Positions 1 to 64,000 of a stretch of 64,000 bases of DNA are shown in pieces; position 1 is the stretch's first letter; each line of letters starts with the position of its first letter. The stretch is from assembly GCF_900215325.1 (NCBI RefSeq), contig NZ_OCMS01000002.1, positions 1 to 64,000 of the forward strand. The letters are read 5' to 3'. The notes beneath the pieces are model-generated. The model was not told the origin of the DNA, did not search any database, and saw only the letters and a program-made list of their open reading frames with translations. This DNA is from Fibrobacter sp. UWB16 (lineage in GTDB: Bacteria > Fibrobacterota > Fibrobacteria > Fibrobacterales > Fibrobacteraceae). The translations under genes and the position numbers were made by a program.

Positions 1-49
1 CCGATGGTACCTGGCCCCCGGGCCCGGGAGAGTAGGTCGCCGCTGGATT
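1..49 (+). rRNA. 5S ribosomal RNA, 3' end (partial)
   Basis: The first bases, CCGATGGTA, then a GC-rich helix and AGAGTAGG, match the 3' third of bacterial 5S rRNA (loop E/helix IV-V). The rest of the gene, and presumably a 16S-23S-5S operon, lies off the left edge. A strong terminator starts four bases after the predicted 3' end, as expected for the last gene of an rrn operon. The exact mature 3' end is approximate. Confidence 0.85.
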
Positions 50-52
50 CAC

Positions 53-90
53 GCCCCGCCTGACGCAACACGTCGGGCGGGGCTTTTTCT
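53..90 (+). terminator. Rho-independent terminator of the rRNA operon
   Basis: A 13-bp stem (left arm 53-65, right arm 71-83, loop CAACA) is followed by a run of T with one C. It sits immediately after the 5S 3' end. Confidence 0.9.
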
Positions 91-220
91 TTTTTATCCC
101 GCCCGCCGCTTCCACGAATCGCGCAGGAGCTCCCGCGAATCCCGTGGTGCGCTGTCATACCGGACTTGTTACGGGACGGCATCGCCACTCTCGATGTTTT
201 TATTTTATTCTAAATAGACC

Positions 221-280
221 TGCTGAAAATATCTTGGTTTCAGCAATTTCTAGTGACTAATAACTAATAACTACTAACTA
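221..280. repeat. 8-bp inverted repeat followed by short ACTAATA-type tandem repeats
   Basis: TGCTGAAA (221-228) and TTTCAGCA (238-245) form a perfect inverted repeat with a 9-nt loop. It is followed by degenerate repeats of ACTAATA/ACTA (253-280). The 91-300 region has no open frame of note. Function unknown; it may be a terminator remnant or an upstream element for the gene at 301. Confidence 0.5.
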
Positions 281-287
281 AAATTGC

Positions 288-300
288 TATTCTTTGTCGC
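288..300 (+). promoter_or_regulatory. -10-like hexamer 7 nt before the start codon
   Basis: TATTCT (288-293) is separated by 7 nt from the ATG at 301, and no Shine-Dalgarno site lies between them. The geometry matches the leaderless-type promoters seen elsewhere in this window. Weakest member of that set. Confidence 0.4.
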
Positions 301-2157
301 ATGAATCCTAGAATATCCTTTGTATTGCAGATGTCGCCATCGACCTCGTATGAAAACCTTGAGGCGGTCGCGCGTAACTTGCTCGAAGGGTTGAATGTTC
401 TTCTGAATTCGGAACAGGTAAAGTGCTCCATCTTCTTGGATGGGCCTGTGATTGAGGCGCTTTACAATGTGGCAAAGCCGTTGATGTTCGGCAAAATTCA
501 GAATGCGATTCGCAATGGGGTTCTCGAATTTTTAGGCGGTGGCTATTACGATCCTATGCTTCCGCTTTTTCCGGAAGATTTGCAGACGATGCAGCTGGAG
601 TTGCATCGCGACTACTTGAAGAAGGTGCTTGGCGCAGAACCGCAGGGATATTTCAATTCCTCGCTGGTGTGGGAGCCGGGCATGGCCGATGTTCTGGAGC
701 GTTCCCGTTTTGATTATGCGCTTGTGACAGAATCGGCTGTGCAAGATGCACTTGGGCGCTCGACGCCTGTATCAGGCTGGTTTACGCTTGAAGACCGTGG
801 TGCACTTATTCGCATTGTCCCTGTGTCCGAGGTTCTTTCGAAGGCTATTGCCGAAGACAATCTTTCTTGGCGTTCTGTTGCGGAACAATATTGCCGTGAT
901 GGAAAGTCTGCTATTGCGCTTTTGGATATTCCGTCGGAGCCTGAAGAAATAGTCAATTTCTTTGGGCGCTTTGTAGACTTTGTCGAGATGAATGAGGTTC
1001 AGACTAGAACCGTTGGTTTTGCTGTAGATCAGCTGGAAACTTGCGGTACGATTAGTTTCCTTGTTTCGGCGGGCCGCAGGCTAGGGCTGCCTTCGACGGC
1101 GCGAACTTGTCGTGAACTTTTGATTCGCCGTCCAGAGATCAATATGCACCACAAGTCTTTCCTGAATTTGTACAGGAGAGCTCGCAGTGTGCTTTCGGGC
1201 AAGAAGTGGCTTGAATTTTGCCATGCGCTTTTGCCGGCGATGGCTCCGCTTTATTTTAGGGATATGCACAACCGCTCGGGCATGCGTTCCATGATGGTAC
1301 GCAAGCGCTCGAACCGCATGTTGCTTTCGGCTTCGCAAGTTCTCGATGACCTTACTGGATTCTCTGGGCTTCGCGTGGATGTGTGCGATTTTTTGCTCCG
1401 TGGCAAAAAAGTTCTCTTTTGCGAAAATCCGGAATCGTCTTACTTGCTCGATTACCGCATTGGCGGTGCGCTCCGTGTATGGAATTACAAGGGTGCAAAG
1501 ACGAATCTCGTGAACTCTTGGCGCGATGACGGCGAACCTTCGTTTGCCTTCTTGGATTGCCTTGTGCCGAATGTGGACTTTACGCCGGTCAAGCTGGAGC
1601 AGATGCTCTACGACCGTAAGCACTTGCTTGCAGACCCGTATGACTATCGTATTTTGCGTTCCGATGTCGGCACCGAGATTATGTTAGACGAGGAACAGGG
1701 CTTTGACAATGAAGAGCGCAAAGCTTTGTTCAAAATAAAGAAAGTCTTTACGTTCCAGGGCGACGCTGCCAAGTTTACCGTTTCGTATGCGATAGACAAT
1801 CTTGCGTATGTGAACACGAAGGGCTATTTCGGGACGATTCTCGAGCTTGGGCTTTTGTCTCATGGCGATGTCAACAAAGTCTGGATTGACGGCAAAAATG
1901 TCAAGTGGAATATGGTGGAGCCGCTTTTGTATCCGGATGGCCAGTCGCTTGAAATTCGCGATGAAAAGGCTGGTTGCGTGTTCCGCATGGCGTTTGATCG
2001 TCCGACGTCTATCTTTATCGGCTCCATCTTTGGAGCAACTTCAACTGCAGCTCCGCAGGCGTTCCAAGGCATTCGCGTGTTCCCGTTCTGGAATGCTCCG
2101 TTCAACGTGCTTGACCGCAAGGCGTTCAAGATTTCTGTGTCGGTGACGAAGAGGTAA
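301..2157 (+). CDS. GH57 / 4-alpha-glucanotransferase-like protein, probably catalytically inactive
   Basis: The 618-aa protein follows the layout of GH57 4-alpha-glucanotransferases of the Thermococcus type: an N-terminal barrel (about 1-260), a helical region and a C-terminal DUF1925/DUF1926-like beta domain (about 370-618). The segment around residues 48-126 aligns clearly, ending in VWEP. In active enzymes this site reads T-E-R-V-W-x-P, with Glu as nucleophile; here it is SSLVWEP, so Ser121 stands where Glu is needed. The N-terminal HQP motif is also lost (QMSP), and the later N-x-x-YWHG motif is degenerate. It may bind glucan or act as a scaffold rather than catalyse. The two genes downstream follow within 4 nt and then overlap, so they are probably one operon. 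Family assignment is from remembered motifs and is firm in the N-terminal half. Confidence 0.7.
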   Translation: MNPRISFVLQMSPSTSYENLEAVARNLLEGLNVLLNSEQVKCSIFLDGPVIEALYNVAKPLMFGKIQNAIRNGVLEFLGGGYYDPMLPLFPEDLQTMQLELHRDYLKKVLGAEPQGYFNSSLVWEPGMADVLERSRFDYALVTESAVQDALGRSTPVSGWFTLEDRGALIRIVPVSEVLSKAIAEDNLSWRSVAEQYCRDGKSAIALLDIPSEPEEIVNFFGRFVDFVEMNEVQTRTVGFAVDQLETCGTISFLVSAGRRLGLPSTARTCRELLIRRPEINMHHKSFLNLYRRARSVLSGKKWLEFCHALLPAMAPLYFRDMHNRSGMRSMMVRKRSNRMLLSASQVLDDLTGFSGLRVDVCDFLLRGKKVLFCENPESSYLLDYRIGGALRVWNYKGAKTNLVNSWRDDGEPSFAFLDCLVPNVDFTPVKLEQMLYDRKHLLADPYDYRILRSDVGTEIMLDEEQGFDNEERKALFKIKKVFTFQGDAAKFTVSYAIDNLAYVNTKGYFGTILELGLLSHGDVNKVWIDGKNVKWNMVEPLLYPDGQSLEIRDEKAGCVFRMAFDRPTSIFIGSIFGATSTAAPQAFQGIRVFPFWNAPFNVLDRKAFKISVSVTKR

Positions 2158-2160
2158 CTT

Positions 2161-2847
2161 GTGCGTGCGGACTTGATCGACATCCAGGTAGAAGATCGCG
2201 GCGAAGAAGTCGAAATTTCGTTGTACGGGATTCTTGGCGAATACCAACTTTCGGCTGTCCGTGAAAAGCTTGAAATGCTTGTGCGTGGCCCAGGTGTGTT
2301 CTTCTTTGTGAATCTCCAGAATGCAAGGTTCACGACGGAAGCATATCGTGGCTTGTTCCTTGAAATTTTGAATTTGGTCAAGCAGCAGAAGGCTAGCCTT
2401 ATTTTGTTGTTCGATAGCGAAGAGCTGCAAGCTTATTTTGAACGTTATCGCAACATCTTTGAAATTTATAGAAGCCGCGAGGAATACCGCAAGTCTGGGC
2501 TTTCGAAGCAAGTTCATTTGGTTGGTTTGCATTACGAGAAAAAGTCGATTAGCCTTTCTCCTGGCTTTGCCATTTCTGTTGCTTTGTTCTTGATTGGTTG
2601 GGCAGTTACCTTGTTTGTTATTGTGGTGGGGCAAGGCCGTGAAATATCGGATAAACAGGCTCAGATAACGGCTCTCGAAAGCCAGAAGGCACGCTACATC
2701 CGCGAAATTGACCGCTTGGAATCGGCAATTGGGCCGATGCGTAAATTAGGCGTTGTGCAGGATACGACTTTGCTGAGTTCTTTTGGCGCTATCCAGGATT
2801 GGGTCTCGTATCTAGAATACTTGGAGAAAAATCGACGTGAAAAGTAG
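2161..2847 (+). CDS. STAS-like domain membrane protein
   Basis: This 228-aa protein starts with GTG four bases after the stop of the GH57-like gene. Residues 1-110 alternate beta strands and helices like a STAS/anti-sigma-antagonist domain (VEISLYGILGEYQ, then FFFVNLQNARFT in the position of the phosphorylatable-Ser loop, here without an obvious DSSG). A single membrane segment follows at about 137-160 (ISVALFLIGWAVTLFVIVV). The C-terminal part is a charged coiled coil (165-200). This would place a STAS-like domain in the cytoplasm and a coiled coil on the other side. No enzymatic motif is present. The 3' end overlaps the next gene by 11 nt, implying translational coupling. Role unknown; the operon suggests envelope or peptidoglycan work. 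Confidence 0.6.
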   Translation: MRADLIDIQVEDRGEEVEISLYGILGEYQLSAVREKLEMLVRGPGVFFFVNLQNARFTTEAYRGLFLEILNLVKQQKASLILLFDSEELQAYFERYRNIFEIYRSREEYRKSGLSKQVHLVGLHYEKKSISLSPGFAISVALFLIGWAVTLFVIVVGQGREISDKQAQITALESQKARYIREIDRLESAIGPMRKLGVVQDTTLLSSFGAIQDWVSYLEYLEKNRREK

Positions 2848-3523
2848 CGTTCGTCTTTCTTCGATGAGCGTAAGCGTTCTGTTTATCATAGGCTTCGCCG
2901 TATTGTTCTTTTTTGCGAGCGAATGGTATTCCAATAGCCGTAAACTTGAAAAGCTTGCTTATCAGGAACGTATTCTCCATAATGATATGGAACATTTGGA
3001 GGTGGTGGGCAAGTGGACGCTCGATTACGTGAAAATCGAAAAGGCGCTCACATACATGCTTGGTGATAGAATCTCCGAGGTGAGTTTCCGTATTCTGGCA
3101 GAACATTTGTGGCAGATTTCACAATCGTATTCTTTGGACCCATTGATTATTCTTGCTGTTGTTGCGCAGGAAAGCCGAGGAAACCCGCTTGCCCGTGGAC
3201 GTTTCCAGACGGGAAAATTTTCGGGTGCGCTCGGCTTGATGCAGATAAAACTGGAAACCGCGAAAAAGATTGGCCGCAGGTTTGGGCTTGTTATAGAAGG
3301 TGAAGACGACTTGATGCGCCCGGAAGTGAACGTGGTTGTTGGCTCTGCTTACCTGATTCGCCTGATTGGAAAGTATGGCAATTTGAGGGAGGCGCTAGTG
3401 GCTTATAACCTTGGCCATACCGCTGTCGACAAGCTCCTTGAAAAGAATGCTCCGCTCCCGACTTCTTACTATGAAGGGGTGGTGAGGAAATATCGGGATT
3501 TAATGAATCACTGCTCCATTTAA
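2837..3523 (+). CDS. Membrane-anchored lytic transglycosylase (SLT domain)
   Basis: The 228-aa protein has a GTG start inside the end of the preceding gene. An N-terminal membrane anchor (13-28) and a short coiled coil precede an SLT/GEWL domain at about 88-215. The catalytic Glu is E112 in VAQESRGNP. It is followed by the family motif GALGLMQI (130-137) and a late AYNLG motif. Such enzymes cleave the MurNAc-GlcNAc bond of peptidoglycan to give 1,6-anhydroMurNAc. The layout predicts activity in the periplasm, tethered to the inner membrane. It is the last gene of the 301-3523 operon; the next gene has its own promoter. Confidence 0.88.
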   Translation: MKSSVRLSSMSVSVLFIIGFAVLFFFASEWYSNSRKLEKLAYQERILHNDMEHLEVVGKWTLDYVKIEKALTYMLGDRISEVSFRILAEHLWQISQSYSLDPLIILAVVAQESRGNPLARGRFQTGKFSGALGLMQIKLETAKKIGRRFGLVIEGEDDLMRPEVNVVVGSAYLIRLIGKYGNLREALVAYNLGHTAVDKLLEKNAPLPTSYYEGVVRKYRDLMNHCSI

Positions 3524-3582
3524 AGAGTGCGTTTTTTGAAATAAAAATAAATCTTGAGTTGTAGGCCGTATATTCTTTTTTC

Positions 3583-3594
3583 TAAATTCTAGCC
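3583..3594 (+). promoter_or_regulatory. Leaderless-type promoter of the TolC-like gene
   Basis: TAAATT (3583-3588), preceded by TTTTTTC, lies exactly 6 nt before the GTG at 3595. TTGTAG at 3559-3564 is a possible -35 with an 18-nt spacer. No Shine-Dalgarno site is visible. Predicted transcription would start at or next to the start codon. Confidence 0.55.
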
Positions 3595-4983
3595 GTGATT
3601 AGGAATCTGATTTTTATTCTTGGAATGACGGGGATCGCCTTGGCGGGCGAGGTCCGTTATGATTGCTTGCGTTTTGTAGAGCAGGGACTTACGAGTGACC
3701 CGCAGATGGAAGAACTGCGTTATGGTACCGAAGCCAAGAAAAATAAGATTGGCGCACTCAAGTCAGAAGTTATTTTACCGACCTTTTATGTGTCGATGAT
3801 GGTTGGGCCTGCTCCGGGTCTCAAAGAGTATAACGATTACTATTTCAATCAATCTGGGGATACCTTAGGTGTTGAAAAGGGCGAAAAGTACGATTTTTCC
3901 AGGATGGGGCCTTTCTGGGGTGTCGAAGCCAAGTTTATCCAACCGTTGAACTTGGGCCAGTATCGAACAGGCAAGTTGGCTCTTGAAGCGGATCTGCAGC
4001 AAAAGACGTTTGAAATTGAAAACTCTACGCTCAAAAAAGAAGTCGAGCTCCAGACCTATTATTACAACTACCTGCTTGCTCTTGAAATGAAGCGTCTTGC
4101 CGCCGATGCCAAAAAGCGGGTCGACAAGGCTTATGATCAGCTCGAAGAAGCTTTGGATGAAGACGAACCGACCGTTTCGCAGACGGATCTTCTGAATTTG
4201 AAAGCCAAAATGCATTCGGTCAAGGAAGGCGTGATCGAGGCTGACCTCGGCATGAAGCGTGTGCAGCTTGCTATCCGTTTTGCGCTTTCTTTACCGGAGG
4301 GCGATTCTTTTGTTGCTGAGGATACCGTGCTTGCCATGAGAACGGAAACGATGCCGACAGAAGAGCAGGTTCGTGAATTGACGGTTAAGCATAATCCGGA
4401 GTTGAAACAGCTTGAGGCCGGTTTACGTGCTCGTCGATTCCAAATGGACTTGGCTGAAGCAAAACTTGCTCCTGAGTTCTTTGTCATGGGTGAGTTTGAA
4501 TACGTGAAGAGCTGGGCGGGTAACCGTAACGTGTTGCAGAAAAACGCATTTGCTCAGGATGCTGTGAACCGTATTTCTGGACTTATTGGCGTTGGCTTAA
4601 AATACCGCTTGAACTTCTGGAAAAACTGGGAAGATTTTCGACAGGCGAGAACGGAGTATCGTGGACTTAAGTTGAAAGAAAGCTATGCCTCGGATGGGCT
4701 TGTCGCAAAAGCTGTTGAACAGTATTATCAGGTTGTGGCGGCTAAAGAAAAGCTTGATGCTTTGCGCGAAAGTCTGCGTGCGACAGAATCGCTATTGAAA
4801 GATGCAGCCATGAAATACGACCTCGATAAATCCCAAACGAGTGCGCTTGTTTCGGCCTATACGCAGAATATTTCCATGCAAAAAGATTATTATTTCGCCG
4901 TTTGCCGATATAACGTCGAATTTGCCGGATTAGTGGCAAAGATGGGTTTGTCTATCCAGAAGTATAATTCGTATTTTAAATAA
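3595..4983 (+). CDS. TolC-family outer-membrane efflux channel
   Basis: The 462-aa precursor has a signal peptide (about 1-18, IFILGMTGIALAG). The rest has two related halves rich in long amphipathic helices, as in the OEP/TolC family: the alternating Glu/Lys/Leu helical stretches around 130-215 and 370-455 with beta segments between them (for example ISGLIGVGLKYRLNFW). Length agrees with the family. TolC proteins form trimeric channels across the outer membrane and periplasm for type I secretion or RND/ABC efflux. The MlaC-like gene follows 18 nt downstream behind a good ribosome site (AGAGGAG), so the two may serve one lipid or small-molecule export route; that link is inferred from order only. 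Confidence 0.82.
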   Translation: MIRNLIFILGMTGIALAGEVRYDCLRFVEQGLTSDPQMEELRYGTEAKKNKIGALKSEVILPTFYVSMMVGPAPGLKEYNDYYFNQSGDTLGVEKGEKYDFSRMGPFWGVEAKFIQPLNLGQYRTGKLALEADLQQKTFEIENSTLKKEVELQTYYYNYLLALEMKRLAADAKKRVDKAYDQLEEALDEDEPTVSQTDLLNLKAKMHSVKEGVIEADLGMKRVQLAIRFALSLPEGDSFVAEDTVLAMRTETMPTEEQVRELTVKHNPELKQLEAGLRARRFQMDLAEAKLAPEFFVMGEFEYVKSWAGNRNVLQKNAFAQDAVNRISGLIGVGLKYRLNFWKNWEDFRQARTEYRGLKLKESYASDGLVAKAVEQYYQVVAAKEKLDALRESLRATESLLKDAAMKYDLDKSQTSALVSAYTQNISMQKDYYFAVCRYNVEFAGLVAKMGLSIQKYNSYFK

Positions 4984-5001
4984 AAAAGAGGAGAACCAAA
5001 G

Positions 5002-5580
5002 ATGTTTAAGAAAATTTTGATCGCTATTGCCTGTGCTTCGCTCTTGTCTTTTGCTGCCGAAGATCCGGTATCTGTCGTGAAAAGCAAGGACGTTGAATTG
5101 CAGAACATCATCAAGAAGTCCAAGCGTACCGCTAAGGAAACTGAACGCGTCAAGAGCCTTTTGAATGATTCTTTTGATTTTGCTTTGCTCGCTAAGAAGT
5201 CTTTGGCCGCAAGTGACTGGAAGGCTCAGGACGAAGCTTCCCAGCAGAAGTTCGTGACGGAATTCCAGCGCATGGTCCGCAACTCCAGTGCAAATCGCCT
5301 TGAACTTTATCGCGCCGATTCCACGATTTATGAACCGGCCAAGATGAAGGGTACGGACGATGCTCGCGTTGTCGCTCACTTGTGGAACAAGGGCAAGGAA
5401 TCGGTGCTCGAATACAAGATGACGCTTGTGAATGGCAAGTGGAAGGCTTGGGACTTGGTCATCGATGACCTTTCTACGGCCCGTAACTACAAGGAACAGT
5501 TCAGCAAAATCCTGAAAGACAAGAGCTTTGCCGAATTGATCGATATTATCAGCAAGAAGGCTGACGAAGCCGAAAAGTAA
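5002..5580 (+). CDS. MlaC/Ttg2D-family periplasmic lipid-binding protein
   Basis: The 192-aa protein has a signal peptide (MFKKILIAIACASLLSFA, cleaved near residue 18). It also has the MlaC fold pattern: a helix-rich N-terminal half with FDFALLAKKSL, then FVTEFQRMVRNS, and a C-terminal half with beta strands (VVAHLWNKGKESVLEYKMTL, GKWKAWDLVIDDLS) and a final helix. MlaC proteins carry phospholipids between an outer-membrane complex and the MlaFEDB ABC transporter, and homologues occur in hopanoid and solvent-tolerance systems. The transporter genes are not in this window. The start has a strong Shine-Dalgarno site, and the stop abuts the next ATG. Confidence 0.82.
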   Translation: MFKKILIAIACASLLSFAAEDPVSVVKSKDVELQNIIKKSKRTAKETERVKSLLNDSFDFALLAKKSLAASDWKAQDEASQQKFVTEFQRMVRNSSANRLELYRADSTIYEPAKMKGTDDARVVAHLWNKGKESVLEYKMTLVNGKWKAWDLVIDDLSTARNYKEQFSKILKDKSFAELIDIISKKADEAEK

Positions 5581-6695
5581 TGGGTTTTCTTTCCTGGCTT
5601 TTTTGTGCAATTCTCGTTGTAGCGCTTGTGCTACTGCTTTTCCCGTTTGCTTTTCGAATTGATTTCGAGGCCGGGGAGCGCGGTGTGCGGGCGCTTTTCT
5701 TTTTTTTCAAGAAGAAAATTTACGAGTACGAAAAAAAGTGGAAGGAAGAAGCTGGCAGTAAGGAGCTTGCGGTAGAAAGAGACGACAAATGCGTAGATCG
5801 AGAGTCGCGACCAAGCGAGCTTGGGCATGACCGAGATCAGCATTTGGGACAAGAGCGAAGCGATTGTCCAAAGACAAGAGACGAAAGACGAAATGCACCG
5901 CCGGTTGAAGTCGTTGCGAAAAAGCCTGCAGAAACTCCCAAGACGGAACCGATGGATGTTCCGGCAGGGACTGAATTAGGAATTAAAAATCCTCAGGATT
6001 CGTCATTGCGAGCCGAAGACACCCCCGAAAAGCGAGAATCTTCTGATGTCATCCTGAGCGAAGCGAAGGATCCAGTAAAGTCTAGTGTCAGCAACGAAAG
6101 TGTGACGCAAGATGCGCCGTCGACTGAAGTAAAATCTTCGTCGGTTGTTGAAGTTTCGTCTGAAGCAAAAGCCGCGGAATCCGAGAATCGCGATTCCGAA
6201 AAAAACGAGATGCTCGCCGAAGATAAAAAGCCGAAGAAGGAAAAACGCAAACTCTCGGACCGTGAATTTTGGACCATTATTTTGACTCCGGATTTTGATG
6301 CTAGGGCGTTCAAGTACATTCTGAAAATTTTGAAGGCGGTGCTTACACTCTTCCATGTGCGCTTTAGCGATTGCTTTGTCGAAGGCATCCGCTCGGATTA
6401 CCAGACCATGGGCTATATCGCGGCGGCGAACGGATTCTTGAAAGCGTACCCGTACGTTGGCGATTGGGACTTGAGAATGGACTGGTGTAACGAAAAGGAA
6501 CTCCGCGCGGCAGGCTCGGTTCGCTTGAGCATTACGTTGCTCCGCATTTTCTGCTTTACTTTGGAAACTCTTGTGCTGGCAGGAATTTTGGCGCTTAGCT
6601 TTTGGCGTCGTCGTGCGCATGTGATTAAAACAAATGAACTTCCGCAACTCGGCTTTATCCGCAGACGGATTCTTGAATTTATTTTGGAGGACTGA
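5580..6695 (+). CDS. DUF2953-like membrane protein with two repeat-derived internal segments
   Basis: The 371-aa protein begins with a membrane helix (6-24). A long charged, low-complexity middle (about 50-225) follows, then a conserved-looking C-terminal domain (225-371) whose pattern (HVRFSDCFVEGIRSDYQTMG, later LRMDWCNEKELRAAGSVRL) recalls DUF2953/YtfI proteins. The middle is odd. Residues about 73-104 are encoded by a copy of repeat C, found again inside the gene at 61138-62943. Residues about 141-167 are encoded by repeat-B sequence, including VILSEAKDP. The frame stays open through both. The start overlaps the preceding stop by one base and the end overlaps rsuA by one base. Function unknown. 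Confidence 0.6.
   Translation: MGFLSWLFCAILVVALVLLLFPFAFRIDFEAGERGVRALFFFFKKKIYEYEKKWKEEAGSKELAVERDDKCVDRESRPSELGHDRDQHLGQERSDCPKTRDERRNAPPVEVVAKKPAETPKTEPMDVPAGTELGIKNPQDSSLRAEDTPEKRESSDVILSEAKDPVKSSVSNESVTQDAPSTEVKSSSVVEVSSEAKAAESENRDSEKNEMLAEDKKPKKEKRKLSDREFWTIILTPDFDARAFKYILKILKAVLTLFHVRFSDCFVEGIRSDYQTMGYIAAANGFLKAYPYVGDWDLRMDWCNEKELRAAGSVRLSITLLRIFCFTLETLVLAGILALSFWRRRAHVIKTNELPQLGFIRRRILEFILED
5796..5890 (+). repeat. Repeat C, copy 1 (inside a coding sequence)
   Basis: About 95 bp, closely similar to the reverse complement of 61561-61660. Shared blocks include CGCGACCAA, TTGGGCATGACCGAG, GAGCGAAGCGA and GTCCAAAGAC, then a tail of repeated AGAGACGA. Both copies sit in the sense orientation of their host gene but are read in different frames. 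Confidence 0.8.
6001..6080 (+). repeat. Repeat B, coding copy with a diverged neighbour
   Basis: GTCATCCTGAGCGAAGCGAA followed by GGATCCAGT (6048-6076) is the same element found between genes at 13372, 22790, 25311, 41411, 55458 and 55504. A diverged related unit (GTCATTGCGAGCCGAAG) lies at 6002-6040. Both are inside the open frame. Confidence 0.8.
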
Positions 6696-7399
6696 TGGCT
6701 GTTTTGACTTTGGAACGTTTGCTTGCTTCGATGGGCTTTGGCAGTCGCAAGGATGCGCGTGGGTTAGTGCGCATGGGCCTTGTGGAACTGGACGGCAAGG
6801 TTCTCGATGACCCGTTCATGGAATTCAAGACGCGTCCGGAATACATCACGGTGAATGGAGAAGAAGCGCCGACGGTCGAGAAGTTGTACGTGATGCTTTT
6901 CAAGCCAACGGATGTGGAATGCAGCCACAACGCTCGTGACCACAAGCCTGTGTACGATTTGCTGCCGGAACGCTTTACGGCAATGGGCATCCAGTCCGTC
7001 GGACGCTTGGATGCGGATTCTTCGGGACTCTTGTTGCTCTCGAATCAAGGTGACTTTATCCACAAGGTCGAAAGCCCGAAGAAGGGACTCTGGAAAAAGT
7101 ATCGCGTGACGCTTGCACGCCCGTTTACAGATGCGCAGAAGGCGGAACTCTTGGCGGGCGTGATGCTCAAGGATGAAAGACGTCCGGTGCTGGCTCGCGA
7201 GATTGAAGTGAACGGAGATGCGGTGGACATCTCGATTGGCGAGGGACTGTACCATCAGGTTCGTCGTATGTTCGCTGCAGTCGGCAATCACGTCGAAACG
7301 CTTGAACGCATTGCGATTGGACCGGTTGTTCTGGATCGTACGCTGGGTGAGGGCGGTTGGCGATTCCTCACCGAAGAAGAAGTCGCTGCACTGTCGTAA
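6695..7399 (+). CDS. rsuA: 16S rRNA pseudouridine(516) synthase, RsuA family
   Basis: The 234-aa protein has an N-terminal S4-like RNA-binding domain (1-60, LERLLASMGFGSRKDARGLV) and a RsuA/RluB-type catalytic domain. The catalytic Asp is in GRLDADSSGLLLL. The ending (GLYHQVRRMFAAVGNHVETL, then LTEEEVAAL) matches E. coli RsuA closely, and the short HKVESPKKGLWKKY block is of the RsuA rather than the RluB type. The product isomerises U516 of 16S rRNA during small-subunit assembly. The start codon overlaps the previous stop (TGATG). A terminator shared with the convergent HU gene lies at 7456-7485. Confidence 0.88.
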   Translation: MAVLTLERLLASMGFGSRKDARGLVRMGLVELDGKVLDDPFMEFKTRPEYITVNGEEAPTVEKLYVMLFKPTDVECSHNARDHKPVYDLLPERFTAMGIQSVGRLDADSSGLLLLSNQGDFIHKVESPKKGLWKKYRVTLARPFTDAQKAELLAGVMLKDERRPVLAREIEVNGDAVDISIGEGLYHQVRRMFAAVGNHVETLERIAIGPVVLDRTLGEGGWRFLTEEEVAALS

Positions 7400-7400
7400 T

Positions 7401-7456
7401 AAAGGAGATGCCCGCTCAGTGGCGGGCATGACAATTTTGCGGCGGGCATGACAAAG
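7401..7456 (+). repeat. Repeat A, copy 1 plus a half copy
   Basis: AAAGGAGATGCCCGCTC..GGCGGGCATGAC (7401-7432) has the palindromic core ATGCCCGC/GCGGGCAT. A half copy, GCGGCGGGCATGACAAAG, follows at 7439-7456. The same element recurs at 8961, 21158, 22744 and 58638. Confidence 0.8.
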
Positions 7457-7485
7457 AAAAGCCGGCGTTCAAGCCGGCTCTTTCG
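7456..7485. terminator. Bidirectional terminator between rsuA and the HU gene
   Basis: GCCGGC (7461-7466), a 6-nt loop and GCCGGC (7473-7478), flanked by AAAGAAAA on the left and TCTTTC on the right. It can therefore act on both converging transcripts. Confidence 0.75.
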
Positions 7486-7529
7486 TATCAGGCGTTTGCG
7501 TAGCCTGAGTTAATAGGTTCAACGTTTGT

Positions 7530-7904
7530 TTAGATGGAATCGTAGTCGCTATTGACGTGTACGATTTCGTTTTCGGTTTCAAGTTCCGGCTGTACGGATG
7601 CTTCGCCGAGGATACCTTCGAGCGAATTGATCTTGTCCTTAATGTCGTTGCTGAACTTGAATGTCGGGACCAAGCGTTCGTCGATGAGAACGGTTTCGCC
7701 AGTGCGGGGGTTGCGTGCCGGGCGAGCCTTGCGGGGCTTGCAGGCGAACGTGCCGAAACCGCGAATTTCAATAGTATTGCCTTCGATAAGCTTCTCGCCG
7801 AGGAGGTCGAGGAACTGTTCGACAACAATTTTAATATCATTGCGCACAAATCCGGTGGATTTGGCGATTTCCTGAATAAGAGATTGTTTAGTTATATTAG
7901 CCAC
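7530..7904 (-). CDS. HU/IHF-family DNA-binding protein with acidic C-terminal tail
   Basis: The 124-aa protein uses a GTG start. Residues 1-93 are a complete HU/IHF domain: MANITKQSLIQEIAKSTG, then IEIRGFGTF, and the DNA-arm signature ARNPRTGE. HU-type proteins bind and bend DNA as dimers and help organise the nucleoid. Residues 94-124 are an unusual acidic tail rich in Glu and Asp that lies outside the core fold and may modulate DNA binding. The gene is divergent from the dihydrouridine synthase. TATATT sits 6 nt before the GTG with no Shine-Dalgarno site, so a leaderless transcript is predicted. Confidence 0.92.
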   Translation of the reverse strand: MANITKQSLIQEIAKSTGFVRNDIKIVVEQFLDLLGEKLIEGNTIEIRGFGTFACKPRKARPARNPRTGETVLIDERLVPTFKFSNDIKDKINSLEGILGEASVQPELETENEIVHVNSDYDSI

Positions 7905-7916
7905 GCACTAAATATA
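7905..7916 (-). promoter_or_regulatory. Leaderless-type promoter of the HU gene
   Basis: On the minus strand TATATT (7916-7911) is followed by TAGTGC and then the GTG start at 7904. The spacing is exactly 6 nt, as at the genes starting at 3595, 9477, 11411, 16791, 25178 and 43622. Confidence 0.55.
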
Positions 7917-8009
7917 AGTTTAACATAGACTTAGAGTGATGGTTAAAGCGAAATTAAATATCTTTTTCGGGTTCACATTGCGGAATATTTGTGAATAGTT
8001 GTGACTTAA

Positions 8010-9203
8010 ATGTTGAAGATTGATAATTTGCCTAAAAAGGTCCGTTTTAATCTCCGAAACAAGGAGATTTTCCCCAATACTATCTTGAGTCCGATGGATG
8101 GAGTGACTGATGCTCCGTTCAGGAGGCTTTGCCGGGTGCTTTCTGGCGACCGCATGGGTCTTTTGGTTTCGGAGTTTGTTCCGACGGATGGCGATGCCGT
8201 TTTCAACCCGGATGGTCACAAGCAACTGAAGTTTTTTCCGGAAGAGCGCCCGTTTGGCATCCAGATTTTTGGGCGTTTCCCGGACCGAATGGCTGCGGCA
8301 GCAGGCAAGATTGCCGAACGCTACCACCCGGAATTCATCGAAGTGAATGCGGGGTGTCCGGCGCCGAAGGTGGCGGGCAAGGGGAGCGGTTCTGGACTAT
8401 TGCGGGACTTGCCCCGCTTGCAAGAGATTCTGCACGACGTGAAGGCGGTTTTGGACGCAAAGACGCCGGAGATTCCGCTCACGCTTAAGTGCCGTATAGG
8501 CTGGGACGACGATAGCATCAACGTGATGGAAACGCTCAAAATTGCCGAGGGCGAGGGCGTTGAAATGCTCACGGTTCATGGTCGCACGCGTTTGCAGGGC
8601 TATAACGGCCTCGCGAACTGGGACTGGATTGGCAAAGTTGCCGCTGCGGCAAAGATTCCCTTGATTGGCAATGGCGATGTGAATAGCGTCGAATGCGCAC
8701 GCGAACGCATTAATACTTACGGCGTTTCGGGCGTGAGCATTGGGCGCGGGGCGATGCATAACCCGTGGATTTTCGGACAAATTGCGGATGCGTGGGAAGG
8801 TCGCGAAAAGCATGTGATTACCGCGCAAGAAGCACTTGATGTGTTCCCGCTCTATTACAAGTTTAAGATTGAGGATGGGGCAACGGAAATGAATGCAATG
8901 GGCCGTATGAAACAGCTCGCCGCAAGACTGTGTAAAGGCTTTTGTTTAGATGGAAATAGGCGATCCCGGAACGGAGTCCGGGATGACAATGCTGGCGGAG
9001 CGATCCCTGGTGAAAATGATGTCGCGATGTCGGTGCGGCAGGCGCTTTTGACATGCCAATCGGCAGCGGAAATGCTTGACCAGGTTGAAAAGCTCAAGGA
9101 CGGGATTGCCCGTGAAATGGTCTTTGAGCCGGAACGCCTCGTGAACCTCAACGGCGCCAAAGAAACCGAACTCAAGTTCGGTGACCAGTTTAAAGGCCGT
9201 TAA
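8010..9203 (+). CDS. tRNA-dihydrouridine synthase with a repeat-encoded insertion
   Basis: The 397-aa flavoenzyme of the Dus family reduces specific uridines in the tRNA D-loop with FMN and NADPH. The TIM-barrel motifs are intact: LSPMDGVTDAPFRR near the start, the catalytic Cys in VNAGCPAPKVAGKGSGSGLL, LKCRIGWDD, the VHGRTR phosphate region and SIGRGAMHNPWIF. The helical C-terminal domain is interrupted at about residues 318-327 by a segment encoded by repeat A (8961-8987). Its flanks (AARLCKGF and SVRQALLTC) look like one continuous helical region without it. The frame is preserved and the enzyme is probably active. Which Dus class it belongs to is not clear from motifs alone. Confidence 0.88.
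   Translation: MLKIDNLPKKVRFNLRNKEIFPNTILSPMDGVTDAPFRRLCRVLSGDRMGLLVSEFVPTDGDAVFNPDGHKQLKFFPEERPFGIQIFGRFPDRMAAAAGKIAERYHPEFIEVNAGCPAPKVAGKGSGSGLLRDLPRLQEILHDVKAVLDAKTPEIPLTLKCRIGWDDDSINVMETLKIAEGEGVEMLTVHGRTRLQGYNGLANWDWIGKVAAAAKIPLIGNGDVNSVECARERINTYGVSGVSIGRGAMHNPWIFGQIADAWEGREKHVITAQEALDVFPLYYKFKIEDGATEMNAMGRMKQLAARLCKGFCLDGNRRSRNGVRDDNAGGAIPGENDVAMSVRQALLTCQSAAEMLDQVEKLKDGIAREMVFEPERLVNLNGAKETELKFGDQFKGR
8961..8987 (+). repeat. Repeat A, copy inside the dihydrouridine synthase gene
   Basis: GATCCCGG..TCCGGGATGAC has the palindromic arms CCCGGA/TCCGGG and the same right end, GGGATGACAA, as intergenic repeat A. It is read in frame. Confidence 0.65.
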
Positions 9204-9441
9204 TATTATTAATAAATGCGTGAAAAAATAACTGTATAAGAAATTATTGTTAATCGTCGAGAGAATAAAGCGTCGGCCAAGGATGGGGAGGGTGCAGGGA
9301 GGGGCCCGTGCGGCCTTCGCAACTCCGAGCTGGGGCCCCGCCCGCATGACGTACTTTTATTATTAAAAAAATGATGAGGTGCTGATTCTTTCAGCATAAA
9401 AATGGTACTCAAAAAAAATCTCAAAAATTTGCGTTAGCCTA
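9204..9441. other. Intergenic region with a GC-rich hairpin
   Basis: No gene is seen. An AT-rich start is followed by a GC-rich block (9256-9350) with GGGGCCC (9301-9307) facing GGGCCCC (9333-9339) and ending in CGCATGAC, which recalls the right end of repeat A. The rest is AT-rich up to the promoter at 9442. Confidence 0.5.
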
Positions 9442-9476
9442 TTGACTTTGAGTCAAAAATTGAGTACATTTGGAGT
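9442..9476 (+). promoter_or_regulatory. Strong leaderless-type promoter with a palindromic -35 region
   Basis: TTGACT (9442-9447), a 17-nt spacer and TACATT (9465-9470) make a good sigma70-like promoter. The ATG follows after 6 nt, so transcription would start at the start codon. The -35 is the left arm of a perfect inverted repeat, TTGACT-TTG-AGTCAA (9442-9456), a plausible operator for autoregulation by the encoded HTH protein. Confidence 0.65.
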
Positions 9477-10304
9477 ATGGACAAGTTTATCGACATATTC
9501 CAGTTTACTCATTTCCGCAAGTACTTGGATGAATACCAAGCGGCTCGTGTGCAGACCGACCCTGAATTTACTAGGGCTGGTGCATGCGCTTTGCTTGGCC
9601 TCCCCAAGACTCGCAGTTACTATAACGATATCGTCAAAGGAAAAAAGCTGACCGGTCGCATGATTCCCAAGTTCGTGGAAGTACTTGGACTCAATAAGAA
9701 AGAGGCCAAGTACTTCGAAACGATGGTGAACTTTGACCAGGCGAAAACGACGACGGAACGCAATGCGTTTTTTGATGAACTCATCAAGCAGCATCCGGAT
9801 CCGCACCACATCTTGAATGAAGATGCCTACGAGTATTACAACCACTGGTATAATAGCGTGTTGTTTACGGCGTTGGATGTGATGGATGTTTCGGATGATC
9901 TTGAACCGATCCAGAAGCGCATTTTCCCGAAGGTCTCCGTGGGGACGTTGAAGCGTTCGCTCGAACTACTGGAGCGCATTGGCTTTGTGCGCAAGAATGA
10001 GGATGGCTTTTGGAAAAGCTCTCGCGATTCGGTGAGCAGCGGAGCCTTCAATAATAGTGACTTGGTGCGTCAATACCAGTTGCAGTGCTTTGAACTTTCG
10101 AAGCAGGCGCTGCTTGCCGATGACGAAAATGCGTCGGACATGGGAACGTTCACGTTCAGTGTTTCGGATGATGCGTATAAAGAAATTGCCTTGGAAATTC
10201 AGAATTTGAAAGCCAAGGTGCGCAAGATTATTACGCAAGACAAGAAAGAGGCGACTGGGGTACACCAGTTGAATATTCACTTGTTTACAAATTTGAAGAA
10301 GTAA
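9477..10304 (+). CDS. TIGR02147/DUF4423 family putative regulator (copy 1)
   Basis: The 275-aa protein belongs to a paralogous family described from Fibrobacter. The N-terminal signature is YQFTHFRKYLxEYQAAR (here FQFTHFRKYLDEYQAAR). Residues about 33-75 (FTRAGACALLGLPKTRSYYNDIVKGKKLT, then IPKFVEVLGL) look like a helix-turn-helix; the later Tyr-rich block EYYNHWYNS and the C-terminal half form the DUF4423 part. It is close in sequence to the protein at 24339-25178. A lipoprotein gene follows 17 nt downstream behind a Shine-Dalgarno site, as with the other copy. A DNA-binding role is inferred, not shown. Confidence 0.85.
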   Translation: MDKFIDIFQFTHFRKYLDEYQAARVQTDPEFTRAGACALLGLPKTRSYYNDIVKGKKLTGRMIPKFVEVLGLNKKEAKYFETMVNFDQAKTTTERNAFFDELIKQHPDPHHILNEDAYEYYNHWYNSVLFTALDVMDVSDDLEPIQKRIFPKVSVGTLKRSLELLERIGFVRKNEDGFWKSSRDSVSSGAFNNSDLVRQYQLQCFELSKQALLADDENASDMGTFTFSVSDDAYKEIALEIQNLKAKVRKIITQDKKEATGVHQLNIHLFTNLKK

Positions 10305-10321
10305 ATCGAGGAGGATTTGTT

Positions 10322-11362
10322 ATGACTTCTAATAAATTTGCAAAGTTGGTTGTTGCTATGGCTGTGTTTGGTCTTGGCTTGTTTACGTCCTGTAGTGAGA
10401 GTGATGGCGGTGTGGCATCATCGTACAGTGAAACGCAGACGGGCAAGCCTGTGATTCGACCGGGAATGCCTATTGCCGAATTGGATACGAGCTATATCCA
10501 CAAGGTTGTTCATAAAGATGAAAATCCCTGCTATGTGGTTCTTCCTAAGAGTGCTGTTGATGAAGAATCAGATGGTGTAAGTGAAGATGATAGTCTTGAG
10601 GTTGTTGAAATTGTTGAGGTGATGGATTCTATTCCATATTATCGTGTTGCCTGTGGTGCTCATGATGATATTTATATGTATATAAAGATAAAAGCTCAGA
10701 TTGTTGATTCTGAAGGCTTGCCTGTAGAGGGGGCGATTGTTTATGAAAATTATTGTTCTTTTGATGATGAACGTTGTCAGCATGTTACCGATAAAGATGG
10801 TTATTTCTACATAGATAACGTACATTACCTTACGTATTTGCAAATGGATGGTCCTGAAAATAGATATCTTCCTGATTATGAACTGGTCCAGTTGCGCGCA
10901 CTTTCTGCAGATTTTAGTCTAGGTGCAAATGTCTTTAAGGAATTTTCGAAAGCTACGGTTGATGTTGTTGATGATGAACCTGTGGCTGATTTAGGAACAA
11001 TAGTTGTGGAACCCGTGTATACGGCAAAATTTTATTTGGATTCTCTTTTGGCGAATGAAGTGGATAGTACTTCGGAATATGATGAAATCGATAATGAAAA
11101 ATGGAATGAGAATATGACGAAAAATCTCGGGGAAGATGGTAATGGTATTTGCGTTGCCTTGAATGAAGTTGTTCTTCCCCCAGGTGTTCGGTTTGTTCCG
11201 TCTTTATTCTATCCTTGCTATAAGGTGACGGATGAAGACCGTAAGAATGGGTATATCGTCTTTTTTGGTCTGCCTGAAGGCGATTATAGAATTGATATCG
11301 ATGGATTTGGAAATAAGCATGTCCCTGATTTTATTGTTTCTAGGGAGGAAAACGTTAAATAA
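10322..11362 (+). CDS. Lipoprotein with a carboxypeptidase-regulatory-like domain (module 1)
   Basis: The 346-aa precursor has a signal peptide and lipobox LFTSC (Cys24). Residues about 118-165 (KAQIVDSEGLPVEGAIVYE, then VTDKDGYFYIDNV) follow the CarboxypepD_reg-like beta-sandwich pattern, and the remainder is acidic and unrecognised. It is probably attached to the outer membrane or exposed at the surface. A clear ribosome site (GAGGAGG) precedes the ATG. It forms an operon with the TIGR02147 gene; the same pairing is found at 22870-25178. The coding sequence is more AT-rich than neighbouring housekeeping genes, which may mark a fast-changing or acquired gene. Confidence 0.72.
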   Translation: MTSNKFAKLVVAMAVFGLGLFTSCSESDGGVASSYSETQTGKPVIRPGMPIAELDTSYIHKVVHKDENPCYVVLPKSAVDEESDGVSEDDSLEVVEIVEVMDSIPYYRVACGAHDDIYMYIKIKAQIVDSEGLPVEGAIVYENYCSFDDERCQHVTDKDGYFYIDNVHYLTYLQMDGPENRYLPDYELVQLRALSADFSLGANVFKEFSKATVDVVDDEPVADLGTIVVEPVYTAKFYLDSLLANEVDSTSEYDEIDNEKWNENMTKNLGEDGNGICVALNEVVLPPGVRFVPSLFYPCYKVTDEDRKNGYIVFFGLPEGDYRIDIDGFGNKHVPDFIVSREENVK

Positions 11363-11375
11363 ATCACTCTTTTTT

Positions 11376-11410
11376 TTGCAAATGTCAAAAAAATATTCTA
11401 TATACAGAAT
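11376..11410 (+). promoter_or_regulatory. Leaderless-type promoter of the HD-GYP gene
   Basis: TTGCAA (11376-11381), a 17-nt spacer, TATATA (11399-11404), then CAGAAT and GTG at 11411. The predicted transcription start coincides with the start codon and no Shine-Dalgarno site is present. Confidence 0.6.
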
Positions 11411-13297
11411 GTGAAAACTTTTGTTTCTGCTCATAAGCTCGTTCAGATTACAATCTTGATTGTTATCGGTATAGTTATCAACCGATTGCTTGCCGATTTG
11501 GCCATCTATTTCCAATTGCCGCTGTACTTGGATAGCGTGGGCACGATTGTCGTGGCTGTAATTGGCGGGTTTAGCCCAGGGGCGATTGTCGGGTTCTTGA
11601 CGAACTTCATTGGCGGTTTTGTCGATTCTTCGACTTTCTACTATGGCACGATTAACGTGATGATTGCCGTGTGTGCTGGGATTGCTGCTAGGCGAGGGGC
11701 GTTCCATCATGTTTCTCGTTTGCCGATGCTGCTTGGAATGTTGATGATTTTGAGCATTCCATGTTCGGTGCTTTCGTATTTCCTTTTTGATTTTAAGATT
11801 GCTGAGAATGTGGTGACGCCGATTGCAACGGCGCTTCATGAAAGCGGGCTTCCGGTTCTCTTGTCGCAGATTTTGGCGGACTTCTGCACAGAAATTCCAG
11901 ATAAGTCCATTTCGATTATTGTGGCTTATGTGCTGATTCGCTTGACGCCTCGCTGGTTTGCCAATGCGTTTGATTCCGTTTCTGGTCGTTCGCATGAGGA
12001 TCGCTACCGTTCTAAGAACGAAATCCATACGCTCAAGGCTCAGGTGACGGCTCTCTTGTTTGTGTCGAGCTTTGCGCTTGCGGTGGTGGCTACAGCGGTC
12101 GCTTACAAGACGTATTCCGAAGCGGAAATCCATGAAACAACGCTTTTGGCGGAATCGGTGAACAGGCTTGTGTCGGATGCTATCCAGAATGCGGACTCGA
12201 CGACGCTTCACGAGTACATTCATGATCTCAAGGGCAAGCATCCGCGCATTTTGACGATTACGCCGGGCATGCACGAGACGGGCAAGTGGGATGTCTCGAT
12301 TGTCTGTACCGAGGCTCCGAATCCGGTCTGTACCAAGTTCAGCCTTGCCGCGATTCGTATTAGCGTGGTGCTGTTCTGCACGAAGATTTTCTCAACGCTG
12401 TTTGGACTTTTGCTAGCGATTGTGTTTACGGCTATCTTGATTGCTAACCGCAAGGTGGTTTACCCGATTCACGAAATGACGCTTGAAATGGACAACTTTG
12501 CCTACGACAGTAGCAGGGGACGCCGTGAGTCCATCAACCAGATCAAGGGTCTTGAAGTGGTGACGGGCAACGAAATTGAGAATCTGCATTCGGCGATTAT
12601 CAAGGCGGTTGAAGAAATTGATTTGTACATCAACAAGTCCGAGTATCAGGCGGCCTCGATTGCGGCTCTCCAGACGAACATCATTACGGTGCTTGGCGAT
12701 ATGGTGGAAAACCGTGACGAGACGACGGGTGGACATGTGCGCCGTACGGCCGCTTATGCAGAACTCATTGCCCAGCAGTTGCAGCGCGATGGCAAGGAAC
12801 CCGAAATTGACAATGCGTTTGTTTCGACGATTGCGGTGGCGGCTCCGCTCCATGATATCGGCAAGATTAACATTTCTGACGTGATTTTGAATAAGCCGGG
12901 CAAGCTGACGGACGATGAATTTGCAGAAATGAAGAAGCATACGGTTTATGGCCGCGATATGCTCGTGCGTGCATCTAAGAACCTGGGCGAAACGGCTTAC
13001 CTCAAGATGGCGAAGGAAATTGCCTACAGCCACCACGAATGGTGGGATGGCTCGCGTGGCTATCCGGAGCGCTTGAAGGGCAAGGATATTCCGCTTTCGG
13101 CCCGCATTATGGCGGTCGCGGATGTGTATGACGCGCTTGTTTCGGAACGCCCGTACAAGAAGGCTTTCTCGGTGGATGAGGCATTCCGCATTATTACTGA
13201 GGATAGCGGTACTCACTTTGACCCGGAAGTGGTCGATGCGTTCGTGAAAAACCGCGAAACCGTCGAACAAATCATGAAAACGAAGTTCGAAGATTAA
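11411..13297 (+). CDS. Membrane HD-GYP phosphodiesterase with an ECF-S-like sensor domain
   Basis: The 628-aa protein starts at GTG. Residues 10-178 hold about five membrane helices with the motif LPLYLDSVGTIVVAVIGG, followed by G-x-x-x-G-x-x-TN, as in ECF-transporter substrate-binding (S) subunits. A second module has helices at 212-231 and 315-344 around a small periplasmic domain. A HAMP-like linker and coiled coil lead to an HD-GYP domain (about 425-620) with HDIGK (481-485) and HHEWWDGSRGYP (541-552), so the metal ligands and GYP motif are intact. HD-GYP enzymes hydrolyse cyclic di-GMP. A small extracytoplasmic ligand may control it; that is inferred. Confidence 0.82.
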   Translation: MKTFVSAHKLVQITILIVIGIVINRLLADLAIYFQLPLYLDSVGTIVVAVIGGFSPGAIVGFLTNFIGGFVDSSTFYYGTINVMIAVCAGIAARRGAFHHVSRLPMLLGMLMILSIPCSVLSYFLFDFKIAENVVTPIATALHESGLPVLLSQILADFCTEIPDKSISIIVAYVLIRLTPRWFANAFDSVSGRSHEDRYRSKNEIHTLKAQVTALLFVSSFALAVVATAVAYKTYSEAEIHETTLLAESVNRLVSDAIQNADSTTLHEYIHDLKGKHPRILTITPGMHETGKWDVSIVCTEAPNPVCTKFSLAAIRISVVLFCTKIFSTLFGLLLAIVFTAILIANRKVVYPIHEMTLEMDNFAYDSSRGRRESINQIKGLEVVTGNEIENLHSAIIKAVEEIDLYINKSEYQAASIAALQTNIITVLGDMVENRDETTGGHVRRTAAYAELIAQQLQRDGKEPEIDNAFVSTIAVAAPLHDIGKINISDVILNKPGKLTDDEFAEMKKHTVYGRDMLVRASKNLGETAYLKMAKEIAYSHHEWWDGSRGYPERLKGKDIPLSARIMAVADVYDALVSERPYKKAFSVDEAFRIITEDSGTHFDPEVVDAFVKNRETVEQIMKTKFED

Positions 13298-13305
13298 AAT
13301 CCTAG

Positions 13306-13401
13306 ATCCCTAGACTTCGCTCGGGATGATAATTTTGGTCGTTGTTACAGTAATTGTAAAGGGAATGGTTGACTGGATCCTTCACTGTCGTTCAGGATGA
13401 C
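13306..13401. repeat. Repeat A-like and repeat B (minus orientation) in a spacer
   Basis: GATCCC..GGGATGAT (13306-13330) resembles repeat A. ACTGGATCCTTCACTGTCG then TTCAGGATGAC (13372-13401) is repeat B on the minus strand. Confidence 0.7.
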
Positions 13402-13446
13402 GAAGAATCTTTCATTAACCGCTTTTTTGATGTCCTTTTAATCTTG

Positions 13447-13479
13447 CGGGGGGCTTGCAATTTTTCTAAATTGCCCCGC
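13447..13479. promoter_or_regulatory. Extended palindrome over the promoter of the aminotransferase gene
   Basis: GCGGGG (from 13447) pairs with CCCCGC (13474-13479), and inside it GCAATT (13457-13462) pairs with AATTGC (13469-13474). The -10-like TAAATT (13467-13472) lies in the right arm. It could be an operator or a structured 5' end. The 33-nt leader then carries AGGACA before the ATG. Confidence 0.45.
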
Positions 13480-13505
13480 GGAAATTTCAAAACAGGACAT
13501 TGAGA

Positions 13506-14801
13506 ATGAACTACAATCCTCTCGCTCAAGCTTTGAATGCAGAACTCTCCGCTAATGGTTGCTGCGTTCTTGATATGCTCTCTGAACAGGGCAAGGCCAT
13601 TTTCTTCCCGCGCAAGGGTATTCTTGGCCAGGGTGCCGAAGCCAAGGGCTCCGACATCAATGCGACTATCGGTACAGCTCTCGAAGATGACGGCTCTCCG
13701 CTCGTTTTGGATTGCGTTCTCAAGTCTCTGAACCTCCCGAAACAGTCCTTCCTCTATGCACCGAGCTTCGGTAATCCGGACCTCCGCAAGGAATGGAAGG
13801 CCCAGGTCATCAAGAAGAATCCGACGCTTGCTTCCAAGAACTTCAGCAACCCGGTTGTGACGGCCGCTTTGACGCACGCCATTAGCTGCGCTGGTTACAT
13901 GTTCCTCGACAAGGACGACGAAGTCATTATCCCGGACCTCTACTGGGACAACTACGAACTCGTGTTCGAAAACGCCCGTGGCGCAAAGATCAAGACTTTC
14001 AACACCTTCAAGAACGGTGGCTTTGACACGGAAGCTTTGAAGGCTGCCCTTGCTGCAAGCAAGTCCGACAAGAAGGTCGTTCTCCTCAACTTCCCGAACA
14101 ACCCGACGGGTTACACCGCAACCGAAAAGGAAGCGGTCGAAATCGCAAAGATCCTCACGGAATGCGCTGCTGCCGGTAACAAGGTTGTCGCACTCCTCGA
14201 TGACGCTTACTTTGGACTCGTCTATGAAGAAGGCGTGACGAAGGAATCCCTCTTCGTGAAGCTCGTGGACGCTCACGAAAACCTCCTCGCTGTGAAGCTC
14301 GACGGCCCGACCAAGGAAGACTACGTTTGGGGCTTCCGCGTTGGCTTTATGTCCTTCGGTTTCAAGGGTGCTACCGAAGCTCAGCTCAAGGCTCTCGAAG
14401 ACAAGGCTGCCGGTACGGTCCGTGGCAACATTTCTAATGCTCCGTCCATCAGCCAGAAGATTTTGCTCGCTGCTTACCAGAGCGCCGAATACGCTCAGCA
14501 GAAGGCTGAAAAGTATGCAACGCTCAAGAAGCGTTACGACATCATCAAGGAAGTTCTCGCTTCTCATCCGGAATACAAGGACGCCTTTGAACCGATGCCG
14601 TGCAACAGCGGTTACTTTATGTGCATCAAGCCGAAGGGCGTTGACGCCGAAGAACTCCGCCAGAAGCTCATCAAGGATTACAGCACTGGCACGATTATGC
14701 TCTCGGGCCTTATCCGCGTTGCATTCAGCGCCGTTCCGACTGAAAAGCTCGGCAAGCTCTTTGAAAATATCTATAATTGCGTTGTAGCGATGAAAGCCTA
14801 A
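13506..14801 (+). CDS. PLP-dependent aminotransferase, class I/II fold
   Basis: The 431-aa protein has the fold-type I aminotransferase landmarks: NFPNNPTG (195-202), DDAYFGL (232-238), the Schiff-base Lys in GPTKED (K270) and the substrate-binding Arg in WGFRVGF (R278). It transfers amino groups between an amino acid and a 2-oxo acid; the substrate cannot be told from sequence alone. I prefer the ATG at 13506 over an in-frame TTG at 13500, because AGGACA lies at a reasonable distance and the protein then starts MNYNPLAQAL. Codon use is strongly biased, implying high expression. Citrate synthase follows 31 nt later, so a 2-oxoglutarate/glutamate link is reasonable. Confidence 0.85.
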   Translation: MNYNPLAQALNAELSANGCCVLDMLSEQGKAIFFPRKGILGQGAEAKGSDINATIGTALEDDGSPLVLDCVLKSLNLPKQSFLYAPSFGNPDLRKEWKAQVIKKNPTLASKNFSNPVVTAALTHAISCAGYMFLDKDDEVIIPDLYWDNYELVFENARGAKIKTFNTFKNGGFDTEALKAALAASKSDKKVVLLNFPNNPTGYTATEKEAVEIAKILTECAAAGNKVVALLDDAYFGLVYEEGVTKESLFVKLVDAHENLLAVKLDGPTKEDYVWGFRVGFMSFGFKGATEAQLKALEDKAAGTVRGNISNAPSISQKILLAAYQSAEYAQQKAEKYATLKKRYDIIKEVLASHPEYKDAFEPMPCNSGYFMCIKPKGVDAEELRQKLIKDYSTGTIMLSGLIRVAFSAVPTEKLGKLFENIYNCVVAMKA

Positions 14802-14832
14802 CTGCGGCGATGCCGCGCAAAACGGAGGATTT

Positions 14833-16122
14833 ATGTCCGATACAGCAATACTGAATTACGACGGAAAGAAGTACGAACTTCCCGTTGTAACTGGTACTGA
14901 AAACGAACATGGTCTTGATGTAAGCAAACTCCGCAAGGATACTGGATTGGTCACGCTGGACTACGGTTACCTCAATACCGGTAGTACCAAGAGTGCCATC
15001 ACATACGTCAATGGCGAAAAGGGAATTTTGCGCTATCGCGGTTATTCCATCGAGGATCTCGCTGAAAAGGCGACGTTCCCGGAAACCGCATGGCTCCTGA
15101 TTTACGGTGAACTCCCGAATCAGGAACAGTTGAGCCATTTCCGCACGCTCTTGACCGAAAATGCCTTGTTGCACGAGAATTTGCTGCACTTCTTCCGCGA
15201 AATGCCGCCGGGAGCCCACCCGATGGGTATTCTCTCGTCCGTGGTGAACGCTGTTGGTCTTTTCACGCCGCGTTTTTACGACGACGAAAACATCGCAAGT
15301 GCATTTGAACTCACGACCGCAGGTCTCATTTCCAAGATTCGCACGATTGCCGCATTTGCTTACAAGGCAAGTATCGGTGAACCGTTCGTGTACCCGGAAG
15401 CGGAACGTAGCTACTGCAGCAACTTCCTCAACATGATGTTTAGCAGTAAGGCTCGCCCGTACCACCCGGATCCGATCATGGAAAAGGCGCTCAACACGCT
15501 CCTTATTGTCCATGCGGACCACGAACAGAACTGCTCCACTTCGACCGTTCGCATGGTGGGCAGCTCTCAGGCTAACCTTTACGCAAGCATCTGCGCCGGC
15601 ATTTGTGCCTTGTGGGGGCCGCTCCACGGTGGTGCAAACCAGGCTGTGCTCGAAACGCTCCTCCGCATTCAGCAGAGCGGCATGACGATTGAACAGGTGA
15701 TGGCAAAGGCTAAGGACAAGAACGATCCGTTCCGTCTTTCTGGTTTTGGTCACCGCGTTTACAAGAGCTATGACCCGCGTGCCAAGGTGCTTAAGAAGCT
15801 CATGTACCAGGTCTTTGAACGCGAACATGTGCACGATCCGCTTTTGGATGTGGCTATCAAGCTCGAAGAAGCCGCCCTCAAGGACGATTACTTTGTCGAA
15901 CGTAAGCTGTACCCGAATGTGGACTTCTACTCCGGCATTCTCTACCGCGCTATGGGCATCCCGACGAACATGCTTACGGTGATGTTCGCGATTGGCCGCT
16001 TGCCGGGCTGGATTGCCCACTGGAAGGAAATGCACGACGATCCGCAGAGCAAGATTAACCGTCCGCGTCAGATTTACACTGGCAAGACGGAACGCGCTTG
16101 GATTGATCGCGACAAACGATAA
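14833..16122 (+). CDS. gltA: Citrate synthase
   Basis: The 429-aa enzyme condenses oxaloacetate and acetyl-CoA to citrate. Family motifs are complete: RYRGYSIEDLAEKATF near the start, VHADHEQNCSTSTVR, the active-site His in GPLHGGANQAV, the second His in GFGHRVYKSYDPRA, the catalytic Asp in LYPNVDFYSGILY, and a final Arg-containing GWIAHWKE. It looks like the type II bacterial form (similar length, with the N-terminal beta region). A good Shine-Dalgarno site (GGAGG) precedes the ATG. A strong terminator follows at 16144-16175, shared with the convergent gene. Probably co-transcribed with the aminotransferase. Confidence 0.95.
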   Translation: MSDTAILNYDGKKYELPVVTGTENEHGLDVSKLRKDTGLVTLDYGYLNTGSTKSAITYVNGEKGILRYRGYSIEDLAEKATFPETAWLLIYGELPNQEQLSHFRTLLTENALLHENLLHFFREMPPGAHPMGILSSVVNAVGLFTPRFYDDENIASAFELTTAGLISKIRTIAAFAYKASIGEPFVYPEAERSYCSNFLNMMFSSKARPYHPDPIMEKALNTLLIVHADHEQNCSTSTVRMVGSSQANLYASICAGICALWGPLHGGANQAVLETLLRIQQSGMTIEQVMAKAKDKNDPFRLSGFGHRVYKSYDPRAKVLKKLMYQVFEREHVHDPLLDVAIKLEEAALKDDYFVERKLYPNVDFYSGILYRAMGIPTNMLTVMFAIGRLPGWIAHWKEMHDDPQSKINRPRQIYTGKTERAWIDRDKR

Positions 16123-16143
16123 GCGATAATTTGATAAATTAAA

Positions 16144-16175
16144 AATCTCTCGGAAATGCTCCGGGAGATTTTTTT
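16144..16175. terminator. Terminator after citrate synthase
   Basis: A 10-bp stem, AATCTCTCGG (16144-16153) with CCGGGAGATT (16161-16170), is followed by TTTTT. A-rich sequence on the left lets it serve the convergent gene too. Confidence 0.85.
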
Positions 16176-16176
16176 G

Positions 16177-16791
16177 CTAATAAGCTAGGTTTTTGTTGTA
16201 TTCGTTGATGGCGTCTTCTAGGTATATACTTCGCCATATTAATCCATAAACAAAACTGTTAAGAGGAAATGTTATCATTCCTCCCCATAACGGATATTTT
16301 CCACCTTTAACATCGTTCATTAAAAGAATTGCTCCGATAAAAAATGATGATATTGACGATATAAGAATAGAACCTTCAATGTAATTATGGGTTCTTGCTG
16401 TTTTATAGAACCTGTTAGGCTTATTTCGTTCTTTGATATCTTTTTCTAAAATGTTGAGGATTTCTCCGCTTCCCATGGGGTATTGATTTTTATCATAATC
16501 TTCATGACCCATACAATATTCGTACACAAATGGAGGAACTTTTATTCGGCTGTATATAATTTTTGAAGAATCGACATACGTTTTTTTATTGTATTTCGTT
16601 TTTGATATGCTGTCGCTTGGGGGATTGCTTGCTTCAATTTTATCTAATTCTTTATCTGTTGATGCTTCGTTGAATTTATTATTGATTGCGGAAGAGACGG
16701 AAGTAAAATTGTGTTCGTTGCTGAAATATTTGGGCATCAGTTGTGCGAAAAGCAAGCAAGGGCAAAGAATGAGTAGTGTGAGAAACTTCAT
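16177..16791 (-). CDS. Small exported or membrane protein of unknown function
   Basis: The 204-aa protein starts at the ATG at 16791. The frame runs open further upstream, but that part overlaps a terminator and the neighbouring gene. A signal peptide (MKFLTLLILCPCLLFAQ) is followed by a charged middle and two hydrophobic segments near the C-terminus (ILISSISSFFIGAILLM and GMITFPLNSFVYGLIW). No family is recognised. The gene is clearly more AT-rich than its neighbours and uses rarer codons, which fits an acquired or lineage-specific gene. TATATT lies 6 nt before the ATG. Confidence 0.65.
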   Translation of the reverse strand: MKFLTLLILCPCLLFAQLMPKYFSNEHNFTSVSSAINNKFNEASTDKELDKIEASNPPSDSISKTKYNKKTYVDSSKIIYSRIKVPPFVYEYCMGHEDYDKNQYPMGSGEILNILEKDIKERNKPNRFYKTARTHNYIEGSILISSISSFFIGAILLMNDVKGGKYPLWGGMITFPLNSFVYGLIWRSIYLEDAINEYNKNLAY

Positions 16792-16803
16792 AAGTCGAAT
16801 ATA
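16792..16803 (-). promoter_or_regulatory. Leaderless-type promoter
   Basis: Minus strand: TATATT (16803-16798), CGACTT, then ATG at 16791. No Shine-Dalgarno site and no convincing -35. Confidence 0.5.
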
Positions 16804-16814
16804 GAAAATAATAC

Positions 16815-16850
16815 AAACGGCTCTCGGGATTGACCGGGAGCCGTTTTGGT
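16815..16850 (-). terminator. Terminator of the FIST-GGDEF-HD-GYP gene
   Basis: A 13-bp stem (16815-16827 with 16834-16846), 6-nt loop, with a T run on the minus strand side. It lies between two minus-strand genes. Confidence 0.75.
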
Positions 16851-16867
16851 ATAGAGTTTGTTTGTCT

Positions 16868-19252
16868 TTAAACGACTTTGGGGCGGCCGGTACGCATTGA
16901 CAATAGGGAATCGACCATTTCATTCCAGTGTTCCAGAACGACTTTGCCAATGGCGGGGTCGTACATCACGCCTAGATTCTTCTCGATTTCATTGCGGCAG
17001 TAATCTAGCGACATGGCGTCACGATAAACGCGCTTGCTTGTCATGGCGTCTATTGAGTCTGCGATGGCAATGACGCGGGCGCCTATGGGGATGTCTTCGC
17101 CTTTAAGACCTTCCGGGTAGCCGCGGCCGTCATAACGCTCGTGGTGGTGCAGCACAATTTGCACAAGTTCATGTGTATAGTTGGACTGCATCAGGATCTT
17201 TGCGCCAATGACCGGGTGCTGCTTGATGATTTCGAATTCTTCGTCGGTAAGTTTTCCCGGCTTGGTGAGCACATTGTCGCGAATGCCAATTTTGCCAATA
17301 TCATGCAAGTGTGCTGCATGTGTAATCAACGATATTGAACTTTCCGAAAGCCCTAAGAAACGGGCAATCAATTCCGAATATGCTTTTACGCGTTCAGAAT
17401 GGTGAGCCGTATAGGAATCTTTAGCTTCTTCGACTGAAATCAGGCAAGAAATCAAATCCTTGAGGTTCTGGTTTTCGTCGTTTTCGACCGGCTTGTGGTA
17501 ACGCACCTTGTCGCGATACATGTTCAAGTCGGCTTCCATTTTCCAGTCGCTGATGGACTTGCGAATTCCGGAATCGCTGCGCAGGCGGCTTGCGCCTACA
17601 GCTATCGACAGATGGTAAAGCGCCTTTTTATTGTATTCGTTGATGTTCTTTTGCAGTATGGAATACATCGGATAGTGCGAATCCAGCGGAGCTCGTGTGA
17701 TGACGGCAAATTCGTCGCCACCGATTCTAAAGCAGTTGCCGTTGGTGCCGTAGGTGTTTTTGATGGCTTTGGCGGCGGCCTTGATCAATTCGTCACCGGC
17801 CTGGTGGCCGAAGGTGTCGTTTGCGTATTTGAGGCCGTTCACGTCCATCAAGAACATGGTCCAAGAATTTTCTTGGGAGTCTTCCTGGTTGATTGTTTCT
17901 AGAAGTGCATCGAATGCGAGCCTGTTTTCAAGACCTGTCAAGCTGTCTGTCGTGGCGACATCTTGCAGGTGCTCGTTCATGACACGTAACCTGCTGTTGA
18001 TCTGTTCCAGTTCAAACGACGTTTCGCGAATGAATGTGGCCATGCGGGCGGCGAGTGGCAAACGGGTGGATTTTTCATCCGGAATTATGACGCCTTTGGC
18101 GTGTCCCTGTTTTGTAATGGCGCCTTCGCGCATTGATGCAATGACGAGCGTGATGTTATGTTGGTTTAAAAATCCCTTTTCGCGCAAGAATTCACCGTGC
18201 GAGAAAAATCCCGTGCTGGAGGCGAGCCCCTTGAACGCTGTAATTTCGTATGTCGGTTTGTGCTTGGACCAAAATGCCTTTCGAGCCGCACAGGAGAATA
18301 TGTGCATGACTTCGGGGGCGAACAGTTCGGCGTTTTCGCTTTCGGTTTTGATTTTTTCGAGAATCAGTTGCGGCTCGCCATACGAGAGGCGGACGATTGA
18401 ACCCTCGTCGATATCCGAAGACATGGTGAGAGAGCCGTCGGGATTGCTTGCTCCTGCTGCACGCACGATGGAAATTCCGTTGTGCTCGTAGAGCATTGGG
18501 AATTCAAGGGCGTTGTAGAAAAAGTTGTTGTCGTTTTTGATGTTCAGGTACTTGTTGTAAACTTCGTAGGCGGGGAGGCTGCTCAATTCGTAAAGGACGT
18601 TGCCTTTGGAACGAGTGACGTGGAAGTTACGGCCGATGGGCTTCCATCCGCTAATCTTGCGGGATTCCACATGAAATTCCGGACCGCCGTAGAATACAAC
18701 TAAAATGCCTGATGTGGTGTGACCGCCCACGGATGAAAATACGCAGGAATTCGGGCTCGTGATGTCGGGGGAGCAGACGATGCCGCCAAAAATCTGGATG
18801 CTTGGATCCAGGGCGTCGAGCCCTTCGCAAAGATTCGTCGTCGAAAACGGCGAAATGCAGTGGTAGATTTCGACTGCTTTTACCCAGGGGTTCTGCTTGG
18901 CTTCTTCCACGATTTCGCGGGCGATGTCGCGGATGGACTTGTTGAAAAAGTCGTACTGGTGAATTTGAATTTTTGTTGTCGGCTTTTCGAATATGATGGC
19001 GGATATGGAAATTTCGCTTGCTTTTTCGCAATCCACAATGTTACCGCTAGTGGAGTTGCCAAACCACGGCACCTTGGGGAAAACGCGTTCCAATGTTTCC
19101 CAAACGGGTCTCAGTTTTCCGGGGTCCAACTCTTCGGAATGGATTTGGAAACATACGGTGGGCGAACCGTTTTCTTTGCACCAATTGCTAAAATCGACAA
19201 GTTCTTTTTCAAATGTTGCCGTATCGTTAAATGCAAAAATCCTGTTTTTCAT
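16868..19252 (-). CDS. FIST-GGDEF-HD-GYP cyclic-di-GMP turnover protein
   Basis: The 794-aa protein is predicted to be soluble. Residues 28-230 are a FIST_N sensor domain and 240-385 FIST_C (VRAAGASNPDGSL, then FSCAARKAFW, and FSHGEF), a family proposed to bind small ligands such as amino acids. A coiled linker leads to a GGDEF domain (about 435-590) with an intact RIGGDEF (509-515), so diguanylate cyclase activity is likely. The C-terminal HD-GYP domain (600-780) has HDIGK (650-654) and HHHERYDGRGYP (702-713), also intact, so it should hydrolyse cyclic di-GMP. Synthesis and breakdown joined to one sensor suggests ligand-switched control. A Shine-Dalgarno site (AGGAAGGGG) precedes the ATG, unlike the leaderless set. 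Confidence 0.88.
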   Translation of the reverse strand: MKNRIFAFNDTATFEKELVDFSNWCKENGSPTVCFQIHSEELDPGKLRPVWETLERVFPKVPWFGNSTSGNIVDCEKASEISISAIIFEKPTTKIQIHQYDFFNKSIRDIAREIVEEAKQNPWVKAVEIYHCISPFSTTNLCEGLDALDPSIQIFGGIVCSPDITSPNSCVFSSVGGHTTSGILVVFYGGPEFHVESRKISGWKPIGRNFHVTRSKGNVLYELSSLPAYEVYNKYLNIKNDNNFFYNALEFPMLYEHNGISIVRAAGASNPDGSLTMSSDIDEGSIVRLSYGEPQLILEKIKTESENAELFAPEVMHIFSCAARKAFWSKHKPTYEITAFKGLASSTGFFSHGEFLREKGFLNQHNITLVIASMREGAITKQGHAKGVIIPDEKSTRLPLAARMATFIRETSFELEQINSRLRVMNEHLQDVATTDSLTGLENRLAFDALLETINQEDSQENSWTMFLMDVNGLKYANDTFGHQAGDELIKAAAKAIKNTYGTNGNCFRIGGDEFAVITRAPLDSHYPMYSILQKNINEYNKKALYHLSIAVGASRLRSDSGIRKSISDWKMEADLNMYRDKVRYHKPVENDENQNLKDLISCLISVEEAKDSYTAHHSERVKAYSELIARFLGLSESSISLITHAAHLHDIGKIGIRDNVLTKPGKLTDEEFEIIKQHPVIGAKILMQSNYTHELVQIVLHHHERYDGRGYPEGLKGEDIPIGARVIAIADSIDAMTSKRVYRDAMSLDYCRNEIEKNLGVMYDPAIGKVVLEHWNEMVDSLLSMRTGRPKVV

Positions 19253-19459
19253 TTCGGGTTCCCCTTCCTGTTACATCAAAGCGTAATTTGACTTAGATAA
19301 TATATCATTTCTAGGTCGGATATGGCAGAGAAAATGTCGAAATGAGGAATTTTTGGGGCGAAAATGTGATTTTGCGCGATATGATTTGCAAAGCGAGGAC
19401 TCTTGTTTATTATGTGGCAGGAGACTATTTTTATAATTGATATTATTTGTTGAGGTTGT
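19253..19459. other. Divergent promoter region
   Basis: No gene is seen. AT-rich -10-like sequences occur for the minus-strand gene (around 19300, TATATTATC on the minus strand) and for the plus strand just before 19460 (TTATAATTGATATTATTTG). Confidence 0.4.
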
Positions 19460-19618
19460 ATGCAAAATGCTTTGTTGCTTTTAACGCTTTTGGCTCAGAG
19501 TGAAGCGGATATTGCAAAGGGAAAAGTGATTCGTCAGCAAGATTTGTTTGATGCTTTGGAGCGGGAGCTTGAAGCCGGGCGTTGCGGGCTGGCGCATGAA
19601 GCCCGCTCGAAGGGGTAG
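19460..19618 (+). pseudogene. Short frame resembling the C-terminal part of a type II antitoxin
   Basis: A 52-codon frame. Residues 12-37 (AQSEADIAKGKVIRQQDLFD, then ALEREL) resemble the C-terminal half of Phd/YefM-type antitoxins, where an acidic segment precedes a G-K/R-x-h turn and a final amphipathic helix. No N-terminal DNA-binding part and no toxin gene are seen. The 3' end runs into a GC-rich repetitive segment (19570-19670), which suggests truncation. It could also be a chance frame. Confidence 0.35.
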
Positions 19619-19796
19619 CGTAAGACTTGGCGGAGCCAAGGCTGAAGTGAGGGGGAGGCTTCCCCCCTTTGTAATAGCGGTCATTTTTTCACTTTTTTTT
19701 GAACAAGGGATGCCAAAAGGGCGTTTATAATTGTATTTTTCAAGCGGTACCGAATGATACCTTTAAATATGCACATTTGCAAAAAAGGTTAATACT
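19619..19796. repeat. GC-rich inverted repeats, then the ilvE promoter region
   Basis: CTTGGCGGAGCCAAG (around 19627) and GGGGGAGGCTTCCCCCC (around 19651) are short hairpins. After a T-rich stretch the AT-rich region 19720-19790 (TATAATTG, TTTAAATATGC) probably holds the ilvE promoter. AAAAAAGG before 19797 is a weak ribosome site. Confidence 0.45.
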
Positions 19797-20831
19797 ATGC
19801 AAGTTGATTTGAATACTGTCGATTGGAAGACGCTCCCCTTCGGTTATTACGATACCGATTACAATGTCCGCTGCTACTACCGCAATGGTGAATGGGGCAA
19901 AATTGAAGTATCTTCTTCCAAGGACATCAGCATCCATATGGCCGCTACTTGCTTGCATTACGGCCAGGAAGGTTTTGAAGGCCTCAAGGCTTACACGGGC
20001 AAGGACGGCAAGGTCCGTATTTTCCGCGTCGATGAAAACGCTAAGCGTATGCAGAATACGGCCAACCGTATTTTGATGGCTGTTCCGCCGGTTGAACTTT
20101 TCCGCGAAATGGTCCACACTGTGGTGAAATTGAACAAGCGCTTTGTTCCGCCTTATGGTTATGGCGCAACGCTCTACATCCGTCCGCTCCTGATTGGTAT
20201 GAGCCCGGAAGTGGGTGTGAAGCCTGCTGATGAATATTTGCTCATGATGTTTGTGACTCCGGTGGGTCCGTACTTCAAGGATGGGTTCAAGCCGGTGGAC
20301 ATGATGATCAGCCGCAACTACGACCGCGCTGCTCCGCAGGGTACGGGTACGGTGAAGGTCGGCGGTAACTACGCTGCAAGCCTTCAGTCCCTTGCTGAAG
20401 CCAAGAAGCTCGGTTACTCCAGCACGATTTATCTCGATGCTAAGGAAAAGAAGTATATCGACGAATGCGGTCCGGCAAACTTCTTCGGCATCAAGGGCAA
20501 GACCTACGTGACCCCGAAGTCCGAATCCATTTTGCCGTCTATTACGAACAAGAGCTTGCAACAGTTGGCTGAATACCTCGGCTACACTGTGGAACGTCGC
20601 CAGGTTCCGTTCGAAGAACTTGCTGAATTCAGCGAAACGGCTGAATGCGGTACGGCTGCCGTGATTACCCCAATCAAGAAGATTGTGGATCCGGTCGCTG
20701 GCAAGGAATTCACTTACGGTGACGGCAAGAATCCGGGCCCGGTTTGCACGGAACTTTTCAACAAGTACACTGCAATCCAGTTCGGTGAAGCTGAAGATCC
20801 GTTCGGCTGGACTGAAGTTGTCGATCTTTAA
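19797..20831 (+). CDS. ilvE: Branched-chain amino acid aminotransferase
   Basis: The 344-aa fold-type IV PLP enzyme interconverts leucine, isoleucine and valine with their 2-oxo acids, using 2-oxoglutarate/glutamate. Motifs: HYGQEGFEGLKAY near residue 60, YIRPLLIGM, the Schiff-base Lys in GTGTVKVGGNYAASL, and the class IV ending with E-C-G-PANFFG and ECGTAAVI. Length and the N-terminal segment match the longer type II BCAT form found in many bacteria and eukaryotes. It stands alone, with its own terminator at 20851-20882. Strong codon bias. Confidence 0.93.
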   Translation: MQVDLNTVDWKTLPFGYYDTDYNVRCYYRNGEWGKIEVSSSKDISIHMAATCLHYGQEGFEGLKAYTGKDGKVRIFRVDENAKRMQNTANRILMAVPPVELFREMVHTVVKLNKRFVPPYGYGATLYIRPLLIGMSPEVGVKPADEYLLMMFVTPVGPYFKDGFKPVDMMISRNYDRAAPQGTGTVKVGGNYAASLQSLAEAKKLGYSSTIYLDAKEKKYIDECGPANFFGIKGKTYVTPKSESILPSITNKSLQQLAEYLGYTVERRQVPFEELAEFSETAECGTAAVITPIKKIVDPVAGKEFTYGDGKNPGPVCTELFNKYTAIQFGEAEDPFGWTEVVDL

Positions 20832-20850
20832 TTGATCGAGTCTTTTCGAG

Positions 20851-20882
20851 AATCCCGTGGCGTGTGCTGCGGGATTTTTTTT
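20851..20882 (+). terminator. Terminator of ilvE
   Basis: An 11-bp stem (20851-20861 with 20866-20876, loop GTGT) followed by seven T. Confidence 0.88.
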
Positions 20883-20903
20883 AGGGGCGCTTTTGCAAAA
20901 ATG

Positions 20904-21117
20904 TGCTACTAAAACTCGAAAATCCTTAATTTAGTAGCATAATTTTTAGATAAATTAAGTGTTTGGGGTGAAAATTCGGGGTTGTTTGGGTTTGGCGTGC
21001 TACAAAAAGTTGAAAAAACGAATTTAGTAGCATGAAACTGCAGAACGCAGATTAAAATTTTACAGATAAAGTAGAAAATATGCTGCTAAAATTTTGAAAA
21101 CTGCAATTTAGTAGCAT
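20904..21117. repeat. Three copies of a 36-37-nt hairpin, TGCTACTAAA...TTTAGTAGCAT
   Basis: Copies lie at 20904-20940, 20998-21033 and 21081-21117. Each has arms close to TGCTACTAAA and TTTAGTAGCA around a variable A-rich centre. The right arm, AATTTAGTAGCAT, is identical in all three; the left arm varies. Start-to-start distances are 94 and 83 bp, with 57- and 47-bp spacers. Not CRISPR-like, since the centres vary and no cas gene is near. Function unknown. Confidence 0.75.
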
Positions 21118-21125
21118 AAAATCGC

Positions 21126-21151
21126 AAAAAAGCCGGGTTAAACCGGCTTTT
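21126..21151. terminator. Bidirectional terminator
   Basis: AGCCGG (21131-21136), loop GTTAAA, CCGGCT (21143-21148), flanked by AAAAA and TTT. It lies downstream of the minus-strand reductase gene. Confidence 0.6.
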
Positions 21152-21157
21152 GGCTAG

Positions 21158-21244
21158 AAAAGGAGATGCCCTCCCCATACGCGGATCATGACTACTAAGC
21201 AGCATAGCTGCAAGTAGTCAAAGACGTCAGTGCGGGGCATGACA
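21158..21244. repeat. Expanded repeat A with a nested 32-nt palindrome
   Basis: The ends AAAAGGAGATGCCC (21158-21171) and GCGGGGCATGACAA (21232-21245) match repeat A, but the centre is replaced by extra sequence. This holds an imperfect palindrome at 21189-21220 (TGACTACT..AGTAGTCA outside, GCAGC..GCTGC inside). It looks like an insertion of one small element into another. Confidence 0.6.
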
Positions 21245-21339
21245 AGTGCGCTGATGCGTTACAAGTGCGCGGTCGCGCGGAATGTATGAGTGCGCGTAGC
21301 AAGTGCGCGAATTGCGCGGAATGTGCGGAAACGCGCGGA
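21245..21339. repeat. Low-complexity GTGCGCG/GCGCGGAAT repeats
   Basis: AAGTGCGC occurs at about 21244, 21261 and 21300, and GCGCGGAATGT at 21274 and 21313, up to the end of the reductase gene. No gene is seen. Confidence 0.5.
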
Positions 21340-22527
21340 CTACTTGAACGTGAGGAACTTGTAGAGCATTTTCGCGGAGGAAACTGGCGTTTGCAAGAAG
21401 GCGCGCTTTTTGCAGCCGTGCTTTGCGAAGTTCTGGAGAACCTTGTAGAGTTCTGTCTGTTCGTCCTTGTTCACGTTCAAGAGGAAACGGCGGAACTTGT
21501 ATTCAAAGTCGTGCATGCGACCAAAGTAATCGTAGCAACGCTTTTCGTATGTCTTGAGGAATTCCTTGCTTAAGTTACCGCATTCGAAGCCCTCGTGGAC
21601 GGTCTGGGCACAGAACCGTCCGGCGCGCATGGCGGCCGCGATGCCGCCACCTGTAAGCGGGTTCGTATGATGGGCGGCGTCGCCAACGAGGGCAAAGCGG
21701 TCCAGCGTGTAATCTTTCAGAACGCTTGAAACAGGAATGACACCTCCGACAACATGATTGATTTGCGCTCCCGGGAAGAGCTTGTAGAGCCATTCCATCG
21801 TGATGTCCAAGACGTTTGAACCGTGATTGTTCGAAATCAGGAATCCTGCGCCGAAGTTTGTGACGTTGGATTTGACTTTCGGGAAACTCCAGATGTAGCC
21901 GTCGTTGATAAAGTCATGACCTTGCCAGAACGTGAGGTAGTCTGGCTTGGTGAGAATGCCTTGCACCTGAATGTCGACACCAGTGCAGGTGAATGCGGGT
22001 TTCTGGAGGCAGTCGAGTCCGACTTGGCGCCCGATGCGGCTTTCGACACCGTCTGCGGCAATGACCATCTTGGCGCGGACTTCTTCGGTTGTTTCGCCGG
22101 CGCCTTCGCCGAGCTTCACGCGCACGAGGCGGGTTCCGCTTTCGACATCTCCGACAAATTCTGCACGGGCGCGTGTGACGACTTCTACGCCGTCGTTTGC
22201 GGCGAGGTGGGCGAGCCACGGGTCGAACTTTTCGCGGTTGAGCATGATGCCCGTGCCTTTCTGCGCGAGGTCGATGTTCACGCCGTTCGGACCGTAAATA
22301 TAAAGTCCGTTGATAATCGTTTCGATGCAGTCTTCGTCAATCGGGCCGTAAGTCTGCAAGTCCGAAAGCTTGGTGCTTGCTTCACCGCAGCGCACAGGGT
22401 AACCTATCTTCTCTCGCTTTTCGAGAAGGAGAACCTTGTGGCCTGCACGGGAAAGATTTCTGGCGGCAACGCTTCCGCCGGGACCTGCGCCAATGACAAC
22501 GACATCATATTCGTTATTACAGAACAT
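21340..22527 (-). CDS. Geranylgeranyl-reductase-family FAD oxidoreductase
   Basis: The 395-aa flavoprotein has an N-terminal dinucleotide fold (VVVIGAGPGGSVAARNLSRAG, residues about 9-29), the YPVRCGEA motif of the GGR family (43-50), GVESRIGRQVGL, and the second FAD motif LVGDAAHHTNPLTGGGIAAAM. Relatives saturate double bonds in isoprenoid chains of lipids, chlorophyll or quinones. Its ATG lies inside the ferredoxin gene (11-nt overlap), so the ferredoxin is the likely electron donor. In this organism the substrate may be a menaquinone side chain or another prenyl lipid; that is inference. Confidence 0.83.
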   Translation of the reverse strand: MFCNNEYDVVVIGAGPGGSVAARNLSRAGHKVLLLEKREKIGYPVRCGEASTKLSDLQTYGPIDEDCIETIINGLYIYGPNGVNIDLAQKGTGIMLNREKFDPWLAHLAANDGVEVVTRARAEFVGDVESGTRLVRVKLGEGAGETTEEVRAKMVIAADGVESRIGRQVGLDCLQKPAFTCTGVDIQVQGILTKPDYLTFWQGHDFINDGYIWSFPKVKSNVTNFGAGFLISNNHGSNVLDITMEWLYKLFPGAQINHVVGGVIPVSSVLKDYTLDRFALVGDAAHHTNPLTGGGIAAAMRAGRFCAQTVHEGFECGNLSKEFLKTYEKRCYDYFGRMHDFEYKFRRFLLNVNKDEQTELYKVLQNFAKHGCKKRAFLQTPVSSAKMLYKFLTFK

Positions 22528-22711
22528 CGTTCAACTCCTGGATTTTGAGGGCGCCTGCGGGGCATGCTCTTGTGCAGAGACCGCACTTGATGCACTTTTC
22601 CTGATCAATTTGCAAATCTAGACCATACATGTCTAGCGCCATCTTGGGACACACGCCGACGCAGCCGGCGCATTCCAGGCAAACACCTCTGTTGTGAACG
22701 AGAACTTTCAT
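22517..22711 (-). CDS. Small 2[4Fe-4S] ferredoxin
   Basis: A 64-aa protein, starting MKVLVHNRGV at 22711; the frame is open further upstream, but only through repeat sequence. It has two cluster motifs, CLECAGCVGVCP and CIKCGLCTRACP, each C-x2-C-x2-C-x3-C, typical of low-potential bacterial ferredoxins. It overlaps the reductase gene by 11 nt and probably supplies it with electrons. TATATT stands 7 nt before the ATG with no Shine-Dalgarno site, so a leaderless mRNA is predicted. Confidence 0.88.
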   Translation of the reverse strand: MKVLVHNRGVCLECAGCVGVCPKMALDMYGLDLQIDQEKCIKCGLCTRACPAGALKIQELNDVL

Positions 22712-22724
22712 AAGTGGGAATATA
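22712..22724 (-). promoter_or_regulatory. Leaderless-type promoter of the ferredoxin gene
   Basis: Minus strand: TTTTTC, TATATT (22724-22719), CCCACTT, then ATG at 22711. Nearly the same string, TTTTCTATATTCGACTT, precedes the gene starting at 16791. Confidence 0.55.
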
Positions 22725-22743
22725 GAAAAATGTGTTTCTTTAG

Positions 22744-22862
22744 AAAAGGAGATGCCCCGTCGGAGCGGGGCATGGCATTGTGGATTGTGACTGGATCCTT
22801 CACTTCGTTCAGGATGACGGATCAATGTTTAGGATGACGCGCCTGTTGTTCAGGATGACGAA
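22744..22862. repeat. Repeat A copy followed by repeat B and its partial duplicates
   Basis: Repeat A at 22744-22774 (GATGCCCCG..CGGGGCATG). Repeat B, minus orientation, at 22790-22819 (ACTGGATCCTTC..TTCAGGATGACG). Two extra right ends, TTTAGGATGACG and GTTCAGGATGACG, follow at about 22828 and 22848. Confidence 0.75.
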
Positions 22863-22869
22863 GTGTTGA

Positions 22870-24342
22870 TTACTTCTGCAACAAGTAGTATGCGGAGAGC
22901 CAGGCTTGCAGGCGTTCCCAGCCTTCGTCGTCAGCTTGGACAATCGCGGATTGCTTGAGCGAGAACACGGTCAAGTTTGTGAGCTTGTGGTTACCGATGG
23001 CGAAGCCCGGGAATATGATGAAGGCGTTTTTCATCTTGGTGTCTTCGACGGTCTTTCCATCGATGGCGATAACGATATGGTTTGCCTTGATATACATGGC
23101 GTAGTGATGGCGTTCCCCGTCCAAGACATTGTGGCAGTAAGAGTTACCGAGTTCAGGGAACGAATCCGTATACGTCGAGTCCTTTGAAACTCTCCTGTAG
23201 AAGTTGGCACAGAGCTGTTCTGGCTTTTCACCTACCCTCAGACGGTATGTGACATCGTTTTCTTTTGAATCAATAATCAAAGAGTCGCCTTCTGCAATTT
23301 TGCTGCCGTCTTCTTCAATCCAGAAGCTGATGCCGAGGCTATTGCTTGTCGTATCCGTGATGAATGTATTCATGAAATCACCTTCGGTGACGGACAAACC
23401 TGATTTGGATTCGGCAAACACTCTGGAAATTTCCGAAGTCTTGTAAACGGATTCGCTTGATGTGACTGTGAATTTGTATGTACCTGCGTCAATGCTTGGA
23501 ATTGCCGTGAAGTAAAGCGACGAGTCCGCATCGTTTTCAGCTTTAAAGACTGCGAGCGAGTCTCCGTTGTTGTCAATGAGAACTGGGTTCTTGACCTTCG
23601 TGGGGATTGTTACCGGAACAATCATGGATTCAAGAGTCTTCTTGCCGTTCAGCTTCTTTGCTGCGCTCAAGGCTTCTTCCGGAACGGTGATCGTTACGAA
23701 TTCTGAAGAGACTTCGAGCTTTTCGCCAGGGGTGAAGTCCCACTTGACGTTGCGCGTCGAGGTGTCGCGACCGGCGCCTCGGATGAGGATGATGTTCGTG
23801 AATTCTGCAGGCGGAATTTCATCGAGCTTGACGGTTCCCGACTTGAGGTCGCTTTCGCTGACTGCGGTGCAGTTGAGCGTACCTGTGATGCAGAGCGTGT
23901 CGCCCTTGTCAAGATCGTACGTGCCGAGGTCTAGTTCGAGGCTTGCATTCTCTTCGAGCTTTGCTTCGGGGACGTTGAGCGTCTGCAGGTCGGTCTTGGA
24001 GTCTTCGACGGTGATCGTCTGGTAGGCGGACTGCGTGTGTTCCGTATTGCTGATCTGCAAGGCATAGTCACCGGCAGCGACGCTGTCGATGGTGTACTTG
24101 CCGTCTTCGTCCGTGGTGGCGGTCTTGATGGGGGCCATGCGGGCGGCGACGTGGTTTGCCGAGAGGAGGCTTACTTTTGCGCTTACGACCGGGGATCCGT
24201 TTCCGTCCATGACGACGCTTGCGATGGTCGTGCCGGATTCAGTTTCCGTGAGTACGCCGGCGTGGTTCTCGTCGGAGCAGGCGGAGAAAATTGATGCGAG
24301 GGCAAAAATCCCTGCTGTATTTAAAATCTTGAAATTCATCAT
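22870..24342 (-). CDS. Lipoprotein with carboxypeptidase-regulatory-like domain (module 2)
   Basis: The 490-aa precursor has lipobox IFSAC (Cys22). Residues about 38-115 form a CarboxypepD_reg-like domain (ASVVMDGNGSPVVSAKVSLL, then TTDEDGKYTIDSVAAGDYAL). A middle region of repeated beta segments follows, and the C-terminal 170 residues look like a concanavalin/LamG-type fold (ISFWIEEDG, YRLRVGEK, HHYAMYIKANHIVIAIDGK), with a paired Cys (LCANFYRR, NSYCHNV). It may bind polysaccharide at the cell surface. The ATG overlaps the stop of the TIGR02147 gene (ATGA), and the ribosome site GGAGG lies inside that gene's last codons. Same arrangement as 9477-11362, though the two lipoproteins differ outside the shared domain. 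Confidence 0.75.
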   Translation of the reverse strand: MMNFKILNTAGIFALASIFSACSDENHAGVLTETESGTTIASVVMDGNGSPVVSAKVSLLSANHVAARMAPIKTATTDEDGKYTIDSVAAGDYALQISNTEHTQSAYQTITVEDSKTDLQTLNVPEAKLEENASLELDLGTYDLDKGDTLCITGTLNCTAVSESDLKSGTVKLDEIPPAEFTNIILIRGAGRDTSTRNVKWDFTPGEKLEVSSEFVTITVPEEALSAAKKLNGKKTLESMIVPVTIPTKVKNPVLIDNNGDSLAVFKAENDADSSLYFTAIPSIDAGTYKFTVTSSESVYKTSEISRVFAESKSGLSVTEGDFMNTFITDTTSNSLGISFWIEEDGSKIAEGDSLIIDSKENDVTYRLRVGEKPEQLCANFYRRVSKDSTYTDSFPELGNSYCHNVLDGERHHYAMYIKANHIVIAIDGKTVEDTKMKNAFIIFPGFAIGNHKLTNLTVFSLKQSAIVQADDEGWERLQAWLSAYYLLQK

Positions 24343-25178
24343 GCGTTAACCTCCGGATCGAGGTTAGAGAACAGGTGCAGGTTCATTTGGTAAACGCCGT
24401 TTGCCTTTTCATTGTCCTCGCTGATGATGCGTCTTGCCTTTGCCTTGAATTCTTGGAGTTCGGATTCAAGTTTTTTGTAGGCGTTGTTCGATATGCTGAA
24501 CGTGAGCGTGCTCATGACGGTCGGCATCTTGGGGCGCGTGATGAGCGCCTGCTTCGAAAGTTCAAAACATTGCAGTTGGTACTGCTTGATGAGTTCCGCA
24601 TTGTTGTACGGACCGCTGGAGATGGATTCCTTGGTCGGCTTCCAGAAACCAGATTCGTTCTTGCGGGCGAGGCCCAACTTTTCCAAAAGGGATAACGAGT
24701 CCTTAATCTTTCCGAGTGGAATTTTCGGGAAGATTCTCTTTTGTACCGGTGTCAAGTCATCTGTAACGTCCATAGCATCAAGAATAGCAAACATAGCGCT
24801 ATGGTACCAGTGATTATAGTATTCGTAAGTGTTCGAATCGAGGATATGCTGCGGATTGGGGTGCAGGTGCAACAGTTCTTCCATGGCGGCGCTGCGGGCC
24901 GTTTCGGTTTTTGCCTGGTCGAGCTTCACCATGGTTTCGAAGTACTTGGCGGCCTTCTTGTTGAGGCCGAGGACTTCGATAAACTTGGCTGTCATGCGGG
25001 GGCTGACCTTTTTCCCTCTGAGAACATCGGCAAAGTAGCTGCGTGTCTTGGGGAGGCCGAGCATATTGCAGATCCCGGTACGGGTGAATTCCGGGTCGGA
25101 TTGGACTCTGGCCGCCTGGTATTCTTCCAAGTACTTGCGGAAGTGCGTAAATTGGTAAATGTCGATATAGTTTTCCAC
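24339..25178 (-). CDS. TIGR02147/DUF4423 family putative regulator (copy 2)
   Basis: The 279-aa paralogue of the protein at 9477-10304 has matching blocks along its whole length: IYQFTHFRKYLEEYQAARVQ, EFTRTGICNMLGLPKTRSYF, EVLGLNKKAAKYFETMV, EYYNHWYHSAMFAILDAMDV, IQKRIFPK-like VQKRIFPKI, and a C-terminal QMNLHLFSNL. It uses a GTG start with TATATT 6 nt upstream. The N-terminal third has helix-turn-helix character. It is translationally coupled to the lipoprotein gene downstream. Likely a dedicated regulator of that lipoprotein, or part of a sensing pair; no experimental role is known to me. Confidence 0.85.
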   Translation of the reverse strand: MENYIDIYQFTHFRKYLEEYQAARVQSDPEFTRTGICNMLGLPKTRSYFADVLRGKKVSPRMTAKFIEVLGLNKKAAKYFETMVKLDQAKTETARSAAMEELLHLHPNPQHILDSNTYEYYNHWYHSAMFAILDAMDVTDDLTPVQKRIFPKIPLGKIKDSLSLLEKLGLARKNESGFWKPTKESISSGPYNNAELIKQYQLQCFELSKQALITRPKMPTVMSTLTFSISNNAYKKLESELQEFKAKARRIISEDNEKANGVYQMNLHLFSNLDPEVNA

Positions 25179-25190
25179 GTGCTTAATATA
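25179..25190 (-). promoter_or_regulatory. Leaderless-type promoter of TIGR02147 copy 2
   Basis: Minus strand: TATATT (25190-25185), AAGCAC, then GTG at 25178. The 6-nt spacing is the same as for copy 1 at 9477. Confidence 0.55.
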
Positions 25191-25310
25191 ATATTTGTGA
25201 GAACTAAGATGAGAACATTTTTTGAGAAAATACTAGAAATGTGATATTTGACGGAAAAGCCTGATGATTACATTTTTCTTACACTGGTTTGAGCGTGGTT
25301 CAATGATTTT

Positions 25311-25340
25311 ACTGGATCCTTCGCGTTGCTCAGGATGACG
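25311..25340 (-). repeat. Repeat B (minus orientation)
   Basis: ACTGGATCCTTCGCGTTGC followed by TCAGGATGACG. It is followed at 25345-25417 by CTTACTTC-type short direct repeats, before the nuo promoter region (TATCTTTAG near 25430). Confidence 0.75.
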
Positions 25341-25461
25341 GTGTCCTTCTTACTTCCTACCGTCTATATTCCTCGTTCAATCGCTTACTTCTTACTTCCC
25401 GAAGCTTACTTCCTACTATTAAATTTCTATCTTTAGGCGCGAATTTTATGAGGTAACTCCT

Positions 25462-26097
25462 ATGGGTAATGAGGCAGAAAAGCCGAATATCATTACGTCC
25501 TCGCTTGACTTTTTGGTCAACTGGGGGCGCTCCAATTCCTTGTGGCCGTTCCCTTACGGTACGGCTTGTTGTGCAATCGAATTCATGAGTACGGAAGTGG
25601 GTCGTTACGACCTTTCACGTATCGGTTCTGAATACGTGCGTTTTACGCCGCGTCAGTCCGATGTGCTGCTTGTTGCAGGTACGATTACTTATAAGCAGGC
25701 TCCGATCTTAAAGCGCATCTACGAACAGATGGCTGAACCTCGCTGGGTCATTGCCATGGGTGCATGCGCAAGCTCTGGCGGTTTCTATGACTGCTACTGC
25801 ACGGTGCCCGGTATCGACCACATTATCCCGGTGGATGTGTATATCGGTGGTTGCCCTCCGCGTCCGGAAGCCTTCTTCGATGCCATGTTTGACTTGCAGA
25901 AGAAGATCAAAGACGAATCCTTCATGAAGCAGCGTGCCGAAAGCATCAAGGAACAGCTCGAAATGATCAAGGCAAAGACTGCCGAAGCAAAGCGTGAAGC
26001 AGCCGCCTGCGCCCGCGAAAAGGTCGTGGACATCAAGGACTTCATGAAAGAAAAACAAGAAAATCTTGTAAAGAAAGCCCAGTTCTGGAAGGAGTAG
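25462..26097 (+). CDS. nuoB: NADH-quinone oxidoreductase subunit B
   Basis: The 211-aa subunit carries complex I cluster N2. Cluster ligands are visible: the tandem C36-C37 in TACCAIEFM, C102 in GACASSGG and C131 in GGCPPRPEA. The core (1-150) is typical. A further 55 residues form a highly charged helix (KQRAESIKEQLEMIKAKTAE, continuing KREAAACAREK), which is unusual for NuoB. It is the first gene of the operon: ribosome site GAGGTAACTCC, no nuoA before it, and only repeats and promoter sequence upstream. Confidence 0.95.
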   Translation: MGNEAEKPNIITSSLDFLVNWGRSNSLWPFPYGTACCAIEFMSTEVGRYDLSRIGSEYVRFTPRQSDVLLVAGTITYKQAPILKRIYEQMAEPRWVIAMGACASSGGFYDCYCTVPGIDHIIPVDVYIGGCPPRPEAFFDAMFDLQKKIKDESFMKQRAESIKEQLEMIKAKTAEAKREAAACAREKVVDIKDFMKEKQENLVKKAQFWKE

Positions 26098-26101
26098 AAG
26101 A

Positions 26102-26704
26102 ATGACTGTTGAAGAAATCTTCGCCGCCCTTGAAGGAAAGTTTGACGTCAAGCGCGAACCGCTCGATAAGTGGGGCATCACGGCTGTCGTTGCTGCTCCC
26201 TATCTGCATAACGCAGTCCAGTTCCTCAAGGAAGAATCCGGCATCAAGTTCGATATGCTCGTGGACATTGCCGGTATCGACTACTTGACTTACCCGAATC
26301 ACGAAGGCCCCCGCTTTGCGGTCTCTTATGCTTTCAAGAGCATGAAAAATCCGGGTGCCCGCATCCGTCTTAAGGTGCTGGTGTCCGAAGAAAGCCTCAA
26401 GGTCCCGACGATTAGCGACCTCTACGCCAATGCGAACTGGTACGAACGCGAAGTCTATGACCAGTTCGGTGTGATTTTTGAAGGTCATCCGGACCTCCGC
26501 CGCTTGTTGAACCACGTTGAATTTGTTGGCCATCCGCTCCGCAAGGATTACCCTGCCCAGAAGCGCCAGTGGCTCTCGACAAACGACTACCTGCTTCCGG
26601 AACTCGAAAAGCGCCTCGAAGAACTTGGCTACAAGGTCATCCAGCGCTCTAAGGAAGTGGAAACGAACGACAATGAATTTTTGGAAGGGAGTATCAAGGC
26701 ATGA
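26102..26704 (+). CDS. nuoC: NADH-quinone oxidoreductase subunit C
   Basis: The 200-aa, 30-kDa-type subunit of the peripheral arm has the family signature ANWYEREVYDQFGVIFEGHPDLRRLL, then RKDYP, around residues 115-160. It packs against NuoD near the quinone site and has no cofactor. It is a separate protein here, not fused to NuoD as in E. coli. The last codons overlap nuoD by 4 nt (ATGA). Confidence 0.93.
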   Translation: MTVEEIFAALEGKFDVKREPLDKWGITAVVAAPYLHNAVQFLKEESGIKFDMLVDIAGIDYLTYPNHEGPRFAVSYAFKSMKNPGARIRLKVLVSEESLKVPTISDLYANANWYEREVYDQFGVIFEGHPDLRRLLNHVEFVGHPLRKDYPAQKRQWLSTNDYLLPELEKRLEELGYKVIQRSKEVETNDNEFLEGSIKA

Positions 26705-27894
26705 TCGTATTAGATCCGAATGGCGAAAAGCTGAATTTGATGCCCTTGAACGTTGGGCCTAGCCACCCGGCAACTCACGGTTGCTTGCGATTCTTGACCG
26801 CTATGGATGGTGAAACCATCGTGGCATCTGTCGAAGAAATCGGCTACCTGCACCGCGGGTTCGAAAAGATGGTCGAACGCGGCACTTGGCAGCAAGTTGT
26901 CCCGTACACGGACCGCTTGAACTACTGCTCTGCTATCATGAACAACATTGCGTTCTGCCGTGCAGTCGAAAACATGTTCGGTGTTGAAATCCCGGAACGT
27001 TCCAAGGTCCTCCGCGTGATTGTGAACGAACTTAGCCGTATCAACGACCACTTTGTGTGCGTTGCTGCTGCGTTCCAGGACTTGGGCGGTACGACTCCGT
27101 TCATGTACGCCTTCAACCCGCGTGAAGAAATCATGTGCATCTGGGAAAAGCTCACGGGTGCACGCCTTACGAACAGCTTTGCACGCATTGGCGGCCTCTA
27201 CCGCGATAGCTACGAAGGCTTTGAACAGGACGTTCTCGCAGCCCTCAACTCTACCGAAAAGGCTTTGAAGGACTTGCACGCCTGCTTAGACCGTAACCGC
27301 ATCTTCCTTGACCGTACGGTGGGTATCGGTAAGATTTCTGCCGAAAAGGCAATCAGCTACGGCTGGACCGGCCCGTGCCTCCGTGCATCTGGCGTTGCCG
27401 CTGACCTCCGCAAGGACGAACCGTACTACGATTATGAAACCTACGACTGGGAAGTCGTGGTCGGCACTCAGGGCGACTGCAATGACCGTTTGCAGGTTCG
27501 TTTGGCCGAAATCGAAGAATCCGTGAAGATTGTGCGCCAGGCTTTGAAGCGCCTTGCTCCGGGCCCGGTCGATATCGTCGATCCGCGCATCCGCGTGCCG
27601 TCTCACAAGCTCGCTTACCAGGATATGGAAGGCCTTATCGGTCGCTTCAAGAGCGTTTACGAAGGCATCCGCGTTCCGGAAGGCGAATACTACTGCGGTT
27701 CCGAATGCGCTAACGGTGAACTTGGCTTCACGATTATTTCTGACGGCTCTGGCCATCCGTACCGTATCAAGGTGCGTCCGCCTTGCCTCACGCAGTTTGC
27801 TGCATTCCATGAACTCGTCGAAGGCGGTCTCTTGGCTGACTCCATGGCCGTGCTTTCGGGTCTCAACATTATTGCTGGAGAACTTGACCGATGA
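26701..27894 (+). CDS. nuoD: NADH-quinone oxidoreductase subunit D
   Basis: The 397-aa, 49-kDa-type subunit forms the quinone pocket with NuoB. Conserved features: GPSHPATHGCLR near the start, EIGYLHRGFEKMVE, YTDRLNYCSAIMNN, SRINDHFV and the C-terminal RIKVRPPCLTQFAA. The quinone-ligating His and Tyr region are present. The gene overlaps both neighbours by 4 nt. Confidence 0.95.
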   Translation: MIVLDPNGEKLNLMPLNVGPSHPATHGCLRFLTAMDGETIVASVEEIGYLHRGFEKMVERGTWQQVVPYTDRLNYCSAIMNNIAFCRAVENMFGVEIPERSKVLRVIVNELSRINDHFVCVAAAFQDLGGTTPFMYAFNPREEIMCIWEKLTGARLTNSFARIGGLYRDSYEGFEQDVLAALNSTEKALKDLHACLDRNRIFLDRTVGIGKISAEKAISYGWTGPCLRASGVAADLRKDEPYYDYETYDWEVVVGTQGDCNDRLQVRLAEIEESVKIVRQALKRLAPGPVDIVDPRIRVPSHKLAYQDMEGLIGRFKSVYEGIRVPEGEYYCGSECANGELGFTIISDGSGHPYRIKVRPPCLTQFAAFHELVEGGLLADSMAVLSGLNIIAGELDR

Positions 27895-28952
27895 GAGAAC
27901 ATATTACTGGCGCTGTCCAATTTGTTTCGAACAATCATTTGAAGTTCGACCGTCCGGCACAGCCGATTGATGCATTGCCGGATCCGGGCCAGAAGTTTGG
28001 CTATGTGAACAAGCCTGTGCCGCAGCCGCCTACGGCTGAAGTGCTCGCTAAGCTCAATACGCCTGAAATCAAGGAACGCTGCGCTGATTTGCTCAGCCGC
28101 TATCCGGTCGGTCAGGCCGCACTTCTCGAAGTGCTTTGGCTTGTGCAGGGCGTGTTTGGCTGGGTGCCGCGCGAAGGTATCCGCTGGGCTGCAAACGTCT
28201 GCGGTTGCGCTCCGGCTCATGCTCTTGGCGTTGCTACGTTCTACACGATGTACAACCACGCTCCGAAGGGCAAGTTCCTCTTGCAGTTCTGCCGTAACAT
28301 CAGCTGCACCATCAAGGGCGCTCCGAGTTTAATCGCTTATGTGGAACATGCTTTGAACATCAAGACGGGCGAAACGACTCCGGATGGTCTCTTTACGATC
28401 CTCCAGGTGGAATGCCTCGGTTCTTGCGGTAACGGCCCGATGATGCTCGTGAATGACGACTTCGCTACAGACGCTGATGGCGACGTGCTCACGATGAAGC
28501 CGGGTACAAAGCTTACGACCGACAGCATCGACCGCATCCTCAAGTGGTGCTATGCTCATGAAGACAACATTCCGAAGCACGATGTGCTCGGCGGTACGGT
28601 GAAGGGCCACTGCGGTCATCCGGGCGCTCCGGGTGCTGTTGCAAAGCCGCAGGTTGCTGACTACGCTCCTCCTTCTCCGGTTTTGAATGTCAAGTCCGAA
28701 GCTGACGAAACGGGCGCTACCCTCACTTGGAAGGGCGCTCCGGAATTCACGAAGATTGTCGTCGAAAAGAAGAACGGCAATGACTGGGTCGCTGTGGGCG
28801 AGCCGGGCGTGAAGGACAAGGCTTTTGTGGACCCGAACGGAAAGGTCGGTGACGAATACCGTATGATTGCGACCTCCGGTGAACGTGTTGCTAAACCCTC
28901 GGCTGTTGCTGTGACTAAGCAGAAGCCCGCACCGGAACAAAAGGCGGTTTAA
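27891..28952 (+). CDS. nuoE: NuoE with a C-terminal fibronectin-III-like extension
   Basis: The 353-aa protein is about twice the usual size. Residues 50-225 are the thioredoxin-like 2Fe-2S (N1a) subunit with cluster ligands C134 and C139 (FCRNISC) and C175 and C179 (ECLGSC). An N-terminal extension of 45 residues is proline-rich. After a Pro/Gly linker, residues about 260-343 read like a fibronectin type III module (PPSPVLNVKSEADETGATLTW, then KIVVEKKNGNDWVAVGE, YRMIATSGERVAKPSAVAVT). FN3 domains are usually extracellular, so one on a cytoplasmic complex I subunit is strange. NuoF starts 2 nt downstream. Confidence 0.92.
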   Translation: MREHITGAVQFVSNNHLKFDRPAQPIDALPDPGQKFGYVNKPVPQPPTAEVLAKLNTPEIKERCADLLSRYPVGQAALLEVLWLVQGVFGWVPREGIRWAANVCGCAPAHALGVATFYTMYNHAPKGKFLLQFCRNISCTIKGAPSLIAYVEHALNIKTGETTPDGLFTILQVECLGSCGNGPMMLVNDDFATDADGDVLTMKPGTKLTTDSIDRILKWCYAHEDNIPKHDVLGGTVKGHCGHPGAPGAVAKPQVADYAPPSPVLNVKSEADETGATLTWKGAPEFTKIVVEKKNGNDWVAVGEPGVKDKAFVDPNGKVGDEYRMIATSGERVAKPSAVAVTKQKPAPEQKAV

Positions 28953-28954
28953 TT

Positions 28955-30262
28955 ATGGCTGAATGTGTAAAAGTTTGTACGCAGAACTTTGGCAAGGGCG
29001 CCCAGGACATCGAAGTCTATAAGAAGCTGGGTGGCTACTCCAACATTTCTGAACGCTTGTTCAACATGAGCCAGTTTGAGCTCATCGATTACGTGCAACG
29101 TTCTAACCTCCGCGGACGCGGTGGTGCAGGCTTCCCGACGGGCATGAAGTGGAGCTTTGTGCCGCGTGGTACGGGCAAGCCGGTTTACATTGTCGTAAAC
29201 GCTGATGAAGGCGAAGGCGGTACCTTTAAGGACCACTTCCTCATGCTCGAAGATCCGCACCGCTTGATCGAAGGCCTTATCATTGCCGCTTGGGCTCTTG
29301 GCTCTCGCGCAGCCTACATCTACTGCCGTGGCGAATTCCTCCCGTGCATCGAAGCCTTGAACAAGGCTTTGAACCAGGCTTACGCTGCTGGCTACCTCGG
29401 CGAAAACATTTGCGGCACGAAGTTCAGCTTTGATATCTTTGTGCATCGCGGTGCTGGCGCCTACATTTGCGGTGAAGAAACTGCTCTTATTAACTCTCTT
29501 GAAGGCCAGAAGGGCCAGCCGCGCTTGAAACCGCCGTTCCCGGCTGTTTGCGGTGCCTGGAAGTCCCCGACTTGCGTGAACAACGTCGAAACCATCATGT
29601 CGCTTCCGTGGATTTTGAGCCACGACCCGAGCGACTACGCCAAGATGGGTACGCCGCGCGCCGGTGGTACGAAGGTGTTCTGCATTTCCGGTGACGTGAA
29701 GAATCCGGGCGTGTACGAAGCTCCTCTCGGCACTCCGATGATGACTATGATTAACGATTACGCCGGTGGCGTTGTGGGTGGCAAGCTCAAGGCTGTGCTC
29801 CCGGGCGGTTCTTCTTGCGCTCCGCTTACGGCAGAAGAAGCTGCTGTCGCCACGATGGACTACGAATGCCTCGCCTCGATGAAGACGATGTTTGGTTCTG
29901 GCGCTATGATCGTGATTAACGATACGCACAACATGGCAGACCTTTTGAATTGCCTCGGCAACTTCTATAGCCATGAATCTTGCGGCCAGTGCACGCCGTG
30001 CCGTGAAGGTACAGGCCTCTTGCACCGCATCTTGAACCAGATGGTGGCCGGCAACGGTCACGATGGCGATGTGGAACTCATGCAGAGCCTTTCTAGCGGA
30101 TTTGGTGGCGTGACGATTTGCCCGCTCTCCATTTCTTTGGGTGGCCCGGTTTCGAGCTACACAGCAAAGTTCCGTGCGGACTTTGACGAATATATCGCTA
30201 AGAACCCCGAACACGCAAAACCGCGTATTCAAGAAACAAGTCGTCCTGGAATTTTCTGGTAA
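28955..30262 (+). CDS. nuoF: NADH-quinone oxidoreductase subunit F
   Basis: The 435-aa subunit binds NADH and FMN and carries cluster N3. Motifs: RGRGGAGFPTGMKWSF (FMN/NADH), NADEGEGGTFKD, GAYICGEETALINSLEG, and the 4Fe-4S ligands ESCGQCTPCREG with the fourth Cys in VTICPLS. It passes electrons from NADH to NuoE and NuoG. Confidence 0.95.
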   Translation: MAECVKVCTQNFGKGAQDIEVYKKLGGYSNISERLFNMSQFELIDYVQRSNLRGRGGAGFPTGMKWSFVPRGTGKPVYIVVNADEGEGGTFKDHFLMLEDPHRLIEGLIIAAWALGSRAAYIYCRGEFLPCIEALNKALNQAYAAGYLGENICGTKFSFDIFVHRGAGAYICGEETALINSLEGQKGQPRLKPPFPAVCGAWKSPTCVNNVETIMSLPWILSHDPSDYAKMGTPRAGGTKVFCISGDVKNPGVYEAPLGTPMMTMINDYAGGVVGGKLKAVLPGGSSCAPLTAEEAAVATMDYECLASMKTMFGSGAMIVINDTHNMADLLNCLGNFYSHESCGQCTPCREGTGLLHRILNQMVAGNGHDGDVELMQSLSSGFGGVTICPLSISLGGPVSSYTAKFRADFDEYIAKNPEHAKPRIQETSRPGIFW

Positions 30263-30266
30263 TAAT

Positions 30267-31856
30267 ATGAGTAACTACTACAATATGCCGAAACTCCCGA
30301 CCGAAGCAAGCCCGAAGGTAGAAATCTTCGTGGATGACAAGGCCGTGATGGTTCCTGGCGATACCAACCTCCTCGAAGCCCTGAAGGCTGTCGGGATTGA
30401 AACTCCTCACGTATGTTATCATCCGTATTTGCCGGTATCGGGTAACTGCCGTCAGTGCCTGGTAGAGCAGGAAGGCCCGCGCGGTCGCATGCTCGTGATT
30501 TCGTGCTATACTCCTGTGACTCCGGGGATGAAGATTTATACCCCGGCCTCCAGCGCCCGCGTGAAAAACGCCCGCAAGGCTACACAGGAATTCATGCTGG
30601 TGAACCACCCGCTAGATTGCCCGATTTGCGACAAGGCTGGTGAATGCACCTTGCAGGAAAACTACATGGAAGCTGGCCAGAACGAAGGCCGCCTCCGTCC
30701 GGAATACGGCAAGAATTACCACGGCAATCCGGAACATCAGTTCATTGATGCGAAGGGTCAGCTCCGTGGCGGTAAGCATGTGGACATCGGTCCGCGCATT
30801 TTGCTCGACGAAGAACGTTGCGTGCAGTGCGACCGTTGCGTACGCTTTATGCGTAGCATCGCTAAGGACGAACAGCTCCAGCTTGCTGGCCGTGCCGACC
30901 ATACTTACATTACTACCTTCCCGGGCGAAAAGCTCGACCATGAATACGATCTCTGTGTCACGGACGTATGCCCGACGGGCGCCATGACGGCAAAGTACTT
31001 CCGCTTCCAGAAGCGCGTTTGGCTCCTTGCCCACACGCCGACGATTTCGATGGACGACTCCCTCGGTGCAAACATTTGGCTTGACCACGCCGATGGCCGC
31101 ATCTATCGCGTGATGCCGCGTTGCAACCCGGAAGTGAACCGCAGCTGGCTCTCCAATACGAGCCGTCTCGCTTTCCAGCAGTTTGACAAGAACCGCTTGC
31201 CGGCAATTGACGCTTCCGCTATCCAGATTAGCGGTGGCAAGGTCGCTCTCGTTGCTGGTGGCGCTTGCACGAACGAAGACCTCGCTGCTCTCAAGATGCT
31301 CAAGGAAGCTCTCGGTGACCGCGCTGAACTCTTCGGTGGTTCCCTTCTCAAGGTGAACGCTCCGGACGGTATCGCCAAGAGCGGTGACCCGGTGGCAAAC
31401 CGCGCAGGCATGCAGCTCATGGGTTTTGCAGATGTTGCAGAACTCCTCAAGCGCGCAGGCGAATTCAGCAACCTCATCACGGTGAACGCTGACCTCTACG
31501 GTGAAGACGCTGCTGCAGCAAAGGCTCTCGACAAGATTTCGAACCGCATCGCCCTTTCTGCTTTCGATGACGCTACCGCCAAGAAGGCTAAGGTCGCATT
31601 CGGTATCCGTCACTGGAGCGAAGTCCAGGGTACGATGGTCAACAGCCTCAACATCTTGCAGAAGCTCTCTGCTGCTCCGACTTGCCCGGATGAAAAGCTT
31701 GCCCCGGCTTACGAAGTGATTTCCGCTTTGGCTGGCAACAAGTTCAATTCGGCTTGCGAAGCTTTCAAGAAGGCTCGTGAATACGTGCCGGCTTTCGCCG
31801 ACATTACCTATGATGCCATCAAGAGCACAGGAAAGCTCCTGGGAGGTAACGCATAA
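30267..31856 (+). CDS. nuoG: NuoG, short form
   Basis: The 529-aa protein starts at the ATG at 30267. N-terminal cluster ligands are complete: the 2Fe-2S Cys50, Cys61, Cys64 and Cys80; the N5 motif H114-x3-C118-x2-C121-x5-C127; then a 4Fe-4S set in ERCVQCDRC with a distant CPTGAM. The molybdopterin-oxidoreductase-like part (from about 245) is far shorter than in E. coli NuoG (about 900 residues) and ends in low-complexity helices rich in Ala. No residue suggests a molybdenum site. The core electron wire should be functional. Confidence 0.92.
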   Translation: MSNYYNMPKLPTEASPKVEIFVDDKAVMVPGDTNLLEALKAVGIETPHVCYHPYLPVSGNCRQCLVEQEGPRGRMLVISCYTPVTPGMKIYTPASSARVKNARKATQEFMLVNHPLDCPICDKAGECTLQENYMEAGQNEGRLRPEYGKNYHGNPEHQFIDAKGQLRGGKHVDIGPRILLDEERCVQCDRCVRFMRSIAKDEQLQLAGRADHTYITTFPGEKLDHEYDLCVTDVCPTGAMTAKYFRFQKRVWLLAHTPTISMDDSLGANIWLDHADGRIYRVMPRCNPEVNRSWLSNTSRLAFQQFDKNRLPAIDASAIQISGGKVALVAGGACTNEDLAALKMLKEALGDRAELFGGSLLKVNAPDGIAKSGDPVANRAGMQLMGFADVAELLKRAGEFSNLITVNADLYGEDAAAAKALDKISNRIALSAFDDATAKKAKVAFGIRHWSEVQGTMVNSLNILQKLSAAPTCPDEKLAPAYEVISALAGNKFNSACEAFKKAREYVPAFADITYDAIKSTGKLLGGNA

Positions 31857-33211
31857 TGGATATTATTGAATCCAAAACCTGGATTGAATGGGCAATTACG
31901 ATTGCGAAGTTCGCTTTCTGCTTCGTACCTGTCCTTTACATCCTCCTTTTAATCCCGATGGAACGTCGTGGCGCGGGCTTCATGCAAGACCGTCAGGGCC
32001 CGAACCGCTCCTACATCAAGATCCCGTACTTCGGCAAGATCCGCTTACTCGGTTACGTGCAGAACATGTGCGACGGTACGAAGCTCTTCTTCAAGGAAAT
32101 GTTTGCACCTGCTGGCGTGAACAAGCTCCTTTACTATGTAGCTCCGGCAATCCCGTTCGCTATCGTGTTCCTTTCTCCGTGCGTAATCCCGTGGTTTGGA
32201 CCGATGATCTTTGACTGGGGTGGCGAAACGGTTCGCATTGCAGGTTCCATCATCGATTCCGATGTGGGCGTGCTCTTGCTCTTCGGTTTCTCCTCGATCT
32301 CGGCTTACGGTGCCATGCTCGCTGGTTGGGCTTCCAAGTCCAAGTACAGCTTCTTGGGCGCTCTCCGTACGAGCTCGATGACCATCAGCTACGAAGTCTG
32401 CCTCGGACTTTCGCTCATGGGCATTTTGCTCCTCGCCGGTTCTTTCAACCTCACGGACATTGTGCAGTGGCAGGAAAATCACGTGTGGGGCATCGTTGCC
32501 CAGCCGGTCGCATTCTTCTGCTTCCTCATTGCAAGCATTGCTGAAACGGGCCGTGCTCCGTTCGACGTCGCTGAAGGTGAACCTGAACTCGTCGCCGGTT
32601 ACCATACGGAATATGGCGCTATGCAGTTCGGTCTCTTCTACATGGGCGAATACTCGCACATCTGCATCAACAGCTTCCTCATTGCAACACTGTTCCTTGG
32701 CGGTTATGCAGTTCCGTTTGTGACGACCGAAACGATGCAGGAACACATGGGCGGCTCCCTTGCCATTCTCTGTGGTGTGCTCGCTTTCATCGCTCTCGCT
32801 TTCCTCCACATGATTTACCGCTATTCCAGAAAGCTCAAGGCAACGAATCTTACAAACCGCTTTGAAATTCTCAAGGAATACAAGCTTTACAAGATTGTGG
32901 CCTGGGTCGCTGCCGCTGCATTTATTGCTCTCGGTGTTTGCGCCTGGTTCTTCTACAATCCTGAAAACTTCGTGGTGAACGGTCTCGCTGTCGGTAGCTT
33001 TGCAACCGCAGTCGGTACGGCCCTCATCCACTTGCTCGTACTCGTGGCAAAGAGCCTCATCTTCTGCTGGGTCTGGATTTGGGTCCGCTGGACGCTCCCG
33101 CGCTTCCGCTATGACCACGTGATGCACCTCGGCTGGAAGATTATCTTGAATATCGCCCTCATCAACCTCGTGGTGACTGCGGTCATTGCAAAACTTTTAG
33201 GGGGTAACTAA
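31856..33211 (+). CDS. nuoH: NADH-quinone oxidoreductase subunit H
   Basis: The 451-aa membrane subunit links the quinone tunnel to the proton channels. Signatures: ERRGAGFMQDRQGPN near the N-terminus and AETGRAPFDVAEGEPELVAGYHTEYGAMQFGLFYMGEY (split here over about residues 223-261). At least ten hydrophobic segments are visible. It is about 100 residues longer than usual NuoH, with an added pair of helices near 350-380 (IVAWVAAAAFIALGVCAWFF). It overlaps the next gene by one base. Confidence 0.93.
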   Translation: MDIIESKTWIEWAITIAKFAFCFVPVLYILLLIPMERRGAGFMQDRQGPNRSYIKIPYFGKIRLLGYVQNMCDGTKLFFKEMFAPAGVNKLLYYVAPAIPFAIVFLSPCVIPWFGPMIFDWGGETVRIAGSIIDSDVGVLLLFGFSSISAYGAMLAGWASKSKYSFLGALRTSSMTISYEVCLGLSLMGILLLAGSFNLTDIVQWQENHVWGIVAQPVAFFCFLIASIAETGRAPFDVAEGEPELVAGYHTEYGAMQFGLFYMGEYSHICINSFLIATLFLGGYAVPFVTTETMQEHMGGSLAILCGVLAFIALAFLHMIYRYSRKLKATNLTNRFEILKEYKLYKIVAWVAAAAFIALGVCAWFFYNPENFVVNGLAVGSFATAVGTALIHLLVLVAKSLIFCWVWIWVRWTLPRFRYDHVMHLGWKIILNIALINLVVTAVIAKLLGGN

Positions 33212-33777
33212 TGCGCGTTATTAAGCAAAAACCGATGACCGTCATCGAACGCCTTTACATTTTCGAGGCGATTCGCGGTCTGTGGACAACCCTTAAGCAT
33301 GCGGCTCGTGGCTTGTTCCGCTATGAAGAACTTCCGACGATTTCTTATCCGGAAGGTCAGCCCGAAATCCGCAATACCTACCGTGCCAAGCACCGCTTGA
33401 TGCTTCGCCCGGATGGTACGCCTCGCTGCGTGGCCTGCGGCATGTGCGCTGCGGCTTGCCCTGCTCACTGCATCTTCATTGAAGCAACGCAGAGCGATGA
33501 CCCGCGTATCGAAAAGCGCGTAATGCGCTTTGACATCGATCACCTGACTTGCGTGTTCTGCGGTCTTTGCGCAGAAGCTTGCCCGGTCGATGCCCTTCGC
33601 ATGGATACGAAGCAAATCATTTTCGAACACCGTTCCCGCGAAGACTTTGTGGCACACCTTTACGATCTCACCAACTGGGATCCGAAGGATTACCCGAATG
33701 ACGAACAGAGCCAGATGGCTCCGGGCGGTACAAAGAATGCCGAGGCCCGCAAGGTCTGGGGCATGGAGGTCAAATAA
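33211..33777 (+). CDS. nuoI: NADH-quinone oxidoreductase subunit I
   Basis: The 188-aa subunit carries clusters N6a and N6b. Two complete motifs are present: CVACGMCAAACPAHCI and CVFCGLCAEACPVDAL. An N-terminal amphipathic helix (ERLYIFEAIRGLWTTLKHAA) lies along the membrane. It passes electrons from NuoG to NuoB. Confidence 0.95.
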   Translation: MRVIKQKPMTVIERLYIFEAIRGLWTTLKHAARGLFRYEELPTISYPEGQPEIRNTYRAKHRLMLRPDGTPRCVACGMCAAACPAHCIFIEATQSDDPRIEKRVMRFDIDHLTCVFCGLCAEACPVDALRMDTKQIIFEHRSREDFVAHLYDLTNWDPKDYPNDEQSQMAPGGTKNAEARKVWGMEVK

Positions 33778-34319
33778 TGCTTGCATTGATTTATTTCATT
33801 GTCCTCGCAGTGATCGCAGTCGGCAGTGCCGTTTGCGTGCTCCTCTCTAGACACCCGCTTTATGGCGCCCTTTCGCTGGTCGCTTCGATGGTGTCCCTTG
33901 CCGGTATCTACGGCCTTCTCGGAAGTCCGTTCCTCGGTGTCGTGCAGATCATGGTCTACGCAGGAGCCATCATGATGCTCCTCACGTTCGTGATTATGGT
34001 CTTGAATGGCGCCCGTGACTCCCACACGCCGATGTTTGACAAGGTTTCGCTCTTTGTGATTCCTGCCGTCATCGTGCTTGCCGGTCTCGTGGGCTTTGCC
34101 CTCGTCCGCGCCCCGATCGCCTTTGATGCTGCAACGGTTCGCGGTTCTGTGGCAATCACTTCCAAGACTCTCTTTGATGTAGCTCAGAACGGCCCGGGTT
34201 ACTTCGTGCTTTTCGAAGTCCTCGGTGTGCTTCTGCTTTCTGCCATGGGTGCCGCAGTGCTTCTCGCCAAGAAGCGCCTTGGTTCTGTGGAATCCGAAAA
34301 AACGGAGGATAAACACTAA
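33777..34319 (+). CDS. nuoJ: NADH-quinone oxidoreductase subunit J
   Basis: The 180-aa membrane subunit has five hydrophobic helices and the conserved YAGAIMMLLTFVIMVLN stretch around residues 60-76 (the pi-bulge helix of the E-channel). Short overlaps with nuoI and nuoK. Confidence 0.93.
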   Translation: MLALIYFIVLAVIAVGSAVCVLLSRHPLYGALSLVASMVSLAGIYGLLGSPFLGVVQIMVYAGAIMMLLTFVIMVLNGARDSHTPMFDKVSLFVIPAVIVLAGLVGFALVRAPIAFDAATVRGSVAITSKTLFDVAQNGPGYFVLFEVLGVLLLSAMGAAVLLAKKRLGSVESEKTEDKH

Positions 34320-34633
34320 TGGAACTCCAAGCTATATATGTTCAGATCTTGGCCCTGGTCATTTTCGCCATCGGCCTCATGGTCGCGGTCTCTCGCCGCA
34401 ATGTGTTCTTTGTGCTGATGGGCGTTGAACTTGCCCTGAACGCCGTGAACCTCTCCTTCGTGGGCTTTGCAAAGACTCTGCCTGCGGAGGCAAGCATTGT
34501 GGGCCAGGTGGTTCCGCTGTTCTCCATCGCAGTCGCTGCAGCTGAAGCTTGCGTCGGCCTTGCCATGGTCATCCTCATTTTCCGCAACCGTGAAAGCGTT
34601 GACGCCGACACGTATTCTAACATGAAGGGGTAA
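34319..34633 (+). CDS. nuoK: NADH-quinone oxidoreductase subunit K
   Basis: The 104-aa subunit has three helices and the typical RRNVFFVLMGVELALNAVNL block (residues about 23-42, with the channel Glu), followed by AAAEACVGLAMVI with the second channel Glu. Length is normal for the family. Confidence 0.95.
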   Translation: MELQAIYVQILALVIFAIGLMVAVSRRNVFFVLMGVELALNAVNLSFVGFAKTLPAEASIVGQVVPLFSIAVAAAEACVGLAMVILIFRNRESVDADTYSNMKG

Positions 34634-34639
34634 TAAGCA

Positions 34640-36583
34640 ATGATTTCTCTTGGTTTGATACCTCTCTTCCCGCTGTTGGGATGCATTATCCTCGGTGCTA
34701 TCGCCGTCATTTCTTCGGGTAGCAAGAAGGGCCCTGCTGAAGGTTTCGTTGGAACGCTCGCAGTCCTCTTCCCGGCACTCTCCTTTGCTGGTGTTGCTCT
34801 CCTTTCGCTCAACATGCCGGAAGGCGGCGTCCGTGAAACGCTCTGCAACTGGATTGACATTCCGATGTTCCGCGTGGATATCGGATTCCTGTTCGATGGT
34901 CTTTCCCGCATCATGCTCCTGTTCGTGACTGGCATTGGCTCTCTCATCGCTCTCTACTCGATCGGTTACATGCACGGCGACCGCGGCTTTGCCCGTTACT
35001 TCGCCTACATCAACCTCTTCTTGTTCAGCATGATCGTGCTCGTGCTCTCGGACAACTTGCTCCTCACGTTCCTCGGTTGGGAAGGCGTGGGTCTCTGCTC
35101 CTACCTCCTCATCGGTTTCTGGAACAAGGATATCAAGAATTGCCATGCCGCTAACAAGGCTTTCATCGTGAACCGCGTGGGCGATATCGGCTTCTTGCTC
35201 GGTATGCTCTGCCTCGTGACGATCGGTGGCTCTGCTATCCTCAACTACGATGTGCTTACGAACTTCATCAGCATGGTCATCAATGGTAACCACGTTGACT
35301 TGATCGTTCCGGTTCTTTCTATCGCTGGTATCCTCTTCTTCATCGGTTGCACGGGTAAGTCCGCTCAGATTCCGCTCCTTACCTGGCTTCCGGATGCTAT
35401 GGCGGGTCCGACTCCGGTTTCTGCCTTGATCCATGCCGCAACGATGGTGACTTCTGGCGTCTATTTGCTCGCCCGTCTTGGCAGCATGTTTGCTCTCCTC
35501 CCGGTGGTGCTCGACATTATCGTGGTGGTCGGTATGCTCACTGCTTTCTGGGCTGCTGTTGCAGGTCTCTTCCAGAACGACATAAAGAAGGTTCTTGCTT
35601 ATTCTACCATTAGCCAGCTCGGTTACATGTTCATGGCTTCTGGTGTTTGCGCCTTTGACGCTTCTATCTTCCACGTGTTTACGCACGCCTTCTTCAAGGC
35701 GGCGCTCTTCCTTGGCGCTGGTGCCGTGATTCACGCTCTCTCGGGCGAACAGGACATGCGCAAGATGGGTGGCCTTTTGAAGAAGACTCCGGTGACTGCC
35801 TGCGTGATGATCTTTGCGTTCCTCGCGATTGTCGGCTTCCCGGGCTTCTCCGGTTTCTGGTCCAAGGACTTGATTCTCGAAAAGATTTTCATGAGTGGCA
35901 CGATGGGCCAGGCTGTTTACGTCGTGGGCCTCATTACGGCTGTGATTACCGCTGTCTACATGGGTCGCCTCATTATCCTTACGTTCTTCGGTAGCTACCG
36001 CGGTTCCAAGGAAAGTGAAGAACACATCCACGAAGCTCCGGCTGTCATGCTCATCCCGATGGTGATTCTCGCCTTCGGTGCTGTGTTTGCCGGTTACCTT
36101 TGGGCTGATTCCATCGGCATCAAGTTCTTTGCTGAAACGCTCGCTCCGGTCGTTGGCGCCGCCCAGGCTTACAACACTCCGGCTGTGGTTGCTCACGTGA
36201 ACCCGGTGGTCTTTGCTGCTCTCGGTACGGTGGCAGCCCTCCTCGGTATGTTCATCGCTTACAAGATTTACGCTAACGCCCGTATCCCGGCTGCTAAGGG
36301 TAGCTCCGCTCCTGAAGGTGGCAAGGCTACGTGGACGTTCCTGTTCGATTCCATCCACAAGTACGTGGGTATCATCCCGGTTAACGTGCTTGCATGGATC
36401 TGCGATGTCGTTGTCGACAAGATTCTCGCGGCTGCCCAGTGGACGATTGGTGCAATCGCAACGATTCTCGGTGACGGCGCCGCCTCGTTCCAGGTGCGCA
36501 AGGTTCGCCTCCAGATTGCCCTTAGCATTCTTGGGCTGGTGGCGTTGTTGGCTATTGTTATTTTGACTGGAGGTACTCTCTAA
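34640..36583 (+). CDS. nuoL: NADH-quinone oxidoreductase subunit L
   Basis: The 647-aa antiporter-like proton-channel subunit. Motifs: LTFLGWEGVGLCSYLLIGFW (with the conserved channel Glu), GKSAQIPLLTWLPDAMAGPTPVSALIHAATMVTSG (split over about residues 236-270), AYSTISQLGYMFMASG and FSGFWSKDLI. The lateral helix and final membrane anchor are at the C-terminus. A possible stronger ribosome site lies between nuoK and nuoL (GGGGTAATAAGC). Confidence 0.95.
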   Translation: MISLGLIPLFPLLGCIILGAIAVISSGSKKGPAEGFVGTLAVLFPALSFAGVALLSLNMPEGGVRETLCNWIDIPMFRVDIGFLFDGLSRIMLLFVTGIGSLIALYSIGYMHGDRGFARYFAYINLFLFSMIVLVLSDNLLLTFLGWEGVGLCSYLLIGFWNKDIKNCHAANKAFIVNRVGDIGFLLGMLCLVTIGGSAILNYDVLTNFISMVINGNHVDLIVPVLSIAGILFFIGCTGKSAQIPLLTWLPDAMAGPTPVSALIHAATMVTSGVYLLARLGSMFALLPVVLDIIVVVGMLTAFWAAVAGLFQNDIKKVLAYSTISQLGYMFMASGVCAFDASIFHVFTHAFFKAALFLGAGAVIHALSGEQDMRKMGGLLKKTPVTACVMIFAFLAIVGFPGFSGFWSKDLILEKIFMSGTMGQAVYVVGLITAVITAVYMGRLIILTFFGSYRGSKESEEHIHEAPAVMLIPMVILAFGAVFAGYLWADSIGIKFFAETLAPVVGAAQAYNTPAVVAHVNPVVFAALGTVAALLGMFIAYKIYANARIPAAKGSSAPEGGKATWTFLFDSIHKYVGIIPVNVLAWICDVVVDKILAAAQWTIGAIATILGDGAASFQVRKVRLQIALSILGLVALLAIVILTGGTL

Positions 36584-38229
36584 TGCTGTTACATCTCCTT
36601 GTCCTCGCCCCGTTCGTCGCCGCCATCCTCATGGTGATGACGTCCAAGGAAGACTCCAAGTCTTCTTCCCGCCTTGCCATTCTGATGGGCATTGGCTTTA
36701 CCGCCATGTCTGTCGCCTTGATTGCTGGCGGTAGCGTTTCGACGGAAGCTATTGAATGGTTCCAGATTCCTGGTTGCAAGGGACCTGTTTACTACTACCT
36801 CACGAGTCACGGACTTGCCTCCTGGATGGTGTTCCTCTCCAGCGGCCTTTCTCTCGTGGCTTTGATTTCTGCACGTGCAATTACTTGCAGAAGCTATCGC
36901 AACTTCGCTATCGGCATCTTCTCCTTGATGGGCGCCATGAACGGCACCTTCCTTGCAGCTGATGCTGTGCTCTTCTTCTTCTTCTTCGAAGCCATGGTGA
37001 TTCCGGCTGCGGTTCTCATCGCTGGTTTTGGCGGCAAGGACAGAATGAAGGCCGCGATGACGTTTGCGATTTACACGTTGGTCGGCTCTGCTCCGATGAT
37101 GGTCGCTCTCTGGTATTTGCTCTCTATTGCAGATAACTCGACGCTCCTCTCGCTTGCTGTTGCTCTCCAGGGTCTCCCGGAAGGCACTCAGAACGTCCTT
37201 CTCGTGTGCTTCCTCTTGGCATTCCTCGTGAAGACTCCGATTTTCCCGTTCCACGGCTGGCAGGCAATCACTTACGCTGAAGCTCCGGCTCCGCTCTCTG
37301 CAATCCTCACGGGTGCAATGAGTAAGGCGGGTGTGTTTGGCTTTATCGTCTGGATCCTCCCGATTTTCCCGCTTTCGATGAACGCCGTTTCTTGCATGAT
37401 GTGGCTTGGCCTCTTCACTGCTGTCTATGGCGCTCTCATGGCTCTCCGCGCAACGGATGGTAAGAAACTCCTTGCCTTCAGTTCCATGGGTCACTTGGGC
37501 CTCGCTGTGGCTGGCGTCTTTAGCGTCTCTGAAGCGATGCTCCCGGCTGTGCTCATGTTGCTCGTTGCTCATGGCATTTCGGCTGGCGCCCAGTTCTACC
37601 TCATGGGTATTGCAGAACGCATGGCGGGTACGCGTGAACTTGATAAGCTTGGCGGTCTTTCTTCCAAGAATCCGGTCTTCTCGACGCTCTTTGGCTTTGC
37701 CGGCGTGATGGCACTTGCAGTTCCTGGTACGGCAGGCTTCGTCGGTGAATTCTCCGTGCTCCTCTCCTTGTGGGATATGGGCCCGCTCCCGGCTCTCGTG
37801 GCTGGATTTACCTTGATCCTCTCCGCTGCATACATGCTCCGCTTCATCCAGAAGGTCATCTTCGGGAAGGCTGCTCGTGAATACGAAGAAGGTCGTCGCA
37901 CAATGCCGCTTGAAGGCGTCAGCATCGGTGTGATGCTTTTGCTCCTCCTCGTGTTCGGTTTCCACCCGGCATATGTGACGAATTCCCTCAATGAAGCTGA
38001 ATCTACTGAAGACCCGGCTGCAGTTCAGGTGCTGAACAGTGCCGCTCTCAACAATGGCGAAGCTCCGATGACAGCTGAAGAAATCCACCAGTTGGATTCG
38101 ACTCTCGCTGCCGCCGGTTTCAAGGAGGATGAACGTGCATCTATCATCGCCCAGATGAAGAGCGTTGAAAATCCTGAAGCTGCTGCAAAATCTGAAAATT
38201 CTGTGAAGGAGGCTTCCGATGCTAAGTAA
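36583..38229 (+). CDS. nuoM: NuoM with a C-terminal soluble tail
   Basis: The 548-aa antiporter-like subunit. Conserved parts: FFFFEAMVIPAAVLI (channel Glu), FLVKTPIFPFHGWQ, and AYAEAPAPLSAIL-like TYAEAPAPLSAILTGAMSKAG. The last 80 residues after the final helix are soluble and Glu/Ala-rich (MTAEEIHQLDSTLAAAGFKE), an addition not usual in NuoM. The gene overlaps nuoN by 11 nt. Confidence 0.94.
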   Translation: MLLHLLVLAPFVAAILMVMTSKEDSKSSSRLAILMGIGFTAMSVALIAGGSVSTEAIEWFQIPGCKGPVYYYLTSHGLASWMVFLSSGLSLVALISARAITCRSYRNFAIGIFSLMGAMNGTFLAADAVLFFFFFEAMVIPAAVLIAGFGGKDRMKAAMTFAIYTLVGSAPMMVALWYLLSIADNSTLLSLAVALQGLPEGTQNVLLVCFLLAFLVKTPIFPFHGWQAITYAEAPAPLSAILTGAMSKAGVFGFIVWILPIFPLSMNAVSCMMWLGLFTAVYGALMALRATDGKKLLAFSSMGHLGLAVAGVFSVSEAMLPAVLMLLVAHGISAGAQFYLMGIAERMAGTRELDKLGGLSSKNPVFSTLFGFAGVMALAVPGTAGFVGEFSVLLSLWDMGPLPALVAGFTLILSAAYMLRFIQKVIFGKAAREYEEGRRTMPLEGVSIGVMLLLLLVFGFHPAYVTNSLNEAESTEDPAAVQVLNSAALNNGEAPMTAEEIHQLDSTLAAAGFKEDERASIIAQMKSVENPEAAAKSENSVKEASDAK

Positions 38230-39703
38230 TCTTGTTTTTCTCTTGCCGGTGATCTTCGTGGTCTTGGGCGGCATGGTGGCTCTCGCTGCTGAACCGTTCT
38301 TGCGCGACGAAAACAAGCACAAGGTTCTTCCTTGGGTGGCTGCTTTCTTCATTGCTCTTAGCGTAGCCGCTTTGTACTACGCTAAGACCGAAGCTCTCTT
38401 GAACCTTTACGCGATGGACCCGGTTCGCCGCGTGCTTTGCGCTGCAATCCTCCTTTGCGGTTTCCTCGGCATTTCGGGCCTTCAGTGGACTCTTGGCCGT
38501 GAACAGTTCAAGGGCGGTGAAGCTTATGGCCTCATGATGCTTGCCACTAGCGGTGCAATGCTCATGACCCAGGCTATCGACTTTGTTGCCTTGTTCATTG
38601 CGATGGAACTCACGAGCTTCCCGATTTACGCTCTCGTGGGCATTCGCCGTAAGGACGTGAACGCTAACGAAGGCGTGTTCAAATATTTCGTCTCTGGAGC
38701 TGTTTTCAGTGCCATCTTCCTCTACGGTGTTGCATTGATTTACGGTGCAACGGGCTCGACGCATTTCTGCGGTCATGTGCTCGAAGGCCGTATGGCAATC
38801 TACAGCATCGGTATGCTCTTTGTGATTGCAGGCCTCCTCTTCAAGGCCGGTGCTGCTCCGCTCCACTTCTGGGTGGCTGACGTCTATACGGGCGCCTCTG
38901 TCGCTGTGACGGGCTTTATGGCCGCTGTCGTGAAGGTCGGTGCTCTTGCTGCTCTTGGTACGGTCTGGGTAAGCGTTCTCGTGACGCGCTCCGGTGCCGA
39001 AGCTGTGTGGAACCTCGCTGAAAAGGTGACGGTTGCTAATCCGTCCAAGCCGCTCTTCTACGTGGTCTTGGTCGTTGCACTCCTTTCCATGGTGATTGGT
39101 GCATTTAGCGGCCTTGCTCAGAAGTCTGTGCGTCGCATCTTGGCATTCTCTGCCGTGATGAACGCTGGCTTTATCGTGATTGGCCTCTTGGTCCCGAATT
39201 ACCTCGGCAAGGGCGAAATCCAGATGGGCCCGATGTTCTATTTCCTCATCACTTATGCGATTGCCTCTGCGGGCGCCTTGACGGGTATTGCCTACATGTC
39301 GGGCAAGGATGATTGCAAGGAAAATCTCGAAGACCTCCAGGGTGCTGGTCGCCGCCGTCCGTTTGTGGCTCTTGGCGTTGCCGTGTGCCTTGCTTCTCTC
39401 GCTGGCCTTCCGCCGGTTGCTGGTTTCCTCGCCAAGTTCACGCTGTTCACCGAAGCCTTCAATGCTGATCTCGGCTGGCTTGCCGCTATCGGCTTTGGCC
39501 TCTCCTTGGTGGCTGCGGTTTACTACCTCCGCATTGCTTATGTGCTCTTTGCCCCGGCAAAGGACGACAAGTGCTGCGGTGGCGACCATATCTGCTGCAA
39601 GGCTAACTACGTATACGTTTACTTGCTCCGCTTTGCTGTTGCCGTGTCTGCTATCGCACTCCTCGTGATTAGCGCTCGCCCGGCACTTGCACTGATCGGA
39701 TAG
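38219..39703 (+). CDS. nuoN: NADH-quinone oxidoreductase subunit N
   Basis: The 494-aa antiporter-like subunit is the last of the operon. Motifs: LFIAMELTSFPIYALVG (channel Glu), FKYFVSGAVFSAIFLYG, KAGAAPLHFWVADVYTGA, and SLAGLPPVAGFLAKF. A Cys-rich loop near residue 450 (KCCGGDHICCK) is unusual. A terminator follows. Confidence 0.94.
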   Translation: MLSNLVFLLPVIFVVLGGMVALAAEPFLRDENKHKVLPWVAAFFIALSVAALYYAKTEALLNLYAMDPVRRVLCAAILLCGFLGISGLQWTLGREQFKGGEAYGLMMLATSGAMLMTQAIDFVALFIAMELTSFPIYALVGIRRKDVNANEGVFKYFVSGAVFSAIFLYGVALIYGATGSTHFCGHVLEGRMAIYSIGMLFVIAGLLFKAGAAPLHFWVADVYTGASVAVTGFMAAVVKVGALAALGTVWVSVLVTRSGAEAVWNLAEKVTVANPSKPLFYVVLVVALLSMVIGAFSGLAQKSVRRILAFSAVMNAGFIVIGLLVPNYLGKGEIQMGPMFYFLITYAIASAGALTGIAYMSGKDDCKENLEDLQGAGRRRPFVALGVAVCLASLAGLPPVAGFLAKFTLFTEAFNADLGWLAAIGFGLSLVAAVYYLRIAYVLFAPAKDDKCCGGDHICCKANYVYVYLLRFAVAVSAIALLVISARPALALIG

Positions 39704-39748
39704 TGAAATTTGTCGTTCCCGCCACCGAGCGGAAATCACCTTTTGAAA

Positions 39749-39783
39749 AACGTCCCGGCTGAAAAAGTCGGGATGTTTTTTTA
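39749..39783 (+). terminator. Terminator of the nuo operon
   Basis: CGTCCCG (39751-39757) pairs with CGGGATG (39769-39775, one G-T pair), then seven T. It is 46 nt after the nuoN stop. Confidence 0.8.
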
Positions 39784-39834
39784 TTGTTTCCTCGGACTTT
39801 ATCTATATTTTTTGCTGTTGAAAGGAGAGTTAGT

Positions 39835-40875
39835 ATGAATTTGATGAAAAAAATGGCTTTAGTGGCTGCTTGTATGCTTGTGTCTGCCACTTTCGTTGCT
39901 TGCAATGATGATACTGCGGTGGCTGCTGATGTTGTTGAACAGTCTTCGTCGAGCGAAGAGTCTGTCGATGATGAACCGTCTTCTTCTAGCGAAATTTCTT
40001 CTAGTGAAACGGTGGATGATGGTGATTCCTCCTCTTCAAGCGAAACTGTGGAAAAAGCAGAATCGTCCAGTTCGTCGAAAAAATTGGATTGCGGTCCAAT
40101 TCCCGATGACGAGGAATTTGTAATGACATATAAGGTGACTTACGATTCCATTGTCGATGCCCGCGACGGTCGTGTTTATAAGACGGTGACTTTTTGGTCT
40201 TTATCTCCAGAAATTGGACCATTTAAGTGCGAAGAATTTTCGCAGACATGGATGGCCGAAAATCTGAATTACGCAGATAGCTCTGCCACTCCGAGTTTGT
40301 TGGGGAATAACTGGTGCTACGATAATGACGAAGCGAACTGTGATGCTGAAGGTCGCCTTTATACTTGGGCTGCTGCTGTTGATTCTGTGGCTTTAGCGGC
40401 AAATGAGGAGAAACCCTTGGATTGTGGCTTTGGCTCAACATGTAATGTCGGAAGTGGTGAAAAAATAGTGCGTGGAATTTGCCCCGAAGGCTGGCATATA
40501 CCGAATCAGAGTGAATGGGGTTATATTCGTACTAATACTGATGATGTTGTTGGCCCTTTCGGCAAGTCGCTTAAGTCAAAAACGGGATGGGATTGTGATG
40601 CCTGTAATGGTACAGATGATTTTGAATTTACGGTACTCCCTATTGGAATGTGGGACTGGAATACATCGAAGTTCAAGGACAGGGGAAAAACGGCGTATTT
40701 TTGGTCGGCTCAGGAATATTTCAATTATAGTGCCTATGCAGAGATTTTTAAGTACAATGCGATAGTACCTCATTGGGAATTCATTCAAAAAAGTGCGGGC
40801 CTTTCTATCCGTTGTGTGAAAGACGGTGAGGTTTATCGATATGTGGAGAAACCCTCGGATGCGTTCTCTGATTAG
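39835..40875 (+). CDS. Lipoprotein with Fibrobacter major paralogous domain (TIGR02145)
   Basis: The 346-aa precursor starts at the ATG at 39835, which has the ribosome site AAAGGAGAG; the frame is open upstream, but only through promoter sequence. Lipobox TFVAC (Cys23). A Ser/Glu linker (residues about 36-80) tethers a domain of about 220 residues with the features of the F. succinogenes major paralogous domain: WMAENLNY, GNNWCYDND, EGRLYTWAAA, CPEGWHIPNQSEW, FWSAQE and IRCVKD. The four Cys are likely paired outside the cytoplasm. The family is abundant in Fibrobacter; its role at the surface is unknown. Confidence 0.85.
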   Translation: MNLMKKMALVAACMLVSATFVACNDDTAVAADVVEQSSSSEESVDDEPSSSSEISSSETVDDGDSSSSSETVEKAESSSSSKKLDCGPIPDDEEFVMTYKVTYDSIVDARDGRVYKTVTFWSLSPEIGPFKCEEFSQTWMAENLNYADSSATPSLLGNNWCYDNDEANCDAEGRLYTWAAAVDSVALAANEEKPLDCGFGSTCNVGSGEKIVRGICPEGWHIPNQSEWGYIRTNTDDVVGPFGKSLKSKTGWDCDACNGTDDFEFTVLPIGMWDWNTSKFKDRGKTAYFWSAQEYFNYSAYAEIFKYNAIVPHWEFIQKSAGLSIRCVKDGEVYRYVEKPSDAFSD

Positions 40876-40914
40876 TTTTTGCTAATTTTGCGAACGTAGA
40901 AAAGAGGAATATTT

Positions 40915-41400
40915 ATGGACAAGATTTATCGTTCTGGTATTGGTTTTGACGTTCACAAGTTGGTGGAAGGCCGCAAGTGCATTATCGGCGGCGTGGACAT
41001 CCCGTACGAAAAGGGCTTGCTCGGCCACAGCGATGCTGACGTGCTTTTGCATGCGATTAGCGATGCGTTGCTGGGTGCCGCTGGTCTCGGCGACATTGGC
41101 ACGTACTTCCCGGATACGGACCCTGCTTTCAAGGGCGCCGATAGCTTGGAACTCTTGCGCAAGGTCGGCGAAGAAGTCAAGAAGGCTGGCTACGAAATCA
41201 TCAATATCGATAGCATTGTGATGTGCGAACGCCCGAAGGTGAACCCGCACAAGGAACAAATGAAGGCAAACATTGCCCGCGTGCTCGGCCTCGACGTAAA
41301 GCAGATTGGCATCAAGGGCACGACGACCGAAAAGCTCGGTTTCACGGGTCGCGGCGAAGGTATCGCAAGCCAGGCCGTTGCGATGGTGCGCTCTGTTTAA
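40915..41400 (+). CDS. ispF: 2-C-methyl-D-erythritol 2,4-cyclodiphosphate synthase
   Basis: The 161-aa enzyme of the MEP isoprenoid pathway converts CDP-methylerythritol 2-phosphate to the cyclic diphosphate with loss of CMP. Metal ligands D12 and H14 (GFDVH) and H46 ([10 protein letters not shown]) are present, as are [19 protein letters not shown] and the ending [16 protein letters not shown]. Length is normal. It has a ribosome site (AGAGGAA) and a spacing of 39 nt to the preceding lipoprotein gene. Confidence 0.95.
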
Positions 41401-41410
41401 TTGCTTCAAA

Positions 41411-41449
41411 CGTCATTCTGAACGAGCGGAGCGAAGTGAAGAATCCTGT
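41411..41449 (+). repeat. Repeat B (plus orientation)
   Basis: GTCATTCTGAACGAGCGGAG followed by CGAAGTGAAGAATCC, a slightly longer variant. Confidence 0.7.
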
Positions 41450-41506
41450 TAAATAAGACTGGATGGGGCGAAGCCCCTACTCTTTGGCTCGGTTATCTAT
41501 GTTGTT

Positions 41507-41539
41507 CCCGGTTCAACGCGACCGGGGCTCTCTTGTTTT
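41507..41539 (+). terminator. Possible terminator after ispF
   Basis: CCCGGT (41507-41512) and ACCGGG (41521-41526) with an 8-nt loop. The T run is broken (GCTCTCTTGTTTTT), so it is a moderate terminator. Confidence 0.5.
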
Positions 41540-41567
41540 TAGGGGCTGATTTTACCTAGCTTTTTTC

Positions 41568-41694
41568 TATATTTTACACCGACTTTAAATACTTTACATT
41601 GGTTTTACGGAAAACAATTCACCGCCATGAGCCCGAACTAGCTGAAAGGCAGCGACGATGATCCGGTAGTGGCGCAACATAGGAAAAATACTAT
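41568..41694 (+). promoter_or_regulatory. Promoter and structured 5' leader of the first Na/Pi gene
   Basis: TATATT (41568-41573), preceded by TTTTTTC, predicts transcription from near 41580 and a leader of about 115 nt, unlike the leaderless genes. In the leader, CGCCA (near 41622) can pair with TGGCG (near 41671), enclosing GC-rich sequence with a GCTGAAAGGC hairpin. Two tiny frames, ATG-AGC-CCG-AAC-TAG and ATG-ATC-CGG-TAG, also lie there. I could not match it to a known riboswitch class. Confidence 0.35.
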
Positions 41695-43401
41695 ATGGCC
41701 TGGATGGCTCTTAAAATGTTGGGTTGCTTGGCGCTCCTCATGTTCGGCATGAAGTCGATGAGTGAAGCCTTGCAGAAAATGGCTGGTCCGCAGCTGAGAC
41801 ATGTTCTCGGCACGATGACCACGAACCGTTTTACGGGTATGCTCACCGGTATGTTTGTTACAGCCTCTGTACAGAGTTCGACCGCCACCACGTTGATGAC
41901 TGTCTCTTTTGTTAATGCGGGGCTTTTGACTCTCATGCAGGCAATTTCGATTATCCTCGGCGCTCACATTGGTACGACGGTTACCGCATGGATCATGAGC
42001 CTTGGGTTCTCGTTCAACATCGCAAACTTTGTGTATCCGGCGTTCTTCATCGGCATTATCCTTGTGTACATGAACAAGAAACGCGTTGTGGGCGATTTCC
42101 TGTTCGGTGTTGGATTCCTCTTTTTGGGCCTTACGACACTTAAGGAAACTGGCTTTGCTGTGGTGCAGGACCCGGCGGCAAGCGCTTCGATCAGTGCTTT
42201 CTTTGCCCGCTTTAGCGATCCGAACTTCTTCAATTCGCTGTTCTTCCTTGTGATGGGTACGGTGCTTACGCTTTGCGTGCAGTCTTCCGCTGCTATCATG
42301 GCCATTACGATGATTCTTTGCTCAACCGGCGTTTTGCATATTGACCAGGGCATTATGCTTGTGCTTGGCGAAAACATCGGTACGACGATTACGGCAAACA
42401 TTGTGGCACTCTCGGCCAATACGCAGGCCCGCCGTGCCGCTCTCGCTCACTTCACGATTAACGTTATCGGTGTGATTTGGGTGGTGATTGTGCTCAAGTG
42501 GTTCCTCGGCGCCGTTTGCCATGTGGTCGGCTTTGATCTTGGCATCCGTCCGGGCGACGAAGGCTATGCCGCTAACCTCGCGAAGATTTCCGTGGTGCTC
42601 GCCACGTTCCACTCCGCATTCAACGTCTCTAACACGTTCCTCCAGATTTGGTTCATCAAGTACATCGAAAAGTTCGTGTGCCGCGTGATCAAGCCGAAGA
42701 ATTCCGATGAAGAAGAAGACTCCCGCTTGCACTTCATTAGCTCTGGCTTGATGGGTACGCCTGAACTTTCGCTCCTCGAAGCCCGCAAGGAAATCAGCTT
42801 GTTTGCCGTGCGTACGCAGAAGATGTTCCACTTTGTGCCGGACCTTTTGGCCATGAAGAACGAGAACGATTTTGTGAAGCTCTTCGCCCGCATCGAAAAG
42901 TACGAAGGCATCAGCGACAACATGGAAATCGAAATTGGCGATTACCTGAACAAGGTGGGCGAGGGCCGCTTGAGCCCGGAAAGTAAGACCGCTTTGCAGT
43001 GCATGCTTAAGGAAATTTCTGAAATCGAGAGCATGGGCGACGCTTGCTACAACATGGCTCGTGCTATCAATCGCAAGTTCAGGTGCAAGGGCGAATTTAC
43101 GCAAGACCAGCTCGAACACATCAAGCATTTGATGCAACTCTGCGACAACGCTATGACGCACATGATCGGCGTTTTGAACGATGTCCCGCAAATCGATGTG
43201 AACCGCACGCTGAATTTCGAGAACGAAATCAACGATTACCGCAAGCTCCTCAAGGAAAAGAACGTGGCGGATATTGAATCGCAGAAGTACAGCTACCAGA
43301 TTGGAGTTCATTACATGGATATCGTGAACGACTGCGAAAAGCTGGGCGACTACATTGTGAACGTGGTCGAAGCCCACGCCAACAGAAGACTCTCTGTGTA
43401 A
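41695..43401 (+). CDS. Na/Pi cotransporter family protein with PhoU domain (copy 1)
   Basis: The 568-aa protein has about eight membrane helices (1-310) carrying the duplicated Na/Pi cotransporter motif: ASVQSSTATTLMTVSF (residues about 59-74) and CVQSSAAIMAITMILC (about 192-207). The C-terminal 230 residues form a helical PhoU-like domain (ISEIESMGDACYNMARAI, later YMDIVNDCEKLGDYIVNVVEA). The family (NptA/YjbB type) moves phosphate with sodium; PhoU domains regulate phosphate flux. Closely related to the protein at 45678-47387. Confidence 0.88.
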   Translation: MAWMALKMLGCLALLMFGMKSMSEALQKMAGPQLRHVLGTMTTNRFTGMLTGMFVTASVQSSTATTLMTVSFVNAGLLTLMQAISIILGAHIGTTVTAWIMSLGFSFNIANFVYPAFFIGIILVYMNKKRVVGDFLFGVGFLFLGLTTLKETGFAVVQDPAASASISAFFARFSDPNFFNSLFFLVMGTVLTLCVQSSAAIMAITMILCSTGVLHIDQGIMLVLGENIGTTITANIVALSANTQARRAALAHFTINVIGVIWVVIVLKWFLGAVCHVVGFDLGIRPGDEGYAANLAKISVVLATFHSAFNVSNTFLQIWFIKYIEKFVCRVIKPKNSDEEEDSRLHFISSGLMGTPELSLLEARKEISLFAVRTQKMFHFVPDLLAMKNENDFVKLFARIEKYEGISDNMEIEIGDYLNKVGEGRLSPESKTALQCMLKEISEIESMGDACYNMARAINRKFRCKGEFTQDQLEHIKHLMQLCDNAMTHMIGVLNDVPQIDVNRTLNFENEINDYRKLLKEKNVADIESQKYSYQIGVHYMDIVNDCEKLGDYIVNVVEAHANRRLSV

Positions 43402-43448
43402 TTGCGCTAGGTCCTCACCTTTGTGAGGATGACGAAGATGATTATCAT

Positions 43449-43472
43449 GCCGGCCTTAGTGCCGGCTTTTTC
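43449..43472 (+). terminator. Terminator after the first Na/Pi gene
   Basis: GCCGGC (43449-43454), loop CTTAGT, GCCGGC (43461-43466), then TTTTT. Confidence 0.75.
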
Positions 43473-43609
43473 GTTGTCATGTCCGGCCTCGACTGGGCGT
43501 CTTCCGTTTGTAAAATCTGTGTAAAGTGCAAATAAAACCTTTGCGAAGTCTTTGCTTTTGCCATTGCATTCCTTCGATGGACTTTTTATCTTGATATTTG
43601 CTAAAATCG

Positions 43610-43621
43610 TATATTTTAGGT
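43610..43621 (+). promoter_or_regulatory. Leaderless-type promoter of the response regulator gene
   Basis: TATATT (43610-43615), TTAGGT, then ATG at 43622. No PHO-box-like direct repeats were found upstream. -35 unclear. Confidence 0.5.
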
Positions 43622-44296
43622 ATGATATACATTGTAGAAGACGATCTTGAAATCCGCGAAATGGAAGCCTATGCACTTAGGAGCAGTGGCTTTGAAGTTA
43701 GTGCATTCGATTGTGCTAAAAAGCTGGATGAAGAGGTCAAAGTCTGCGTTCCGGATTTGTTCATTTTGGACATTATGCTCCCCGGCGAAGACGGTCTTAG
43801 CATTTTAAAGCGTCTCCGTGCTCAGGAAAGCACTAGGAACGTCCCGGTCATCATGCTGACGGCCAAGGGCTCCGAGTTGGACAAGGTCAAGGGCCTTGAT
43901 TTGGGGGCCGATGACTATATTGCAAAACCCTTTGGCATTTTGGAGTTTGTTTCGCGTGTCAAGGCGTTGCTCCGTCGATCGAGTATAAATCTTGAAGCCG
44001 AAGAATCGAAAGTTATTTCGCTGGATGGCGTTACGCTCGATGAGGCAAAACACACCGTGGTGGCTGGCGGCGACAATGTGGAATTGACGTACAAGGAATA
44101 CGAACTTCTGAAATTGCTCTTGTCGCACCCGGGGGTTGTCTATTCAAGGCAACAGATTTTGGAAAAAATCTGGGGTATCGATTTCAAGATGGACACGCGG
44201 ACCGTCGATATGCACATTAAGACGCTCCGACAAAAACTGGGCGAGCAAGGGTCAATCATTCAAACTATACGTAACGTCGGGTATAAAGCGCAATGA
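43622..44296 (+). CDS. PhoB/OmpR-family response regulator
   Basis: The 224-aa protein has a receiver domain (1-115: acidic EDD at 6-8, phospho-acceptor D50 in LFILDIMLPGEDG, Lys in YIAKPF) and a winged-helix DNA-binding domain (about 130-222: LTYKEYELLKLLLSHPG, TVDMHIKTLRQKL, IRNVGYK). I place the start at 43622 rather than at an upstream TTG. It overlaps the kinase gene by 4 nt. Location between two Na/Pi genes suggests control of phosphate uptake, as for PhoB, but this is inferred from position. Confidence 0.9.
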   Translation: MIYIVEDDLEIREMEAYALRSSGFEVSAFDCAKKLDEEVKVCVPDLFILDIMLPGEDGLSILKRLRAQESTRNVPVIMLTAKGSELDKVKGLDLGADDYIAKPFGILEFVSRVKALLRRSSINLEAEESKVISLDGVTLDEAKHTVVAGGDNVELTYKEYELLKLLLSHPGVVYSRQQILEKIWGIDFKMDTRTVDMHIKTLRQKLGEQGSIIQTIRNVGYKAQ

Positions 44297-45681
44297 AAGA
44301 CCGTATACGATACAGCTTGATTTATATGGGTGTCATTGCCGCCCTCTTGGCTGTATTTTTTACGGTGCGAGTCTTCGAAGACGAAATGGCGGACCAGCTC
44401 AAGGTCCACTTGCGTGAAAACCTGCGGTTGATCGAAACTGCCTACATTGACGAATCGCTCGAAAGCAAACCGCAAAATTTGGCACGGTTTGCTAGTGCCG
44501 ACTTGCGAATCACGCTGATTGATTCGACCGGTAAAATCATTTACGATAGCGATGCGAAGGCTGCCGAAATGGAAAACCATTACAATCGCGAAGAAGTTTC
44601 CGATGCGATGGAGAAAGGTTTTGGCGAAGATTTGCGGTATTCCTCTACATTGCAGGCCAAGGCGTTTTATTTTGCCAAGCGTTTGAATGATGGCAATGTA
44701 TTGCGACTCGGGATGCGCCAAGCGAATTTGCAACAGGCGTATTCAAAGACGATGCCGTATCTGATTGCGTTGTTTGCGGCCATTGTCGCCGCTGCAATCT
44801 TGATTGCGATTGGGCTTAGCCGTGCGTTTATCAGCCCGCTGAAAAAGCTTGTGGACCAGCTCGGCACGCCTGAATGGATGAATATCGAGAACGTCTATAA
44901 GGAAATTGAACCGCTTGTCAATACGATTCGCAAGCAGGATCTTGAACTGCGCTTGACGATTGAACAGCTCTCGAATGAAAAACAAAAAATCTCGCATCTG
45001 AAAGATGAATTTACCGCGAACGCATCGCATGAACTGAAAACTCCGCTGACATCGATTTCGGGTTATGCGGAACTGATTGAAAGCGGCATGGCGAAACCCG
45101 AAGACGTCAAGATTTTTGCAGGCAAGATTCACAAGGAAGCGAAACGCCTCCAGTCGATTGCCAACGATATCATTACACTTTCCAAGCTCAATGACCGTGA
45201 AAGCGAACCTTTGGACCTCAACGAAGAAATCAACCTTTGGAATCTGGCTCAGAGCTGTATCGAAGGCTTGATGCTGAATGCGAACAAGAAAAATATCCAG
45301 CTTTCGCTTGACGGCAACCGCAATTCCGAAATTACAGGAAATTCGAAATTGCTTTTCGAAATGATTTTCAACTTGGTGGACAACTCCATCCGCTACACGG
45401 AACAAGGCGGAAAGGTCGTTGTCGTCGTTGAAGAAAACGCCATTGTCGTGAAAGATACGGGCATTGGAATTCCTGAAGAATGCCAGTCCCGCATATTCGA
45501 ACGGTTCTACCGCGTGGACAAGAGCCGTTCCAAGGAAACTGGCGGCACGGGCCTTGGACTCTCCATTGTCAAGCACATTGCCGAAGTCCATCATGCTGCA
45601 ATACATCTGAAATCGACTGTCGGATTCGGCACCGAAGTCAGAATTGATTTTAAATCTTCTAAAACAACTAAGGTCGTATGA
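44293..45681 (+). CDS. PhoR-like sensor histidine kinase
   Basis: The 462-aa protein has membrane helices at about 8-26 and 154-178 enclosing a 125-residue periplasmic sensor. The DHp domain holds the phospho-acceptor H246 in FTANASHELKTPLTS. The ATPase domain has the N box LVDNSIRYT, G1 DTGIGIP, F box FERFYRV and G2 GGTGLGLSIV. It is translationally coupled (ATGA) to the regulator before it and to the Na/Pi gene after it, so the three genes form one operon. No PAS domain is evident. Confidence 0.9.
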   Translation: MKDRIRYSLIYMGVIAALLAVFFTVRVFEDEMADQLKVHLRENLRLIETAYIDESLESKPQNLARFASADLRITLIDSTGKIIYDSDAKAAEMENHYNREEVSDAMEKGFGEDLRYSSTLQAKAFYFAKRLNDGNVLRLGMRQANLQQAYSKTMPYLIALFAAIVAAAILIAIGLSRAFISPLKKLVDQLGTPEWMNIENVYKEIEPLVNTIRKQDLELRLTIEQLSNEKQKISHLKDEFTANASHELKTPLTSISGYAELIESGMAKPEDVKIFAGKIHKEAKRLQSIANDIITLSKLNDRESEPLDLNEEINLWNLAQSCIEGLMLNANKKNIQLSLDGNRNSEITGNSKLLFEMIFNLVDNSIRYTEQGGKVVVVVEENAIVVKDTGIGIPEECQSRIFERFYRVDKSRSKETGGTGLGLSIVKHIAEVHHAAIHLKSTVGFGTEVRIDFKSSKTTKVV

Positions 45682-47387
45682 TACTCGCTATTTTAAAAAT
45701 GATAGGTTGCCTTGCTCTCCTCATGTTCGGCATGAAGACGATGAGTGAAGGCTTGCAGAAACTTACCGGTGGACACCTCCGTACTGTTCTTGGGACTATG
45801 ACAAAGCATCGCGTGGGCGGACTTTTGACCGGTACGTTCGTGACCGCCGCCGTGCAGTCTTCGACGGCAACGACTGTGATGACCGTGAGCTTTGTGAACG
45901 CGGGACTCTTGACGCTGAAACAGGCTATCCCCGTGATTATGGGCGCAAACATCGGTACGACAGCGACCGCGTGGATCATGTCGATTTTCGGATTCCAGTT
46001 CAACATGAGCAGCGTTGTTTGGCCGTTCTTTGGGCTTGGAATCGTGCTCACGTATGTCCGCAAAAATAGCGTGAAGAGCTTTGGTGAATTTGTTTTCGGT
46101 TTTGCCTTTATGTTCCTCGGCCTTACGACGCTCCGCGAAAACGCCGTGGCGATGGATTTGTCGCATAACCAGACGATTATCGACTTCTTTGCCTCGACGG
46201 GTGGCTGGGGCATTTTCAGTACGCTTTTGTTCCTCTTGCTCGGCGGCATCCTCACGATGTGCGTGCAGTCTTCGGCAGCCATCATGGCCATTACGCTTAT
46301 CCTTTGCAGTAGCGGCGTGCTCCCGATTTACCAGGGCATTGCACTTGTGATGGGTGAAAACATCGGTACGACGGTGACTTCGAACTTGGCGGCTCTTTCG
46401 GCAAGTACGCAGGCTAGGCGCGCGGCTTTGGCTCACATGCTCTTTAACGTGTTCGGCGTGGTGTGGATTCTCATTGTATTTAACCCGTTTGTGAATATGG
46501 TTTGCCATGTGGTTGGCTTCGATCCGACATTTGTGCCGCAAACTCAAGAAGAAATCGCCCAGGCGAGCGTTCGTGTGACGTATGCGCTTTCCGGATTCCA
46601 TACGGCATTCAACCTTTGCAACGTGCTCCTTTTGATTTGGTTCATCAAGCCGATGGAAAAGCTCATCTGCAAGATTATCAAGGACAAGGACGATGGCGAA
46701 GATTTCCGCATCAAGTTTATCAGTGGCGGCCTTATGAGTACGGCCGAACTTTCGCTCTTTGAAGCCCGCAAGGAAATTAACGTTTTTGCAGAACGCACCC
46801 TTGAAATGTTCCGCTTCTTGCCGGACCTCCTCAAGATGAAAAATGAAGAGGACTTTGTAAAGCTGTTCGCCCGCATCGAAAAGTACGAAGGCATCAGCGA
46901 CAGGTTCGAAATTGAAATTGGTGAATACTTGAACAAGGTCAGCGGCGGTCGCTTGAGTATCGAAAGTAAGACGATGTTGCAGTGCATGCAAAAGGAAATT
47001 TCTGAAATCGAAAGTATCGGCGATGCTTGCTACAACATGGCTCGCGCCATCAACCGCAAGTTCCATCTTGAGGAAGATTTTACCGAGGAACAGTACAGCC
47101 GCATAGAAAACATGATGAAACTTTGCGACCAGGCGCTAGTGCAGATGGTGGATGTTATCGAGGACAAGCCGCATACGAAGGCTTCGAATACGATGACGCT
47201 TGAATTTGAAATCAACGATTACCGCAAGATACTCAAGGACTTGAATATCGAAGATATCAATGCGCAGCGCTACAGCTACCAGATAGGTGTGCATTACATG
47301 GATGTGGTGAACGACTGCGAAAAGCTGGGGGACTATGTGGTGAACGTCGTCGAAGCGCACGTGAACCACAGACTGCTCGGAAAGTAA
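45678..47387 (+). CDS. Na/Pi cotransporter family protein with PhoU domain (copy 2)
   Basis: The 569-aa paralogue of 41695-43401 is alike over its full length (AAVQSSTATTVMTVSFVNAG, then CVQSSAAIMAITLILCSSG, and the PhoU part ISEIESIGDACYNMARAI). Its ATG overlaps the kinase stop by 4 nt, so it belongs to the two-component operon and should respond to it most directly. The presence of two copies suggests different affinities or growth conditions. Confidence 0.88.
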   Translation: MILAILKMIGCLALLMFGMKTMSEGLQKLTGGHLRTVLGTMTKHRVGGLLTGTFVTAAVQSSTATTVMTVSFVNAGLLTLKQAIPVIMGANIGTTATAWIMSIFGFQFNMSSVVWPFFGLGIVLTYVRKNSVKSFGEFVFGFAFMFLGLTTLRENAVAMDLSHNQTIIDFFASTGGWGIFSTLLFLLLGGILTMCVQSSAAIMAITLILCSSGVLPIYQGIALVMGENIGTTVTSNLAALSASTQARRAALAHMLFNVFGVVWILIVFNPFVNMVCHVVGFDPTFVPQTQEEIAQASVRVTYALSGFHTAFNLCNVLLLIWFIKPMEKLICKIIKDKDDGEDFRIKFISGGLMSTAELSLFEARKEINVFAERTLEMFRFLPDLLKMKNEEDFVKLFARIEKYEGISDRFEIEIGEYLNKVSGGRLSIESKTMLQCMQKEISEIESIGDACYNMARAINRKFHLEEDFTEEQYSRIENMMKLCDQALVQMVDVIEDKPHTKASNTMTLEFEINDYRKILKDLNIEDINAQRYSYQIGVHYMDVVNDCEKLGDYVVNVVEAHVNHRLLGK

Positions 47388-47395
47388 TCGGAATG

Positions 47396-47419
47396 GAGCC
47401 GCAGGGAATGCGGCTCTTT
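47396..47419 (+). terminator. Terminator after the two-component/Na-Pi operon
   Basis: GAGCCGC (47396-47402), 7-nt loop, GCGGCTC (47410-47416), TTTC. Confidence 0.65.
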
Positions 47420-47488
47420 CAATATTTTTATATTTGCAATTTAGTAGGTGACCTTGGCCCTTTTTAGGGGCGAAAAATGGAGGGCTGT

Positions 47489-49495
47489 ATGAAAAAATTC
47501 ATGGCGTTGGCTTTTGCCTTGTTCTTTGCGGTAGCAAATGCCGCTGAAACGTATGAGGCTTCGGAAAAAATCACGCAACAGGTTCTGTCAGGGGAACTTT
47601 CCCAGACCGTGTATGCTGGCGATGAAATTAAGCCGGTTAAAATTCTATATGAAAATACTGGCCTTGGCGAAGATGCTGTACCAGAATATTCATCGACGAA
47701 CTTTTTGGAAAATTTGGGCTTGTCGAAAAGGTGGACTAAGGGGCCCGCTTGTGAAATTGCGGGAGAGATGAGAGATGATATTCCCGCTGGTACGTACACT
47801 GCATTTATCGTCGTCAAAGACGCTGATGGCAAGTTCGCCAAGACAGAGTTCGAGTTCACTGTGCTGGAAAAAGAAGAAACGTTGTCTTTAAAATGGAATG
47901 AAAGTAGCGGTGACGTGAATCAGGAAGTCACTGCGGGTAAGTCTATTACATCTATCGTTTTCGATTACGAGGGAATAACAAGTTATAGCGTAAGTGGACT
48001 CCCGTCTGGACTTGTAAAGAATATTGATGAAAAAAAACATAAAATCATGATTGTCGGCTCTGTAAATAGCGATGTAATGTCTGGTGATTATGAATACAAA
48101 GTCACTGTTAAGAACGACCAAGGCGATGAAAAGAGCCTGTCGGGAACGATTGTTGTGGAAAGTGGCAAGGCTCGCACATCAATAAAGCTTGTTAGTGAAA
48201 AAGCAAGACAGGAAGTCCTGGCGGGCAATGAGATTGAGCCCGTCGTGTTCGAGTTTGCGAATGTTCGTGTCGATGAAAGTTTATCTTCATTTAAGTTCGA
48301 AGGATCGTTAAAAGGATCGTTTGCGTATAGTGTAGAAGAAAATAAGCTCACGTGCAGTGGAACTGTCGATGAGAATTTGAAGGGTGGATTATACTCGATA
48401 AGAATTATTGCAATTGGTGAAAATAACAATGATACCGCTTTTGCAAACGTTGATGTGATTCGTAAGTCTGTAGAGACGAAGGTATATGTCATTGAAAATG
48501 AAACGCAGTCGCTGACTGCCGGCGATTCTATCGAGCCGATTGTTTTCAAGGTAGAACATGGCTCTAATCTTGAGCTTACGAATTTCCCGGGTGGTTACGT
48601 GCTTAAAAAAGATGGTAATACGGTGACTATTACTGGGCTGGTTGAAGAAAGTGCTAAGGGTCCGCATGAAGTTGTGCTTACAGTCGACAACAATGCGAGT
48701 GCCAAGGCGACGATTAATGTAGCAGCTGGGGTTATGTCGTTCGATGTTATTGAAGGTAGCGATAATCAAACGGTTGTTGCTGGCCAAGAGATTGTTCCGA
48801 TAGTTTATCAGTACAACCATGTGAAACTTATTAATGGTAAAAAAATCCTTGCTGATTTGGAAGTGAAACAAGATAAAGAAAAAAAACAAGTTAAGATTTA
48901 TGGAACTGTGGATCCTGAAATGGCGGCCCATGAATACGTTTATTCGTTCGAACTGACGGATTATTATGGAGAAACAAAGACTGTAACGGGCAAGATTAAT
49001 GTCGTTGCATCTTCGAGCTCGGAGGCGACATCTTCAAGTTCCGCGAAGTCTTCGTCTAGCTCTGCCGTGCAGTCCAGCAGCTCGAACGTCATCCTGAGCT
49101 CTAGCGAAGGATCCAGTAGCAGTTCTGTAGTGCAGTCCAGTAGTAGCTCCGCAAAGCAGTCCAGCAGCTCGAATGTCATCCTGAGCTCTAGCGAAGGATC
49201 CAGTAGCAGTTCTGTAAAGCAGTCCAGCTCTAGCGAAAAGACCATTAAGATCGTGACGGTGGCAATGAACGGCGTGAAGTTTGGCTATGCAAACAATGCG
49301 CTGACGGTTGCTGTGCCCACATCTTCGATGGTGCGTGTGCAAGTGTTCGACTTGACCGGTCATCTGGTCGAAACGTTTGCCGAATCTGTCAATGGTTCCA
49401 AGAGCATTAACCTCGCTCATTTGAACCGTGGCAATTATCTGGTGCGTGTCGAAAGCAATAGCATGGTTCGTACTGCAAGAATTGCCGTGAAGTAA
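47489..49495 (+). CDS. Secreted multi-domain surface protein with Ser-rich linker
   Basis: The 668-aa precursor starts at 47489, where GGAGGG lies 5 nt upstream; an ATG at 47477 is in frame but poorly placed. Signal peptide MKKFMALAFALFFAVANA. About five repeats of 80-90 residues follow, each beginning with a variant of QEVLAGNEIEPVVFEF (TAGDSIEPIVF, VAGQEIVPIVYQY). The Ser-rich linker (about 513-590) contains two copies of NVILSSSEGSSSSS, which at DNA level is repeat B. The C-terminal 80 residues (MVRVQVFDLTGHLVETF, LNRGNYLVRVES) resemble a type IX secretion sorting domain. Function probably adhesive; inferred. Confidence 0.78.
   Translation: MKKFMALAFALFFAVANAAETYEASEKITQQVLSGELSQTVYAGDEIKPVKILYENTGLGEDAVPEYSSTNFLENLGLSKRWTKGPACEIAGEMRDDIPAGTYTAFIVVKDADGKFAKTEFEFTVLEKEETLSLKWNESSGDVNQEVTAGKSITSIVFDYEGITSYSVSGLPSGLVKNIDEKKHKIMIVGSVNSDVMSGDYEYKVTVKNDQGDEKSLSGTIVVESGKARTSIKLVSEKARQEVLAGNEIEPVVFEFANVRVDESLSSFKFEGSLKGSFAYSVEENKLTCSGTVDENLKGGLYSIRIIAIGENNNDTAFANVDVIRKSVETKVYVIENETQSLTAGDSIEPIVFKVEHGSNLELTNFPGGYVLKKDGNTVTITGLVEESAKGPHEVVLTVDNNASAKATINVAAGVMSFDVIEGSDNQTVVAGQEIVPIVYQYNHVKLINGKKILADLEVKQDKEKKQVKIYGTVDPEMAAHEYVYSFELTDYYGETKTVTGKINVVASSSSEATSSSSAKSSSSSAVQSSSSNVILSSSEGSSSSSVVQSSSSSAKQSSSSNVILSSSEGSSSSSVKQSSSSEKTIKIVTVAMNGVKFGYANNALTVAVPTSSMVRVQVFDLTGHLVETFAESVNGSKSINLAHLNRGNYLVRVESNSMVRTARIAVK
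49088..49206 (+). repeat. Two repeat-B-like units in the Ser-rich linker
   Basis: GTCATCCTGAGCTCTAGCGA followed by AGGATCCAGTAG occurs at 49088-49119 and again, identically, at 49175-49206. Compared with intergenic repeat B it has one extra Ser codon. It is read as VILSSSEGSSS. Confidence 0.75.
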
Positions 49496-49590
49496 GGAAA
49501 CGCCCTGTCACGTCGTGCTGACGTTCAAAGGGAGAAAATTCCAGTGACTTTAAAAATAGCCCGTGAGCAGGAGCGGCAGAATAACCCTAA

Positions 49591-49618
49591 AAATAGCCCA
49601 TTTGGGCTATTTATTTTT
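49591..49618 (+). terminator. Terminator between the two surface-protein genes
   Basis: AATAGCCCA and TGGGCTATT (49592-49612) form a 9-bp stem with loop TT, followed by a T-rich run. Confidence 0.75.
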
Positions 49619-49673
49619 TTTACCTCTTTTTTAAATTTGACGCGAGTTAACATAAAATGGGATGCTTTACCCT

Positions 49674-52600
49674 ATGAAAAACATCAAAATATTCGCATTT
49701 TTAGCAATTTTCCTCCTTTCTGCGGCTGTTTCGACCGCATGGGCAGTGGATGTCACCTTGACTTACAAAATCGAAGTCCAAGGCACTTTACCTGTGGCGC
49801 ATATCTATAATGCCGCAACAGGCGAAGAAGTCGCTTCCTGGGATCATGGCATTAAAACTCTTTGGCCTGCGAACGAAGGGCACACCATGAACGATGATTA
49901 CAAAATCACTTTCAAGCCCAATCAAGGTTTGGACAAGACCGACAAAAACGAAAACAACAAATCGACATCCACGACGGCCTTCAGGACCGAAAAAGAAACG
50001 GATTTCCAGGTGAAGGTGGGCAAAGAGGGCTTTTACTTAAAAAGCGTGACGTTCAAGGAAAATAATACTGTGAAAGCGTCTTCCTCCAACATCGCCCCAA
50101 ACTCAACCTCCATCGGAGTGAGTGTTCCGAAAAACAAGTTCTTCAACTACATCACCGTGGTGCTGACGGTCGATGCCTATACCGTGAGTGTACCTGAAAA
50201 TCTTACCATCAGCGACGCTTTTGCGACTATCAGCGGTGTCAATTACTACAAGGCTGGCGAAACGGTCACCTTCGGTTTCTCTGGTTCCGGCAGTGTAGTG
50301 TATTTTGTCAATGGTGAACGTATTGAGGGCAACAGCGTTACCGTGGGGAAAAAAGATTTGAAGGTGGAAATTGGCATCCCCTACATCGACGAAAACGGTA
50401 AGACGCAAATCCGTGAGCCAGGCGAATACACCGTGCTCACAGAGGATAATAAACCCAATGAAGATGGAGTCATCAACCTTAATGGCGGCTGGTACGTGGT
50501 GCAGGGCAAGGTGAAATACGCGAGCCAAGTCAAGTTTAGCGGTGAAGCTCATCTCATCCTCGCGGACGGTGCGGAGATGGTGATTGAAAGTGAAAGTATG
50601 TATGGAATCTACGCTTTGAATAACTTGACCATCTATGGGCAGAGCGGACAAGGTGGAATTTTGAACGCCACCGCAAATGGCAAAATCGGTTCCGGCATCT
50701 ACGGCAAGGGAACAGTCACGATAATCGGCGGCACGGTCGAGGCCTCTGGCACAAACGGCTACGGCATCTACGGTGATAAAGGAGTCACGATAAGCGGCGG
50801 CACGGTTACGGCCACAAGTACAAACGGTTCCGGCATCTACGGTTATAACGGAGTCACGATAAGCGGCGGCAGCGTCGAGGCCGTCGGAAAAGACGGCATC
50901 GACGGTTCTAAAGGAGTCACGATAAGCGGCGGCAAGGTCACGGCCACTGGCATTGGCTTCTACGGCATCCATAGCAGCATTGGGAACATCACCCTTGGCT
51001 GGACGAACAGCACCGACTTCATCAAGGCGAGCAGCTACTACTACAGCAATAAGGGCTCCGTCCAAATCGCCGAGGGCAAGTCGTTCAAGGACGAGAAAGG
51101 CATCGTATATAGCGGCACGCTCACTGGCGAGCAACTTTCCGCTATTAAGGGCAATAGACTTGAGCCTTGCTACGCAGTGACGTTCGATGCTCAGAACGGC
51201 GACGACCCCATAATGCTTTTGACTACTTTCGACGAAAACGGTGTTGCTCACGTCAAAAAGCCCAACGACCCGATTCGCAGCGGTTTCACGTTTGAGGGTT
51301 GGTTTACCGCCACAGACGGCAACACAGAATTCGACTTCTCCGCTGCAATCACCGGCAATACGACAGCCTACGCCAAGTGGAAGGAGAATGCACTTGTCGA
51401 ATACATCGACGAAAATGGCGCGCCGAAGAGTGTTACGGATTACACCGTGCTCACAGAGGATAATAAACCCAATAAAGATGGAGTCATCGAACTCCCCGGC
51501 GGCTGGTACGTGGTGCAGGGCAAGGTGAAATACTCGAACCAAGTCAAGTTTAGCGGTGAAGCTCATCTCATCCTCGCGGACGGTGCGGAGATGGTGATTG
51601 AAAGTAAAAGTAGGTTTGTAATCTACGCTTTGAATAACTTGACCATCTACGGGCAGAGCGGACAAGGTGGAATTTTGAACGTCACCGCAAAAGCTTCGTT
51701 CTGTTTCGGCATCTACAGCAGTAATGGAAGAATCACGATAAGCGGCGGCAGCGTCACGGCCACTGGCACAAACTATCCCGGCATCTACGGTGATAAAGGA
51801 GTCTCGATAAGCGGCGGCAAGGTCACTGCCACTGGCTCTAACTCTAACGACGGCATCTCCAGCTATTCTGGCGATATCACGATAATCGGCGGCAAGGTCA
51901 CTGCCACTGGCTCTAACTACGGCATCTCCAGCTATTCTGGCAATATCACCCTTGGCTGGACGAACAGCACCGACTACATCTATGCAAACGGCTACTTTCT
52001 TAGAGACTATAAAAAAAATGTCTCCATCGCCGAGGGCAAGTCGTTCAAGGACGAAAAAGGCTACGTGTATAGAGGCACGCTCACCAAAGGTCAAGTTTCC
52101 GACTTCAAAGGTCAAAAACTCGAACCATTTGAAGGTGTAAGCGTATCTTTTGTCGATAACTTCAGCGGAGCTTCGGATGTTTTTGCTGAAATCGCCGTTG
52201 ACGGAGAAGGCCATGTCTCAGCCCCGTCAAAGCACCCGTTCCATAGTGGCTACGCATTCGTCGGCTGGTTCACCTCACCCGAAGGCGGCTCGGAATTCGA
52301 CTTCACGGTCAAAGTCACTGAGAACACGACTGCCTACGCACATTGGAATGAGAATACGCCTGTCGAATACATCGACGAAAACGGCGGAACAAATGAAACC
52401 AAGAATTACATTTTGCTCACTAATGACATATATGTAGAAGATGACCTCCTCGGCGGCTGGTACGTGGTGCAGGGCAAGGTGAAATACTCGAGCCAAGTCA
52501 AGTTTAGCGGTGAAGCTCATCTCATCCTCGCGGACGGTGCGAAGATGGAGATTGAAACTGAAGGTGAATATGGAATCTATGCATCGAAAAATCTGACCAT

Positions 52601-55214
52601 CTACGGGCAGAACGGGCAAAGCGGAATTTTGAACGCCATCGCAAATGGCTCAAGCGGTAACGGCATCTACAGCCGTTTTGGCGATATCACGATAATCGGC
52701 GGCAAGGTCACGGCCACTGGCTCTAGCTTCGGCATCTACGGTTCTAACGGAGTCACGATAAGCGGCGGCAGCGTCACGGCCACTGGCTCAAACTACGGCA
52801 TCTACGGTTATGACGGAGTCTCGATAAGTGGCGGCAGCGTCACGGCCACTGGCGAAAACGGTGTCGGCATCTACAGCGTTTTTGGCAATATCATGATAAG
52901 CGGCGGCAGCGTCATGGCCACAGGCAAAAACGGTTACGGCATCTCCAGCTGGGATGGAAATATTACCCTTGGCTGGACGAACAGCACCGACTTCATCTAT
53001 GCAAGCAGCTACTACTGCGAAAAAGGCTCAGTCTCCATCGCCGAGGGCAAGTCGTTCAAGGACGAGAAAGACATCGTATATAGCGGCACGCTCACTGATG
53101 AAAATCTCGAATATATCAAAAACAAAACGCTTACGCCGCCCAAGCCTTTCCCCGACAATATTGTTATCGCCAATATTTCCGGCGCAACCTACACCGGGGA
53201 TTCGATTCGCCCGGAACCTGTTGTAACCATCGGCGAAAATGTGCTTGAACTGGGCAAGGACTACACGCTTGCTTATAAAGACAACTTGAACGCTTCCGAT
53301 ACGGCTAAAGTAATCGTCAAGGGGGCTGGAAAATATTACGGCGAAGTCCAAAAGTTATTTACAATCGCCAAGGTTCCGCTCACCGTCACCGCGAAGGACA
53401 AGTCCATCGTTTACGGCAATGAACCCGCAAATGACGGTGTTGAATACAGTGGCTTTATCGGCGAAGAAAATGAGTCGGTTTTGGGTGGCGAGCTCTCGTA
53501 TAGTTACAGCTACAAAAAGCTCGACAAGGTCGGTAAGTATACGATTACACCTAGCGGCCTGACAGCCGGCAACTACGAGATTACCTTTGCCGCAGGCACG
53601 CTGACAGTCGAGATCGCTGCTGTTTCTGTGGAAGCTCCGGTCGCCGAGGAAAAGCTCGTTTACAGCGGCAAAGCCCAGGAACTTGTAACGGCAGGCAAGA
53701 CCAACTTCGGAATGTTGCTTTACAGCCTCGATGGTGAAAATTACGGTGCTGAAATCCCTGCTGCCACGGATGCAAAGACCTATACCGTCTATTACAAGGT
53801 CGAAGGAAGTGACAACTGGAACGCGCTTGAAACGAAAACAATCGAAGTGTCTATCGCGAAGGCTGATATCTCTGTGGAAGCACTGGCAGCCAAGGAAAAG
53901 CTCGTTTACAGCGGCAAAGCACAGGAACTTGTAACAGCAGGCAACGCCAACTTCGGAGCGTTGCTTTACAGCCTCGATGGTGAAAAATACAGCGCCGAAA
54001 TCCCAGCTGCCACGGACGCAAAGACTTATACCGTCTATTACAAGGTCGCAGAAAGTGACAACTGGAACGCATTCGAAGCGAAAACAATCGAAGTGGTAAT
54101 CGCGAAGGCTCCGCTTACAATCACCGCCAAGGACAAGACAATCGCCTACGGCGATGAACCTGCAAATGACGGCGTGGAATACAGTGGCTTTATCGGCGAA
54201 GAAAATGAGTCGGTTTTGGGTGGTAAGCTCACGTATAGCTACGATTACAAGAAGCTCGACAAGGTCGGCAAATATACGATTACGCCTAGCGGCCTGACCG
54301 CCAGCAACTACGAGATTTCGTTTGTCGCGGGAGCCTTGAACGTGGAACCGAAGGCAACGCATTACGCTGCCGTGCAGGTCCTCGAAGACGAAAACGGCAA
54401 GCGTGCCGAAATCGACGGCGAATACGGCGAAGGTGATGGAATCGTTATTACGGAACCGCTGGAAGTTGCAAGTGTTGAATTTAGCCGCGACTTCTCGACG
54501 CAGGGCTATTCGACAATCGTTCTCCCGTTCGACGTGAATACGAGCAAGTTAAGCGGCGTGGATTCCGTGCTTTCGTTTGCCCGCATTGTCAAGGAACAGG
54601 GCGAAATGGCTGTAGGCATGAAGGTCGTGTGGGAAGCTTCTGCCTCCCATGTGGATCTGAAGGCCAACACGCCGTACATGGTGAAGATGACCGGTGCAAA
54701 GCTCGGCATTGACGGCGGCGTGACATTGCTGCCGACCGAAGCTGCCGTGACCAAGTCTGACGCCCAGAACGATGGCTGGGAATTCCGCGGAACGTATGCT
54801 TACAAGTCCTGGCAGGAAGGTGACGAAGACTTGTGCAGGGTCTACGGCTTTGCCGGTGGCTCCAACGACGAAGTTTCTGAAGGTGATTTCGTGAAGTTCA
54901 CGGCCGGTGCAAGCCTCCGTCCGTTGCGCGCCTACCTCATCAACACGAACAGAACCTGCGGCGCTCCTAAGATGGCACGTGCCTACGGCGATTACGTTCT
55001 TGGTGCAAAGTCTTCCATTGACGATCTCCCGGAAAGCATGAAGGTGGTCATTGTCGGAGAAGACGGATACACGACGGTCATTGGCCACTTCAATACACGC
55101 ACAGGCGAGTTCACGACAGGCACAAGCGTGCGCAAGTTTGACCTGAAGGGCCGCGCAGTCCGTGGCACGCCGAGCGCCCGTGGCGCCTACTACGGCAAGA
55201 GAGTTAAAAAGTAA
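49674..55214 (+). CDS. Giant modular surface protein (InlB-type repeats, beta-helix-like repeats, MBG domains, basic C-terminal tail)
   Basis: The 1846-aa precursor starts MKNIKIFAFLAIFLLSAAVS at 49674, with a signal peptide. Three large modules (about 270-485, 610-820 and 925-1140) each contain GGWYVVQGKVKY..KFSGEAHLILADGA and then runs of (I/V)TISGGxVTATG..YGIYG, which look like a parallel beta-helix. Listeria-Bacteroides-type repeats lie between them (VTFDAQNG, FEGWFTATDG, TAYAKW). Two MBG-like domains (ITAKDK, VEYSGFIGEENESVLGG) flank two Ig-like repeats (EKLVYSGKAQELVTAG). The C-terminus (RKFDLKGRAVRGTPSARGAYYGKRV) is basic, like the terminal domain of Fibrobacter secreted enzymes, and probably directs secretion or attachment. 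No catalytic motif was recognised. Confidence 0.8.
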   Translation: MKNIKIFAFLAIFLLSAAVSTAWAVDVTLTYKIEVQGTLPVAHIYNAATGEEVASWDHGIKTLWPANEGHTMNDDYKITFKPNQGLDKTDKNENNKSTSTTAFRTEKETDFQVKVGKEGFYLKSVTFKENNTVKASSSNIAPNSTSIGVSVPKNKFFNYITVVLTVDAYTVSVPENLTISDAFATISGVNYYKAGETVTFGFSGSGSVVYFVNGERIEGNSVTVGKKDLKVEIGIPYIDENGKTQIREPGEYTVLTEDNKPNEDGVINLNGGWYVVQGKVKYASQVKFSGEAHLILADGAEMVIESESMYGIYALNNLTIYGQSGQGGILNATANGKIGSGIYGKGTVTIIGGTVEASGTNGYGIYGDKGVTISGGTVTATSTNGSGIYGYNGVTISGGSVEAVGKDGIDGSKGVTISGGKVTATGIGFYGIHSSIGNITLGWTNSTDFIKASSYYYSNKGSVQIAEGKSFKDEKGIVYSGTLTGEQLSAIKGNRLEPCYAVTFDAQNGDDPIMLLTTFDENGVAHVKKPNDPIRSGFTFEGWFTATDGNTEFDFSAAITGNTTAYAKWKENALVEYIDENGAPKSVTDYTVLTEDNKPNKDGVIELPGGWYVVQGKVKYSNQVKFSGEAHLILADGAEMVIESKSRFVIYALNNLTIYGQSGQGGILNVTAKASFCFGIYSSNGRITISGGSVTATGTNYPGIYGDKGVSISGGKVTATGSNSNDGISSYSGDITIIGGKVTATGSNYGISSYSGNITLGWTNSTDYIYANGYFLRDYKKNVSIAEGKSFKDEKGYVYRGTLTKGQVSDFKGQKLEPFEGVSVSFVDNFSGASDVFAEIAVDGEGHVSAPSKHPFHSGYAFVGWFTSPEGGSEFDFTVKVTENTTAYAHWNENTPVEYIDENGGTNETKNYILLTNDIYVEDDLLGGWYVVQGKVKYSSQVKFSGEAHLILADGAKMEIETEGEYGIYASKNLTIYGQNGQSGILNAIANGSSGNGIYSRFGDITIIGGKVTATGSSFGIYGSNGVTISGGSVTATGSNYGIYGYDGVSISGGSVTATGENGVGIYSVFGNIMISGGSVMATGKNGYGISSWDGNITLGWTNSTDFIYASSYYCEKGSVSIAEGKSFKDEKDIVYSGTLTDENLEYIKNKTLTPPKPFPDNIVIANISGATYTGDSIRPEPVVTIGENVLELGKDYTLAYKDNLNASDTAKVIVKGAGKYYGEVQKLFTIAKVPLTVTAKDKSIVYGNEPANDGVEYSGFIGEENESVLGGELSYSYSYKKLDKVGKYTITPSGLTAGNYEITFAAGTLTVEIAAVSVEAPVAEEKLVYSGKAQELVTAGKTNFGMLLYSLDGENYGAEIPAATDAKTYTVYYKVEGSDNWNALETKTIEVSIAKADISVEALAAKEKLVYSGKAQELVTAGNANFGALLYSLDGEKYSAEIPAATDAKTYTVYYKVAESDNWNAFEAKTIEVVIAKAPLTITAKDKTIAYGDEPANDGVEYSGFIGEENESVLGGKLTYSYDYKKLDKVGKYTITPSGLTASNYEISFVAGALNVEPKATHYAAVQVLEDENGKRAEIDGEYGEGDGIVITEPLEVASVEFSRDFSTQGYSTIVLPFDVNTSKLSGVDSVLSFARIVKEQGEMAVGMKVVWEASASHVDLKANTPYMVKMTGAKLGIDGGVTLLPTEAAVTKSDAQNDGWEFRGTYAYKSWQEGDEDLCRVYGFAGGSNDEVSEGDFVKFTAGASLRPLRAYLINTNRTCGAPKMARAYGDYVLGAKSSIDDLPESMKVVIVGEDGYTTVIGHFNTRTGEFTTGTSVRKFDLKGRAVRGTPSARGAYYGKRVKK
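50484..53110 (+). repeat. Three long tandem modules within the giant surface gene
   Basis: A nearly identical block of about 120 bp starts at 50484, 51498 and 52452 (GGCGGCTGGTACGTGGTGCA). Shorter blocks such as ACGATAAGCGGCGGC and CTTGGCTGGACGAACAGCAC recur. Periods are 1014 and 954 bp. High DNA identity suggests recent duplication or gene conversion. Confidence 0.85.
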
Positions 55215-55229
55215 AAAGGAATGAGTTTT

Positions 55230-55370
55230 ATGCAAAACGCAAAAGAACAGAAAAAAGAATACCAGAAACCTGAAATGAAGGAAATCCTCCTCAAGACCGA
55301 GGGAAGCCTCCTTCAGAGCAGCGACCCGTTTGGCAGCGATCCGTCCGGATGGAACGGCCCGGGCGCATAG
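55230..55370 (+). CDS. Tiny peptide gene, possible RiPP-like or surface-associated peptide
   Basis: A 46-aa product from the ATG at 55230 (AAAAAGGA lies 9 nt upstream; an in-frame ATG at 55221 would give 49 aa). It starts 15 nt after the giant surface gene and has its own terminator behind it. The N-terminal part is charged (KEQKKEYQKPEMKEILLKTE) and the C-terminal part is Ser/Gly/Pro/Asp-rich (SLLQSSDPFGSDPSGWNGPG). This two-part layout, with a Y-x-K-P-x-(7-8)-K-x-x-G-x-LL pattern, resembles short peptides common in Bacteroidota and leader-core natural-product precursors. No maturation enzyme is next to it. Real gene likely; function unknown. Confidence 0.6.
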   Translation: MQNAKEQKKEYQKPEMKEILLKTEGSLLQSSDPFGSDPSGWNGPGA

Positions 55371-55396
55371 CTTTGGGAATGCTCGTTAAGTGAAAA

Positions 55397-55423
55397 GACT
55401 CCGCCACGGCGGAGCCTTTTTTG
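55397..55423 (+). terminator. Terminator after the peptide gene
   Basis: CTCCGC (55399-55404) with GCGGAG (55409-55414), loop CACG, followed by CCTTTTTTG. Confidence 0.75.
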
Positions 55424-55671
55424 TTTTGAAAGCGTGCGGGGATGTTTCAGCACTCTCGTCATGCTGAGGCAACGCCGAAGCATCCAGTCAAATTGTGCCA
55501 TTCGTCATTCTGAGCGTAGCGAAGAATCCAGTTAATTCGTGGCATCCAGTCAAATCTTGATGCGTACATTAGTATGTAAAAATTTACGTCGAAAACGTAG
55601 GACAAATCCGGCAAAAAAGCGTGTTAATGTAATGGGGGCCATATTACAAACATCCCCCTAAAGGAAAACAA
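55424..55671. repeat. Intergenic region with two repeat-B units and a fragment
   Basis: Repeat B variants at 55458-55492 (GTCATGCTGAGGCAACGCC...) and 55504-55535 (GTCATTCTGAGCGTAGCGAA...), then a tail fragment GCATCCAGTCAAAT at 55542. From 55560 to 55671 the sequence is AT-rich, with AAAGGA before the next ATG and a probable promoter. No gene is seen. Confidence 0.65.
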
Positions 55672-56658
55672 ATGACCGAAAACACGACTTCAGAAAAGAA
55701 CGCCTACTATATCGTCACAAATGCGCAGGGCGAACAGTTCCTGCTTCCGTATTACAGCGAAACGTTCCGTGTGCTGATGGATGACAAGGATACCATCCGC
55801 GACATGCTGAATTGTTTGCTTGGGTTCGACAGCGACCATGAAATCGTCGATCTTGATTATGAGTTCGAAAAGCCCATTGACGTTTTCATGCCGGAAGACG
55901 ACTCCGCGCGCCTTGATGTGTGGGTAACCACCAAGGACAATCGCTATTTCAACATAGAGATGCAGAATAGAAATCATCCGTTCTTTCTTGACCGCCTGCA
56001 ACTCTACAATTCCTACCAGACATTGCGAGGCAAGTACGAATACAACCGCTCGGCGTATTTTAAGGCGATGGACGAAAAACAGCGCAAGGTTCATTTCTAT
56101 GAACTACCTGAAATGATTTCCATTTGGCTTTGTAATTTCTCGATTCTCAAGTCAGATGATATTTTCAAGGACACCTGGGCGGTCTATAGCGAGGATGAAG
56201 TTCGCCATAGCGATGCGACGCATAAGGCTCTTCCCGTTTTCAGTAAAAATAGGTATATTGTAGTTGACTTGCCGAGCTTTAAGAGGATACGCAAGAACAT
56301 CAGTTCACGCGAGGACTACTGGCTGAAACTCTTGTCGCAAGGTCCGCTTGAAGTTCCCGAATCGAAGGACCCGATCTTTAGGGACGCCCTCAACCGTTTG
56401 CGCGTAAGTCGCATAAAACCTGAACTGCTAAAAGCCCTGGAGGAACACATGTTCGATAAACACGCTGATGAAGCTATCGAAGCCGAGATTTGGCTCAAAG
56501 CAGAAGCCAAGGGCGAGGCTAGAGGTCGCGAACGGGAACGGTTAGAAAATAAAAACGACACTGTGACTGTTTTGCGTGATATGGGTCTTTCCGAAGAAAA
56601 AATTGCCGAGGCGAAGGCTCGGTTGGAGGCTCTTCAGCAGAGCCGCCTTTCCAGGTAA
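55672..56658 (+). CDS. Rpn/PD-(D/E)XK nuclease family transposase-like protein
   Basis: The 328-aa protein of the PDDEXK_2/Rpn family is found in many bacteria, often in large paralogous sets. The nuclease signature is D82 in RLDVWVTT and E96-x-Q98 in YFNIEMQ. Preceding it are FRVLMDDKDTIRDMLNCLLGF and VDLDYEFEKPIDVF, as usual. The C-terminal part is a Glu/Arg-rich helix with KGEARGRERERLE and a final short helical hairpin (MGLSEEKIAEAKARL), as in Rpn proteins. Rpn proteins are DNA endonucleases linked to recombination in E. coli and may act in phage defence. Flanked by repeats. Confidence 0.83.
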   Translation: MTENTTSEKNAYYIVTNAQGEQFLLPYYSETFRVLMDDKDTIRDMLNCLLGFDSDHEIVDLDYEFEKPIDVFMPEDDSARLDVWVTTKDNRYFNIEMQNRNHPFFLDRLQLYNSYQTLRGKYEYNRSAYFKAMDEKQRKVHFYELPEMISIWLCNFSILKSDDIFKDTWAVYSEDEVRHSDATHKALPVFSKNRYIVVDLPSFKRIRKNISSREDYWLKLLSQGPLEVPESKDPIFRDALNRLRVSRIKPELLKALEEHMFDKHADEAIEAEIWLKAEAKGEARGRERERLENKNDTVTVLRDMGLSEEKIAEAKARLEALQQSRLSR

Positions 56659-56682
56659 TCTTTAATCCTATACTTTTCCCAT

Positions 56683-56714
56683 AATCCAGTCCAAAGGGCT
56701 GGATTTTTTTTTGG
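56683..56714 (+). terminator. Terminator of the Rpn-like gene
   Basis: AATCCAGTCC (56683-56692), loop AAA, GGGCTGGATT (56696-56705), then a run of T. Confidence 0.85.
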
Positions 56715-56734
56715 CGTGTTTATTCGTAAAAAAA

Positions 56735-56760
56735 ATAGCCCTGCTTTGGCAGGGCTGTTT
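56735..56760 (-). terminator. Terminator of the XPB-like helicase gene
   Basis: AGCCCTGC (56737-56744), loop TTTG, GCAGGGCT (56749-56756). On the minus strand it is followed by ATTTTTTT. Confidence 0.8.
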
Positions 56761-56778
56761 TCCGTAATGTAATCCTTA

Positions 56779-58554
56779 TTAGCTGCGTGCGGCGAGTTCT
56801 TCAGGAGTTCTCATAAGAATGTCCCAGTCACCGCGCTTGATGATCTTGTAGGCGTAGCCCTGTTCCGTGAGGAACAGCTGGCGGTTCATGGCGAATTCCT
56901 GTTCCTTGGAATCCTGCGTCACGATGCTGTAGAAGTGGGCGGCGCCGCCGTCGCTCTTCGGGCGCAATACGCGGCCGAGGCGCTGTGCTTCTTCCTGGCG
57001 GCTTCCGAAGGTACCGGAAATCTGGATAAGCACGTTGGCGTCCGGCAAGTCGATAGCGAAGTTACCGACCTTCGAAACCATGAGGTTCTTCTGCGCGCCC
57101 GAACGGAATGCTCCGTAGAGCTTTTCGCGTTCCTTGTTCGGAGTCTTGCCTGTAATCAGCGGGATCTGCAAGTCTTCGGAGAGCGCTTCGAGCTGGTCGA
57201 TGTACTGGCCGATGATAAGCACACGGTCATCCGGCTTGCTGAAGTACTTGAGCAAGCGTTCGACGATGTCCGTCTTTTCGGGGTTCGTGCTCGCGAGCGT
57301 AATCTTGTCGCGCACGGGGGCAAGCGCATACTTCATCTTGAGTTCCGGATCCATCGGGATGCGGATTTCGTTACAGTCAGCGGTGGCAATCCAGCCCTGT
57401 GCTTCCAAGATGCGCCACGGAATGTCGAACTTTTTCGGGCCAATCAAGCTGAACACTTCGGTTTCCTTGTGGTCTTCACGGACGAGCGTTGCCGTAAGGC
57501 CCAGGCGGCGAGTGGCCTGCATTTCGGTACTCAAGCGGAACACCGGAGCCGGGAGCAAGTGCACTTCGTCGTAAATCATGAGGCCCCACTTTTCCTGGCT
57601 GAAAAGCGGGAAGTTGGCGAGTTCCTTCTTGACCTCTTCTTCGGTCATTTCTGGTTCCTTGCCTTCCTTGTTTTCGTCACCCTTCTTGGCGCGCTTGCGT
57701 TGCGTCAAGATCTGGTAGGTGGCAACCGTCACCGGGCCGATTTCTTTCACTTCGCCGGAGTATTCCTTGACCTGGTCAAGCGTAAGGTTCGTCTTGTCGC
57801 AGATTTCGCGGATCCACTGGCGCGAAGACGAAATGTTCGGAGTCAAAATCAAAGTTTTAGTTTGTACCAAAGCCATTGTGGCAAGGCCAATCACAGTCTT
57901 ACCGGAACCGCAGGGGAGAACGATCACACCGGAACCGCCCTTTTCGCTACCACTGGCGTAGAACACCTGTGCGGCATCCTTCTGGTAATCGCGGAGCTTG
58001 AACGGCTTGCCTGAAACGGTTGTTTCGCGGAGCTGGATGGGGAGCGGGTCGCCAACGGTGTAACCGGCCAAGTCTTCGACCGGGAAACCTGCGTTGGTAA
58101 GGACCATCTTCAAGTGACCACGGCGTTCCGGGTCAACAACGACGTGCGTGTCGTCAATGTGCTCGATAATAAAAGGTTCAACGTCCTTGAGCTTGCAAAT
58201 TTCAAGGAACATTAATTTATCATCAGATTCCATCGTCAAGCGTCCGTCTTCTTTTTTGAGACGAAGCAAGCCGTAACGAGCCATGTAGTCTTCGATTTCC
58301 GTGACGACCGTCGGCGGAATGGGGTAGCGGCTCTGGCTTTCGAGTCTTTCGAGAACTTCAGGAGCGCGGAGGCCTGTTGCGGCAGCGTTCCACAAGCTCA
58401 AATGAGAAATCTTGTAAGTGTGCAGGTGCTCTGGGCTTTTGACAAGCTCTGTAAAAGGAGCGATTGCATCACGTGCGGTAGTGTAATTAGGATTATCGAC
58501 CTCGACCATAATTTCGAGGTTACTTTGTACAATGATTGCGCCATTCGGATTCAT
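56779..58554 (-). CDS. XPB/ERCC3-type DNA repair helicase
   Basis: The 591-aa superfamily 2 helicase of the XPB group has an N-terminal domain of the helicase-XPB type (1-175), Walker A PCGSGKT (214-220), DEVH (329-332), TAT (354-356) and the XPB-specific RED motif (359-361, LVRED). Motifs IV-VI are present: RVLIIGQYIDQLEAL, LPDANVLIQISGTFGSRQEEAQRLGRVLRP. A Lys/Glu-rich insertion (288-312) separates motifs Ia-II. Bacterial XPB proteins unwind DNA 3'-5' and may act in repair or at R-loops. The ATG is preceded by TAAATT at 9 nt, so the leader would be very short. Confidence 0.9.
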   Translation of the reverse strand: MNPNGAIIVQSNLEIMVEVDNPNYTTARDAIAPFTELVKSPEHLHTYKISHLSLWNAAATGLRAPEVLERLESQSRYPIPPTVVTEIEDYMARYGLLRLKKEDGRLTMESDDKLMFLEICKLKDVEPFIIEHIDDTHVVVDPERRGHLKMVLTNAGFPVEDLAGYTVGDPLPIQLRETTVSGKPFKLRDYQKDAAQVFYASGSEKGGSGVIVLPCGSGKTVIGLATMALVQTKTLILTPNISSSRQWIREICDKTNLTLDQVKEYSGEVKEIGPVTVATYQILTQRKRAKKGDENKEGKEPEMTEEEVKKELANFPLFSQEKWGLMIYDEVHLLPAPVFRLSTEMQATRRLGLTATLVREDHKETEVFSLIGPKKFDIPWRILEAQGWIATADCNEIRIPMDPELKMKYALAPVRDKITLASTNPEKTDIVERLLKYFSKPDDRVLIIGQYIDQLEALSEDLQIPLITGKTPNKEREKLYGAFRSGAQKNLMVSKVGNFAIDLPDANVLIQISGTFGSRQEEAQRLGRVLRPKSDGGAAHFYSIVTQDSKEQEFAMNRQLFLTEQGYAYKIIKRGDWDILMRTPEELAARS

Positions 58555-58637
58555 AGAGTGCCAAATTTAGTTATTTAGGGCGCGTTTCGCAAGTCGTACG
58601 TTTTTGCTGAAAATCTTACAAAAAGGCTTTGGTATAT

Positions 58638-58672
58638 AAAAGGAGATTCCCGCTCGGAGGCGGGAATGACAT
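58638..58672 (+). repeat. Repeat A copy
   Basis: AAAAGGAGATTCCCGCTCGG then AGGCGGGAATGACATG. Palindromic arms ATTCCCGC/GCGGGAAT. Confidence 0.75.
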
Positions 58673-58675
58673 GAA

Positions 58676-58710
58676 AAAAAAACTCCCCGGACTTGTGTCC
58701 GAGGAGTCTT
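58676..58710 (-). terminator. Terminator of the tRNA gene
   Basis: On the minus strand ACTCC-TCGGAC, loop ACAA, GTCCG-GGGAGT, followed by a long T run. Confidence 0.8.
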
Positions 58711-58713
58711 TCG

Positions 58714-58786
58714 AGCCGCCCAGCAGATTTGAACTGCCGACCTGCTGATTACGAATCAGCTGCTCTACCAGCTGAGCTAGAGCGGC
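58714..58786 (-). tRNA. tRNA-Thr (anticodon CGT)
   Basis: On the minus strand the acceptor arm GCCGCTC pairs with GGGCGGC. The D arm is GCTCAGCTGGTAGAGC, the anticodon arm is GCTGA-TTCGTAA-TCAGC with CGT at positions 34-36, and the T arm contains GGTTCAAAT-like CAGTTCAAATC. All four stems form. CCA is not encoded. It reads ACG threonine codons. It stands alone, with its own terminator. Confidence 0.92.
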
Positions 58787-58899
58787 GAACGGGGACAAAT
58801 ATAGTAAAACAATGATTTCTTGTCAAGATTTACTGACAACCTTTATTTTTTTTTCTATGATTGGTCTACGAGAAAATTTTAAACATGGAAGCTTAACAT

Positions 58900-59586
58900 A
58901 TGGCTAACGAATCTAATAACAATAATTCCGAACTTAAAGCCTTCTTTGTCCAGCACGGTACGAAGATCGCTGTGGCATTCGTCGTTATCTTTGCTCTCAT
59001 TGCTGGCATTGTCCAGTATAAGGAAGCTCGCAAGGTTGCCGCTGCCGAACAGAGCGAACTCATCGGTGTGGGCCTTACTTATCTCTATGCAAATGAAAAG
59101 GATAGCGCTCTTGTTGAATTCGAAAACAAGATTGCTTCTGGCAAGCTCGAAGGCCTTGCTCTTGCCAAGGCTTCTCTCCTCGCTGCTAATATCAAGTACG
59201 AAAAAAAGGACTTCGATGGTGCTGCCCTCCTTTTCCAGAACGCTCTTGATAACGCTGGTTCTGTAGCTCTCGTCCGTTCGGCTGCCATGCATGGTCTTGC
59301 CGCTGTGAAGATGGAAAAGGGCGACTTCTCCGCTGCTGCAAACTTCCTCGAAAAGTACATTGCAGAATTCGGCAAGCGCACTGGCGACAAGGAAGACCGC
59401 TACCAGAAGGACGAACCGGCTGACGAGGTCCCGATGGTTGCAGACGCCATGTGGAAGCTCACTCTTGTATATCAGCAGCTCGGTGCAAGCGACAAGGCTA
59501 AGGCTACTGCCGAACGTCTCCTTGTGGTCTACGGCGACAATCGCGCATTCGCTGATAAGGCTCGCAAGTTCCTCGCAGCTCTCTAA
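58900..59586 (+). CDS. YfgM-like membrane-anchored TPR protein
   Basis: The 228-aa protein has one membrane helix at about 22-40 (IAVAFVVIFALIAGIVQY) with a short polar N-terminus, then four to five tetratricopeptide-like helix pairs (LALAKASLLAANIKYEKKDF, AAMHGLAAVKMEKGDFSAAA, ADAMWKLTLVYQQLGASDKA). This resembles YfgM/ancillary Sec-translocon proteins, which help folding of secreted proteins. The partner BamB is not nearby. A terminator follows at 59610-59640. Confidence 0.78.
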   Translation: MANESNNNNSELKAFFVQHGTKIAVAFVVIFALIAGIVQYKEARKVAAAEQSELIGVGLTYLYANEKDSALVEFENKIASGKLEGLALAKASLLAANIKYEKKDFDGAALLFQNALDNAGSVALVRSAAMHGLAAVKMEKGDFSAAANFLEKYIAEFGKRTGDKEDRYQKDEPADEVPMVADAMWKLTLVYQQLGASDKAKATAERLLVVYGDNRAFADKARKFLAAL

Positions 59587-59609
59587 TCGCTGATTTTTGA
59601 AAAATTTAA

Positions 59610-59640
59610 GTCCGTCTCCTTATCGGGGACGGGCTTTTTT
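59610..59640 (+). terminator. Terminator of the TPR gene
   Basis: A 10-bp stem (59610-59619 with 59625-59634, two G-T pairs), then six T. Confidence 0.85.
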
Positions 59641-59733
59641 ATTTATGTGCTTACCATAAAAATCTATTTACAATCAACGACTTATAAAAAAAGTATATTG
59701 ATTTTATACACAACCTAAAAGGGAGGGTGGGCC

Positions 59734-60024
59734 ATGAAAATATTTTTATGGGCTTTAATTGTGGCCGTCGTGTCATTATCTTTCACTGCGTGTGGAGATT
59801 CCCCAGAAAAGTTTGTGAACGATGTGGTCGATAGCGGAATCAAGTGCGAGACGCATGAGTACGATAAGGCGAAGTGCGATCAACTTGCAGTTGAGTTTAG
59901 ATCGCGTAACCACAATTTTAGTGAAGACGAGCAAAAACGTATTCAGAAACAGGTCGTTGAAAAGTTCTTTATTGAATTGAAAAAGCTAAACGATAAAAAT
60001 TCAAAAGCAGGATCGACGCTGTAG
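59734..60024 (+). CDS. Small lipoprotein
   Basis: The 96-aa precursor has lipobox SFTAC (Cys20). The mature part is about 76 residues, mostly helical and charged, with two Cys (IKCETHEYDKAKCDQL) that may pair outside the cytoplasm. There is a strong ribosome site (GGGAGGG) and a promoter-like GTATATTGATTTTATAC about 35 nt upstream. It converges with the rhomboid gene, 8 nt apart. No family recognised. Confidence 0.7.
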   Translation: MKIFLWALIVAVVSLSFTACGDSPEKFVNDVVDSGIKCETHEYDKAKCDQLAVEFRSRNHNFSEDEQKRIQKQVVEKFFIELKKLNDKNSKAGSTL

Positions 60025-60032
60025 GCCTGTTG

Positions 60033-61106
60033 TTAAATGGCGAGTGTCCAGCCTATGGCGAACAGTGCGTAGTAGGCGAGGACTCCAAAGATGTCGGTTG
60101 CGACAGTTGGCGCTCCCCAGCGGAGCGTCTTTTTTGTCGGGATAAATCCGCAAAGCAGGCCTGCGATAAATCCGTACAGGTGGCCGAGGATGTCGGCGTT
60201 TTCGCCGAGACCGAGGAATACGGCGAGCGAGGCGGCGCCGCAGAGCGGCGCAAATCGGCGGAGCAGGCCGTGCGTTTCGCGCGGCATGAGACGGAATTCG
60301 ATGACGGCGAGGCAACCGATGGTTGCAAAAACGAAGCCGGAAAAGCCGAGCGAACGGAAGCTTGTCTGCACTGTGAGTGCGACGAAGAAGTTGGCAACGG
60401 CGCTTGCGACTGCCAGGAACGGCACGAGCTTAGCAAGTGGAATTCTGTAGTGCAAAAGGCTTAGCGCCAAGAATCCCGAGACGAGATTACTGGCGAGGTG
60501 GCGGCTGTCAGCATGGAGTGTCATGGCGGTAATCGTGCGCCACCATTCTCCGCGCAAGATTTTTGATGCATCGGCAATGCCTGCATTGTGCATCTGGACG
60601 GCAATATCGGAAAAGTCCAACAGCGTGCAGGCAATGGGAACGGCAAGCACCCACAGCGGGTGTAGCGTGAACTTGAGCGGAAGTGGCGGGTTCTCGTCGC
60701 GCGGTGGATTTTCACGGTGGTAGAGGCGGATCTGAAATTGCGCTGCACGGCGTTTTTCGGGCTCCACGAAGATCTGGAACGGGCCTTCTTCGGAGCGCTC
60801 GATGCGGTGCGTAATGCCTTGAGACAAAAGCACGAGACTCTCGTCGCGGATTTGCCTGAAACCGCCTTCGCTGATGCGGACGTCGGGCGGAATTTGGGGC
60901 TGTTCTTCGAGTTGCTCGGAGCCCTGTTCTGTTGAAGGCTGCGCGGTCTGCGAAAAATCGATGCTTTGTTCTGTCGAGGATGGCGCGGATTCTTGAAATG
61001 CTGACGGAACTGCGAGCGACTCGCTTGTATCGACTGTGCGTGACTCTGTTTCGAATTTGTCTGTATCCGGTCTGCGGCGAATCATGGGCGACATAAAGCG
61101 GGGCAT
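60033..61106 (-). CDS. Rhomboid family intramembrane serine protease
   Basis: The 357-aa protein is predicted to start at the ATG at 61106, preceded by AGGAAGG; the open frame upstream overlaps the PHP gene. Residues 1-140 are a long hydrophilic N-terminal domain, Ser/Gln/Glu-rich at first and then beta-rich. Six membrane helices follow (150-350). The catalytic Ser is S256 in GFSG, the His is H309 in GHLYGF, and the oxyanion region HADSRHLASN lies at about 198-207. Rhomboids cut membrane proteins within the bilayer. It is 31 nt downstream of the PHP-domain gene, so probably in its operon. Confidence 0.85.
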   Translation of the reverse strand: MPRFMSPMIRRRPDTDKFETESRTVDTSESLAVPSAFQESAPSSTEQSIDFSQTAQPSTEQGSEQLEEQPQIPPDVRISEGGFRQIRDESLVLLSQGITHRIERSEEGPFQIFVEPEKRRAAQFQIRLYHRENPPRDENPPLPLKFTLHPLWVLAVPIACTLLDFSDIAVQMHNAGIADASKILRGEWWRTITAMTLHADSRHLASNLVSGFLALSLLHYRIPLAKLVPFLAVASAVANFFVALTVQTSFRSLGFSGFVFATIGCLAVIEFRLMPRETHGLLRRFAPLCGAASLAVFLGLGENADILGHLYGFIAGLLCGFIPTKKTLRWGAPTVATDIFGVLAYYALFAIGWTLAI

Positions 61107-61137
61107 GGCTACCTTCCTGATTTTTTTTGAAACGCTG

Positions 61138-62943
61138 TTAGAGCAACTGTGCCGCAGACGTGAGCGCAAACTTGCCGGTTGCCGTTTCGCATTCGGCACG
61201 GACGTAGGCGAAACCGAGCGTTGCAACGGGGATGTCGGCGTGGTCGGGTGTAGCGACTTGGCTTCCAATCATGACTTCTTCTTCGGGGGCGAGCTTGCCG
61301 TTTGGCTGTATGCGGCGCCCGTAAATGCGGACGTAGCGGAAACCTCCGCCGGTTTCTTTGTTGCTGCGGGCATGGAACGTGATTCCGTTATCGTCGCGTT
61401 CCCACCAGAGGGCTGGACCGTCTGTGATGTAGCAGTTGTCGGCGGCGAAGGCTGCGTTAATGGCGGCGAGAGTCAGCGAGACTTTACTGGATCCTTCGAC
61501 TTCGACCTGACGGTCTTCGCTCAGGATGACACATTGGGGATGACACATGGTTGTCGAACCGCTCTCGTCTCTCGTCTCTCGTCTTTGGACTTTCGCTTCG
61601 CTCAAGTCCCAACTGTTCGGCTCGGTCATGCCCAACTGCGTTGGTCGCGGCTCTCGCCTTATACAGTTGTCGTCTAACTTTATAACAGTGCGGACATTCC
61701 CGAAGGTATGTGCGCGGGTGTGCTTTAGCGATATGAGCGGCAAGTCTACAGCCGTCATGCTGTTCAAGTCACCATGGGCATCGTTCCCGCCGATGGGGAG
61801 CAAATAATTGCCTTTGCCTAACTCATTTATCCAAAATTCTCGGCCGAGCTTGAAGCCTTCATCGCGGATGCCGTTCCAGAATTGCAGCCCGCGAATCGAA
61901 TGCTTGTTTTTCAGTTGCAAATCTTCGGGCTTCCAGTAACCGCGACGGAATACGAACTTTTCCAAGAGTCCCATTTGCTGGAACGGGTGCGCTGCGAAGC
62001 AGTGCGCTTCGGTCATGTTCAGGATTTGCTTGATGCTGCGCGTCGGTCTGTTTTCAAGCCAATAGCGGCCGCAGTCGCCGAGCCCCGGGAGGTAACCTTC
62101 GGGGGCGAGGACAGTCATGTGAACATTCTCGCCTTTGCTGTTCCCTGCAGATACTTCTTCGCCGGCGAGCATGAGCGGCATGTCGTTGCCGTTTTCATCT
62201 TTCTTTGGGAGCGCTGCAATCTCTTCGCACAATTTTTGGAATCTCGGAACGGGTGAGTCTGCTTCCTTGGTGTAGTCCTCTTGTGTGAATGCAAAGTCGT
62301 AGGCGTGGTCCGTGCAGTTCACAAAGTCGAGCCCGACCGCTTTGGCAGCGAGCTGCAAAACTTCTGGCGTGGCGCCGTATTCCACATGGTCTGCGGAGTA
62401 GTGCGTGTGGCAGTGCATTTCGCCCGCGGCGTAGCCGGGGGCGATGGGGGGCGTCTCGTTCAAGACTTTAAAGCGGAGCGGGACGGGCTTAAGTCTCGGC
62501 AAGTTCCAACGTTCAAACGTTTGCGATTTGCCTTCGCGTTCTACTGTTAGTTTGCAATGCGCTTCGTATGTGCCTGTCGGAATTTTCCCAAGCGTAAGCG
62601 GAATGAATCTCATCTGCTCGCGGACTTCGATATTCAAATCTTTGCAAATGATGATGTCCGGCTGTGGCACGTCTTGTGTTTGCTGCGCATCTTGTAATAG
62701 CAACGCATCTTGCTGCGCATTTTGCGTCCGCGCTTTTAGAACGATTTCCGCGCTTTTAATTGTTGTCGGGAAATGGTCTGCGTCCCGCATGACAATCCAG
62801 AGGTAAGGCTCGATGCCTGGCACAAACTGGAATGGCGCATCGAAAATAATTTCGGGCCACGGCTTGTAAAGGAGCGACCAGGGCAGCTTGAACTTAAAAT
62901 GCGTTTCTGCATAACGCAATTTTTCCCCCGGCCAAAAACTCAT
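61138..62943 (-). CDS. PHP-domain metal-dependent hydrolase-like protein with repeat-encoded insertion
   Basis: The 601-aa protein has a PHP domain starting with GEMHCHTHYSADH (about residues 174-186), then DFVNCTDHAYDFAF, LMLAGEEVSAG, HPF and GGNDAHGDLN, so most metal ligands are visible. The N-terminal 165 residues form a beta-rich domain. Between two parts of the C-terminal region, residues about 425-486 are encoded by repeat C (61561-61660) and repeat B (61486-61530). The sequence on either side (TVIKLDDN and SLTLAAINAAF) looks ordinary. PHP proteins hydrolyse phosphoesters of nucleotides or related substrates; substrate unknown. Its start overlaps the preceding stop by one base (TGATG). 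Confidence 0.8.
   Translation of the reverse strand: MSFWPGEKLRYAETHFKFKLPWSLLYKPWPEIIFDAPFQFVPGIEPYLWIVMRDADHFPTTIKSAEIVLKARTQNAQQDALLLQDAQQTQDVPQPDIIICKDLNIEVREQMRFIPLTLGKIPTGTYEAHCKLTVEREGKSQTFERWNLPRLKPVPLRFKVLNETPPIAPGYAAGEMHCHTHYSADHVEYGATPEVLQLAAKAVGLDFVNCTDHAYDFAFTQEDYTKEADSPVPRFQKLCEEIAALPKKDENGNDMPLMLAGEEVSAGNSKGENVHMTVLAPEGYLPGLGDCGRYWLENRPTRSIKQILNMTEAHCFAAHPFQQMGLLEKFVFRRGYWKPEDLQLKNKHSIRGLQFWNGIRDEGFKLGREFWINELGKGNYLLPIGGNDAHGDLNSMTAVDLPLISLKHTRAHTFGNVRTVIKLDDNCIRREPRPTQLGMTEPNSWDLSEAKVQRRETRDESGSTTMCHPQCVILSEDRQVEVEGSSKVSLTLAAINAAFAADNCYITDGPALWWERDDNGITFHARSNKETGGGFRYVRIYGRRIQPNGKLAPEEEVMIGSQVATPDHADIPVATLGFAYVRAECETATGKFALTSAAQLL
61486..61530 (-). repeat. Repeat B variant inside the PHP gene
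   Basis: On the minus strand GTCATCCTGAGCGAAGACCG, then CAGGTCGAAGTCGAAGGATC, then CAGTAAAGT: the two ends of repeat B with a longer centre. It is read VILSED..EGSSKVS. Confidence 0.7.
61561..61660 (-). repeat. Repeat C, copy 2 (inside the PHP gene)
   Basis: The minus-strand sequence matches 5796-5890 in long blocks (GCGACCAA, TTGGGCATGACCGAG, TTGGGAC, GAGCGAAGCGAA, GTCCAAAGACGAGAGACGA). The reading frame differs from copy 1. Confidence 0.8.
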
Positions 62944-64000
62944 CAGTCACCTTTTGATTTTACGTTTGCAGGATCCACGTTCTTTTTAGGCGTGTCTTGA
63001 GGTACGGGCGTATTTTTCGGCGCATTTCCCGGCGCAGTTCCAATAGAATCCTGCACAACGCTTGTGTCGATTTTCGCGGAATCTAGTGCAGCAGATGAAG
63101 AATCTTGTGCGGCAGATGAATCTTGCACAGCGGATGAATCTTGAACTGCGGACGTGTCACGGACTACGCTCGTATCAATCTTTGCGCTATCCTGAACGGC
63201 GGTTTTTGCTGAATTTTTTGTATCGTCGATAATTGTGACTTTGGGTTTCTTGTCTCCGTCGTCATCATCATCGTCGTCGTCATCCTTGGGTTCAGGCTTG
63301 TTCCAAAATCCAAAAGAGCCTCTGATTTGCAACTGTATTCCACCCAGGTTCCACTTTGCTTTTTCCTTGGGACCGTTCGGGACAATGTCCGAGAAGTTTT
63401 TTTCGGATTCCACTGAAATGGAATTGAACCCAATATCGCCATAAAGCTTAAAGTTCTTCCAGGTAGCAAAAAGGTAACCAACGCTCAGGCCAAACCCAGA
63501 ACCGTATATTGGGGTCTTTGCGCCCAGATAGCCCCAGGTTGTGTAGATCTCTGTTCCTGGCAAGGCCCAGTACCAACGGACGGCAATGCTGAATAGTCCG
63601 CCTGTGCTAAGCGTTATGAAGTTCTTGGGCAATGCAAAACGGTATTCGAGGAAAAGCGGAACGCCTTGCAGTGTGTATTCGTAACTATGCGTGCCACTCC
63701 TGCGGTCGGTCAAAACGACAGATTCGTTGTCGTAGATGAAACCGATACCGGTACTCAAAAAGTGGTCTTCCAAAAATTGCCACTGGATTCCCGCCGTAAC
63801 AGGGAAGCAGAAGTTCACCTTCTGAAAGTCCTGCTTGGCGACATTCAAGGATTCGGCTCTGTTGACGGCGTTCGCCTTAAAACCATAATAGATGGTGTCG
63901 ATGGCATCTTGGAAGTACTTACGCTCTTCAAAGCTTAAAAAAGAAATGGAGGGCTGTACGAATACAGATAGGATGGAATTGTCGTGGTCCAGTTTTTCTT
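62943..64000 (-). CDS. Outer-membrane beta-barrel protein, 5' end beyond the window
   Basis: The frame is open through position 64000, so the gene starts off the right edge and at least 352 codons are visible. Alternating hydrophobic beta strands typical of a small outer-membrane barrel occupy the first 230 visible residues (VNFCFPVTAGIQWQF, HFLSTGIGFIYDNES, FKLYGDIGFNSISV, GIQLQIRGSFGFW). The rest is a periplasmic or exposed tail: a run of nine Asp (about 63262-63290), then repeats of AVQDSSA and DSAKIDTSVV, and a Pro/Lys-rich end. An internal TTG at 63848 is not the start. It precedes and overlaps the PHP gene by one base. Confidence 0.75.
   Translation of the reverse strand, partial: EKLDHDNSILSVFVQPSISFLSFEERKYFQDAIDTIYYGFKANAVNRAESLNVAKQDFQKVNFCFPVTAGIQWQFLEDHFLSTGIGFIYDNESVVLTDRRSGTHSYEYTLQGVPLFLEYRFALPKNFITLSTGGLFSIAVRWYWALPGTEIYTTWGYLGAKTPIYGSGFGLSVGYLFATWKNFKLYGDIGFNSISVESEKNFSDIVPNGPKEKAKWNLGGIQLQIRGSFGFWNKPEPKDDDDDDDDDGDKKPKVTIIDDTKNSAKTAVQDSAKIDTSVVRDTSAVQDSSAVQDSSAAQDSSSAALDSAKIDTSVVQDSIGTAPGNAPKNTPVPQDTPKKNVDPANVKSKGD

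Follow-up and report, generated by a model that had tools for sequence, protein, structure and literature searches.

In the PULs of Bacteroidota a regulator (SusR, HTCS or ECF-sigma) is tied to SusCD and surface glycan-binding lipoproteins and to polysaccharide-degrading enzymes, and these systems exist in many substrate-specific copies. RRNPP regulators such as PlcR, Rgg and PrgX sense peptides encoded next to them. The modules discussed here consist of a regulator of the TIGR02147 family and a lipoprotein, and they resemble both systems in part. Like PULs they appear to link a regulator to a surface lipoprotein and degradative enzymes in many substrate-specific copies; however, the regulator family is unrelated, and the enzyme genes are scattered instead of being clustered with the regulator. 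The SusD family is not represented among the 33 module lipoproteins of this genome. Like the RRNPP systems the modules have a regulator, here with a predicted XRE-type HTH, and a cognate exported product encoded adjacently, but the regulator is predicted to have a winged helix rather than a TPR domain, and its partner is a large lipoprotein, with no peptide known. A third comparison is with FISUMP (TIGR02145), the Fibrobacter succinogenes major paralogous domain, which is carried by 9/33 module lipoproteins, whereas the others carry CarboxypepD_reg (8/33), LamG, pectate lyase or CBM (CBM_4_9) domains. The module is defined by its regulator and an N-terminal lipoprotein motif and not by this payload.

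Fibrobacter is a leading degrader of cellulose in the rumen. The regulation of its cellulases and other enzymes has been described as not well known (PMC6204037). An earlier note on this DNA knew of no described function for the TIGR02147 family, and none was found in the literature searched, which does not mention TIGR02147 and mentions DUF4423 in passing only. The text of the Fibrobacter proteome and transcriptome papers PMC6851124, PMC4619616 and PMC6204037 holds nothing relevant on the module genes or a regulator. For the TIGR02147/DUF4423 family the features set out below, namely the pairing with a lipoprotein, the private operators and the enzyme targets, appear to be undescribed. Taken jointly, they make it likely, in our judgement, that these proteins are one-component regulators which control their own expression and link a surface lipoprotein that binds glycans with enzymes that degrade polysaccharides.

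Two modules are found in the window, the whole stretch of 64,000 nucleotides that was analysed. Copy 1, on the plus strand, has a regulator of 275 amino acids (9477-10304; TIGR02147 350.9 bits, DUF4423 84.3 bits) and, after a gap of 17 bp, a lipoprotein of 346 amino acids (10322-11362) with lipid Cys24 in the lipobox TSC-SESD. Copy 2 is on the minus strand. Its regulator of 279 amino acids has a GTG start (24339-25178; TIGR02147 283.7 bits) and overlaps by 4 bp the gene of a lipoprotein of 490 amino acids (22870-24342; lipid Cys22, lipobox SAC). Both regulators match TIGR02147/Fsuc_second (NCBIfam) and DUF4423 (PF14394) well above cut-off; for TIGR02147 the curated cut-off is 50 bits, and model positions 2-271 (copy 1) and 2-270 (copy 2) are covered. 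These coordinates bear out what the earlier note had said of two modules with the same order and tight coupling, and the two regulators, which it called close paralogues, are 62% identical. It had also placed a carboxypeptidase-regulatory-like domain in both lipoproteins and held that they differ outside it. The domain stands for copy 2 (CarboxypepD_reg 46.5 bits, cut-off 32.3 bits) but is sub-threshold in copy 1 (17.2 bits), and the lipoproteins do differ, but direct comparison gave no significant similarity inside the domain either. A repeat like GTCATCCTGAACGAAGTGAAGGATCCAG has intergenic copies at 22800-22860 and 25310-25350 of the window, on both sides of the copy-2 module.

The AlphaFold2 model of the copy-1 regulator (pLDDT 88.6) has an XRE-like HTH (residues 13-87), a linker helix, a winged helix (residues ~112-213) and a C-terminal helix. 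Its fold matches are antitoxin-type HTHs and winged helices of the MecI/BlaI/ArsR type at Z 7-8 (7.8 for the HTH, 7.5 for the winged helix), and the XRE HTH also has a weak PDB profile match (E = 0.014). Because all Z scores are below 8 and Foldseek gave no match at E < 0.001 with this model, the predicted HTH and winged-helix fold is plausible rather than certain. No TPR is seen in the model, and no RRNPP/TPR structure is among the regulator's fold matches, a list that can miss such a domain. No ligand-binding domain was recognised. The Fibrobacterota TIGR02147 proteins would be modelled as one-component transcription factors with an XRE-type HTH and a winged helix.

The pairing of regulator and lipoprotein is general in this genome (3.56 Mb, 9 contigs). 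It has 34 TIGR02147 genes, and in 33 of these loci a lipoprotein gene comes next on the same strand, with its start at -32 to +17 bp relative to the regulator stop, where a lipoprotein is a protein with a type II signal peptide and a lipobox Cys as judged from sequence with no dedicated predictor. ATGA overlaps between the two genes occur among the modules and point to translational coupling. The only orphan (C1:1011245-1012060) has no lipoprotein gene after it; a terminator-like hairpin lies immediately 3' of this gene, and large secreted proteins are encoded convergently. Tandem arrays of four modules each are found at C1:1284686-1295885 and C3:131172-150785, with two or three consecutive lipoprotein genes in several modules. 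The earlier note had spoken of a recurring two-gene module and of a family strongly expanded in Fibrobacter; the first was an understatement, and the second agrees with the 34 copies here and the maximum of 85 in another genome.

The family was found in 111/121 Fibrobacterota genomes and 36/38 genera. Among 58 modules sampled from other Fibrobacterota genomes, 57 had enough downstream sequence, and all 57 have a lipoprotein partner (49 by a strict lipobox filter and 8 by eye). A second scan, with a genome profile from a 6-member alignment and with some loci that overlap those of the first count, gave a partner at 43/44 Fibrobacterota loci (33 by the filter, 10 by eye). In relatives from Bdellovibrionota/Oligoflexia (L296, L298, L304-L313), by contrast, a lipoprotein partner is present in only ~2/12, one of these relatives (L298) having its lipoprotein gene at -7 bp. 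Given 43/44 loci against ~2/12, the coupling seen in these sequences is a trait of Fibrobacterota that the family as a whole does not share. The idea of one regulator for one lipoprotein, as first proposed from the window, is therefore supported within the phylum, and neighbouring genes there leave almost no member without a lipoprotein; in Bdellovibrionota ~10/12 relatives are without one and the idea fails.

The copy-1 promoter (9442-9470, plus strand) is near consensus, with -35 TTGACT (9442-9447), a spacer of 17 bp, -10 TACATT (9465-9470) and 6 nt to the ATG. In copy 2 (minus strand) the -35 is weak and the -10 TATATT (25185-25190), conserved in orthologs, lies 6 nt from the GTG start. Both are promoters of the leaderless type, as had been noticed from the window. 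A TANNNT that ends 5-8 nt ahead of the start codon is found in 24/33 modules vs 5.8 +/- 2.2 in shuffles. The geometry is partly a habit of the genome, since 17/58 other genes (~29%) in the same loci (L031-L056 and the window) have a similar -10; this weakens the leaderless promoter as a hallmark of the modules, though they are enriched in it. Its presence in ~29% of other genes whose upstream DNA is free hints at a genome in which mRNAs are often leaderless.

At these promoters, comparison of genomes brings out short operator-like elements. The element of copy 1, GTACTCAAAAAAAATCTCA (9405-9423, plus strand), is conserved in 25 Fibrobacter genomes, and conservation upstream of copy-1 orthologs covers a block of ~75 bp and does not extend into the DNA beyond it. 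A count over 61 Fibrobacter genomes gives 27 sites for the pattern GTACTCAAAAAN{1,4}TCTCA and 0 for its reversed form; 26 of the 27 stand immediately before copy-1 orthologs. The palindrome TTGACTTTGAGTCAA (9442-9456, plus strand) and TTGAGTAC (9460-9467, plus strand) overlap the copy-1 promoter, and this overlap of elements with a near-consensus promoter fits repression. The element of copy 2 (25198-25228, minus strand) consists of TTCTCAAAAAATGTTCTCA (25210-25228) and a third TTCTCA (25198-25203), at 12-13 bp spacing. TTCTCA is present upstream of 30/30 copy-2 orthologs, in at least two copies in 25, with 64 in total vs 1.7 in shuffles, and the repeats are mostly 12-13 bp apart. The candidate operator has the sequence form TGTTCTCAAAAAANTTCTCA; genus-wide, the pattern GTTCTCAAAAAN{1,4}TTCTCA has 38 sites, 9 of them at the regulator, with 0 in the reversed control. 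Module-3 orthologs have the element GTGTTCCCAAAAA, 7/8 sites being at their own regulator. Module-2 orthologs share GTGTGGAC / GTGTGGACTTTTT, with AGTGTGGACTTTTT as the candidate operator form. On this comparison each regulator type (four ortholog groups) has its own element.

The earlier note had thought of phase-specific surface display. Could such conservation be reconciled with phase or antigenic variation of that display? There are many paralogs, and the lipoprotein bodies of copy-2 orthologs diverge fast (27% identity vs 84% for the regulators). However, the promoters keep their orientation and sequence over 25-30 species, the A8 tract of copy 1 has the same length at every matched site before the regulator except one, no invertible or slipping element is seen, and conserved operators imply regulated expression. 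The search for phase variation found no supporting feature, and this explanation is highly improbable.

It has also to be considered that the elements serve a different protein, a general carbohydrate regulator that merely counts the TIGR02147 genes among its targets. Binding by TIGR02147 proteins is deduced from sequence comparison, and the elements of several modules look alike (T-x-x-[CT]-CAAAAA). Every ortholog group examined nevertheless has its own element, and the copy-1 element is absent from 35/35 sampled genomes that have no copy 1 (Fisher p = 3e-16 for its association with the copy-1 gene). A general regulator is thus an unlikely explanation. That a private operator is found together with its own regulator supports control of one promoter by one regulator, and we infer that the regulator itself binds this DNA and is autoregulated.

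For two of the four regulators the element extends to enzyme genes. In this genome TGTTCTCAAAAA occurs five times: twice before a GH5 cellulase gene, once before a GH74 gene, which also has a second, partial copy, and twice elsewhere. The GH5 gene (L046:5990-8446, minus strand), which is convergent with module 12, has two copy-2-type elements 196 bp apart. Away from the regulator, 29 copy-2 sites were found in 22 genomes, and all but one lie beside genes for secreted plant-cell-wall-degrading enzymes, namely GH5 (11, five of which were assigned from individually read loci), GH74 (6) and the pectate lyases PL1 (4) and PL9-like (7). The GH74 targets match GH74 xyloglucanases in the PDB with a best E of 3e-102. 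A distant copy-2-type site is present in 21/40 genomes with copy 2 vs 1/21 without it (p = 1.3e-4), with related species not independent in these site counts and many of the genomes being MAGs; an exact distant site is missing from about half of the copy-2 genomes, and in one genome, G126, there is a site but no detected copy-2 gene. The element of module 2 stands before GH43 and PL11 genes as well as before the regulator of that module. When orthologous sites are counted once, the copy-2 and module-2 regulators together have 10 target families, of which 8 are CAZymes (binomial p ~8e-7); the background of 11% is an assumption built on the 172 CAZyme genes of strain S85 (PMC6204037), with two neighbours considered at each site.

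For copy 1 and module 3 the strict patterns gave no enzyme targets, their single extra matches being in or at coding sequence. A separate enzyme regulon for copy 1 was looked for with strict and 3-mismatch searches and rejected; one match of the latter is a copy-2-type GH74 site. The elements at the GH5 and GH74 genes lie on both sides of the apparent promoter, upstream and downstream, a placement compatible with either looping repression or activation. The substrate specificity that the earlier note had thought reasonable is supported indirectly, the grounds being an operator shared with plant-cell-wall enzyme genes in two of the four regulators and a lectin-type fold predicted for the copy-2 lipoprotein.

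In the AlphaFold2 model of that lipoprotein (pLDDT 81.8) a transthyretin-like domain (residues 38-131, Z 11.7) and a lectin-type jelly roll (residues ~302-490) are seen, the latter with galectin, CBM40 and laminin-G-like matches (Foldseek, VIA). Matches to the binding domains of clostridial neurotoxins reflect the jelly-roll fold shared with galectins, CBM40 and laminin G and say nothing about toxicity. From this model the copy-2 lipoprotein probably binds polysaccharide at the cell surface, a location that we infer for the module lipoproteins.

What the lipoproteins have in common is a segment that follows the lipid-bearing Cys; its approximate pattern is C-S-[DE]-x(n)-[VT]-A-G-x-[TS]-E-[TE]-x-[NS]. 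When a profile of the lipoprotein N-terminus was compared with the genome, the top 38 matches were module lipoproteins, and lower-ranked matches have mostly a signal peptide and Cys-Ser-Asp alone. In copy 1 the motif is VASSYSETQTGKPV (10412-10453, plus strand; residues 31-44), and most copy-1 orthologs read have VASS[YF]SET[QN][TS]GKP. In copy 2 it is AGVLTETESGTTIA (24220-24261, minus strand; residues 28-41), which includes AGVLTETESG, and ETESG is invariant in 28 aligned orthologs. Across copy-2 orthologs from 27 genomes, mean identity is 84% for the regulator and 84% for the 12-residue motif vs 24% for the signal peptide and 27% for the body; for the 11 closest genomes these values are 97.5, 100, 59 and 62%. 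The codons of the motif differ at synonymous sites, and the constraint therefore acts on the protein; a role of the motif at the DNA level was rejected for this reason. The motif probably serves as a signal for sorting or docking.

A different role for this segment has been weighed, in which the regulator senses, in RRNPP-like fashion, a peptide cut from its own lipoprotein, either the signal peptide or the post-Cys motif. Cognate pairs in tight operons and the strong protein-level constraint on the motif are consistent with it, and a Mantel test over 40 divergent modules gives a closer covariation with the regulator for the post-Cys segment (rho 0.23, p = 0.001) than for the body (0.15) or the signal peptide (0.095). 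The predicted C-terminal domain of the regulator is however a winged helix, with no TPR seen in the model, and we know of no import route for such a peptide. The version with the signal peptide is disfavoured by its low identity in copy-2 orthologs against that of the regulators, and a signal-peptide pheromone of the enterococcal type was dropped as the main idea, the signal peptides being the least conserved part of these lipoproteins. Peptide signalling is doubtful on balance. We give as little credence to the wider proposal that each regulator recognises its own lipoprotein through the post-Cys motif, as a surface-released and re-imported peptide or as the precursor, in dozens of insulated channels of regulator, motif and operator. 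If true, one cell could use these channels to signal which of its glycan-binding surface lipoproteins is engaged and to turn on the matching polysaccharide-degrading enzymes.

Translational coupling by ATGA overlaps and a constrained N-terminal segment would also be expected if the regulator monitored the unexported lipoprotein precursor in the cytoplasm and tuned expression to export capacity. This feedback leaves unexplained the operators common to cellulase, xyloglucanase and lyase genes, and the signal peptide itself is not conserved; we think it quite unlikely.

In the preferred reading, that of regulators coupling surface glycan binding to degradation, each regulator would control its own two-gene operon, in which the second gene encodes an outer-membrane lipoprotein. 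The regulator would recognise short repeats that make up a private operator at the promoter of its own gene, usually a leaderless one, and this binding would set the level of the regulator and of the translationally coupled lipoprotein. Some regulators, copy 2 included, may bind the same operator before scattered genes for secreted enzymes (cellulase, xyloglucanase, pectate lyases). The lipoprotein would bind polysaccharide on the cell surface, with the post-Cys motif as its sorting or docking signal, and the module would in this way tie the degradative enzymes to a matching glycan-binding protein on the surface. Glycan-responsive modules of regulator and surface lipoprotein would be a system of a known kind, new in their uncharacterised regulator family and dispersed target genes, and by analogy the module would be the functional counterpart of the PUL regulators of Bacteroidota.

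The post-Cys motif defines a lipoprotein class that extends through the phylum, and its function is directly testable. Because the elements of two of the four regulators also precede genes for plant-cell-wall-degrading enzymes, the comparison suggests that the uncharacterised TIGR02147 family switches fibre digestion on and off. A large regulator family would thereby gain a specific and testable job, for which candidate operators and the copy-2 and module-2 target genes are now named.
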